The position numbers and the translations under genes are program-made. From assembly GCA_016207275.1 (NCBI GenBank), contig JACQPY010000017.1, forward strand, positions 66,479 through 111,169: a DNA stretch of 44,691 bases, read 5' to 3'. The notes under the pieces were generated by a model. It saw nothing but the letters and a program-made list of their open reading frames with translations. It ran no database searches and had not been told where the DNA came from. Shown in pieces: positions 1 through 44,691 of the stretch. The DNA is from Candidatus Kerfeldbacteria bacterium (GTDB taxonomy: Bacteria; Patescibacteriota; Patescibacteriia; SBBC01). The stretch's first letter is position 1; the number at the start of each line of letters is the position of its first letter.

Positions 1-1
1 C

Positions 2-3000
2 CTGACCTTGGGCGAGGTCGGTGATAGCTTTGCCACCGGCCTTAACGCCGGCAACCGCAACTACAATTTAACTGGCGCCGGTTCGCCGTTTGTCACCAAT
101 GCCGGCGGCACGTTGTTCGGCCAAACCTCAACCTTCATTTACAGCGGCAGTCCGTCAAATGTGACTATCGGACCGGTTGCCTATAACAACCTGACGCTCG
201 GATTGAATGATGCCAACTCGGTCATCTACGTTAATTCTAGCTCCGTTAGCGCGACGGGAACTACCACGGTTTCCACCGGTGACACCTGGACTTGCAACGC
301 GGGGTGTTCGGTCGGTAATTCGAGCACCGGTGCCGGCACGTTGGTCATCGACGGCACGATCAACGGATCGAGCTTCTTGACTTATTACTCCAATACTGCC
401 TTTCCCACCGGCGGCACGATGAACTTGATCTTATGGATGCATGGCGCGGCTACCGGTTCGCAGACGCTCAGCGCCCGGACGTACGGCGCTAATGTCCAGT
501 TCCTCTGTACGTGCGCCGAGACGATTACGCTCGGGACCGGCGCCGGTCAAACATTTACGTTTAGCAATGGGTTGAACATTGCTGAAAATGGAAACGGCGT
601 CAACTACACGGTCGATGCCGCCACCTACGACCCGACGATGAACATTACGGGCGCCCTTGATTTCAACGGCAACAGCGGCACGACCGGCATCGAGATACTC
701 AATGCCGGGGCGGGCACCTGGACGGTCAGCACGAACGTAGATTTCAACGACGCCGGCGGCCAGGCTGGCCAGTATAACTACGAAACGAATAATCTCCTTA
801 AAATGACCGGTACGAACCGGACGATCAACACCGGCGGAAACGCGCTTAATGACTATGAGATTGCCAGCGGCGGATCGAATAACGTCACCATCAACGGCAA
901 TACGACGATCAACGGCAACGTCACCATTACCAGCGGTGCGTTGACCGCGCCGTCAAGCGGGACGTTAACGATTGGCGGAACGTTTACCAATAACAGCACC
1001 TTCACCCACAACAGCAGTACCGTGACCATGAACGGCACGTCGAAAAATATTGCCGGCAGTTCCAACACGACGTTCAACAGCCTGACCATTTCCGGGACGA
1101 TTACGCTGACCGCTTCCAATCCGACCGTCAATACGGTGCTCCAAGTTGACACCAGTACATCCCTGACCATCAACAGCGGGTTAACGGTGGCGCTGGCCCG
1201 GAACAATGCCAGTGATTCCCTGACGCTCAACGGCACGATTAACGGTCCCGGCCGTCTGACCTACCGGAACGCGACCGCCAACAGTTTCACCACGAGCGGG
1301 ACGTTGGCGGCATCTCTAATCGTTCGTTTTGACACGGTTAATGGCAATCTGACCATTCCGGCCCGAACTGACTACGGCGTGATTGAGGCCTACGGCGCCA
1401 GCGCCAACGCCCGAACCGTGACGCTCGGCACTGCCGCGTCGCAGACCATCACCACCAGCAGTCACTTCTACGTCATTGCCGATGCGGCTTCGCCGAATCA
1501 TGTGACCATTGCCGGCGGTACGAACAACCCGACCGTGAACATTGGCGGCGATCTGGACTACACCGGTACGGGCACGGCCAATGAAATCATCACCTCCGGC
1601 ACGGGCACCTGGACCGTCAGCGGCAACGTCGACTTTACCGCGGGGACGTACACCGCGACCAGCGGCACCACGCTGGTCATGAACGGCGCCTCGAAAACGC
1701 TGACCACCAACGCCAACGCCTTAGTCAACCTGACGTTCTCCGGCAGTGGAACCACCACTCTAGCCGACAGCGTTAGCGCCTCCGGTAACGTCACGCTCAA
1801 CAGCACGATCAGCGCCGGCACCACGACCTTTACCATGACCGGTACGTCGAACACCTTAACCGGCGGCAGCGCGACGATCTACAACTTGACCATCGACCCG
1901 TCCTCGGCCGGCACGATTACCCTACAAACATCTGACCTGACCGTGGCCAATACGCTGACCGTGGCGGCCAGCGACACGCTCTCGCTCAACGCCAGCCGGA
2001 CCCTGACCTTGACGGGAAACAGCGGAACGACGTTGACGATCAATGGTACCATCTCGGGTAGTGGCAAAGTCATCTACCAGAACTCGGTTACCACCCTGAC
2101 CACGGCCGGAACGCTGTCGTCGGCTTTTCGCTTTGATACGGTCAACGGCAGCATGAGCGCGCCGGCCCGAACTTACGGCGGGACAGTCGAAGCAGTCAAT
2201 GGCTCTGGCGCTACCCGGACTTTGACGCTTGGCACCGCTGTCTCGCAGACACTGACTTTCTCGTCAAACCTCGACCTGCAGAGCACCAGCGCGGGCAGCA
2301 CTCTGACGCTCGCTGGCGATACCAATAACCCGACCATCTCGCTGACCGGCAGCTTTACCAATTCCAATGCGACGGCGGCCACCACCGTCAGCATGGGTTC
2401 GGGCGCCTGGACTGTTTCCGGTAATTTTGATTTAACCAATGTCGGGACCTTCAACCACAACAGCGGAAAATTGGTGATGGCCGGGACTGGCACGCTGACC
2501 TCGAACGGCAAAACGCTCAACAACGTAGATATTAATTCCAGTGGCACAGTCACGCTGGCCGCCGCCAGTCACACCTTGGCCGGCAACCTCCTGCTCGCGG
2601 GGACTGGCACGCCGACGGTCACCGGTTCAACGGTCGTCATGACGGGAACAACGAAAACCATTGATGGCGGCGGTAAAACGCTTAGTAACCTAACGATTTC
2701 TGGGGACACCACGCTTCAGAATACTGACTTGACCGTTTCCGGCACGTTGCAAATTGACAGCCTCAAGACCCTAACGATCAATGCCTCGCGTCTGTTGACC
2801 CACTCGGGCGCGACCCTGACGCTCAATGGCACCATTGCCGGAGCGGGAACGTACGTCTACCAATCAGCGACCACGTTCCCGACGAGCGGCACGATTTCCT
2901 CGCGCCTGCGCATGGATGCCACGAACAATGCCCAGACAATGAGTGCTCGTACCTACGGCGGGCTGGTTGAAGTCTACAATAATAACAGCACGACGGACCG

Positions 3001-6000
3001 AACCGTGACCATCGGCACCGGCGCGTCGCAGACGTTGACGTTTTCCAACGCGCTCAACCCGCTGGCCGTCAACAACGGCGACATCACCCTCGACGGCGAC
3101 GCCAATGACCCGACCGTCAATATAACCGGCGACCTTGATTTTACCGGCAGCGGCAACGGCGTGGAAGTCATTGCCGCTGGAGAGGGCACCTGGACGGTCG
3201 GCGGCAACGTTGATTTCACCGGCGGCGTCTACGGCCCGTCGATTTTGGCGGCCACGCCTTCCTGGGACATTACGGCCTACCGTAACCAAGCGTATGATAT
3301 CGGCTGTTTCATCTCCACCAGCTACAATTGCGACGCGGCGGGAGCGACCTCGTTGGACGTCTATCAAACGGATACGTCAAGCACCTGCGATACAGAACCA
3401 GGCAACCTGATCAACTACCGAGCGGGGACGAAGTTTGATCCGAGTTCGATCAGCGATTCAGCCACGGTCATGCGGGTGCAGCTGTTTACCTACGTCGGAA
3501 CCGCGCTCGGCACCACGGCCAACCTCGCTCGATCGACGACGGATAACCTGGAGTCGGTCAGCTGTACGGCGTCAGGCACCAGCAACGTCTGGTCAAAGAT
3601 CGGCGGCTCGGACTACGGCACCGTCGACTGGACCTCGACCGGCCCTAAGCTGACCGACCTGGGAACATCCGGGGTCAGTGACGTTCAGTCCCGATTGACC
3701 GCTGGCAGCTTGCTCTCAGTCGGCGTGAACGTGGGCTCCACCGTGCCGATCGGCAGCTTCAATTCGGTCGATAACTCAACCAGTAAGCCGAAACTGTTCA
3801 TTGCCTACGCGACGGCGACGACGCATACCCTGCTGATGAATGGAACCTCAAAAACCCTGACCAGCGGTGCCAACACGCTCTATAACCTGACCCTGTCCGG
3901 CACGATTACCCTGGCTAATGCTACGCATACCGTCGTTGGCAACCTCGATATGACCAGCGGCACGATCACCCAAGGCACTTCGACCGTGGTCATGAGCGGC
4001 GGAGGAAAAACGCTGACCGGCGCTGGACAGACGTTGAACAACTTGACGATTGATCCGCCAACCGCCGGCACGATTACCCTGGCCGACAGCGGCGTGACCA
4101 ATGACCTGACCGTGGCCGGGACGGTCAATATTGCCAGCGGCGACACCCTGTCAATCGCCAGCAGCGCGCAGCTGCTCCACAGCGGTTCAACCCTGACGCT
4201 CAACGGCACGATTTCCGGTAGCGGCACATACGTCTACCAATCCAGTACGGCTTTTCCGACCGGCGGGACGATTTCTTCCGTCCTGCGCATGGATGCAACG
4301 AATAATGACCAAATACTTTCAGCCCGCACCTACGGCGGGGCCGTTGAGCTGTATAGCAATTCCTCGGCGGCGGCTCGAACCGTTACCGCTGGGACGGCCG
4401 GTTCGCAAACACTGACGTTTTCCAGCGACTTGACGCTCAATGCCGCCAACAGCCAAAACATCACCTTGCAGGGCGCCACCTGGGATCCGACGTTGAACAT
4501 CACCGGCATCTTCGACTTTACCGGCGGCGGTGGCGGTACTGAAGTGGTGACTGCGCCCGATGCGGCCGCGACCTGGACCGTGACTGGCAATGTCGACTTG
4601 GACGGCGGTACCTGGACGGCTGCTTCGGAAACGCTGAAGATGGACGGTACCGCCAACCTCGGCGGGGGCGGGAACACGGTCAAGAATGTAACCATTGATG
4701 GCAACGCCAAAATAGTGACCGTGACCGGAACTGATATCAGTGTTTCGGGACTGCTGACCTTGGGCGGTGCGGCCGACGGCAACAACGACACCCTAACGAT
4801 TGCCAGTGGTCGTCTCGTTACTTTGTCCGCCAACTCCGGAACGTCACTGACGGTTAATGCCAGCGGTACGGATACGATCAATGGTCCAGGAAGATTGACC
4901 TATCAAAATTCAGCCACGACGTTCCCCACCGCCGGCACACTAGCTTCGACTTTGATCACGCGTTTTGACACGGTCAACGGCAACATGACCATTCCGGCTC
5001 GCACGGATTACAGCGTGATCGAGGCCTACGGCAGTAGTGCCAATGCCCGGACTGTCGCCTTAGGAACTGCGGCGTCGCAAACCATCACTACCAGTAGCCA
5101 TTTCTACGTCGTCGCCGATGCCGCTTCGCCGAACGACGTGACTGTCAGCGCCACTACGAATAATCCGACGATCAACGTCGGCGGCGATCTCGATTTTACC
5201 GGCACCGGCACTGCCAGCGAAATCATCCAGTCCGGCACTGGTACCTGGACAGTCTCGGGCAATGTTGACTTTACGTCTGGAACATACACCGCCACCAGCG
5301 GCAATACCCTGGTTATGAATGGCACCACGAAGACCTTGACCAGCGCCGCGCAAACGCTGCAGAACGTCACGCTCTCGGGCACGATCACCCTGGCTAACGC
5401 CACGCACACCGTGGCCGGCAACCTCAGCCTAGCTGGCGGCACGATCACGGCTGGCACCTCAACCGTGACCTTGACCGGCACTGCCAATTCCCTGACCGGC
5501 GGCGGGAATACGTTGAATAATTTGACCATTGATCCATCGTCAGCCGGAACGATTACTTTGCAAACTTCGGACGTCACGGTGTCCGGCACCCTGACCGTGG
5601 AAACCGGCGACACGCTGAGTTTAAGTGCGGGACGTTTGCTAACCCACTCGGGCGCCACGCTGACGCTCAACGGCACGATTGCTGGATCGGGAACCTTGGT
5701 GATACCTGATACGTCTGGCGGACCGGGCACGACCGGAACGCTGAGTTCTGGCGTGCGGTTTGACGCGACGAATGCGAACATTGCGGCGACGACGCTAGAC
5801 GCGCGGACGTACGGCGGGGCAGTTGAATTGTACAGCAACGCGGCTGGCAGCCCGGCGCGAACGATTACCTTCCCGACCGGCACCTTTACCTTCTCGTCAA
5901 CCGTGACCACCAATCGGGCTAATACCGGCACCATCACCGTGGACGCCGACACCAACGACCCGGCCGTGACCGTTGCTGGTACGCTGACCATCGGGGCGAG

Positions 6001-7015
6001 CACGACGCTGTCAGCCTCTTCGGCCAGCGCCTTCAACGTCAACGGCAACTACACCAACAACGGCACGTTCACGGACAACCTCGGGACCGTCACGCTAGCA
6101 GGCTCGGCACAACAAACGTTGTCCGGCACAATGACCGGTTTGTCCGACTTCAATAACCTGACCCTAACGAACAATTCCGGCACTGATGCTGACAGTTCGC
6201 CGTCGGTGATTTTGGCCGCGGCCGCCGACGTCGCCGGCACGGCGACGATCGCCACGGCCAACGTCAAAGTTCGATTCAACGCCGGTTCGACCTACGCCTG
6301 GACCGCGATTAACCTTAATGGACAGGCGACCACGACGCGCGTCAAATTCCGGAGTTCAACCGGCGGCACGCAATTTAACTTTAACGCCGGCGCCGGCGCG
6401 CGCACGGTGTCAAACACCGAGGTCAAAGATTCGAACGCCTGCGGCTCGAGCGGCGGGTCAATCGACGCCAGTGACGGCACGAACTTCGATGCCGGCAACA
6501 CCTCGTGCTGGACGATTCATACCATTTCATTTTCCGTGTCGGATAATGCTGTCGGCTTTGGCAGCCTCTCGACCTCGACTGGACGATGGGCCACCGGCGA
6601 CGCCTTGGGGACCAATGCTTCAGCCGGCTCAACCCCGACGGCCGCCCATACCTTGAGTGTGGCGACCAGCGGCACCAGCGGCTACGCCGTGACTTACCTC
6701 GGGGCCTTGCTGTCGAGCGGCGCGAACACGATTAGCGCGGCGACGATCACGAGTGACAGCGATGGTGCTCCCGGCACCGAACAATTCGGCGTCTCGGCGA
6801 GCACTGATGGCAATGCGACAATTGCCAGTGGCTACGCCCGCGGAGCAAACTCGTCGTGGAACTTCGTGCCGGACGCCACCACGACGTTGGTTTCGGAGAG
6901 CGTGTCCACGACCACGGAAACTGTCAGTGTCAGTTACCTTGGTAACATCACCGGAACGACCGAGGCTGGTAGTTACTCGACCGTCATTACCTACATCATG
7001 ACGGCGACGTATTGA
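2..7015 (+). CDS. Giant secreted/surface beta-helix (adhesin-like) repeat protein with C-terminal WxL-like domain; 5' truncated by window edge
   Basis: Open frame from the window edge to TGA at 7013-7015. Many T/S/N/G-rich repeats (e.g. LTLNGTI.GSGTYVYQS..FPT.GTISS.LRMDATNN; GTWTVSGNVDFT.GTY). The C-terminal ~160 aa are homologous to the next gene. Confidence 0.9.
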   Translation: MTLGEVGDSFATGLNAGNRNYNLTGAGSPFVTNAGGTLFGQTSTFIYSGSPSNVTIGPVAYNNLTLGLNDANSVIYVNSSSVSATGTTTVSTGDTWTCNAGCSVGNSSTGAGTLVIDGTINGSSFLTYYSNTAFPTGGTMNLILWMHGAATGSQTLSARTYGANVQFLCTCAETITLGTGAGQTFTFSNGLNIAENGNGVNYTVDAATYDPTMNITGALDFNGNSGTTGIEILNAGAGTWTVSTNVDFNDAGGQAGQYNYETNNLLKMTGTNRTINTGGNALNDYEIASGGSNNVTINGNTTINGNVTITSGALTAPSSGTLTIGGTFTNNSTFTHNSSTVTMNGTSKNIAGSSNTTFNSLTISGTITLTASNPTVNTVLQVDTSTSLTINSGLTVALARNNASDSLTLNGTINGPGRLTYRNATANSFTTSGTLAASLIVRFDTVNGNLTIPARTDYGVIEAYGASANARTVTLGTAASQTITTSSHFYVIADAASPNHVTIAGGTNNPTVNIGGDLDYTGTGTANEIITSGTGTWTVSGNVDFTAGTYTATSGTTLVMNGASKTLTTNANALVNLTFSGSGTTTLADSVSASGNVTLNSTISAGTTTFTMTGTSNTLTGGSATIYNLTIDPSSAGTITLQTSDLTVANTLTVAASDTLSLNASRTLTLTGNSGTTLTINGTISGSGKVIYQNSVTTLTTAGTLSSAFRFDTVNGSMSAPARTYGGTVEAVNGSGATRTLTLGTAVSQTLTFSSNLDLQSTSAGSTLTLAGDTNNPTISLTGSFTNSNATAATTVSMGSGAWTVSGNFDLTNVGTFNHNSGKLVMAGTGTLTSNGKTLNNVDINSSGTVTLAAASHTLAGNLLLAGTGTPTVTGSTVVMTGTTKTIDGGGKTLSNLTISGDTTLQNTDLTVSGTLQIDSLKTLTINASRLLTHSGATLTLNGTIAGAGTYVYQSATTFPTSGTISSRLRMDATNNAQTMSARTYGGLVEVYNNNSTTDRTVTIGTGASQTLTFSNALNPLAVNNGDITLDGDANDPTVNITGDLDFTGSGNGVEVIAAGEGTWTVGGNVDFTGGVYGPSILAATPSWDITAYRNQAYDIGCFISTSYNCDAAGATSLDVYQTDTSSTCDTEPGNLINYRAGTKFDPSSISDSATVMRVQLFTYVGTALGTTANLARSTTDNLESVSCTASGTSNVWSKIGGSDYGTVDWTSTGPKLTDLGTSGVSDVQSRLTAGSLLSVGVNVGSTVPIGSFNSVDNSTSKPKLFIAYATATTHTLLMNGTSKTLTSGANTLYNLTLSGTITLANATHTVVGNLDMTSGTITQGTSTVVMSGGGKTLTGAGQTLNNLTIDPPTAGTITLADSGVTNDLTVAGTVNIASGDTLSIASSAQLLHSGSTLTLNGTISGSGTYVYQSSTAFPTGGTISSVLRMDATNNDQILSARTYGGAVELYSNSSAAARTVTAGTAGSQTLTFSSDLTLNAANSQNITLQGATWDPTLNITGIFDFTGGGGGTEVVTAPDAAATWTVTGNVDLDGGTWTAASETLKMDGTANLGGGGNTVKNVTIDGNAKIVTVTGTDISVSGLLTLGGAADGNNDTLTIASGRLVTLSANSGTSLTVNASGTDTINGPGRLTYQNSATTFPTAGTLASTLITRFDTVNGNMTIPARTDYSVIEAYGSSANARTVALGTAASQTITTSSHFYVVADAASPNDVTVSATTNNPTINVGGDLDFTGTGTASEIIQSGTGTWTVSGNVDFTSGTYTATSGNTLVMNGTTKTLTSAAQTLQNVTLSGTITLANATHTVAGNLSLAGGTITAGTSTVTLTGTANSLTGGGNTLNNLTIDPSSAGTITLQTSDVTVSGTLTVETGDTLSLSAGRLLTHSGATLTLNGTIAGSGTLVIPDTSGGPGTTGTLSSGVRFDATNANIAATTLDARTYGGAVELYSNAAGSPARTITFPTGTFTFSSTVTTNRANTGTITVDADTNDPAVTVAGTLTIGASTTLSASSASAFNVNGNYTNNGTFTDNLGTVTLAGSAQQTLSGTMTGLSDFNNLTLTNNSGTDADSSPSVILAAAADVAGTATIATANVKVRFNAGSTYAWTAINLNGQATTTRVKFRSSTGGTQFNFNAGAGARTVSNTEVKDSNACGSSGGSIDASDGTNFDAGNTSCWTIHTISFSVSDNAVGFGSLSTSTGRWATGDALGTNASAGSTPTAAHTLSVATSGTSGYAVTYLGALLSSGANTISAATITSDSDGAPGTEQFGVSASTDGNATIASGYARGANSSWNFVPDATTTLVSESVSTTTETVSVSYLGNITGTTEAGSYSTVITYIMTATY

Positions 7016-7022
7016 CGAACCT

Positions 7023-7051
7023 TTGACGAGAAAGCAAACTTGTGGTATATT
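7023..7051 (+). promoter_or_regulatory. Sigma70-like promoter TTGACG-N17-TATATT (extended TGG)
   Basis: TTGACG 7023-7028, 17-nt spacer, TGG then TATATT 7046-7051, upstream of the 7144 gene. Confidence 0.6.
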
Positions 7052-7143
7052 TAATGATGCGAACAAAAATAAAGATACGTAAAAACCAATAAAGCGTGAC
7101 TTTTCCTAAAAAATTGGCGCCTTTCTCCATCAATCGACGAAGG

Positions 7144-8241
7144 ATGAGGATTATCCACAGGGGCCTGGCCGTGTTGGTGGTTATGGCCGTGTTGGTGTTC
7201 ATGAATGCTCCGGTGCCGACTGCTCAAGCCGCCGCGGTCACCAGCCTGCGAGATACACTTTCGCGTTTAAAGGCCAGTACAGCCGCGAACCACACGATTG
7301 AGTTGGTGACGCCGACCGGCGTTGAGGCTTCGACCGATACGATCACCTTGACCTTCGCCTCGGGCTGGACGCTGGCTGCTGAAGCAGCCGTCAACTTTGA
7401 CTTGGCGGTGGGGGACAGCGGTACCTGTTCGACGGCGACCTTTACTGACAAGACGTTGGCCTTGACCGCGGCGGCTGCAACCTGGGGTGTCGATGTGACC
7501 GGCCAGGTCATCACCTTTACCGCTCCGACCGATGCCGCCTCGGGCGAAATTACCGCCGGCCGATGCGTCCAAATCCAAGCCGGTTCAAACGCGACTACCG
7601 GCGGAACGGGATCAGCCTCAACCATCACGAACCCCACCGCCGGGCAGACGACGATGACCATCGGCGGCACCTTCGGCGATTCGGGCACCCTGGCCGTTCG
7701 AATTATTGCCGATGAACAAGTCAGCGTGACCGCGACCGTTGATCCGACACTGACCTTCACGGTTGACGACAACGCCATCGGCTTTGGTTCACTTTCAGCT
7801 TCAACCGGACGTTGGGCGACGGGCGATACAACTGGTGGCAATGCTTCGGCCGGCTCGACGCCGACCGCGGCCCACACCATGACCGTGGCCACCAACGCCC
7901 AGAGCGGTTACGCCATCACCTATAACGGCGCCACCCTGACCAGCGGGGCGAATACCGTGACCGTCGCCACGATTTCCAGCGACAGCGACGGCACGCCCGG
8001 CGGCGAACAGTTTGCCCTTTCCGCCAGTACGAGTGGTGACGCGACGATTGCTTCGGGCTATGCCCGCGGCGCCAATAGCTCCTGGAACTTCGTGGCTAGC
8101 ACGACCACCACCCTGGTCTCAGAAACGGGCGAGACTGATACCGAGACGATCAGCGTTAGCTACCTCGGCAACATCAGCACTATCACCGAGGCGGGCAGCT
8201 ACACAACGACGATTACCTACATCGCGACGGCGGTCTTTTAA
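7144..8241 (+). CDS. Secreted protein with signal peptide and C-terminal WxL-like domain shared with the upstream giant protein
   Basis: N-term MRIIHRGLAVLVVMAVLVFMNAPVPTAQAA. C-term from ~FTVDDNAIGFGSLS to SYTTTITYIATAVF aligns with the giant protein C-term. A GTG start at 7096 is the alternative. Confidence 0.85.
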   Translation: MRIIHRGLAVLVVMAVLVFMNAPVPTAQAAAVTSLRDTLSRLKASTAANHTIELVTPTGVEASTDTITLTFASGWTLAAEAAVNFDLAVGDSGTCSTATFTDKTLALTAAAATWGVDVTGQVITFTAPTDAASGEITAGRCVQIQAGSNATTGGTGSASTITNPTAGQTTMTIGGTFGDSGTLAVRIIADEQVSVTATVDPTLTFTVDDNAIGFGSLSASTGRWATGDTTGGNASAGSTPTAAHTMTVATNAQSGYAITYNGATLTSGANTVTVATISSDSDGTPGGEQFALSASTSGDATIASGYARGANSSWNFVASTTTTLVSETGETDTETISVSYLGNISTITEAGSYTTTITYIATAVF

Positions 8242-8268
8242 TCGGTTTGAACCGGAGAGGGGTTGTTC

Positions 8269-9279
8269 ATGAACCGCGGACGAATACTGACACTGGCACT
8301 GAGCCTGTCGTTGGTGGCGCTACTGGCGGCCCAGCGGAGTGAGGCTTTAACCATCTCACCGCCGACCTTTGAAGTTATGGCTAAGCCGGGCGAGTCAAAA
8401 TCACTCAGCATCCGAGTGATTAACGATCAATCGACGCTCGTCACCCTTTTTACGTCGACGGCAAACTTCAAGGCCCAGGGTGAAACCGGGCAGCCGGATT
8501 TTTTGTTTGACGTCGAAACCATTGACCTGGCCTCGTGGATTAAGCCGGGAAAAACTTCCTTCACCCTCGAGCCGGGAGATTCAACGTTCGTGCCGTTCAC
8601 CATTGACGTTCCGGCTCAGGCTGAACCGGGTGGCCACTACGCCGGCTTATTTTTTGGCACCGGCGCGCCGGCGGCCGACGGCGGCCAGGTGGGAATTGAA
8701 TCGAAGCTCGGGGCGCTGATCATTCTCAGCGTTGAGGGCAACATTCGCGAGTCGGCGGCCGTCAAAGAGTTCGACACCAGCCCGGATAGGCGCAACCACC
8801 TGCCGGTTCCTTTCGTCCTGCGGATCGAGAACATTGGGAACGTCCACTTCCGTCCGGCCGGATTCGTGACGATCCGAAACATGTTTGGCGGCGTGTCGAC
8901 CACCATCCCCGTTAATCCAAAAGAAGGCGCTGTTTTACCAGCCAGCATCCGTCGGTTCGACCTGCTGTGGCAGCGGCTTGATAGCCAGGACAATGGCGGC
9001 AGCTTCTTTCGAGAGCTTGCCGATGAATGGAAAAATTTTGGTCTCGGCTCGTATACTGCCGAGGCGGTCGTTACGTACGGCCAGAATGATCGAGTCATCA
9101 CCGCCACCACAAAGTTCACCGTCTTTCCCTGGCGCCTCTTCTTGCTGATCGCCGTCATCGTGGTCGTCCTCATATGGCTGCTGGTCAAAGGAATCAAGAG
9201 CTACAACGCCATGATCGTTCGTCGGGCTGAAGCAGGTGGCCCCCGTCCGCCCGGCCGCGGTGCTAAACCGACGGCCTAG
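8269..9279 (+). CDS. DUF916-like (WxL-interacting/peptidoglycan-binding type) surface protein with C-terminal TM helix
   Basis: Signal peptide; LTISPPTFEVMAKPGESKSLSIRVIND...W.KPGKTSFTLEPGDSTFVPFTIDVPAQAEPGGHYAGLFFG resembles the DUF916 pattern; TM near RLFLLIAVIVVVLIWLLV. SD-like GGAGAGG before ATG 8269. Confidence 0.75.
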   Translation: MNRGRILTLALSLSLVALLAAQRSEALTISPPTFEVMAKPGESKSLSIRVINDQSTLVTLFTSTANFKAQGETGQPDFLFDVETIDLASWIKPGKTSFTLEPGDSTFVPFTIDVPAQAEPGGHYAGLFFGTGAPAADGGQVGIESKLGALIILSVEGNIRESAAVKEFDTSPDRRNHLPVPFVLRIENIGNVHFRPAGFVTIRNMFGGVSTTIPVNPKEGAVLPASIRRFDLLWQRLDSQDNGGSFFRELADEWKNFGLGSYTAEAVVTYGQNDRVITATTKFTVFPWRLFLLIAVIVVVLIWLLVKGIKSYNAMIVRRAEAGGPRPPGRGAKPTA

Positions 9280-9282
9280 TCG

Positions 9283-10137
9283 ATGGCCATGGCCGTGCGC
9301 CGGCGCGGGCGGATCCTCCTCTCGGTGGCGCTCGGCGCCTTGGTCTTCGGTGTTCAGGCGGCCCAGGCCGTTGAGGTTAGCGTCTCGGCGGGCGTCATCG
9401 GCACGACCCCACCCGGACCGCAGAATCCGGTGGTTGAGTTTCGAGGTTTAGCGGCGCCGCGGGCGGCCCTGACCGTAACGCGAAACAGCAGTACGGTTGG
9501 CCAGACGACCGCCGATGACGCCGCCAGCTTTGCGGTGACGGCGAGCGATCAGTCAGCTGGCCAGTATGAGTTTGTGGTCGCTGGCAAAGATGGTGACGGC
9601 CGAGTTTTAACGTCAGTCAGCTTCACCCTCAACCTTACCGCCGGTACCACGACGATCGTGACCGGGGTTTTCCTCGGCCCGTCGATTGCCCTCGACAAAA
9701 CAACCGTGACCACGAGCGAGTCAGTCTCAGCCAGTGGGGCCACGGCCCCGGGCAGCAGCGTCACCGTTACGGTTACCTCAGAGCCGAAAACCTATACCGC
9801 GCTGGCCGACAGCAATGGCCGCTGGCAGGTTACCATCAAGGGCGCCGACGTTGGCGAGGGTTCGCACAATGTAAAAGCCAGGGCGATTGCCAACGGTGTA
9901 ACCGCCTCAGCCTTTAGCGCTTCAGTGAGTTTTTCGGTTTCCGCCGAACCGACGCCAGCACCTTCATATAAACCGTCAGACATCAACCAGGATACCAAGG
10001 TTAACTTGATTGATTTTAGCATCATGCTCTTCTACTGGCAGCAGCGGAATCCCGCTAACCCGCGAGTTGACCTTAACGGTGACGGCATCGTCAACATCGT
10101 TGATTTTAGCATTCTCCTCTACGAATGGACCGGTTAG
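9283..10137 (+). CDS. Secreted Ig-like protein with C-terminal type I dockerin
   Basis: Signal peptide, two Ig-like segments, C-term DINQDTKVNLIDFSIMLFYW...VDLNGDGIVNIVDFSILLYEW: duplicated Ca-binding dockerin repeats. Confidence 0.88.
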   Translation: MAMAVRRRGRILLSVALGALVFGVQAAQAVEVSVSAGVIGTTPPGPQNPVVEFRGLAAPRAALTVTRNSSTVGQTTADDAASFAVTASDQSAGQYEFVVAGKDGDGRVLTSVSFTLNLTAGTTTIVTGVFLGPSIALDKTTVTTSESVSASGATAPGSSVTVTVTSEPKTYTALADSNGRWQVTIKGADVGEGSHNVKARAIANGVTASAFSASVSFSVSAEPTPAPSYKPSDINQDTKVNLIDFSIMLFYWQQRNPANPRVDLNGDGIVNIVDFSILLYEWTG

Positions 10138-11243
10138 GAAGAATCATTATCGTCGCCGTTATCGCGCTAACCGCCTCGGCTTCACGGGCGGCTGAGTCGG
10201 GAACCGTGACCTTGCTTGGTCCGGTGACCTCGCCTCGCGTTGGCGAGGAAGCCGCCATTGAAGTGCGGTTGACGTCGGCCGGACAAGCCATCAATGCCGC
10301 GGAACTCAAGCTGCGGTACCCGAGCGCGGCCCTCGAGGTAACCCGGATTGCCCGGGAGCAATCCTTGTTTACGCTCTGGCCAGAGGCGCCGGCCTGGGAT
10401 GCGAGCAAGGGAATAATTACCCTGGTTGGCGGTAAGCCAGGAGGCACGATCGCCATTAACGCCGCGGTGGCGACGATCTACGTCAAGGTGCTGGCGACGG
10501 GTACGCACACGGTTGAACTCGACCCAACGTCAGTGGCCTTTCTTAATGATGGCGCGCCATCGCAATTGACGCTCCAGAGTGCCCCGCTGCGGCTGGTCAC
10601 CAGCGATCCCTTACTCCAGCCGTTCCAGCTCGGCCCGGCGACGACGCCGACCCCCGGCACCTGGTCGACCGCCCGTTCGATTGCGGTCAGCTGGCCGCGG
10701 CAAGCGGACACGCTCTACAGTTATCAACTGCGGACCGACATTCAATCGATCGCTGACGACATTCCCGAGACAACCGACGGGACCGCCACGTTCGAGGACC
10801 TGACTGACGGAATCTATTATTTCACCTTACGGTACAAGACGAGTTCTGGCCTGTGGTCACCGCCGTTCCAGTGGCGTTTCATGCTCGATGCGACGCCGCC
10901 CGAACCTTTCACGCTCGAAGTGGCTCAGCCAGATTCGAAGCAGTTGACGAAGCTGCTCGCCTGGAATGCCTACGACATGACCGCCGGCGTGGTTGAATCA
11001 ATTTTGACAATCGGCCGGACGCGGCTTGGCCCGGTCACGAGTCCGCTGCCAATCCAATCATTATGGCTCGGTACAACCGTTACCGTGACGGTAGTTGACG
11101 CGGCTGGAAATACCCGGACCGTGGGCCTGACCCTGGGGACGACGTTGGGTCGATCAGGGTTGATACCATGGTTGGCCGTTGGGGCCGCGGTCCTGGTTGG
11201 GGCGCTGGCCGTGGCCATGATTCGCGCCCGTCAGCGCGCCTAG
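10125..11243 (+). CDS. Membrane-anchored cohesin-domain protein 1
   Basis: Signal peptide; VGEEAAIEVRLTSAGQAINAAELKLRYPSAALEV...GGTIAINAAVATIYVKV..TGTHTVELD cohesin-like; C-terminal TM. Overlaps the dockerin gene stop. Confidence 0.8.
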   Translation: MDRLGRIIIVAVIALTASASRAAESGTVTLLGPVTSPRVGEEAAIEVRLTSAGQAINAAELKLRYPSAALEVTRIAREQSLFTLWPEAPAWDASKGIITLVGGKPGGTIAINAAVATIYVKVLATGTHTVELDPTSVAFLNDGAPSQLTLQSAPLRLVTSDPLLQPFQLGPATTPTPGTWSTARSIAVSWPRQADTLYSYQLRTDIQSIADDIPETTDGTATFEDLTDGIYYFTLRYKTSSGLWSPPFQWRFMLDATPPEPFTLEVAQPDSKQLTKLLAWNAYDMTAGVVESILTIGRTRLGPVTSPLPIQSLWLGTTVTVTVVDAAGNTRTVGLTLGTTLGRSGLIPWLAVGAAVLVGALAVAMIRARQRA

Positions 11244-11262
11244 CGTGCTATACTGGCCGTGT

Positions 11263-12681
11263 ATGCAGCAGCCGCAGCAAGTTGTCCGGTGGCTCGTCTG
11301 GTTGGGCGCGGTGACGGTGGCCGCTGGCTGGCTGACCGCGGGCGCGCCGCTCGCCTTAGCCGCCGGCGCCAGCTTGAAGATTTCACCGGGCAGCGGAACC
11401 TACGAAGTCGGCGGGCTGATCGACGTCGCCTTTGTCTTGGATACCGGCGGCGAAGCAGTCAACGCGGTCAAAGCCGATATTGTTTTTCCGGCGGACAAGC
11501 TGCAAATCGTCAATCCGGCGGCCAGCACGTCGTTTATCTCGGTCTGGCTGACCGCGCCGACGTTTTCGAACGCCGACGGCACCCTCAACTTCCAAGGCGG
11601 CCTGCCCAACCCCGGCATCAATACCAGCTCGGGCTTCATCAGCACGGTCACCTTCCGCGTCAAATCAGCGGGCAAGGCCGTGGTTCGCTACTTGCCGAGT
11701 TCGTTGGTGCTCCGTAACGATCCTGATGGCACGAACATCCTGACCTCGTCGGGGACGGCCGAGTTCACGCTCAAAACGCCACCGCCCGCCGGTCCGGTGG
11801 TCTCGAGCCCAACCCACGGCGATCCCAACCAGTGGTACAACATTCCCCAGGCTCAGTTCAGCTGGGAACCGGTTGACGGCGCCGTCGGTTACAGTTACGC
11901 CTTTGACCAGGCCGCCAAGCAAGCTCCCGATACGACCGTTGACACGACCGCGACCTCGGCCACGGTTGAAGCGACTGCCGACGGCGTCTGGTACTTCCAT
12001 GTCCGGGCGTTCACCACGGCCTGGGGCGGGGCGACTACCTTTCCGGTCCAGATTGACCGGACACCGCCCGCTTCGTTTACGCCGAAGCTCGACAGCGACC
12101 TCCTGACCACCGAAGAATCAGGCACGGTGCGGTTCATTACGACCGACGGGGCTTCGGGTTTGGACCACTACGAGGTCAAGCAAGTGGCTCGGGCGGGCAG
12201 CAGCGCGCCGGGTAACACCTTGTTCGTCGAAATCACGAGCCCATACGTCACGCCCAAGCTCCCTGACGGCGAGTACGAGTTTATTGTCCGGGCTTTTGAC
12301 CGAGCCGGCAACGTGACCGAGGGCTCGGCCGTACTGACGATCGTGGCCGGCGGCATCCCGTTCTACGCCCGGGTGCCGTTTTTACGCAACCCCGCGGTCG
12401 CCAACACCGTCTTCATCGTGTTGGGCGCGTTGGTCGTCTTGAGCCTTGGTTATTGGATCTATCGGCGACTGCGTCTCCGGGCCACGTTTCAGCATGACCT
12501 GCTGGCCCTGGAACGAGACGCGCAGAAAAAAGCCCGTGCCTTACAGCAAGAGTTGTCCGAGCTGCACCAAGCCGAACAGTACTTCCACGACGAACTGAAG
12601 TCGCCGCCACCGTCGTTCATTCCGCCGGCCTCGCCACCAGGACCGCCACCATCATCAACTTCACCGGGCCCGCGTCCATGA
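11263..12681 (+). CDS. Membrane-anchored cohesin-domain protein 2
   Basis: SPGSGTYEVGGLIDVAFVLDTGGEAVNAVKADIVFPADKLQIV...GTLNFQGGLPNPGINTSSGFISTVTFRVKSAGKAVVRYL; TM NTVFIVLGALVVLSLGYWIY; charged cytoplasmic tail. TATACT lies 8 nt before the ATG. Confidence 0.83.
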   Translation: MQQPQQVVRWLVWLGAVTVAAGWLTAGAPLALAAGASLKISPGSGTYEVGGLIDVAFVLDTGGEAVNAVKADIVFPADKLQIVNPAASTSFISVWLTAPTFSNADGTLNFQGGLPNPGINTSSGFISTVTFRVKSAGKAVVRYLPSSLVLRNDPDGTNILTSSGTAEFTLKTPPPAGPVVSSPTHGDPNQWYNIPQAQFSWEPVDGAVGYSYAFDQAAKQAPDTTVDTTATSATVEATADGVWYFHVRAFTTAWGGATTFPVQIDRTPPASFTPKLDSDLLTTEESGTVRFITTDGASGLDHYEVKQVARAGSSAPGNTLFVEITSPYVTPKLPDGEYEFIVRAFDRAGNVTEGSAVLTIVAGGIPFYARVPFLRNPAVANTVFIVLGALVVLSLGYWIYRRLRLRATFQHDLLALERDAQKKARALQQELSELHQAEQYFHDELKSPPPSFIPPASPPGPPPSSTSPGPRP

Positions 12682-14327
12682 AGCGATTGGTGGTGATGGT
12701 CGGAATCGCTTTGGCCATTGGCCTGTGGGCCTGGGCGACCGAGGCACGAGCGGCGACCTTGTTTTTGAGCCCGTCGAGCAAAACAGTCACCGTCGGCGAC
12801 AGTCTCAGCCTCAGCCTCAAGGTTAATGCCGGCGCCTCGGCCATCAATGCGGCTGAGGCGACGGTCAGTTTTCCCGCCAATCTGCTGCAGCTGACGTCCG
12901 TCAGCCAGCGCGGTTCGATTTTTACGTTTTGGGCGGTTGAGCCATCAGGTTCGAATGCCAGCGGGACCGTTCGCTTTTCCGGCGGCCTGCCCAATCCGGG
13001 CTACAGCGGGCTGTCCGGCACGATTGCGGTGATGAACTTTTCCGCCAAGACGACCGGCACGGCCAAGCTGACGATCAGCGGCGCCCAAGTGCTGGCCAAT
13101 GATGGTAAAGGCACGAACGTCTTGACCAGCGCTGGCAGCGGGAGTTTTGAAATCAAACGAGCGGGCGAGTCGCCCCCGCCACCACCAGCCGTGCCCGGTC
13201 GGCCGACCCCGGGCCTCAGTTCACGTTCGCATCCGGACAGTAACGCCTGGTACCGCGAGGCAACGGCCGTGGTCAGCTGGACTAAACCGGCTGGCTTGGA
13301 AGCAGTCAGTTTCGAGCTTAACCAGCGAGCCGACACGGTGCCTGACGATACGCCCGAGGCGAATACCGGCCAGGTGGAACTGAAGCTGGCCGCCGAGGGC
13401 GTCTGGTACGTTCACCTGAAAGGTCGGTACAGTTCGGGTTGGAGCGGGGTTGGGCACTATCGAATTCAGTTCGATGCGACCGCCCCCGAGGCTTTTGCAA
13501 TCGACGTCACCCGCGACCGGGGCGCGACTGACCCCAGTCCGCAGCTGACCTTTACCGCCCATGACGCGACCAGCGGAATTGTGCGTTATACGCTCAGCCT
13601 CGATGGCGCCGAAGCTTACGAGGTCGGTAGTCCGCTGACGCTGCAGCTCGAGCGGGCCGGTAGCCACCGAGTGGCGATCACCGCCATTGATCAAGCTGGC
13701 AACACCCGCGAGGCGACGGTTGACCTGGCGGTTGAAGGGTACGCCCCGCCGACCGTCACCAACATTACTACGCCGATTATCCTGCTCGATGCCCTGACGG
13801 TCCGTGGTCTGGCCCAGCCCGGTGATACGGTGACGGTCTTCGTCAACGAACAAGAGGTCGGTAAGGTTATTGTCGTTACAACCATCCAGCCGGGCGGACG
13901 GGCGCCGTGGATCTTGACCACCGACAAGTTGTTTCGGCCAGGCCGCTACCGGGTCACGGCCACGGCCACGAGTGCTGACGGCCACGTCAGCGTGCCGGCC
14001 GACGCCGTTGAGTTTTCCGTTACCGGCAAGGCGTTTTTACTGAACGGTCGGGTTGTGGCCACGGTCTCCGCCTTGCCGGTGATTACCGCCTTGGCCGCGG
14101 CCGTACTGGTCGCGATCATCGGACTGGTCGTGTTTCTGCTCGTCCGGTTGCAATTGATTCGCCATAAAGAACTGGAAGTTGAAGACGAGCTAGAAACGCT
14201 GCGCACCCGGGTCCACCGCAGCCGGCCGACCGGCGAGCAAATTGAGGCGACGATCGAAAAAATCGAACGCGACCTGCTGCGGCGTAAGCCCAAGCGGAGC
14301 AGCCGGAAGGGGACGGCGGCGAACTAG
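12678..14327 (+). CDS. Membrane-anchored cohesin-domain protein 3 with cytoplasmic coiled-coil-like tail
   Basis: SPSSKTVTVGDSLSLSLKVNAGASAINAAEATVSFPANLLQLTSV...GTVRFSGGLPNPGYSGLSGTIAVMNFSAKTTGTAKLTI; TM ALAAAVLVAIIGLVVFLLV; Glu/Arg-rich tail. ATGA overlap with the previous gene. Confidence 0.85.
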   Translation: MKRLVVMVGIALAIGLWAWATEARAATLFLSPSSKTVTVGDSLSLSLKVNAGASAINAAEATVSFPANLLQLTSVSQRGSIFTFWAVEPSGSNASGTVRFSGGLPNPGYSGLSGTIAVMNFSAKTTGTAKLTISGAQVLANDGKGTNVLTSAGSGSFEIKRAGESPPPPPAVPGRPTPGLSSRSHPDSNAWYREATAVVSWTKPAGLEAVSFELNQRADTVPDDTPEANTGQVELKLAAEGVWYVHLKGRYSSGWSGVGHYRIQFDATAPEAFAIDVTRDRGATDPSPQLTFTAHDATSGIVRYTLSLDGAEAYEVGSPLTLQLERAGSHRVAITAIDQAGNTREATVDLAVEGYAPPTVTNITTPIILLDALTVRGLAQPGDTVTVFVNEQEVGKVIVVTTIQPGGRAPWILTTDKLFRPGRYRVTATATSADGHVSVPADAVEFSVTGKAFLLNGRVVATVSALPVITALAAAVLVAIIGLVVFLLVRLQLIRHKELEVEDELETLRTRVHRSRPTGEQIEATIEKIERDLLRRKPKRSSRKGTAAN

Positions 14328-14350
14328 CGGCGACGGCTTGCGGCCTGGGC

Positions 14351-14378
14351 TTGACAAGTTGTTTTCTTCGATTATACT
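14351..14378 (+). promoter_or_regulatory. Sigma70-like promoter TTGACA-N16-TATACT for the heat-shock operon
   Basis: TTGACA 14351-14356; TATACT 14373-14378. Confidence 0.8.
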
Positions 14379-14382
14379 GAAA

Positions 14383-14409
14383 TTAGCAGTCTAAGCTCGA
14401 GAGTGCTAA
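14383..14409 (+). promoter_or_regulatory. CIRCE element (HrcA operator), one mismatch
   Basis: TTAGCAGTC-N9-GAGTGCTAA versus consensus TTAGCACTC-N9-GAGTGCTAA, just upstream of hrcA. Confidence 0.92.
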
Positions 14410-14420
14410 TCAAGAAAAGC

Positions 14421-15113
14421 ATGCTTTCTGACCGTCAGCACCGCATTTTGACCGACGTCATCCGGACCTACGTCCGGCAGGCCCACCCGATCGCCTCGCA
14501 GGCCCTCCAAGAGGACCGTCACCTGGATTTGTCGCCCGCCACCATTCGCCACGAAATGCTGGAGCTGGAGCGCGGCGGGTACCTATCTCAACCGCACACC
14601 TCGGCTGGTCGGATCCCCACCTTGAAGGCATGGCGGCACTACCTCGAGCACCAATTGAGCGACCGGCCGGTCAGTAAGCACGTTCGGGCGGAGCTGCGCA
14701 TGGTGGCCCGCGCTGACCAGTCGGCCGAGGAGCTCCTGAAGCGCCTGGCCCAAACCCTGGCCGACTATACGCAGCAAGCGGTGTTCGTCGCCTTTGACCA
14801 GCACGACACGTACTATACAGGTATTTCCAAACTCTTTGCCCAGCCGGAGTTTGACGAGGTTGATGACATTCGCGCTATTTCCCGAGTGGTTGATCGGCTC
14901 GATGAAGTCATGCCTCGCTACTTCCGCTTGATGGAACGTGACGTCGAAGTGCTCCTCGGCCCGGAGAGTCACTTGAGCGACGCCTGCAGCCTGATCCTGT
15001 CACGCCTGCCACGCCGACCGAGTTTACTCGGCGTCCTCGGGCCGCTGCGCCAAGACTACGATAACCACGTGTCGCTGCTGCGCTTCACCCGTACGTTACT
15101 GACTGAGGCATGA
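14421..15113 (+). CDS. hrcA: Heat-inducible transcription repressor HrcA (short form)
   Basis: MLSDRQHRILTDVIRTYVRQAHPIASQAL...LSPATIRHEMLELERGGYLSQPHTSAGRIPT; downstream of CIRCE. Confidence 0.92.
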   Translation: MLSDRQHRILTDVIRTYVRQAHPIASQALQEDRHLDLSPATIRHEMLELERGGYLSQPHTSAGRIPTLKAWRHYLEHQLSDRPVSKHVRAELRMVARADQSAEELLKRLAQTLADYTQQAVFVAFDQHDTYYTGISKLFAQPEFDEVDDIRAISRVVDRLDEVMPRYFRLMERDVEVLLGPESHLSDACSLILSRLPRRPSLLGVLGPLRQDYDNHVSLLRFTRTLLTEA

Positions 15114-15655
15114 CCGATACTCCAACGACCGCTGGTCCGGCAACACAACGTCAATCGTCAACTGGCCTGGCACCACAAGAACAAACGCGAACCATCAGTG
15201 CCGCTGACCCAAAGATTGCCGCCCTCCAGAAGCAAGCCGCCGAGTATCTGGCTGGCTGGCAGCGCGCCAAGGCCGACTACCTCAATTTTAAAAAACAGGC
15301 GGAAAAAGACCAAGCCGAGCTGGCCAAGTTTGCCAATGCTGCCTTACTCATCGAGTTGCTACCGATCTATGACAACCTGAAGCGCGCCGTCCAGCACATT
15401 CCGTCCGAACAGCAAGACGTCGAGTGGGTCAAGGGGATCAGCCACATTCTCCAGCAATTCAAGCAGCTCTTTGCCAGCCTCGGCCTCGAGGAAATTAAGA
15501 CCGTCGGTCAGCCGTTTAATCACGAACTGCATCATGCCGTCGGTAAGGAAAAACGTAACGACGTCTCCCCGAACACAGTGGTTGAAGAGGTGAAGAGCGG
15601 ATTCCTGATGCACGGTCGGATGGTCACGCCAGCCCAGGTCCGCGTCGCCGAATAG
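15110..15655 (+). CDS. grpE: Nucleotide exchange factor GrpE
   Basis: KADYLNFKKQAEKDQAEL...LLPIYDNLKRAVQHIP...GVEEIKTVG-like; FNHELHHAVG; overlaps the hrcA stop. Confidence 0.92.
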   Translation: MTDTPTTAGPATQRQSSTGLAPQEQTRTISAADPKIAALQKQAAEYLAGWQRAKADYLNFKKQAEKDQAELAKFANAALLIELLPIYDNLKRAVQHIPSEQQDVEWVKGISHILQQFKQLFASLGLEEIKTVGQPFNHELHHAVGKEKRNDVSPNTVVEEVKSGFLMHGRMVTPAQVRVAE

Positions 15656-15728
15656 TCAGCGTTTACCTACTACCCACTAATTACTAATCACTAACTACTA
15701 TGCAAAGGGAGTGACAAAGGAAACAACT

Positions 15729-16136
15729 ATGGCAATTATCCCGTATCGCTCTGTCTGGCCTGACCTCGACGACTTCTTCGGCGGCTTCGACCTGATGAAC
15801 TTCACGCCGGCCGTCAACATCTACGAGGATAAGGATCACGTCATGGTCGAAACACCGTTGGCCGGGATTGACCCGGACAAGGTGGACATCGAGATCGAGG
15901 ACAATGTCCTGAAGATCTCCGGCTCGACCGAATCGAAATCCGAGGTCGACGACAAGGACAAGCATTACTATCGCAAGGAAATCCGCAGCGGCTCGTTCTA
16001 CCGGGCGGTGGCTCTGCCCAAAGCGGTCGACGGCAGCAAAGCCGAGGCCCACTACAGCAAGGGCATTCTGAAAATCTCGATTCCGAAGAAAGAAGAGGCT
16101 AAGCCGCGCAGCATCAAGGTTAAGGCGACCGAGTAA
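15729..16136 (+). CDS. Small heat-shock protein (Hsp20/alpha-crystallin)
   Basis: FTPAVNIYEDKDHVMVETPLAGIDPDKVDIEIEDNVLKISGSTESK...YRKEIRSGSFYRAVALPKAVD...HYSKGILKISIPKKEE. Confidence 0.93.
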   Translation: MAIIPYRSVWPDLDDFFGGFDLMNFTPAVNIYEDKDHVMVETPLAGIDPDKVDIEIEDNVLKISGSTESKSEVDDKDKHYYRKEIRSGSFYRAVALPKAVDGSKAEAHYSKGILKISIPKKEEAKPRSIKVKATE

Positions 16137-16279
16137 GACCTGAGGCTCCCGCACCGAAGCAACTGGTGTGGGGTCCTCGCCCGACGCTTTTCAGGATCCT
16201 GAAACGCTTCGACAGCGCTCAGCGCAGGCAAGTTCAGGATGACGAGTCGAGAAGCGCGGGGTGAGGAGGAACAACCACC

Positions 16280-16600
16280 ATGATGAACTTCAACGTCTTC
16301 CATAGCAATTTACACTTGAACGGTCGTTGCCCGGTGTGCAACACCATGTACGACCTGCACAAGTTTAAGATTCTGGCTGAGCGCGACCAGCACGTGTTGA
16401 CGTACATCCAGTGTTCGCACTGTGGCTCGGCCCTGCTGTCGGTCTTATCGATGAGCCCGCACGGCTTGCAGGCGGTCGGCCTGGTCACCGACCTGACCTC
16501 CGACGAAGTGACGCAGTTTGGTCAGCGGGCGGTGGTCAACAACAACGACGTGCTCACCCTCCACCAGTCGCTGGAAGACGACGCCTTCAAAATTCCGTAA
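16280..16600 (+). CDS. Small zinc-ribbon-like protein (CPVC...CSHC) inside the heat-shock operon
   Basis: Two CxxC knuckles, [12 protein letters not shown] and [11 protein letters not shown]. Located between hsp20 and dnaK on the same strand. Confidence 0.75.
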
Positions 16601-16635
16601 GCTCAATCAATAACGATAAGGGTAAGGAACATCCT

Positions 16636-18489
16636 ATGGCAAAAATTCTCGGCATTGACCTGGGCACCACCAACTCGGCCATGGCCGTGATCGAAGGCGG
16701 CGAGCCGAAAGTCTTGGAAAACGCCGAAGGGGTTAGGACCACGCCGTCGGTAGTGGCGGTGTCGAAAACCGGCGAACGTCTGGTCGGCCAGGTGGCCAAG
16801 CGGCAGGCCGTGGTCAACCCGACCAACACACTCTACTCGATTAAGCGTTTGATCGGCCGGCGTTGGGACGACGCCGAAGTCCAGCGCGATTTGAAAGTTC
16901 TGCCGTTTAAGATTGAGCACGCCGGCGAGGGCGTGAAAGTGGCCATGGGCAGCAAAGACTATACTCCTCAAGAGATCTCGGCCATGGTGTTGCAGAAGCT
17001 CAAGGCCGACGCGGAAGCCAAGCTCGGTGAAAAAATCACGGAAGCGGTGATTACGGTGCCGGCCTACTTTGACGACAGCCAGCGGCAAGCCACCAAAGAC
17101 GCCGGCCGGATTGCCGGCTTTGACGTGAAGCGCATTATTAACGAGCCGACCGCCGCCGCCTTGGCCTACGGCTTCAACAAGAAAAAGGACGAGAAGATCG
17201 CAGTCTACGACCTAGGCGGCGGGACGTTCGACATTTCAATCCTGGAAGTGTCGAGCGACACGGTTGAGGTTAAATCGACCAACGGCGATACGCACTTAGG
17301 CGGCGACGACTTTGATCAGCAGATCATCCACTGGCTGATTGACGAGTTCCGCAAGCAGGAAGGCGTGGATCTTGGGAAAGATCAAATGGCACTCCAGCGC
17401 TTGAAGGAAGCCGCGGAAAAAGCCAAGCACGAGCTGTCAACGTCCATGGAAACGGAAATCAACCTGCCGTTCATTACCCAAGGCGCGGCTGGTCCGCTGC
17501 ATTTTGTGAAAAAGTTTACGCGGGCCGAGCTAGAGAACTTGGTTGGCGATCTCGTCGAGCAGACGCTGGGTCCGGTCAAAAAGGCGCTTGACGACGCCGG
17601 CCTGAAAGCCTCGGACATGAACGAAGTTATTCTGGTCGGTGGCCAAACGCGCATGCCGCTCGTGCAAAAGATAGTTAAAGAGTTCTTTGGTAAAGAACCG
17701 CACCTCGGCGTGAATCCGGATGAAGTCGTGGCGGTCGGTGCGGCGGTCCAAGCCGGCGTGCTGCAGGGCGAAGTCAAGGACGTGCTCTTGCTTGACGTCA
17801 CGCCGCTGACGCTCGGTTTGGAAACGCTGGGCGCAGTTGCCACGCCTCTGATCGAGCGCAATACAACAATCCCGACGTCAAAGTCGCAGGTATTTAGCAC
17901 GGCGGCTGATAACCAAACCAGCGTGGAGATTCACGTCCTACAGGGCGAACGGCCAATGGCCTCTGACAACAAGAGTTTGGGTCGGTTTATCCTGTCCGGC
18001 ATTCCGCCGGCGCCTCGAGGTGTCCCGCAAGTCGAAGTCACCTTTGACATTGACGCTAACGGCATCTTGAACGTCAAAGCCAAGGACAAGGCCACGAACA
18101 AAGAGCAGTCAATCACCATCCAGGGTTCGACCGGACTGTCCAAAGCCGAAGTCGAGAAACTTCGCAAGGACGCAGCCGTGCACGCTGCCGAGGACAGCAA
18201 GAAGAAAGAGCTGATCGAGGCGAAAAATCAGGCTGAGGCAATGGCGTACACCGCGGAAAAGGCGCTGAAAGACGCTGGCGATAAGGTTAAACCAGACGTC
18301 CGGGCTGACGTTGAAGCCAAGGCGAATGACGTCAAGAAGCTGGTTAAAGACAGCGACGATAAGTCGGCCATAGAAAAGGCGACCAAAGAATTGTCTGAAG
18401 CCATGCAGAAGATTGGCAGTGCGATGTATGAGAAGCAGGATGCTGGCAAGCAGCAGGCCGGATCTGTTGGAAAAGGAGACCCTTCGTAA
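16636..18489 (+). CDS. dnaK: Molecular chaperone DnaK (frame stops at TAA 18487-18489)
   Basis: [41 protein letters not shown] ... full NBD/SBD. In-frame tail after the stop reads SSGRGDEPVDAKYEEVKKDDKK*. Confidence 0.95.
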
Positions 18490-18564
18490 AGCTCAGGGCG
18501 GGGGGATGAGCCGGTGGATGCGAAGTATGAAGAGGTGAAGAAGGACGATAAGAAGTAACTGATG

Positions 18565-18587
18565 CGCCCCCAGAAATGGGGGCGTTT
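18565..18587 (+). terminator. Rho-independent terminator after dnaK
   Basis: CGCCCCCA-gaaa-TGGGGGCG followed by TTT. Confidence 0.7.
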
Positions 18588-18623
18588 GGTAAATAGCGTA
18601 AACCGCCGCTTCGTCGCTGAAAG

Positions 18624-18754
18624 CCACCCCGTCACTCACGTTGTGAGTGCCACCCCTCATCCGATGGAGGGGAGTGTTAGGTAGCGGCGGCTCCGCTTAC
18701 TCCCCTCCGCTAACGGAGGGGTCGTCGCGTCGAACGACGCGACGGGGGAGGCGG
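18624..18754. repeat. Head-to-head pair of GC-rich palindromic elements (CCCCTCC family)
   Basis: CCACCCCGTCACTCAC..GTGAGTGCCACCCCTC..GAGGGGAGT (18624-18675), then inverted ACTCCCCTCCG-ctaa-CGGAGGGGT-CGTCGCGTCG-aa-CGACGCGACG-GGGGAGGCGG (18700-18754). Confidence 0.88.
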
Positions 18755-19131
18755 AACGCTCGCCGCCGCAGCCTGTGGGCCAAGTCTTCAAGCATGACGT
18801 CAATGCCTTGATTGATGTCGGAGTTTGTGTAGCGCACGACCTTGATGCCCAGTGATTCGATGGATCGCTGGCGTACTAAGTCGTAGGCGCGTTGATTGGG
18901 TTCAAAGTGGTGGCCTCCGTCAAGCTCGATCGCGAGTTTGAGCTCGGGACAGTAGAAGTCAACATAATACCGACCGATAGGCTGTTGGCGCCGGAATTTG
19001 TAGCCCAAAAGGCCTCGTTGTTTCAGTCGAACCCAGAGCCTGACCTCCTGTTCGGTCATGTGTCGACGAAGATCGCGGCTCCTGAGTGTTGGTGGCGGAA
19101 TATCGGAAATATGGCGCATCGGTTGCGCCAC
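18697..19131 (-). CDS. DUF559 (Vsr-like fold) endonuclease-domain protein, copy 1
   Basis: LRRHMTEQEVRLWVRLKQRGLLGYKFRRQQPIGRYYVDFYCPELKLAIELDGGHHF; 3' coding end lies in the palindrome. Confidence 0.88.
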   Translation of the reverse strand: MAQPMRHISDIPPPTLRSRDLRRHMTEQEVRLWVRLKQRGLLGYKFRRQQPIGRYYVDFYCPELKLAIELDGGHHFEPNQRAYDLVRQRSIESLGIKVVRYTNSDINQGIDVMLEDLAHRLRRRAFRLPRRVVRRDDPSVSGGE

Positions 19132-19194
19132 GTGTCGGTAGCGTAGTCTCTTGTTGTATCATCCGTCAAGCCGCCGAAGGGGCGGTTTTTTCGA

Positions 19195-19330
19195 CCACCC
19201 CGCCGCTCGCTAATGCGACGTCCACCCCTCCTCATGTGAGGAAGGAAAAGGTGGAGTGAGGCGGCTTTTCATCCACCACCCCGACGCTTGCTTGGCGCAA
19301 GCGTCACCCCTCCCTGGCGGGAGGGGAGTT
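19195..19330. repeat. Two further CCCCTCC-family palindromic elements between the DUF559 genes
   Basis: CCACCCCGCCGCTCG...ACCCCTCCTCatgtGAGGAAGG and CCACCCCGACGCTTG-cttgg-CGCAAGCGTCACCCCTCCCtggCGGGAGGGGAGT. Confidence 0.8.
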
Positions 19331-19390
19331 TATGGTGGTCGCCTCACTCTGCCATCTACGTTCCATTAGTTGTTGCGGCGGCACAATAAC

Positions 19391-19447
19391 TTCCCCTCCG
19401 CTCCGGCGGAGGGGTCGTCCCGTCATTCGACGGGACGGGGGAGGCGG
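19391..19447. repeat. CCCCTCC-family double palindrome at the 3' end of DUF559 copy 2
   Basis: CCCCTCCG-ctccgg-CGGAGGGG-T-CGTCCCGTC-attc-GACGGGACG-GGGGAGGCGG; the DUF559 stop codon lies inside the second palindrome. Confidence 0.88.
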
Positions 19448-19821
19448 AGCGCCCGCCGCCGCACTCGTCGCAGCAAATCCTCAAGCACCGCGTCGATATC
19501 TTCGTCAACGTCGCTGTTTGGATAACGGATCACGAGTATATACTGCGATCTCAGGAATTGATCGCGTACTGTATCGTACTGTCGCTGTTCCGGCCCGAAA
19601 TGATGCCCGCCGTCGAGTTCAATCGCAAGTTGCAGCTTTACACAATAGAAATCGACGATGTATGGACCAATTGGTTGTTGACGCCTGAACTTGTAGCCTG
19701 CCAGACCGCGCCGCTGTAAGCGAACCCACAGCCGGACTTCCTGCACAGTCATACGCTTCCGGAGGTCGCGCGACAGCTGTGTTCGGATTGGTACAAAATC
19801 GCGGCGTATAGGTTGCGCCAC
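19423..19821 (-). CDS. DUF559 endonuclease-domain protein, copy 2
   Basis: LSRDLRKRMTVQEVRLWVRLQRRGLAGYKFRRQQPIGPYIVDFYCVKLQLAIELDGGHHFGPEQRQYD; paralogous to copy 1. Confidence 0.88.
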   Translation of the reverse strand: MAQPIRRDFVPIRTQLSRDLRKRMTVQEVRLWVRLQRRGLAGYKFRRQQPIGPYIVDFYCVKLQLAIELDGGHHFGPEQRQYDTVRDQFLRSQYILVIRYPNSDVDEDIDAVLEDLLRRVRRRALRLPRPVE

Positions 19822-19891
19822 TTGACGGCACTCTAGCGCGCGTCGCTTCGCAGGTCAAGCCGTTGATGTGGTTTTTTGGTATACTGGTAGC

Positions 19892-20422
19892 ATGAAACTA
19901 GTCGTTCTGTACGGTCCACCCGGCGTCGGGAAGCTGACAGTGGCAGAAGCGCTGGCCAAGCGAACTGGCTACAAACTAATGCATAATCACCTGACAGTCG
20001 ATTTGCTGCTGTCGCTGTTTGAGTTCGGCAGCCAGCCATTCAAACGCCTGTCGCGCGAGCTGCGGCATCGAATCCTCGAAGAAGCAGCAAAACACGGTGT
20101 GGCGGGCGTGATTTTCACGTTCGTGTATGCCCGACCGGACGATCACCCAATGCTTCACAAACTGATTGCCAGAATGAGACGTTTCCGCGTTCGAATCGCC
20201 TGGGTTCAGTTGTCGTGCGAACAGACTGAACTTGAGCGTCGAGTGAGGCTGGAGACGAGACGCCGTTACGAAAAGGTGAAATCGGTGAGAAAACTCCGAC
20301 AACTCCAACGACGTTACAATCTCGCAGCTCCCGTGCCCTTCAAACCGAATCTCGTTCTCGATATCACCACGCTCAAGCCAACAGTTGCTGCTCAACGAAT
20401 TGTGAAACGCTTTAAGTTATGA
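19892..20422 (+). CDS. P-loop kinase-like ATPase
   Basis: MKLVVLYGPPGVGKLTVAEALAKRTGYKLMHNHLTVDLL: Walker A. TATACT ends 6 nt before the ATG. Confidence 0.75.
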   Translation: MKLVVLYGPPGVGKLTVAEALAKRTGYKLMHNHLTVDLLLSLFEFGSQPFKRLSRELRHRILEEAAKHGVAGVIFTFVYARPDDHPMLHKLIARMRRFRVRIAWVQLSCEQTELERRVRLETRRRYEKVKSVRKLRQLQRRYNLAAPVPFKPNLVLDITTLKPTVAAQRIVKRFKL

Positions 20423-20670
20423 ACCTCGACCAAGAACTCCAAGCCCTGAAAGACCGTAACGCACGCGTTGAAGCAGACAAGGCCTGGGAAACGAGTTGGT
20501 TACGAGCACTAATCATTGCAGGGAGCACGTATGTTATTGCAGGGATTACACTGCAACTCGTTGGCGCGAGCAAGCCGTGGCTGACTGCCTTGGTGCCGAC
20601 ACTCGGGTTTTATCTATCTACGCTAACGCTTCCGCCAGTCAAGCGGTGGTGGTTAGGAAGACACAAATGA
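20419..20670 (+). CDS. Small membrane protein
   Basis: ATGA overlap with the upstream gene; two hydrophobic segments. Confidence 0.6.
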   Translation: MNLDQELQALKDRNARVEADKAWETSWLRALIIAGSTYVIAGITLQLVGASKPWLTALVPTLGFYLSTLTLPPVKRWWLGRHK

Positions 20671-21170
20671 AGACTGTTTATAGTGATGGACATGTGGTAT
20701 TGAAAGTCCAGAAAAAGCCTTTTCCGAGTTGGTACATCTGGGCGCGACCGGCGGCAAACGTGATTCCAGTGACTGACGACGGCAGAATACTGCTCATGCA
20801 TGAGTACAAATCCGGAACGAAGCGATGGATCGGGGGTTTTCCCGGCGGAATCATCGAGCGGGGTGAGACTGCGGCACAGGCAGCGCGGCGCGAGTGTGAA
20901 GAAGAACTCGGTCTGCGACCGAGCCGACTTCGCAAACTCACTGAGGTGAAAACCGATTTTCCAGACACGTTAGTAACGTATTTTCTCGGTTTTGGATTGA
21001 AAAAAGTTCAGGCGAAGCATTGGGCGAGCGAGAAAATCGGTAATGTCAAGAAAGTGACTGTCAAACATCTGGAACGATTAGCGAGAAACGGAAAAATTCA
21101 GGATCCGCGGATGGTCGTGGCAATACTTTCATTAACGCGTAAGAAAAAAATAGGAAAAGTAAACTTATGA
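20667..21170 (+). CDS. NUDIX hydrolase
   Basis: NUDIX box GGIIERGETAAQAARRECEEELGL; overlaps the upstream gene. Confidence 0.92.
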   Translation: MKTVYSDGHVVLKVQKKPFPSWYIWARPAANVIPVTDDGRILLMHEYKSGTKRWIGGFPGGIIERGETAAQAARRECEEELGLRPSRLRKLTEVKTDFPDTLVTYFLGFGLKKVQAKHWASEKIGNVKKVTVKHLERLARNGKIQDPRMVVAILSLTRKKKIGKVNL

Positions 21171-21186
21171 TCGAAGTCGAACGGAA

Positions 21187-22428
21187 TTAGTTCCATCGTC
21201 TCCGGTACCGATTCGATGGGCGCCGCTGGCGTCGGTGCGCCGGTCTTCCGTACGGTCGCGCCGACGGTCCAACAAATGGCCGCGGTTCGAATTTCGGTGC
21301 GGGTGGTAAATCCGGCAGCCGGGAAACGGGCAGCCGTTTTTGAAGTAATCGCTCAATCGCGCGCAGGTCGCGGCCTTGGTCAGGCGTGGCAAAAGAAATC
21401 GCATGACCAGCTCGTCCGGCGCGGGCAGTTCGGCCGATGCGGTGGATGTAGTCGTCGGGTGTGGCTGGCAGGTCAACGTTGACTACCAACTCGATGCCGG
21501 TGACGTCGATGCCCCGCGCGGCAATGTCGGTCGCCACCAGGACGCGGTACTTACCGGTTTTAAATCCTTCCAGCGCGTCCCGGCGTTGGCCAAGCGAGCG
21601 ATTAGAATGCAGCTCGGCGACGTTGTAACCAGCATGCTTTAATGCTTGCGTCACCTTTTTTGCGCCGTGCTTGGTGCGGGTGAAAGCCAGCACTGACCCG
21701 CGGTACTCGCCCAGCAGCTTGGTCAGGAGCGACGTCTTTTGCGATTTTTCCACGACAAAAACCTCGTGCGTGACTTTGGCCGCGGCCGTGCCGGGCGGCG
21801 CCACTTCGACCCGCAGCGGCAGGTGCATGTGCTTGGTGGCGATGCGGACGATGTCTTCCGGCATGGTGGCCGAGAAGAGCATGGTCTGCCGCTGCTTCGG
21901 GACTTTCGCCAGGATGCGATTGAGCTGTGGGGCAAACCCCATATCGAGCATGCGGTCAGCTTCGTCGAGCACCAGGATGGAAATGTCGTTCAATCGGACC
22001 GTTCCCTGCTCTAGGTGATCGAGCAATCGGCCGGGCGTGACCACGATGATGTGCGGTTGTCGGCGCAGCGCTTGTTCCTGCGACTTGGCTGATTGGCCGC
22101 CAATCAAGACCGCTGTCCGCAGACCGAGCGGCCGACCGATTTGATGCAGCATCTCGTCTACTTGGATGGCTAACTCGCGGGTCGGGAGAATGATCAGGCC
22201 GCGGCCTTTGACTTGGGCCAGCCGCTGCAGCATCGGTAAACCAAACGCCAGCGTTTTACCGGTCCCGGTTTGAGCAATGCCGATCAGGTCTTTGCCGCTG
22301 ATGGCCACGGGAATTGCTTGCAGCTGGATCGGCGTTGGGGTCGTAAAGCGGAGTCGGTCGAGCGTGGCCAGGAGTTTCGGCGCTAGGCCCAGTCCGGAAA
22401 AGTCGTCAGTTGAGCGAGTCGGAGACAT
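21187..22428 (-). CDS. rhlE: DEAD-box RNA helicase (RhlE-like)
   Basis: AQTGTGKT, PTRELA, TPGRLLDHL, DEAD, SATMP, HRIGRTARAG motifs; basic C-terminal tail. Confidence 0.93.
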   Translation of the reverse strand: MSPTRSTDDFSGLGLAPKLLATLDRLRFTTPTPIQLQAIPVAISGKDLIGIAQTGTGKTLAFGLPMLQRLAQVKGRGLIILPTRELAIQVDEMLHQIGRPLGLRTAVLIGGQSAKSQEQALRRQPHIIVVTPGRLLDHLEQGTVRLNDISILVLDEADRMLDMGFAPQLNRILAKVPKQRQTMLFSATMPEDIVRIATKHMHLPLRVEVAPPGTAAAKVTHEVFVVEKSQKTSLLTKLLGEYRGSVLAFTRTKHGAKKVTQALKHAGYNVAELHSNRSLGQRRDALEGFKTGKYRVLVATDIAARGIDVTGIELVVNVDLPATPDDYIHRIGRTARAGRAGHAISFATPDQGRDLRAIERLLQKRLPVSRLPDLPPAPKFEPRPFVGPSARPYGRPAHRRQRRPSNRYRRRWN

Positions 22429-22494
22429 GTCAGTGATGTAAAGTATACCATGGAAACGTCAGGCGGGCTTCTGCGGCCGTGCTATACTTTGGCA

Positions 22495-23094
22495 GTGATC
22501 GAAATCGAGCAGAAATTCGCGATTAAGCCCGGCGATCGCGAGCGGTTGCTTGCTGGCGCGGAGTTTGTTAGTAAAAAGATCATCCACGACGCGTACTGGG
22601 ACACGCCGAACGCGATTTTGATATCCGGTGAGGCGTTCTTGCGCAACCGCGATGGAAAATTTGAGCTGAAAATTCCGCTGCACAAGTTAACGAAAGAGTT
22701 GCCGAAGTCCTATCACTACGATGAAATCTACGATGAAGCCGAGATTCGACAGCACCTCGGCCTGACGCGGCCGGGAAGCATGCCTGACGCATTGCGTCGC
22801 GGTGGCTACGACGTTGTGGCCGACTTTTCCACCACGCGTACAAAGTACCAGCGCGATCAGTTCATTCTCGATTTTGATGAGACAGACTTTGGATTTTCCT
22901 TGGTGGAAATTGAGCGACAGGTGGAGCGTGACGATCAACGAAAGGTTGCAGCTAAAGAAATTGTTGAATTCGCCAAAGGCATGGGATTAGAGTTGATGCA
23001 CGTTCGCGGTAAAATCCACGAGTTCATTAAATCTCGTCGTCCTGACCTGTGGGACAAGGTTAAGAAAGCATGGGAGCAGTGGCCCGAACACTAG
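22495..23094 (+). CDS. CYTH-domain protein (thiamine-triphosphatase-like)
   Basis: GTG start: VIEIEQKFAIKPGDRERLL...YWDTPNAILISGEAFLRNRDGKFELKIP; TATACT at 22483-22488, 6 nt before the GTG. Confidence 0.85.
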   Translation: MIEIEQKFAIKPGDRERLLAGAEFVSKKIIHDAYWDTPNAILISGEAFLRNRDGKFELKIPLHKLTKELPKSYHYDEIYDEAEIRQHLGLTRPGSMPDALRRGGYDVVADFSTTRTKYQRDQFILDFDETDFGFSLVEIERQVERDDQRKVAAKEIVEFAKGMGLELMHVRGKIHEFIKSRRPDLWDKVKKAWEQWPEH

Positions 23095-23112
23095 CTATGC
23101 TATACTGCGTTT

Positions 23113-23514
23113 ATGAATCCAATGCCGAAGGACGAAATCGAAAAGCTCAAGGGAAAATTGAGCACCGAGCAGCTCAACGTCTGCTTTTTGAAAGGCACGG
23201 AACCGCCGGGCAGCGGAAAGTTCCTGCACAACAAAGCCAAGGGCATGTACGTCTGCGTGGTCTGCGGGCAGGAATTGTTCAAATCTGACACCAAGTTCGA
23301 CTCGGGCACCGGCTGGCCGAGTTTCTGGGATAAGGCCAGCAAGGCCAATGTCACTACCGAGGATGATTACGCGCTCGGCATGCATCGGTTAGAAGTCTTG
23401 TGCTCACGTTGCCGCAGTCACCTTGGCCACGTTTTTCCGGACGGCCCAAAACCAACGGGGTTGCGCTTCTGTATCAATTCATTGGCCTTGGATTTTAAGC
23501 CGAGCAAAGCGTGA
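23113..23514 (+). CDS. msrB: Peptide-methionine (R)-S-oxide reductase MsrB
   Basis: GMYVCVVCGQELFKSDTKFDSGTGWPSFW...EVLCSRCRSHLGHVFPDGPKPTGLRFCINS. Confidence 0.94.
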   Translation: MNPMPKDEIEKLKGKLSTEQLNVCFLKGTEPPGSGKFLHNKAKGMYVCVVCGQELFKSDTKFDSGTGWPSFWDKASKANVTTEDDYALGMHRLEVLCSRCRSHLGHVFPDGPKPTGLRFCINSLALDFKPSKA

Positions 23515-24278
23515 AGACGTTCATTCAGAATCGTCACGGCCAAAAACTGGCGGTGGTTGTTGAGCAACCCAAACAGCCAACCGGCTTAGCTTTCGTCATG
23601 CACGGCCTCGGCGGTTTTAAGGAACAGCCGTTCATTCGGACCGCTGCGGGAACGTTGCTCGACTATGGGTACACGGTCGTGACGTTCGATACGACCAACA
23701 CGTTTGGCGAGAGCGACGGCGATTACGCCGATGCCACGACGACCAATTACTACGAAGATTTGGAGGATGTCATCGCGTGGGCGATGAAACAGTCATGGTA
23801 CATTGAACCGTTCATCTTGGCTGGCCACAGCCTGGGCGGCATTTGTACGGCTCTGTATGCTGAACAGTATCCGACCAAGGTTAAAGCCCCGTTTCCGGCT
23901 TCAACAGTAGTTTCGGGAAAGCTCAGTTTACAATCCGAAGACCCGAAAGCACTGGCGGAGTGGAAACAAACCGGCTGGCAGGAGGAACCGAGCCGGTCGA
24001 AACCGGGTGTAATGAAACGGCTTAAGTGGTCGCACATGGAAGACCGACAAAAGTATAATTTGCTTCCTAATATTGGGAAGTTGACCATGCCGGTCTTGCT
24101 GGTGGTGGGGCAGCACGATGAATCAACGCCAGTTCAGCATCAGCAGCTTTTGTATGAAGCACTGCCTGGCTCGAAAGAAATTCACATCATCAAGGGCGCT
24201 CCGCATACATTCCGCGACCCCAAGCATTTACAGGAAATTCATCAGATAGTCAACAACTGGCTAAAGAAGGTGGCATGA
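23511..24278 (+). CDS. Alpha/beta hydrolase
   Basis: FVMHGLGGFKEQ; AGHSLGGICTALYA nucleophile elbow; ...LLVVGQHDESTPV...GAPHTFRD. GTG start overlaps the msrB stop. Confidence 0.9.
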   Translation: MKTFIQNRHGQKLAVVVEQPKQPTGLAFVMHGLGGFKEQPFIRTAAGTLLDYGYTVVTFDTTNTFGESDGDYADATTTNYYEDLEDVIAWAMKQSWYIEPFILAGHSLGGICTALYAEQYPTKVKAPFPASTVVSGKLSLQSEDPKALAEWKQTGWQEEPSRSKPGVMKRLKWSHMEDRQKYNLLPNIGKLTMPVLLVVGQHDESTPVQHQQLLYEALPGSKEIHIIKGAPHTFRDPKHLQEIHQIVNNWLKKVA

Positions 24279-24283
24279 GGTAG

Positions 24284-24433
24284 GTTCTCGACGCGGCCGC
24301 CTGCGGCGACCTTGCTCGAACAGGAAATACTTTCATTTTTCTTCGAGCGACTCCCGCGGATGCGGGAGGAGTCGAGAAGCACCTTAAAAAAGTTCTCGAC
24401 GCGTCCCGCCAGCGGCGGGACTTGCTCGAACAA
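24284..24433. repeat. Three copies (one inverted) of GTTCTCGACGC-[hairpin]-TTGCTCGAACA palindromic element
   Basis: 24284-24322 direct, 24341-24379 inverted (CTTCGAGCGA...GTCGAGAAG), 24392-24433 direct; different internal hairpins. Confidence 0.88.
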
Positions 24434-24486
24434 CAATCTTTTGTTAGTCTACGATTTGACAAACGGTGGCCCTGAGCCGCCGATTT

Positions 24487-24759
24487 ATGTACAAAAAATG
24501 GCACTGGTACGTCTACATTATCGAGTGTTTGGATGGAACCTATTACACTGGTCGAACGTGGGATGTAGCCGGTCGCTTTGAGCAGCACTTGTCTGGTTTG
24601 GGAGGAAGGTATACGGCCAAACATGGGGTCAAGCGGCTGGCGTATTTTGAAGAGCATGATAATTTTGAAACGGCCAGTTCACGAGAAAAGCAAATCAAAG
24701 ACTGGAGCCGAATGAAGAAACAAAAGCTCATTGAAGGGGAGTGGAAGTCTGATTGGTAG
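24487..24759 (+). CDS. GIY-YIG endonuclease-domain protein
   Basis: WYVYIIECLDGTYYTGRTWDVAGRFEQHLSGLGGRYTAKHG...YFEEHDNFETASSREKQIKDWSRMKKQKLIEG. Confidence 0.93.
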   Translation: MYKKWHWYVYIIECLDGTYYTGRTWDVAGRFEQHLSGLGGRYTAKHGVKRLAYFEEHDNFETASSREKQIKDWSRMKKQKLIEGEWKSDW

Positions 24760-24797
24760 GTTCTCGACGCACTTCCTGCGGGAGTTTGCTCGAACAA
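24760..24797. repeat. Fourth GTTCTCGACGC...TTGCTCGAACAA element, abutting the GIY-YIG stop codon
   Basis: GTTCTCGACGCACTTCCTGCGGGAGTTTGCTCGAACAA starts at the base after TAG. Confidence 0.88.
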
Positions 24798-24901
24798 TAA
24801 ACTGCTTAAACCGAACTTGGTGCTAATGTGACCAGACTTAGTTCAACCGTGGCAGCCAGGCATATCGTCACCCGTTTCAAACTTAGCCGGTAGGCGTTAA
24901 A

Positions 24902-24940
24902 AAAAGTGCACCCCCGTGGGGCGGTTAGGCTACGGGGGTG
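24902..24940 (-). terminator. Intrinsic terminator on - strand overlapping the 24925 gene stop
   Basis: - strand CACCCCCGT...ACGGGGGTG followed by cacTTTTTTT. Confidence 0.75.
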
Positions 24941-25173
24941 TTCGGGTCGAGCGGCGCAAACCACATGCCCGAGAGATGAGCTTCGCCGTGCGGCGTGGCG
25001 ATGACGACTTCCTGTTTGTGCCCGGCCGCGGCCGGAGCATCAGCCTTCCAGACACGAAGGACCTCGAACGGTCCTGGGCCAAAGCGTTTTTGGTAGTCGG
25101 CCACGATCGTGGCAAAGATCGGCCGGAGGTCAGTGCACCAGCGGACGAACTGTCCTTCAGCGAAACGAGCCAT
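24925..25173 (-). CDS. Small hypothetical protein
   Basis: Strong SD (aaGGAGGAagacgATG) and downstream terminator. Confidence 0.7.
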   Translation of the reverse strand: MARFAEGQFVRWCTDLRPIFATIVADYQKRFGPGPFEVLRVWKADAPAAAGHKQEVVIATPHGEAHLSGMWFAPLDPNTPVA

Positions 25174-25203
25174 CGTCTTCCTCCTTAGCTGTAGGAGTCG
25201 AAT

Positions 25204-25413
25204 TCACGGTCTTGAGGAGCAAGCCCGAGAATTCAACTTCCTGACCTCGGCAATTGCGGATGGTAACGATCTGGGATGACCGACGCTGGCTAGCTCAGAC
25301 GGCTTGGTCGGTCGGACCGCCAGGACTGGGTGTGGTCCGGGGCCGTGAAAGGGGATGAAACCTTTGGCCTCGGGTCGCCAGTGCACTTGTGTCACGCCAG
25401 AGAAATCTTCCAT
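25204..25413 (-). CDS. Small hypothetical protein
   Basis: SD GGAGGA before ATG at 25413; MEDFSGVTQVHWRPEAKGFIPFHGPGPHPVL. Confidence 0.55.
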   Translation of the reverse strand: MEDFSGVTQVHWRPEAKGFIPFHGPGPHPVLAVRPTKPSELASVGHPRSLPSAIAEVRKLNSRACSSRP

Positions 25414-25529
25414 GGTTTCCTCCAAAATGAACAAGGGTTGGCGTTTGGTTTGGTGGACAATAGTATGGTCGGGCATCAAAAGCGTGTCAAGAGTATGGTA
25501 TACTAAGATCATTATCGAAAGGAGTATCT

Positions 25530-25679
25530 ATGGGGAAAAAGGCAAAGTCTGAAGCGCCAAAGAAAAAGAAGCATCATCGCTTCAAGAAGCTCGTGAAGCT
25601 GGCGGTGCTGGCTGGGGCGGCGTACAGTGCGAAGAAGATCTGGGACCAGCAACGCGGGCGGAAGAAGTCACCGAAGTAG
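25530..25679 (+). CDS. 49-aa Lys/Arg-rich protein with hydrophobic segment (below ORF-track cutoff)
   Basis: MGKKAKSEAPKKKKHHRFKKLVKLAVLAGAAYSAKKIWDQQRGRKKSPK*; SD GGAG; extended -10 TGGTATACT at 25496-25504. Confidence 0.65.
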   Translation: MGKKAKSEAPKKKKHHRFKKLVKLAVLAGAAYSAKKIWDQQRGRKKSPK

Positions 25680-25680
25680 C

Positions 25681-25875
25681 GTGGAGCCTCCCGAAGGTAC
25701 AGAACGGGCGACCTGGAGGCGAGTCGCAGTCGGGTTCGTGCTTTTCCTCTACCTTGGATTCGCGACCTGGACTTTCTTCCTGAGTGGCGACGTCGTTTCG
25801 GCCCTCGCGCTTTTCCTTCCCGTTTCCGTCCTCCTCTGGCTCATCCTCAGGGTTGTGAAGAGACGACACCCATGA
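25681..25875 (+). CDS. Small two-TM protein
   Basis: GTG start; RRVAVGFVLFLYLGFATWTFFLSGDVVSALALFLPVSVLLWLIL. Confidence 0.55.
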   Translation: MEPPEGTERATWRRVAVGFVLFLYLGFATWTFFLSGDVVSALALFLPVSVLLWLILRVVKRRHP

Positions 25876-26144
25876 CGAAAGACCCGAAGAACGAACTGGC
25901 GCCGTACACAGAGATTCTTGCCGTTGCCCGTCAGAGGAGATTTCGCGAGTGGGAACCGAAGCTGCGGTTGCTGGCTGAGCAGTTTAACCGCGGCCGGCTG
26001 CAGCTGCCGCCTGATCCAGTGCTGCGCGCCTCGCTCTTGGCCATGCAGGAACGTAACGGCGTGATCGATATGTCGACCGTTGATACAAATTGCCGGATGC
26101 TGGCGCAGGCCGTGTGGGATGCGCAGGACAAAGGAAACCGATGA
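25872..26144 (+). CDS. Hypothetical protein
   Basis: ATGA overlap with upstream gene, ATGA overlap with downstream gene. Confidence 0.6.
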   Translation: MTKDPKNELAPYTEILAVARQRRFREWEPKLRLLAEQFNRGRLQLPPDPVLRASLLAMQERNGVIDMSTVDTNCRMLAQAVWDAQDKGNR

Positions 26145-26614
26145 GTCGTGAGTTTCGATCAGGGTTGCTGTTCGCTGGCATCGCGGTCGGGTTGGTGGTT
26201 GTTGTCATCATCACCTCGCGACAGCTTAAACCGTCGACCGAGCAAACCACCTCGGTCGAGGTCAACCCGACGGCCAACACAATCGGCCTGGTCACTAATT
26301 TCGTCGAAGTTCGAACGTCAACCTTTGTCGAGTCAGTGCCGAATAACAACGCCCTGCTCGCGGTGGCGCCGAACACGGTGCGGGTAATGTTTTCCGAAAC
26401 GTTGGGGACCGGGTCGAGCCTGACGGTGATCAATGGTCAGGGCCAGTACCTTCAGCTTGGCCGGCCGACTTTTTCCGATGACCGGCGGATCATGACCGTG
26501 CTGCTGGCTAAGCACGCCAGCGGACCATTGACTGTTTCGTATCGGGCCTGCTCACTCGACGGAATCTGCAGCGACGGCCGGTTCGGCTTTGTGGTTCGGC
26601 CGGTTACACCGTAG
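26141..26614 (+). CDS. Membrane-anchored protein with CopC-like domain
   Basis: N-terminal TM; LAVAPNTVRVMFSETLGTGSSLTVINGQGQYLQLG...LTVSYRACSLDGICSDGRFGFVV resembles CopC-type folds. Confidence 0.6.
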   Translation: MSREFRSGLLFAGIAVGLVVVVIITSRQLKPSTEQTTSVEVNPTANTIGLVTNFVEVRTSTFVESVPNNNALLAVAPNTVRVMFSETLGTGSSLTVINGQGQYLQLGRPTFSDDRRIMTVLLAKHASGPLTVSYRACSLDGICSDGRFGFVVRPVTP

Positions 26615-26795
26615 CTTAGTTAGGTCAGCCGTCTTAACTGTATTAAAATTGTTTGGGCCGAAGCGTCGACTTCATGTCGCGCTGAGGCGTTCACGAGACA
26701 ACCGTCGGCTGACAGTTGGAGCAAACGTAAGAAAACGAGCGCCAGTTGTTGCTTGCCGCGGGAAGGGTAGCGGGGCGCTCGTTCGTGTCGTTTGC

Positions 26796-27089
26796 TTATT
26801 GCCCGGTCTCATCGGCCCGGTCCTCCGTGACGTTGGGGGTTCGAACGCATGACGTCGGAATCAGGATGTGTTGGTCACCGGAAATTCCGACCACAGCCAG
26901 TGCTCCACTTGGCGGGCGACCGCGAAGCAGAAGCAAACGAATGGTGCCTGAGGTTGCGGAGATGCCGCGGTACTGGAAGGTGACAGTGTCGCCGCCCTTG
27001 AATCCATTGAGGCATTCAACGAACGTAACACCTTCTTCCCGAAAGCGTATCGCATACATCTTGCGCAATTGCTCCTCGGAAAAGAGCAT
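26796..27089 (-). CDS. Small hypothetical protein
   Basis: Strong SD AGGAGGTGAgggaaATG; MLFSEEQLRKMYAIRFREEGVTFVECLNGFKGGDTVTFQYRG. Confidence 0.6.
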   Translation of the reverse strand: MLFSEEQLRKMYAIRFREEGVTFVECLNGFKGGDTVTFQYRGISATSGTIRLLLLRGRPPSGALAVVGISGDQHILIPTSCVRTPNVTEDRADETGQ

Positions 27090-27213
27090 TTCCCTCACCT
27101 CCTTTCTCAACAGAATTGCGCGGCGAGGTACCTGATTCGTACCGCGGCCAGGTTTCTTTGTCAAGTCGTGGTATACTGGGAGTGTCGACTGTTAACAATC
27201 TGACAAAAAATCT

Positions 27214-27519
27214 ATGGCCAATGGTCAACCATCGCAACAAATCAATATTCAATCAGATCCCGCCACCCTGCGCGGCGTCTACGCCAACATGATGTTTGTG
27301 GTGCACACGCCCGAAGAGTTCGTCATGGATTTCATGAATATCGTGCCGGCCCAGCAGCAAGGTCACCACGTTGCCCGGATCGTCACCAGCCCCGGACACT
27401 TAAAAAGAATCATCGCCGCTCTGGCCGAGAATTTGAAGCGGTACGAAGCGCAGCATGGTCCGGTCAAGGCGGCCAGTGAACCGCCCGGCGCCAAAGAGAT
27501 TGGTTTTCGAGCGGGGTAA
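27214..27519 (+). CDS. DUF3467 protein
   Basis: YANMMFVVHTPEEFVMDFMNIVPAQQQGHHVARIVTSPGHLKRIIAALAENLKRYE. Confidence 0.85.
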   Translation: MANGQPSQQINIQSDPATLRGVYANMMFVVHTPEEFVMDFMNIVPAQQQGHHVARIVTSPGHLKRIIAALAENLKRYEAQHGPVKAASEPPGAKEIGFRAG

Positions 27520-28610
27520 TGGCACCGGCGCATCGTTCACCCTGGACGTGGTTAGTGCTGGCCCTACCGGTCGTGGCGGCATTGCTCTTCCACCTCGGTC
27601 TGGCTACCATCGTGGTCCAGGGGATTCAGGAGCGGTGGTGGTTGATGGCACTGCTGGTTCTTGGTTTTTCGATCACGCTGGCCTGGTCAGCCGTGGCTAG
27701 CACGTTGGTGGTTGATCGTTGGGTACCGTGGGCCGTCGGCGGAGCAGTGGCCGCGACCAGCCTGGTCGTCGGTTTTAATCCACCAACGCTCCTGGCGCTG
27801 TTGATCGAGTTTATTGCTATCGGCACGTTTGCCCGTAACGCACGAATCGAGGCTTTGAACCGCTTGAAGTTTTCCGTCTGGAAAGCTATGTCCTTCGGTA
27901 TCACCACATCGATCACGCTGCTCCTGTTGGCCGTATCCGCCTTTTCCTACCATGGTTTTACGCGACCCGGCGCCGACGAGCGACTGAAGGGCGCCTTGAT
28001 CGACGCGGCGGTGACGGCGCTCAACCCGGTACTGCCGAAGGTTGTGTCGAACTACCGGCCCGACGCCACGGTTGATGAACTCATTCGGTCCACGCTGCCC
28101 AGCGGCCAATCGATCCTGGAGACGGCGCAGCAAAATGCCGGCGAACTGTCCCGGCCAGCGGTTGAACAGGCACTGCAGAATCGGGGAATCGACCCGCGTT
28201 TGGTTGACCTCAACCGCTTTGTCGCCCAGAGCCAAGCTAGCCAAGAGGAGCTGGCGCGACAGATTGACGCCCAGGTCCAAAAGCTGAGCGATGAGTTGGT
28301 GGTGACGACCCGGACCGAGCTATCGAAGGCTTTGGGCGTTGAACTGCGCGCTGATCAGCGAGGTGATGAAGCGATTCGGGCCGCCCTGACTGTTCGCTAC
28401 GACCACGCCCTGGCGCCAATGGCCTCATTGCTACCGTTCATCTTTGCCGGCTCACTGTTTTTTACCTTGGTTATCTTCACACCCGTATACCTGTACCTAA
28501 CCTGGTTTCTAGGCGCGGCGCTGTTTTGGATCTTGCGGGCCTTCCACCTGGTTCTGCCAGAAGAACACCAGGCCACCGTTCAGACGTTCCACCTGCGCGG
28601 CGAGCGTTAG
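27519..28610 (+). CDS. Multi-pass membrane protein
   Basis: Several TM segments; start overlaps the DUF3467 stop; stop lies within CIRCE. Confidence 0.75.
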   Translation: MAPAHRSPWTWLVLALPVVAALLFHLGLATIVVQGIQERWWLMALLVLGFSITLAWSAVASTLVVDRWVPWAVGGAVAATSLVVGFNPPTLLALLIEFIAIGTFARNARIEALNRLKFSVWKAMSFGITTSITLLLLAVSAFSYHGFTRPGADERLKGALIDAAVTALNPVLPKVVSNYRPDATVDELIRSTLPSGQSILETAQQNAGELSRPAVEQALQNRGIDPRLVDLNRFVAQSQASQEELARQIDAQVQKLSDELVVTTRTELSKALGVELRADQRGDEAIRAALTVRYDHALAPMASLLPFIFAGSLFFTLVIFTPVYLYLTWFLGAALFWILRAFHLVLPEEHQATVQTFHLRGER

Positions 28611-28633
28611 CACTCTTGACTTTAGAGTGCTAA
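28607..28633 (+). promoter_or_regulatory. Perfect CIRCE element upstream of dnaJ
   Basis: TTAGCACTC-ttgacttta-GAGTGCTAA. Confidence 0.96.
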
Positions 28634-28658
28634 TCGCGCTAGGCTGAGCAGGCGACCT

Positions 28659-29729
28659 ATGGCCAAGGACTACTACCAGATTTTAGGCGTGGCGCGCGAT
28701 GCCAGCGACGATGACATCAAACGGGCCTTTCGAAAGTTGGCGCACCAGCACCACCCGGACAAGGCCGGCGGCGACGCTGACCGCTTCAAGGAAGTCAACG
28801 AAGCCTACCAAGTCCTGAGCGATCCGGCCAAGCGCCAGCAGTACGATCGTTTTGGCACAGTCGGCGGCCCGGGCGGCGGCGGTTGGGACCAGGCTGCGCG
28901 AGCCGGCGGTTTTGACTTTCGGACCGCCGGTTTTGAGGTTGGCGATTTAGGCGACATCTTCGGCGACTTCTTTGGTTTCGGGCGAAACCGGTCGCGCCAG
29001 GCGGCTGGCGGCCGCGACGCTGAAGTGGCGCTGTCGATTGACTTTCGCGACGCCGTGTTCGGCGCCGAGAAAGTACTCGAAGTTAGTGGTGAGGCGCAGT
29101 GCCCTCGCTGCCACGGCCGGGGGGCTGAACCTGGTTCGCCCGTGGAGACCTGTGCAACCTGCCGCGGGGCCGGGGTAGTCGAACAGGTACAGCAGACTAT
29201 CTTGGGAGCGATTCGTACTGAGCAAACCTGCCCGACCTGCGGCGGCGGTGGCGAGCAAGCCAAAACTAAATGCAAACGTTGCCGCGGCACTGGCGCGGTC
29301 CGCGGCAAACGAACGCTGAAGGTAGCCATTCCGGCGGGCATTGAAAACGGTCAGAGCATCCGACTGCGTGGGCAAGGCGAACCAGGCAGTCGCGGCGGCG
29401 TCCCCGGCGATTTGTACGTCCGCATTCACGTCCGGCCGGACCCGATGTTCCGTCGTGATCACGACGATATTTTGACCCGTCGAACTATTACCATTTCGCA
29501 GGCGACACTCGGCGCGACGGTGCCGGTCGAGACGCTCGAGGGCGAAGTTGAGCTTACGATTCCAAACGGCACCCAGCCGGGCACGCTGTTCCGGTTACGC
29601 GGCAAAGGCGTGCCGCATCTCGACGGTCGCGGTCGGGGCGACCAGCTGGTTGAAGTGGTGGTCAGCATCCCAGCCAAGCTGACCCGCGAGCAGCGGAAGC
29701 TTCTCGAGCAGTTGGCTGAAACGGGGTAG
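28659..29729 (+). CDS. dnaJ: Chaperone DnaJ
   Basis: MAKDYYQILGVARDASDDDIKRAFRKLAHQHHPDK; four CxxCxGxG-type zinc motifs; C-terminal domain. Confidence 0.96.
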   Translation: MAKDYYQILGVARDASDDDIKRAFRKLAHQHHPDKAGGDADRFKEVNEAYQVLSDPAKRQQYDRFGTVGGPGGGGWDQAARAGGFDFRTAGFEVGDLGDIFGDFFGFGRNRSRQAAGGRDAEVALSIDFRDAVFGAEKVLEVSGEAQCPRCHGRGAEPGSPVETCATCRGAGVVEQVQQTILGAIRTEQTCPTCGGGGEQAKTKCKRCRGTGAVRGKRTLKVAIPAGIENGQSIRLRGQGEPGSRGGVPGDLYVRIHVRPDPMFRRDHDDILTRRTITISQATLGATVPVETLEGEVELTIPNGTQPGTLFRLRGKGVPHLDGRGRGDQLVEVVVSIPAKLTREQRKLLEQLAETG

Positions 29730-29834
29730 CACGTTGCGATTCACGCTGATAGGGTTTGAGGTTGCGCTGAGCGCAATTTTGTGATACACTAAAGATAGTC
29801 GGAGTTATGCACACCTCCTAAAAGACGAAACAAA

Positions 29835-30419
29835 ATGCCGCTGCTTGCGCTCGACATCACCAATACACCATCAGCAGCGCAAAGTTTTGTGGCGAACGTG
29901 AACTGGGCCCAGCCGTCATGGGATCTGTTTATTGTGTTGTTCTTTATCATTGCCGGCTTTTTGTACGGCTTGAGCCTGGGACGCGATCGCGTCATCGTCA
30001 TTCTGGTGGCGATCTACATGGCCTTGGCCGTAGTCAACACGGCCCCCTATATCGGCAACTTCCAGGCTGACGTTGGCGTGGCCGACGTTTTTGTTTTCCG
30101 TATCTCCGCTTTCGTGGCTGTCTTCATTGCGCTGTTTTTACTGTTGGCTCGGTCGGCTTTACTGCAAACCATTGCCAGCGCCGACGAAAAAGGCTCATGG
30201 TGGCAGGTGATGCTGTTCAGTTTTTTACACGTCGGCCTGCTGATCTCGATCGTTCTGTCGTTTCTGCCGCCGACCGCGACCGATAAGCTGGCCCCGCTGA
30301 CCCGAAGCATCTTCGTCAGCGAGTCCGGTCGTTTCCTGTGGATCATCGGTCCGATCGTGGCCATGGTTTTGATCAAGGGCGGGGCGGCCAATAAGAAAAG
30401 GTTTAAGTACGACATTTGA
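29835..30419 (+). CDS. Conserved-looking multi-pass membrane protein
   Basis: About five hydrophobic segments. Confidence 0.7.
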   Translation: MPLLALDITNTPSAAQSFVANVNWAQPSWDLFIVLFFIIAGFLYGLSLGRDRVIVILVAIYMALAVVNTAPYIGNFQADVGVADVFVFRISAFVAVFIALFLLLARSALLQTIASADEKGSWWQVMLFSFLHVGLLISIVLSFLPPTATDKLAPLTRSIFVSESGRFLWIIGPIVAMVLIKGGAANKKRFKYDI

Positions 30420-30509
30420 CGCGGTGTAACGTTCCTGGCCTGGCCGCGGTATAGCATAATCAGGTCTCGAGCAAGCCTGGATATACTAATCAGTAACTAA
30501 TTGCGAGGT

Positions 30510-31592
30510 ATGAAAAAACTACTCGTGCGTTCAGTTGGAGGGACGATAGCGGCCGCGGTGATGGTCCTGGCCCTGCCGTGGGCAGTCCACGCCGCCACCG
30601 TTGAAGGATCGCTGGTGGCGATGAGCGGCACCAGCCTGCCAGCGGTTTTGACCGTCCAGTCGGGCGCGACGACCTATGCCGTCAACGTTACCGTCGATAC
30701 CAAGCTGGTCAGAAAGTTCGGTGGCCCGTCGAGCCTTGAAGAATTCGCCGTCGGCGATCTACTGAGCATTGAGGGGACCGTCACCGGCACGACCATCGAC
30801 GCGACCAAGATCAAAAACCTGTCGATTCAGCGCAAGAGCTCGCTGTTCTGGGGAAAGATTCTCAGCATCGATGCGACCGCTAAATCGTTCATGCTCGATC
30901 CCAGCAAGCCAAAGAAAAATCTGCCAGATCAAACAGTTTTAACCAATAGTAAGACCAAGGTTTTCCAGGGCAACCGGGCGGGGGACTTCGACGATCTCGC
31001 CGTCGGCATGACCGTTAAGGTCATTGGGGTGTGGCGAAAGTCGCAGAACCAACTGACCGCCGATCGAATTTTGATTAAGCTGACCGAGCTCAACGGCACG
31101 GTCACTGCGGTCGATTGCACGGCTAACACCCTGATGGTCAAGACGAAGAAGGGCAAGCAGGAGACCTCCTGGACCGTTAACCTGACCAGCGACACGGTTA
31201 TCCGGGATAAGAATCTCAATCAGATCGCCTGTGGCGACGTCAGGGTTGACCACCGAGTCCACGTCCGAGGGCTGCGAACTGACGCAACCAGCCTGAATGC
31301 CTTGCAGATCTGGGATCGCGGCGCCAAGAAAACGCAGAACACCTGGAACGGCGAGATTACTTCGATCGACAGCACCAACAAAACCTTTGAATTGAAAGTC
31401 AAGGGTAAGAAGAACTCGACGACCAGCTACACCGTCATGACGACCGTTGAGACCATCATCGTCAATGACAACGGTACGGTCGTTGCCTTCACCGATTTGG
31501 TGGTTGGTCACGATGTTCAGGTTAGGGGTACGTCAATCGGCACGAACGTGACCGCCAACCTGATTCTCGATAAAGATCTCCCGGCCAGCTAA
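30510..31592 (+). CDS. Secreted DUF5666-type beta-barrel repeat protein
   Basis: Signal peptide; repeats of G.I.SID...F.L......Y.V......V.......F.DL.VG..V.V.G. Confidence 0.75.
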   Translation: MKKLLVRSVGGTIAAAVMVLALPWAVHAATVEGSLVAMSGTSLPAVLTVQSGATTYAVNVTVDTKLVRKFGGPSSLEEFAVGDLLSIEGTVTGTTIDATKIKNLSIQRKSSLFWGKILSIDATAKSFMLDPSKPKKNLPDQTVLTNSKTKVFQGNRAGDFDDLAVGMTVKVIGVWRKSQNQLTADRILIKLTELNGTVTAVDCTANTLMVKTKKGKQETSWTVNLTSDTVIRDKNLNQIACGDVRVDHRVHVRGLRTDATSLNALQIWDRGAKKTQNTWNGEITSIDSTNKTFELKVKGKKNSTTSYTVMTTVETIIVNDNGTVVAFTDLVVGHDVQVRGTSIGTNVTANLILDKDLPAS

Positions 31593-31615
31593 CGTCTAGC
31601 GAGCACGATCGGCGC

Positions 31616-31651
31616 CAACGCCCCGAGTCACACGGGGCGTTGCGTTTTTTT
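31616..31651 (+). terminator. Intrinsic terminator
   Basis: CAACGCCCCG-agtcaca-CGGGGCGTTG-cgTTTTTTT. Confidence 0.93.
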
Positions 31652-31658
31652 CTGATGA

Positions 31659-32639
31659 TTAGGCTGGTAGCTGAGCCAGCAGGGTATGTACGTCATCGAG
31701 CGCATTGACCGTCGCCAACTGGCGGCGGGCGCGGGCGGCACCGGGCCGACCGCTCAAGTACCAGCCGAGGTGCTTGCGAAACTCGATCAGCGCTCGTTGG
31801 CCGCCGGCCGCCACCTGAGCGGCGTGTGCTGCCGCCACCGCGAAAACAGCTTCCCCGGGCAACGACTGAACTTGCTTATGCTGGAGGTAGTCCTTAACTT
31901 GTTGGAAAATCCACGGTCGGCCGAGGGCGCCGCGGGCAATCCCGAGGCCGTCGGCGCCGGTTTCGCCGAGCATCCGCGCGGCGTCGTCGGGAGTGCGGAT
32001 GCCACCGTTGGCCAGGACGATTCCTGGAAACTGTTCGGCCACGGCCTTAATCATCGCGGTGTCGACCGTGCCGTCAAAGCCGTGTTCGAAGGAACGGCCA
32101 TGAATCATGATGGCGGCGACGGGGAGATCCTTGATCGCCTTGACCAGGTCGACGGCAGTGTGGCAATCGTTGTCTGCGGGCTTGATTTCACGCCGCTCGC
32201 GGTGGATGCTCGTTCGAACCTTGATCGAGAGTGGAATGGAGAGCTCGCCCAATACCGCCTCGATTAGTTTTCGGGCGTAGGCCGGATCACGCAGCAGGGC
32301 CACGCCGGCCCCGTGACCAACCACCTTGTGGGCCGGGCAGCCGAAGTTGATATCGAGGCCGGCGAACCCGTGCGCCTGAACGATGTGGGCGGCTCGTCGA
32401 AAAACCTCGGCGTCCCGGCCGAAGATTTGGCAGACGATCGGCTGCTCGATTGGCTGGAACGCCATCTTGCGCCGAGCCGTCTGACTGCCGCGGACAATGG
32501 CCTCGGCCGAAATGAATTCGGTGTAGACCACGTCAGCACCGAACCGCTTGGCCACGGCCCGAAACGGCGCATCGGTCACCCCTTCCATCGGTGCCAGGGC
32601 CATCATGGGTTTTGGGAGTTGATTCCAGAAGTTAGTCAT
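31659..32639 (-). CDS. dus: tRNA-dihydrouridine synthase
   Basis: LAPMEGVTDAPFR; GLDINFGCPAHKVVGHGAGVALLRDP; SIKVRT; IMIHGRSFEHGFDG; ANGGIRTPDDA. Confidence 0.93.
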   Translation of the reverse strand: MTNFWNQLPKPMMALAPMEGVTDAPFRAVAKRFGADVVYTEFISAEAIVRGSQTARRKMAFQPIEQPIVCQIFGRDAEVFRRAAHIVQAHGFAGLDINFGCPAHKVVGHGAGVALLRDPAYARKLIEAVLGELSIPLSIKVRTSIHRERREIKPADNDCHTAVDLVKAIKDLPVAAIMIHGRSFEHGFDGTVDTAMIKAVAEQFPGIVLANGGIRTPDDAARMLGETGADGLGIARGALGRPWIFQQVKDYLQHKQVQSLPGEAVFAVAAAHAAQVAAGGQRALIEFRKHLGWYLSGRPGAARARRQLATVNALDDVHTLLAQLPA

Positions 32640-32684
32640 TCGGGTAGAAAAAATCGACGGTTCGTCGTCGACGGGCCAGTCAGA

Positions 32685-33209
32685 TTAGCACGAGCGTAGA
32701 CGGAGTTTCAAGGCGGCGTCGAGGTAGGTGCTGCCGTCCTTGGCGACCCAGACCGCTTTGCCGCCAGTCGTTTGGGGTAGGCAGACTGTGGTCGCGCCGC
32801 TCGGGGTATCGATGATGATGCTCTGAGAGGCGAATTGGACCGTTGTCGGTAAGGTGGTCTCCGCGGGGTTGAGCATCAGGATGGCCAGCGGGCCAGCCGG
32901 CGGCGTTTCGTTCGGCGGTGAAAACGTACCATCTTCCAATAGGCCGCCGGCAAAACGTCGGTTGAGATAAAAAGCAATTGGTCCGGGGTTGGCTTTTTCA
33001 TTACTGACCGCGCTCGAAAGGGCAGTGACGGTCAGGGGTTGCCGTCTCGTTGAAGTCGCGCGGTCGCGGTTGTACTCGACCAAGGCCAAGGCGCCCGTGG
33101 CCAACAAGGTTAGACCAAGCCCGAGGATAGCCACGAAGATGAAGATCACGCCGATGTTCGAGTGCGTGACGTACTGTTGAAGAAAATTGTTTTTTGGCGG
33201 CCCGTCCAT
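32685..33209 (-). CDS. Membrane-anchored hypothetical protein
   Basis: N-terminal TM (IGVIFIFVAILGLGLTLLATGALAL); possible leaderless start (TAGACT, 6 nt, ATG). Confidence 0.65.
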   Translation of the reverse strand: MDGPPKNNFLQQYVTHSNIGVIFIFVAILGLGLTLLATGALALVEYNRDRATSTRRQPLTVTALSSAVSNEKANPGPIAFYLNRRFAGGLLEDGTFSPPNETPPAGPLAILMLNPAETTLPTTVQFASQSIIIDTPSGATTVCLPQTTGGKAVWVAKDGSTYLDAALKLRLRSC

Positions 33210-33248
33210 GCATCCAGTCTACTATGGGGTATCGAGCTTGGTCAAACC

Positions 33249-34658
33249 CTAGCGAACGCGAATGGACGGACCGTCACTGGTGTCGTCGAGCACTCGACCG
33301 TGCGGTTCGAGCAGCTGATTGATATGGTGGCGCAGCTGGTCAGCTCGAGACCAGTTTTTGTCCGTGCGGGCTTGCTCCCGTTCAGCAATCAGTCTGGAGA
33401 GCCGTTCAGTCGTGGTCGCGTCGAGCGGCTGGAGGTGTGGTCGCTCAGCGGTGGCGGTCAAACCGAGGCCGAGCACACGGTCGAAGACCGCCAGTGACTG
33501 CAGTTTAGCTCGGCCCGGGTAATCGGAACGCAACATTTCGTGCAGGATAGCGAGTGCCTGCGGCGTGTCGAGGTCGTTGTTGACGGCCTGACGGAAACGT
33601 TCTTCAAACTCGGCGCAACCGATTCTCGGCTGCTCCGGGATTGAATCAACGAAGGCCCACAATCGTTTGAGCCCTTGGTCAGCGGCGGCCAGCGCGTCCC
33701 AGGAGAAGGCCAGCTTCGAACGGAAGTGCGTTTGCAATATCAGGTAGCGGAAGGCCCAGGGATGGAAACCTCGTTTGGCCACGTCGTCAAGGGTAAGCAT
33801 GTTACCTTCTGATTTCCCCATTCGTTGGCCAGGCAGTATCAGGAATTCGCCGTGCAGCCAATAACGAACAAACGGGTGCTTACCGGTGGCTGCTTCAGAC
33901 TGAGCAATTTCATTCTCGTGGTGGATCGAGATGTGGTCGATGCCGCCGGTGTGGAGGTCAAACTGCTCGCCGAGTTCTTTCATCGACATGGCCGAGCACT
34001 CAACATGCCAGCCAGGAAAGCCGACGCCCCAGGGACTACTCCACTCCATCTGCCGTTTGGCGCCGGGCGGCGAGAATTTCCAGAGGGCAAAATCGGTGGG
34101 CTGACGTTTGGCCGGGTTCACCTTGACGCGTGCGCCGGCCATTTTTTCCGCTACCCGTTGGCCGCTCAATTGTCCGTATCGCGGGAATTTGGCCGTATCA
34201 AAGTACAGACCGTCTGACGTTCGGTAGGTGAAGCCTTTTTCCTGGAGACGCTTAATCAGCTCAAGTTGCAGGGCGATCGTTTCGGTGGCCCTCAGGATGG
34301 TCGTTGGCTGGCGGACGTTGAGTCGTTCGAGATCGCGGAAGAATTCGTTTTCGTACTGACGGGCAATGGTAACGGCGTCGCGTTTTAGCGCGCGCGCGGC
34401 GCGCTCAATTTTATCCTCGCCCTCGTCGGCATCACTCGTCAGGTGACCGACATCGGTGATGTTCATCACGTGCTTGACTGCAAAGCGGTTGAACTCCAGG
34501 ACGCGACGGAGGACATCTTCAAAGACATACGTTCGAAGATTTCCCAGATGCGCCGTACCGTAGACGGTCGGGCCGCAGGTGTACAGACCAACGTGCGGGG
34601 GATTGATTGGTTGAAAGTTATCTAGTCGCCTGGTCAGCGTGTTGTAGAGTTTCAGCAT
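33249..34658 (-). CDS. cysS: Cysteinyl-tRNA synthetase
   Basis: YTCGPTVYGTAHLGNLRTYVFEDVLRR; GWHVECSAMS; HHENEIAQSEA; MGKSEGN. TACAAT 6 nt before the ATG. Confidence 0.95.
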   Translation of the reverse strand: MLKLYNTLTRRLDNFQPINPPHVGLYTCGPTVYGTAHLGNLRTYVFEDVLRRVLEFNRFAVKHVMNITDVGHLTSDADEGEDKIERAARALKRDAVTIARQYENEFFRDLERLNVRQPTTILRATETIALQLELIKRLQEKGFTYRTSDGLYFDTAKFPRYGQLSGQRVAEKMAGARVKVNPAKRQPTDFALWKFSPPGAKRQMEWSSPWGVGFPGWHVECSAMSMKELGEQFDLHTGGIDHISIHHENEIAQSEAATGKHPFVRYWLHGEFLILPGQRMGKSEGNMLTLDDVAKRGFHPWAFRYLILQTHFRSKLAFSWDALAAADQGLKRLWAFVDSIPEQPRIGCAEFEERFRQAVNNDLDTPQALAILHEMLRSDYPGRAKLQSLAVFDRVLGLGLTATAERPHLQPLDATTTERLSRLIAEREQARTDKNWSRADQLRHHINQLLEPHGRVLDDTSDGPSIRVR

Positions 34659-34735
34659 AGGTGCATTGTAGCACAACGTTGTGTCTCCTCCCCTCGGCTA
34701 CCGCCGTATCCTCTCCACAAATGTGAAGGGGAGGC

Positions 34736-34881
34736 GTGTACCCCTCTCCGCAGCGCGGCGCTTACGTTGTTCGCACCGCTTGCTCCCCTCCCCTTGGAAA
34801 GGGGAGGCGTGTACCCCTCTCCGCAGCGCGGCGCTTACGTTGTTCGCACCGCTTGCTCCCCTCCCCTTGGAAAGGGGAGGC
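34736..34881. repeat. Exact 73-bp tandem duplication
   Basis: GTGTACCCCTCTCCGCAGCGCGGCGCTTACGTTGTTCGCACCGCTTGCTCCCCTCCCCTTGGAAAGGGGAGGC at 34736-34808 and 34809-34881. Confidence 0.96.
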
Positions 34882-34962
34882 GTATTACGAAAAACCCTCC
34901 GGCGTTCCGCGCCCAGAGAGTTCTTCGCCTAGCTAGGGAGTGACCCTAGGTCAAAACCTGCC

Positions 34963-35112
34963 TTACAGGGTCGTGGCTAGGTTGGTCCACGCCGTCAGCC
35001 AGAGGCTGAGGAACGACACGATGGTCGCGCCAAGCAGGTAGCCGCCAGCCACTTCAACCATGACAGCCGGTTGTTTGGCCTGCTTAGTTGGCTGGGTCGG
35101 TTGCTGTTCCAT
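34963..35112 (-). CDS. 49-aa single-TM protein (below ORF-track cutoff)
   Basis: MEQQPTQPTKQAKQPAVMVEVAGGYLLGATIVSFLSLWLTAWTNLATTL*; SD AGGA. Confidence 0.6.
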   Translation of the reverse strand: MEQQPTQPTKQAKQPAVMVEVAGGYLLGATIVSFLSLWLTAWTNLATTL

Positions 35113-35203
35113 TGATTGTCCTTTCTGTTTTTGTCTTCGATGCTTCGACTTCGCTCATCCTTCGAAAACGCTCCGGATGAGCCCCGGTCGAACGGGGCGA
35201 CCT

Positions 35204-36244
35204 TTATTGAGCCGATCCTGATTGAGCGCGCGGCGGCTCACCAGGTTGGTTCATCGAGGAAGGGGGAGGAGCCAGGGGAGGGGCCTCATCGCGGAACGCG
35301 ATCAGGTCATTCGTCCATTCTTTGACGATCGTCTGAATATCGCGTTTGGTAACCGTTGGTAGTTCGCTCGCCGGCGTCCGGGCGGGGTGGGTGATCGTTG
35401 CCAAGCGTACCATGGCGCCGGCCTCGTCAAGCAAATCAATGGCTTTATCGGGGAAGAAGCGGTCAACCAGGAATTGATCGGCTAACTTGACGGCCGCCGC
35501 CAGGGCATCATCACCGTATCGAACCTGGTGGTGCTGCTCGTACCGCTGCTTTAAGCCCTGGAGAATGGCCAGTGTTTCCGTCGCGTCTGGTTCTTCAACG
35601 ATAACCGGCTGAAACCGCCGTTCGAGCGTTGTGTCGTGCTCAATGTACTTGCGGTACTCTTCCATGGTCGTCGCGCCGACTACTTGCAAGTCGCCGCGGG
35701 CCAGCGAGGGTTTGAGGATGTCGGCCGCGTCAATCGCCCCGCTGGCCTGACCAGCCTCGGCCAAGGTGTGGATTTCGTCGACGAACAGGATGATCTGTCG
35801 TTGGGCCAAGATGATTTCGTCCATGACTGTTTTGAGTCGTTTTTCAAACTCGCCGCGGTACTTGGTGCCGGCGACCAAGCTGGATAAATCCAGGGCCAGC
35901 ACGCGCTTGTTGCGGAGCGGTTCGGGCACCTGGCCGTTGGCGATTTCGCTGGCCAGTTCTTCGACGATGGCGGTTTTCCCGACGCCGGAATCGCCGATCA
36001 GGACGGGATTGTTCTTGGTCCGGCGGGATAGGATTTGGATGACGCGGGCGATTTCGTGTCCGCGTCCGACGACCGGATCGAGCTGACCGGCGCGGGCCAG
36101 CTTGGTCAGGTCACGGGAGTACTGGTCGAGCGTCGGTGTCCGCGACGATTTTTCGCGAAGGTTTTCTCGGTACAACCACGCGCCGACCGCAGCAAACAGC
36201 AGGCCGACGAATACGTATCCAGCGTAAGGCGGAAGTTCGATCAT
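35204..36244 (-). CDS. Membrane-tethered Clp-type (ClpA/B/C D1-like) AAA+ ATPase, single AAA module
   Basis: N-terminal [46 protein letters not shown]...[13 protein letters not shown]...LFVDEIHTL...[23 protein letters not shown]. No D2 module. Confidence 0.88.
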
Positions 36245-36267
36245 GGTGTTGGTGTTGCGGTTGACGC

Positions 36268-36507
36268 CTACGGCGTCGTGAATGACCGGTCGGTCGAGGG
36301 GTCAGCCGGCGTCGGGGTCGCCTCGGTGTTTTTGGTCGGCGAAGTCAACGGAACGCTGAGGCCGCTCGACGAACGAGTCGCCAGGGTATAGATGGCCGCC
36401 GTGATGGTGGCCAGCACTACCACCATGGCCGTCGCGACCATCAGCCCAACTGAAATCTTGTGGGCGGTGGTTATTTCCGTGGTTGTTTCGAGGTTTGGTC
36501 GTGGCAT
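36268..36507 (-). CDS. Small single-TM protein
   Basis: [28 protein letters not shown] then low-complexity tail. Confidence 0.55.
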
Positions 36508-36550
36508 GAAGCGGCGTTACACTGTTTCCAGTTTAGGACGGTTCCGGAGT

Positions 36551-37477
36551 TTATTCAAGCAGGCGACGACGCTTAAAGAATTGACGGGCGGCAATACCGC
36601 TCAAGATAATCAGGCCGAGTAAGGTCCAGAAGGCGCCCGGTCCCTCAACCAGGGGCGTGCCGCGGGCCCGGACGGCAAAGAGGGTGGTGACCAAGGTCAT
36701 GAAAAAAATCATCACCGACATGGTGGTGAAAGTCCGCATGATGTCGTTCAGCTTGAAGGACATCAGCGATTCGTTGGTGTCGTGGATGGTGTCAATCGAT
36801 TCACGGTAGCTTTCGAGCAAGTCCCAAATTTCTTTCGTCCGATCAATGGTTCGTTGCAGCGACGGGATCGATTCTTTGGCCCCGGCTAAACCGTTGAGGT
36901 GGAGAATGTCGAGGACGCGCTTGAGTGTGTTTTTGTGGGTTTGGACGATGCGGCGAAAGTCAGTGATGTTTCGCCGAACCACCGCCACTTCGGCGACCAT
37001 CTGTTTTTCCTTGCCGCCGAAGACGGCTTGCTCGGCGCGGTGGATGTCGAGCGAAATGTGGTCGAGCATTGGGTAGAGGGAAACGACGAGGCGGTCGACC
37101 AGTTCGTGCAGTAGGCTGACGCTGGTCCCACCGATAGATTCGCGCAGATCGGCGTGGTCGGCAAATTGGTGACGGAGGGCGCTGAGCGGCGGCAGCCGAC
37201 CCTCGTCAACCGTGACCACGTAGTCCGGACCGACAAAAAAGTCAATCTCGCCGGCTTCGATCGCGCGGGTCTGCCGGTTGTAGACGGGGAAGAGCAGGAC
37301 TAAAAAAACGTAGTCCTTGTAGCGCTCAACTTTTTGACGCTGGCCTTGCTTACGACAATCAGCAATATCGAGCGGATGAAATGAAAACTCTTCGCCGAGA
37401 GCAATCAGCTCGGCGTCGGTTGGTTTATCGAGGTGCAGCCAGCGCACATGGTTGCTGCGGACTTCCGTTCGCGGCAT
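36551..37477 (-). CDS. CorA-family divalent-cation transporter-like protein lacking the GMN signature
   Basis: CorA N-domain (WLHLDKPTDAELIALGEEFSFHPLDIADC...KVERYKDYVFLVL) and two TM helices; loop reads FAVRARGTPLVEG. Confidence 0.85.
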   Translation of the reverse strand: MPRTEVRSNHVRWLHLDKPTDAELIALGEEFSFHPLDIADCRKQGQRQKVERYKDYVFLVLLFPVYNRQTRAIEAGEIDFFVGPDYVVTVDEGRLPPLSALRHQFADHADLRESIGGTSVSLLHELVDRLVVSLYPMLDHISLDIHRAEQAVFGGKEKQMVAEVAVVRRNITDFRRIVQTHKNTLKRVLDILHLNGLAGAKESIPSLQRTIDRTKEIWDLLESYRESIDTIHDTNESLMSFKLNDIMRTFTTMSVMIFFMTLVTTLFAVRARGTPLVEGPGAFWTLLGLIILSGIAARQFFKRRRLLE

Positions 37478-37570
37478 GGTGTTTGTTTTTGCGGATATTG
37501 ATTTTGTAACAACATTGTAGCACGTTTTTTCATTTTTGGCAAGAGCGGGCGCAGGTCGTGCAGGTATGAT

Positions 37571-37607
37571 AAAGGGCGCTTGGAACATCGTGTTCCTTGC
37601 GCCCTTT
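37571..37607. terminator. Large perfect-arm hairpin, probable bidirectional terminator
   Basis: AAAGGGCGC-ttGGAACAtcgTGTTCCtt-GCGCCCTTT. Confidence 0.65.
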
Positions 37608-37634
37608 GAGGTCAGCGATGACCGTCCGAGGTCA

Positions 37635-38318
37635 TCAGCGACGAATGTTCGAGTAGGCCGGCTGGATCACGCCCCCGTAGATCACGCCCGTGCACCTGGG
37701 CCAGCCCTGGAGATCGAGTACTCTCCACGTCTTCACTCCCCAGCCGTAGGGGCTGATCATGGTGGTCCCGTACGGGCCAGGAATGATGCTCGGCGAGTTG
37801 CGTCCGCCGGACTTGGTCCAGCGGATGTCCACGCCGTCGACGTTTCCGCCCGGTATGAGTGCGATTTGCTCGCCGCAGGCCGGGACGGGGAACTTCCCGA
37901 GCATCACGTCCGTCCGCGGATCCGGGTGGTAGAGGAAGACCTCCAAGGTGGTGGCGGTTTTGTTGGTGAACGCCACCGGCACCAGGGGGTACGGGTTGTT
38001 CAGGCCGTAGTACGGAATCGGCACCTGGAATCGGTACCCTGGCACGTCACCCATGAAGTGTCCATTCATTCGGGTGAAGACGCCGAGCGTTTCCGGGTAG
38101 GCGACTCGGCCGCGGCCAGTGTAGGCCACCAGGAAAGCGTGGCTGGGATCGGCCGGCACGAGATACGTACCGTGCTCGACCAGGACCTCGGTCTCGTGCA
38201 CGACGCGGCGAACGTAGCCGGTGTCGCGCACGCGCTTGACCAGGTAGTACCCGTAGAAGCAGGACGTGTTGGCGAGACACAACGCCAGACTGACAAGGAG
38301 CAGCATGATTCGGTTCAT
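37635..38318 (-). CDS. Secreted/lipoprotein-like hypothetical protein
   Basis: MNRIMLLLVSLALCLANTSCFYGYYLVKRVRDTGYVRR; SD AGGA. Confidence 0.65.
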   Translation of the reverse strand: MNRIMLLLVSLALCLANTSCFYGYYLVKRVRDTGYVRRVVHETEVLVEHGTYLVPADPSHAFLVAYTGRGRVAYPETLGVFTRMNGHFMGDVPGYRFQVPIPYYGLNNPYPLVPVAFTNKTATTLEVFLYHPDPRTDVMLGKFPVPACGEQIALIPGGNVDGVDIRWTKSGGRNSPSIIPGPYGTTMISPYGWGVKTWRVLDLQGWPRCTGVIYGGVIQPAYSNIRR

Positions 38319-38516
38319 TTTCGTCCTTTCGGTAGGCGTCCTCACTTTGGTGAGGCGCGGTCAGGATGTGCAACCGGAGCGTCAACTCTGAAACGGACCA
38401 GCATAGCACAACGGCAGAAAAAGTCAAGAGCAACAATAGTGTTCAATTGAAAAAGTCGCTGATTTCTGCTATAATTTAGGTACCGAAAACAAACTGCTAA
38501 CCTTAGCATTGCGACT

Positions 38517-39044
38517 GTGTCAAATGGAACGCCGGGTGGAGTAAACCGAGAGCCAGGACGCGACGACCAACTGCGTCCGGAGCTGTCTCGCCCTGAACAG
38601 GAGCGCCACGTTCAAGTCCGGACTGAGCATGAACCGTTGCCAGAAACCGAGTCCGAACGGATTGAACGAAAGATCCTTGAGACGCAGCGCGCGGCTGAAG
38701 TTCGTGAGCGACCAGCGGCGCTGCCAGCGGCCCAACCGTCTGCCCCTGCGCCAGTCGATCCGGTCGTTAAGGAAATCGAAAATATTCTGAGCGAAGACCT
38801 TGGACCGATCTACCGCGCCATGACGCCGGCCCAGCAGCGCGTTTTCAAAGTTGAGGGCGAACGGACGGCTACGGCCATTCGCCGCCTGCTCGAGCAGCTT
38901 AAAGTCAGAGCTAAAACCATTCTCGATTTGATTCGTCGGTGGCTGCGGGTCATCCCCGGTGTCAACAAGTTTTTTATGGAGCAGGAAGCGAAGATTAAAA
39001 CGGATAAGGTCATGGCGCTGCACGACCAGCTCCACCGCCAGTAG
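38517..39044 (+). CDS. Hypothetical protein upstream of T4SS ATPase
   Basis: GTG start; extended -10 TGCTATAAT at 38467-38475; same orientation and adjacent to 39052. Confidence 0.7.
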   Translation: MSNGTPGGVNREPGRDDQLRPELSRPEQERHVQVRTEHEPLPETESERIERKILETQRAAEVRERPAALPAAQPSAPAPVDPVVKEIENILSEDLGPIYRAMTPAQQRVFKVEGERTATAIRRLLEQLKVRAKTILDLIRRWLRVIPGVNKFFMEQEAKIKTDKVMALHDQLHRQ

Positions 39045-39051
39045 AGGACCG

Positions 39052-41628
39052 ATGCTGGCGGTCGTTACACCAATCGATTTTGAACTAACGTCTGAGACCG
39101 TGACCAAGCTGTCGGACAGCCAGGTTTTTGGCGCGGCTATCTGGGTTGTGGTCGCGCTCGGCATCACCCTGCTGGCAGTGCTGATTCTGCGCTGGCTGCT
39201 CCACTACCTGGCGCGGACCTCGGTCAGCATGCAAAAGGTGGTGCTGCTGGCGACTGTCCCCAAAGAACAAAGTGAGGAGAAGCAGCAGCGGCCGCTTGAT
39301 CCAAAAGAGGTACTGGCTCAGCTCGAAACGTTTGTCTTAAACCTCGGCGGCTTGCCGGCCCAACGGTCAGCCAACGTCATCAAGAACGCCTGGGACAACT
39401 TCTGGTTTGGCCGGAACGATGAGCTGGCTTTTGAAATTGTGGCTGACCAGGGGGTGATTAAGTTTTTCGTGGTCGTGCCTCGACACCTGCAGCAGTTGGT
39501 TGAGCTGCAGCTCCACGCCCAGTACCCCAAGGCGTACCTGGAAGCGGTGACTGACTACAACATTTTTTCGGCGCGAGGGCAGATCATGGGCGGTTACCTC
39601 AACCTGACGAAACGCAGTATGTTTCCGATTCGCACCTACAAGAAGCTTGACGCTGATCCGCTGAACGCCCTGACCAACGTCTTGTCGAAGATTGGCGAGG
39701 ACGCTGGCGCGGCTATCCAAGTTACGCTCCGGCCGGCCCGCGGCCACTGGCAGCAGCCGGGGCAACGCGTCGCCCACCGGCTGCAGCACGGTAAAAAGCT
39801 GTCCGAAGCCATGGGCGCGACTGGCATGGCCGGGGCGCTAAAGACGGCGGCCACGGTCACAACCAGCAGCCTGCGCTCCTCCTCGACCGAACAATCGGCA
39901 CAGAACCGCATGCCCTACCTGACGCCGATGGAACAGGAGTTGGTCAAAGCGCTTGAGGAAAAAGCCAGCAAGCCCGGTTTTGAGGTAAATATCCGGCTGG
40001 TGTCATCGGCGCCCGATGTCCAGCGAACCCGCGCCAACTTAATCAACCTGACCAATGCCTTTACCCAGTACCGCGGCCAGGAAACGGAAAACGGTTTTGT
40101 CCGCCGGCGCTTGATTCGCCGCAGCGCGTTTATCGAAGCCTTCATCTACCGGCACTTTAGTCAACGGCACAAGTTCATTTTGAACAGCGAAGAAGTAACC
40201 TCACTGTGGCACTTGCCGTTGCCGACCACTGAGACGCCGAACATTTTGTGGCTGCACGCCCGGACTGCGCCGGCGCCGGCCAACCTGCCGGCTGAAGGTA
40301 TCAGCCTGGGCAAGAACGTCTTCCGCAGCGTTGAGCGAGTAGTCAACCTCAAACGCGACGACCGACGTCGGCACGTCTACATCATCGGCATGACCGGCTC
40401 AGGCAAGTCGGTCTTGATGGCGGAGATGGCGAAGCAGGACATTCGCAATGGCGAGGGCGTCTGCGTGGTTGACCCGCACGGTTCGCTGGTCGAGGACATC
40501 ATCCAGAGCATTCCGCGCGAGCGGTTCGACGACGTGGTCTACTTTGATCCCTCCGACGTCGAGCGGCCGGTCGGGCTTAACATGCTCGAGGCCAAGAACG
40601 CCCAGGAGCGCGATTTTGCCGTCCAGGAAATGATCGCCATTTTCTACAAGCTTTTTCCGCCGGAGATGATCGGGCCGATGTTCGAACACAACATGCGCAA
40701 CGCCATGCTGACGTTGATGGAAGACCAGGAGTATCCCGGGACGATTGCCGAGATCCCGCGCATCTTCACCGACACCGCCTTCCAAAAGTACAAGGTGGCG
40801 AAGCTGACTGATCCGGTGGTCCGCAGCTTCTGGGAAAAAGAAATGGCCAAAACGTCGGATTTCCACAAGTCGGAAATGCTCGGCTATCTGATTTCCAAGG
40901 TCGGCCGGTTCGTCGAGAACGCGATGATGCGCAACATCATTGGCCAGCCTGGCTCGGGCTTCAACCTGCGTCAGATGATGGACCAGAAAAAAATCCTGCT
41001 GGTTAACCTGTCGAAAGGCAAGGTCGGCGAAGTCAACGCCAACCTGCTCGGCTTGATTATCGTCTCCAAGCTGCAGATGGCTGCCTTGTCGCGGGCTGAT
41101 ACTCCCGAACACCAGCGCAGTGACTTCTACCTGTACATTGACGAGTTTCAGAACTTCATTACTGACTCGATCGCCACGATTCTATCCGAGGCGCGAAAGT
41201 ACAAGCTCAACCTGACCATGGCTCACCAGTACATGGGCCAGCTGGTCCAGGGCCAGGACACCAAGATCCGCGACGCCGTGCTCGGCAACGTCGGGACGAT
41301 GATCGCCTTCCGCATCGGCGTGGATGACGCCGAAATTTTGGAAAAACAATACGCGCCGGTGTTCTCGCTGTTCGACCTGGTCAACATCGACCGCTTCAAT
41401 GCCTACGTCCGGCTGTTGATTGACAACCGCGTGTCAAAACCGTTCAGCCTGGCCACCTTTCCGCCGGCGCCCGGCAGCCCGGCCATCGCCGCCGAAGTCA
41501 AGCGATTGTCGAGCACAAAGTACGGCCGCGATCGGGCGATTGTCGAAGCGGAGATTTTGGAACGCAGCCGGCTCGGCTCGGCCACGGCTGCGCCGCCCGC
41601 TCAACCAATGGCCGAACGGAGGTTTTAG
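39052..41628 (+). CDS. Type IV secretion/conjugation ATPase (TraD/VirD4-VirB4-like, DUF87-type)
   Basis: N-terminal TM; YIIGMTGSGKSVLMAEMAKQDIRNGEGVCVVDPHGSLVEDI; FYLYIDEFQNFITDSIATILSEARKYKLNLTMAHQYMGQL. Confidence 0.88.
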   Translation: MLAVVTPIDFELTSETVTKLSDSQVFGAAIWVVVALGITLLAVLILRWLLHYLARTSVSMQKVVLLATVPKEQSEEKQQRPLDPKEVLAQLETFVLNLGGLPAQRSANVIKNAWDNFWFGRNDELAFEIVADQGVIKFFVVVPRHLQQLVELQLHAQYPKAYLEAVTDYNIFSARGQIMGGYLNLTKRSMFPIRTYKKLDADPLNALTNVLSKIGEDAGAAIQVTLRPARGHWQQPGQRVAHRLQHGKKLSEAMGATGMAGALKTAATVTTSSLRSSSTEQSAQNRMPYLTPMEQELVKALEEKASKPGFEVNIRLVSSAPDVQRTRANLINLTNAFTQYRGQETENGFVRRRLIRRSAFIEAFIYRHFSQRHKFILNSEEVTSLWHLPLPTTETPNILWLHARTAPAPANLPAEGISLGKNVFRSVERVVNLKRDDRRRHVYIIGMTGSGKSVLMAEMAKQDIRNGEGVCVVDPHGSLVEDIIQSIPRERFDDVVYFDPSDVERPVGLNMLEAKNAQERDFAVQEMIAIFYKLFPPEMIGPMFEHNMRNAMLTLMEDQEYPGTIAEIPRIFTDTAFQKYKVAKLTDPVVRSFWEKEMAKTSDFHKSEMLGYLISKVGRFVENAMMRNIIGQPGSGFNLRQMMDQKKILLVNLSKGKVGEVNANLLGLIIVSKLQMAALSRADTPEHQRSDFYLYIDEFQNFITDSIATILSEARKYKLNLTMAHQYMGQLVQGQDTKIRDAVLGNVGTMIAFRIGVDDAEILEKQYAPVFSLFDLVNIDRFNAYVRLLIDNRVSKPFSLATFPPAPGSPAIAAEVKRLSSTKYGRDRAIVEAEILERSRLGSATAAPPAQPMAERRF

Positions 41629-41638
41629 TTCAAAGAAC

Positions 41639-41666
41639 TTGAAAAAAGTTGAGAACTCGTTATAAT
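41639..41666 (+). promoter_or_regulatory. Sigma70-like promoter TTGAAA-N16-TATAAT
   Basis: Upstream of the hicB-like gene. Confidence 0.65.
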
Positions 41667-41677
41667 GCTAAGGAGTT

Positions 41678-42025
41678 ATGGCAAAGCCCAAGAATACTGT
41701 AGAACGCGGAAGAATCCGCTGGATTGTGTTTAGAGAAGGCGATACGTGGTATGGCGTGGCGCTTGAGTTTAATTTGGTTGTCGAAGCAGATCATCCGCAA
41801 ACCGCATTGTTTGAGTTACACAGCGCAATCGAGGGCTATCTCGAGGCGGTAAAGAGTGCAAGGATGAGACCAATCGTGTTAAACCAACAGCCAGACTTTG
41901 AGTATGCTCTATTATGGAAGTTATTGAATGCCAAAAGAGTTCACTCACGAAGCGGAACTCAGGCACGTGCGCGCATTAGTCCACAACAGGTATTTAGTTT
42001 TGGGACGGTGCCGCAGCATGCTTAA
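41678..42025 (+). CDS. hicB: HicB-like antitoxin
   Basis: IRWIVFREGDTWYGVALEFNLVVEADHPQTALFELHSAIEGYLEAV; followed by a HicA-like gene. Confidence 0.72.
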   Translation: MAKPKNTVERGRIRWIVFREGDTWYGVALEFNLVVEADHPQTALFELHSAIEGYLEAVKSARMRPIVLNQQPDFEYALLWKLLNAKRVHSRSGTQARARISPQQVFSFGTVPQHA

Positions 42026-42030
42026 TCGCT

Positions 42031-42264
42031 ATGCCTCGTGGGGTTTTCAACTGGACGTTTGATGATGCAGTAAAGTTTCTTAGGGCACACGGCTTCTCTC
42101 TCGTTCGTACAGAGGGAAGTCATTATTTTTATGCTGGCTATCAAAATGGTAAGCCGAGACTCGTCCACGTACAGTTTCACGGCAAGGCATCTTTGAAGCC
42201 GAGGACCATTAAAAGCATCATCGCGCAGTCTGGTATTCCTAAAGAAGAATGGATAGATACGTGA
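42031..42264 (+). CDS. hicA: HicA-like mRNA interferase toxin
   Basis: VKFLRAHGFSLVRTEGSHYFYAGYQNGKPRLVHVQFHGKASLKPRTIKSIIAQSGIPKEEW. Confidence 0.82.
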   Translation: MPRGVFNWTFDDAVKFLRAHGFSLVRTEGSHYFYAGYQNGKPRLVHVQFHGKASLKPRTIKSIIAQSGIPKEEWIDT

Positions 42265-42620
42265 GGTTTAATCGTCTCATCAGTTTGGTAATGTTTGCTC
42301 CGTTTGTTTTCGTGGCGACCGTTTTCGCGGCCACACCGTTCTCGATTGAAGACATTGGCGGGGGAGTGGGATTGGGAACCGCCGACCTGAAGAACACCGT
42401 CGTGACCACCATCTCATGGGTCCTCGGTATTCTGGCCTTAGCCGCTTTTGCCTTTCTCATCTTTGGATTTGCCGACCTGCTGATTGCCGGCGACAGCGAA
42501 GTCGTGCGGACGCGCGCTACTCGGATTATTACCGGCGCGTTGATCGGCTTAATCGTCGTGCTGCTGGCCTGGGCGATCGTCATTTTCGTGGCGGGCACGA
42601 CGCGGAACGTGACGGCTTGA
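42249..42620 (+). CDS. Pilin-like (VirB2/TrbC-type) integral membrane protein
   Basis: Signal peptide plus two TM helices (VVTTISWVLGILALAAFAFLIFGFADLL; IITGALIGLIVVLLAWAIVIFV). Confidence 0.7.
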   Translation: MDRYVRFNRLISLVMFAPFVFVATVFAATPFSIEDIGGGVGLGTADLKNTVVTTISWVLGILALAAFAFLIFGFADLLIAGDSEVVRTRATRIITGALIGLIVVLLAWAIVIFVAGTTRNVTA

Positions 42621-42699
42621 CCCCGTTAGAGAGCCCTAAATAATTAGTTCCATGTTAGGTGGTAGTTGTCAGATATTTCACGCGACTCTTTAACGGGGT
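42620..42699. repeat. 14-bp inverted repeat (one mismatch) spanning ~80 bp
   Basis: ACCCCGTTAGAGAG (42620-42633) versus CTCTTTAACGGGGT (42686-42699). Confidence 0.8.
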
Positions 42700-42733
42700 T
42701 GACACATTACTATAGTGAGCGTAGGGTGTCGGT

Positions 42734-42830
42734 ACATGACATTCCAGACCAACAACGCGAATAATTTTCTACCCGCTGGCTAGCGGTCTGTTTGCAGTTG
42801 CTGGCCGGCGGAAAAATCGCCGGCTTTTTT
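42734..42830 (+). ncRNA. Candidate small RNA (or leaderless 15-aa micro-ORF) with promoter and intrinsic terminator
   Basis: TTGACA(42699)-N17-TAGGGT(42722); CAGACC/GGTCTG pairing; terminator GCCGGCGgaaaaatCGCCGGCTTTTTT 42804-42830; no ORF >60 aa. Confidence 0.45.
42804..42830 (+). terminator. Intrinsic terminator
   Basis: GCCGGCG-gaaaaat-CGCCGGC-TTTTTT. Confidence 0.93.
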
Positions 42831-42911
42831 GTTAGCACCTCCCCTTAATAAGGGGAGGTTAGGCCAAGTGCCCGAGCGTTAGCGGCGGGCGCTGGCTAGG
42901 GAGGGGTCACG

Positions 42912-42982
42912 TTCCCCTGTAGTTTAAAAAGAAACCCCGCTTGTCCTTTCAGCTCCCCTGTAGTTCAACTGGTACCCCGCAC
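42912..42982 (+). repeat. Two partial copies of the tRNA-Asn 5' region
   Basis: TTCCCCTGTAGTTTAAaaagAAACCCCGC and CTCCCCTGTAGTTcAAcTGGTAccccCGCACC versus tRNA CTCCCCTGTAGTTTAATTGGTAAAACCCTGC. Confidence 0.75.
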
Positions 42983-43035
42983 CAGTGCTCGCCAATCTCG
43001 CACGGTACGGGGCAAGGAACGCTCGCTCTATCTGC

Positions 43036-43108
43036 TCCCCTGTAGTTTAATTGGTAAAACCCTGCACTGTTAATGCAGTGACTGTAGGTTCGAGTCCTAC
43101 CGGGGGAG
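43036..43108 (+). tRNA. tRNA-Asn (anticodon GTT), CCA not encoded
   Basis: Acceptor TCCCCTG/CGGGGGA, D-arm GTTTAATTGGTAAAAC, anticodon stem-loop CTGCA-CTGTTAA-TGCAG, T-arm GTAGG-TTCGAGT-CCTAC. Confidence 0.95.
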
Positions 43109-43369
43109 CAGACAGCGTGTAGCTCCGCTGCTTGCCCCGTACACGACCTCGGTCCCCGACTTGATCTGGGAGATCCAGGGGAGTTGTGCGGGGTTAACGG
43201 AGAGGTTGGTGGTTCCCTGCCCGTCAAGTCTCGCCGGGTTCGTCCAGGAGAAGGCAGGCGGGGAGTCTACCCGGGGGAGCTGAGCGGACAAGGGCACTGC
43301 CTGCCCTGTACCGGAGCCCGCCATGCGGCGGGATAAACTCAGGCGCGCGAGCCGGGCGTCGTGAAGGAG

Positions 43370-43467
43370 TTATCCACAGGTACTGGAGTTTGAATAAATG
43401 GGGATTGTAGGTCATACTAGATACTTAGAATATCTTTATAAAGAAGGATAAATAACAACTATCCACA
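43370..43467. promoter_or_regulatory. DnaA-box-like motifs bordering an AT-rich segment
   Basis: TTATCCACA 43370-43378; CTATCCACA 43459-43467. Confidence 0.3.
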
Positions 43468-43592
43468 GGGGGTTGACTTCGAGTAAATCAAAATAGTAAA
43501 GTATATATGGACGGTACATTTTAATTATAGAGGAGCGAAACCTTAAACTAATACTTAATTAACATTAACCAAATATAATTGGAGCGAAAAAT

Positions 43593-44691
43593 ATGCACCA
43601 CTTCATAAACGTTCTCAAGGGTACTGCCGTGATCATCGGCGTGGCGTACTCAGTTTTTTTCGTCACGTTGCCTGCGAACGCAGACGTATTTTCTATTGTT
43701 ACCACCGGTAAGTTGACGGTACAGACTAGCGCAGAAATTACCGGCACCATCTTCAATCCGCAGGGACCCGTACGGGTCAAAGACAACCTTCGGGTTGATG
43801 GTTCAGTGTACCGTGGCGGAGCAAAAGCCTTTACCGTAGCTGATGATCTTGATGTCCACGGAACCTTATCCCGTTCCAAGGGAGACTTGAAAATCGCCGA
43901 TAGCATTTACCAATTGGGTGGCGGACAGGTAACCTTTAGCGGAAACGTTGATGCGATAGGCGGCGTTGATGTTACCGGAGCAAACCTGACTGTTGGCGGA
44001 ACGGTGTTTGTGGTTGATGTTTCGACCGGTCTGATTACCACTGCTTCAGTTGATGGTACATCGTTAGTGGATGGAAGTGTTGCCTCCGCAGACATCGCTG
44101 TTGATACTATAACTGCGGCAGACATTGCTACGGGCGCAGTAACCACCACAGAGATTCTCGACAGCACCGTCGCCTCGGCCGACATCCTCCTCGACACCAT
44201 CGCTGCCGTTGACATTGCCGCCGGCGCAGTCGGCACCTCGGAGATCCTCGACGCCACCATCCTGACTGGAGACGTTGCTGCGGATACGCTTACTTCTGGG
44301 AATATCGCACTTGACACCATCGCTGCGGTTGACATCGCGACCGGTGGAGTGGCGAGCGCAGAGATCCTCGATGACTCGGTAGCTTCTGCCGACATCCTCC
44401 TCGACACCATTGCCGCCGTAGACATTGCCGCTGGTGCGGTTGGTACCTCGGAGATTGCTGATCTTGGTGTTGCTACCGCAGATATTGCCGCCAGTGCTGT
44501 GACGACTGCAGAAATCGCCGTTGACACCATTGCCGCGGTGGACATCGCCGCTGGTGGAGTCGGGACATCTGAAATTCTAGACGGCACGATTGCTGATGCC
44601 GACACCAACGGTGCTCTGACCGGCGCGTCGCTCGCTGCCGATACCCTGGTGGCTGGTGACATCGCGACCGGTGCGGTCGGCACCTTGGAGC
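43593..44691 (+). CDS. Secreted repeat-rich surface protein, truncated by the window end
   Basis: Open to the window end: MHHFINVLKGTAVIIGVAYSVFFVTLPANADVF signal peptide, then ~14/28-aa repeats (SVASADILLDTIAAVDIAAGAVGTSEILD). SD GGAG. Confidence 0.85.
   Translation, partial: MHHFINVLKGTAVIIGVAYSVFFVTLPANADVFSIVTTGKLTVQTSAEITGTIFNPQGPVRVKDNLRVDGSVYRGGAKAFTVADDLDVHGTLSRSKGDLKIADSIYQLGGGQVTFSGNVDAIGGVDVTGANLTVGGTVFVVDVSTGLITTASVDGTSLVDGSVASADIAVDTITAADIATGAVTTTEILDSTVASADILLDTIAAVDIAAGAVGTSEILDATILTGDVAADTLTSGNIALDTIAAVDIATGGVASAEILDDSVASADILLDTIAAVDIAAGAVGTSEIADLGVATADIAASAVTTAEIAVDTIAAVDIAAGGVGTSEILDGTIADADTNGALTGASLAADTLVAGDIATGAVGTLE

Follow-up and report, generated by a model that had tools for sequence, protein, structure and literature searches.

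Seven co-directional genes at the start of the window, by which we mean the whole 44,691-nucleotide stretch of DNA analysed (G000:C15:66479-111169, from a genome of 0.95 Mb that is 92% complete), probably form a conserved surface attachment cluster of Patescibacteria of the Microgenomates group. In the reading that we favour, the cluster comprises two cooperating modules: a pilus-like fibre made by the products of the first three genes (P1 to P3), and a calcium-dependent clip in which P4 sits on the receptors P5 to P7. All seven open reading frames lie on the plus strand within positions 2-14327; a sequence-only reading of the same DNA had the direction right but counted six genes. The features of the locus and its downstream border are listed below.

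2-7015, plus strand: P1, a giant surface protein of 3332 residues, the last 2337 of them within the window, with beta-rich repeats and a C-terminal Pam-pilin domain.
6515-7012, plus strand: Pam pilin C-terminal domain of P1 (NF058581, 65.3 bits against a cut-off of 55).
7096-8241, plus strand: P2, a secreted pilin-like protein of 381 residues (NF058581, E 2.9e-19).
7741-8238, plus strand: Pam pilin C-terminal domain of P2 (NF058581, 73.5 bits against a cut-off of 55).
8263-9279, plus strand: P3, a WxLIP/DUF916-like protein with a C-terminal membrane helix from about residue 290 (PF06030, E 0.001; family profile against EfmWxLIP1, E 1e-7).
9283-10137, plus strand: P4, a secreted protein with Ig-like domains and a C-terminal dockerin (PF00404, 32.3 bits; PF19077, 37.5 bits; family alignment).
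9952-10134, plus strand: type I dockerin module of P4 with two intact calcium-binding loops (conserved D/N positions; PDB dockerins, E 1e-13).
10125-11243, plus strand: P5, cohesin receptor 1, with a C-terminal membrane helix and an 8-residue cytoplasmic tail.
10197-10613, plus strand: cohesin domain of P5, position-1 clade (family alignment, tree).
11245-12681, plus strand: P6, cohesin receptor 2, with a membrane helix and a 76-residue cytoplasmic tail containing a conserved coiled-coil-like segment.
11365-11784, plus strand: cohesin domain of P6, position-2 clade with support 100/100 (family alignment, tree).
12678-14327, plus strand: P7, cohesin receptor 3, with a membrane helix and a 60-residue charged cytoplasmic tail (PF00963, 29.8 bits against a cut-off of 24.1).
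12750-13166, plus strand: cohesin domain of P7 (PF00963 match, family alignment).
14383-14409, plus strand: CIRCE operator with one mismatch, before hrcA, marking the downstream border of the locus.

The gaps between consecutive genes from P1 to P7 are only 80, 21, 3, -13, 1, and -4 nt, a spacing that looks operon-like. Both of the last two junctions had been described as short overlaps; this holds for the second and third cohesin genes (4 nt), whereas the first and second cohesin genes are 1 nt apart. The other overlap, of 13 nt, joins the dockerin gene to the first cohesin gene. Downstream of P7 lie hrcA, grpE, hsp20, and dnaK, with hsp20 assigned by sequence reading only. Because the CIRCE operator precedes hrcA (0.01 matches are expected by chance in the window), these heat-shock genes are probably a transcription unit apart from the surface cluster. 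A perfect CIRCE also precedes dnaJ at 28607-28633, and the presence of the two operators suggests that HrcA likely controls two heat-shock units. Further along the window, positions 38959-41628 encode an 889-residue protein with matches to type IV coupling-protein/conjugative DNA transfer ATPases.

P1 and P2 share a C-terminal domain, as had been claimed from the sequence: their last 166 residues are 72% identical. The domain had also been called WxL-like, and this identity did not survive. The WxL model PF13731 has no match in the genome and matches in one of 59 relatives; both proteins instead pass NF058581, the "Pam pilus system pilin subunit" model, which is matched by 34 of the 41 family members at E ≤ 0.001. 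When hhalign was used to compare the profile of the P1/P2 domain with that of WxL-like domains from the same class, the probability was 1.6% and covered only an 18-residue C-terminal motif, a score little above those of two negative controls with cohesin. On the absence of PF13731 and the hhalign result we reject the WxL identity. The C-terminal motif of P1 and P2, T-AG-Y-T, does resemble the end of WxL-like domains; given that the hhalign signal is confined to 18 residues and lies near the controls, this is a resemblance of the last strand rather than demonstrated homology. A PDB search with the pilin domain returned nothing significant (best E 0.37, nanobodies), and an AlphaFold2 model of P2 built from four sequences has a pLDDT of 37.4, too low for use. 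The word "pilus" for P1 and P2 rests on the NCBIfam annotation. The Pam pilus system of Patescibacteria, from the same phylum, has the pilin C domain in common with P1 and P2. It differs in that no PamT-level match was found across this genome (NF058579; best score 26 bits, inside P1, against a cut-off of 240; genome 92% complete), and in that the pilin here is accompanied by a WxLIP-like protein as well as by dockerin and cohesin proteins.

P3 was proposed to be a DUF916-like partner of these proteins, and the family evidence bears this out, although P3 alone falls below the Pfam cut-off for PF06030 (WxLIP_PGBD; E 0.001, 19.6 bits against 27.3). A profile of the 27-member P3 family matches the solved EfmWxLIP1 chains 9i25 and 9i1y at E 1e-7, and PF06030 itself is matched by 10 of the 27 members at E ≤ 0.001. 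P3 begins with a signal-like segment and ends in a membrane helix. It has no match to PF11797 (DUF3324/HBD); a region of suitable length followed by the terminal helix is present. The AlphaFold2 model of P3, built from one sequence, has a pLDDT of 42.6, likewise too low for use. A search of genome contigs with P3 led to one locus, L008, from Candidatus Microgenomatus auricola, the nearest named relative; L008 appears to be one contig with G296:C43, which it equals in length and gene layout, and L070 was accordingly left out of the alignments. The genome contains a second cluster with such proteins (L069:6346-12990, on G000:C7), in which three surface proteins of 681, 234, and 208 residues with a common C-terminal domain alternate with two WxLIP-like proteins in which the membrane helix is followed by LysM. 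A similar cluster in G335 has WxL and WxLIP domains at the Pfam level.

The dockerin of P4 is certain. Its score exceeds the PF00404 cut-off of 22.9, both calcium loops are intact, and DFSI occurs in both repeats. Almost every one of 23 homologues keeps the D/N positions of the loops, and the dockerin profile matches solved cellulosomal dockerins at E 1e-13. By hydropathy, P4 has no C-terminal membrane helix. Proteins of about 1,100 residues with about ten dockerin repeats were observed in G321:C2, G324:C19, G357:C169, G385:C18, and G409:C28, in genomes that also carry a single-dockerin protein; such multi-dockerin proteins could cross-link cohesin receptors.

The cohesin identity of P5, P6, and P7 is well supported when they are taken as one family, in agreement with the earlier description of three cohesin membrane proteins. 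P7 alone passes the PF00963 cut-off; P5 (17.3 bits) and P6 (16.3 bits) lie below it. The three domains nonetheless belong to one alignable family, 23 of whose 40 members are matched by the Pfam cohesin model, and the family profile matches PDB cohesins weakly (E 0.004-0.008). According to hydropathy, the N-terminal part of each receptor contains a hydrophobic segment and the cohesin, and the C-terminal part a membrane helix. When 40 cohesins were placed in a tree, the copies at position 1 fell into one group (support 92/88) and those at position 2 into another (100/100), in each case across families, which indicates that the copies are old and have been kept in order. The cytoplasmic tails of the receptors differ: that of receptor 1 is basic and 4-14 residues long in all 12 examined, that of receptor 2 has 49-88 residues and includes a coiled-coil-like segment that is conserved, and that of receptor 3 is usually long as well. 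In P6, the coiled-coil-like tail (window 12451-12678) is conserved across genera.

Conservation of the gene neighbourhood had been set beforehand as a point on which the proposal could fall, and the neighbourhood is conserved. The full order pilin-DUF916-dockerin-cohesins is found in 21 of 197 genomes of the class, so the arrangement is not due to chance; it spans many families, and the spacing between the dockerin gene and the upstream DUF916 gene is nearly constant. Cohesin occurs in 85 of the 197 genomes, dockerin in 89, DUF916 in 117, and pilin in 98, counts to be read with the DUF916 profile also picking up relatives in other clusters and with fragmented genomes lowering the numbers. For 63 of 69 strong dockerins in these genomes, a cohesin gene lies within 1.5 kb downstream on the same strand, and a pilin-domain gene is directly upstream of 70 of 118 DUF916 genes. 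Co-occurrence, uncorrected for kinship, is strong within each module (cohesin-dockerin, odds ratio 43, p 7e-27; DUF916-pilin, odds ratio 78, p 2e-28) and loose by comparison between the modules (odds ratio 2.7-4.2, likewise uncorrected). Outside the class, too, dockerin and cohesin genes are neighbours; examples are G077, G105, G120, G134, G153, and G186. In G019, the pilin-DUF916 and dockerin-cohesin pairs are on different contigs; since the modules also occur apart in this way, their joint function is not obligatory.

The domains, hydropathy-based topology, gene order, conservation, and co-occurrence observed here allow us to outline a mechanism for the two-module attachment cluster. In the first module, P1 would serve as a membrane-tethered giant fibre and P2 as a secreted Pam-type pilin. 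P3 would hold both at the membrane, probably by beta-strand completion between its Ig domain and the pilin C-domain. The proposed binding of the pilin domain by P3 is an analogy to the WxLIP domain, which is predicted to complete the WxL sheet through a beta-strand (PMC10599100). In the second module, the P4 dockerin is expected to clip noncovalently and in a calcium-dependent manner to the cohesin ectodomains of P5 to P7. The Ig domains of P4 and the P1/P2 fibre would then contact a partner cell or surface. We infer that the two modules act together and that the cluster has a role in attachment.

The separate occurrence of the modules bears on the view that they are mere neighbours, with the Pam-pilin/WxLIP fibre neither touching the dockerin-cohesin complex nor cooperating with it. 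In many genomes only one of the two pairs, pilin-DUF916 or dockerin-cohesin, is present, and the association between modules is weak, as this view would have it; the same order in 21 genomes of many families and the near-constant dockerin-DUF916 spacing amount to more than a loose neighbourhood, and we regard full independence as unlikely. A further reading, in which the lone dockerin or the cohesins have their partners in other organisms or in some other protein and P4 and P5 to P7 are separate adhesins, is quite improbable. The imbalance of one dockerin to three cohesins in the genome would suit such a reading, and nonenzymatic dockerins have been suggested to be adhesins (PMC10066038). Against it, a cohesin gene directly downstream of nearly every strong dockerin is the pattern expected of cognate partners, and the pairing extends to other classes.

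Two comparisons with known systems place the cluster further. The WxL/WxLIP (Csc) clusters of Lactobacillales and Bacillales (PMC10599100) contain, as here, a WxLIP-like Ig protein with a C-terminal membrane helix next to two surface proteins, one small and one large, that have a C-terminal domain in common. That P3 is a WxLIP relative with a membrane helix, that the genes upstream of it encode one large and one small surface protein, and that T-AG-Y-T recalls a WxL-like end would all fit a true peptidoglycan-bound Csc complex of the Lactobacillales kind. Such a complex is nevertheless highly improbable, and the Csc identity suggested earlier is not supported: WxL is unmatched in the genome, and the domain of P1 and P2 lacks profile homology to WxL-like domains and passes a different curated model. 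The cluster also differs from Csc clusters in its added dockerin and cohesin genes and in its patescibacterial genome. We keep the analogy in the sense of "works like" because a WxLIP-like gene directly follows a surface-protein gene in those 70 of 118 cases. The expression of cohesin and dockerin domains in a related Microgenomates organism has been interpreted as a sign of a cellulosome (PMC9123182), and a reduced cellulosome for polysaccharide degradation could be proposed here because both domain types are present. The type I dockerin with two calcium loops and the cell-anchored cohesin receptors are indeed shared with cellulosomes and with noncellulosomal cohesin-dockerin systems. However, the only dockerin of the genome (92% complete) is on the Ig-domain protein P4, the three cohesins are on single-cohesin membrane receptors, and no enzyme domain was found in any of the seven proteins. 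With a lone nonenzymatic dockerin and no scaffoldin bearing multiple cohesins, a cellulosome is rejected for the 92% of the genome covered, as the sequence-only reading had anticipated in calling the locus not an obvious one, and we give the reduced form hardly any credence.

The N-terminus of P1 adds a further element. The window edge cuts P1, whose frame opens with GTG at G000:C15:63495 (L002:16996); the N-terminal part outside the window (G000:C15:63495-66478; L002:16996-19977), and thus out of sight of the sequence-only reading, is in one frame with the extracellular part. In order, the protein comprises a MerR/excisionase-type HTH, one membrane helix, extracellular repeats, and the pilin domain. 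The HTH matches HTH_17 with 33.5 bits against a cut-off of 27, and an excisionase model at its cut-off. In-frame fusions of HTH, helix, and giant protein recur in G321, G407 (an 8382-residue open frame), and G383, from two other families, which makes a start-codon artefact unlikely. The giants L112, L116, L117, L119, and L121 have a basic segment and a helix and, by eye, no HTH; a Pfam scan of two of these five, L119 and L121, gave no match. The P1 HTH could bind DNA, in which case P1 would be a transmembrane regulator. Alternatively, by analogy, it could bind a protein, as the HTH of RodZ does. RodZ-like HTH membrane proteins likewise combine a cytoplasmic HTH, a membrane helix, and extracytoplasmic beta domains, but the P1 HTH is of the MerR/excisionase type rather than that of RodZ, and its ectodomain runs to thousands of residues and ends in a pilin domain. 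A bolder possibility, which we consider decidedly unlikely, is a contact-sensing apparatus in which attachment or tension on the P1 fibre outside the cell would act through the cytoplasmic MerR/excisionase-type domain to alter transcription directly, with the dockerin-cohesin clip, whose receptors 2 and 3 have coiled-coil-like cytoplasmic tails, securing or modulating the contact.

Each part of the proposed two-module attachment cluster is known singly; here, three known building blocks are linked in one conserved locus. The same arrangement in about 20 related genomes makes the cluster look like a standard, undescribed cell-surface apparatus. The literature searched, which did not extend to preprints and yielded nothing on the Pam pilus, contains no account of the parts in combination, of dockerin-cohesin pairing across the phylum, or of an HTH-fused giant protein, so that priority is uncertain. 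A central question about uncultured Patescibacteria, still open, is the manner of their attachment to other cells, and the locus provides a conserved, testable surface target in a group without genetics. It also offers a noncellulosome reading of the cohesins and dockerins of Microgenomates (PMC9123182). In the epibiont Southlakia, a dockerin protein is essential (PMC10633639), and the cluster gives a possible context for that protein.
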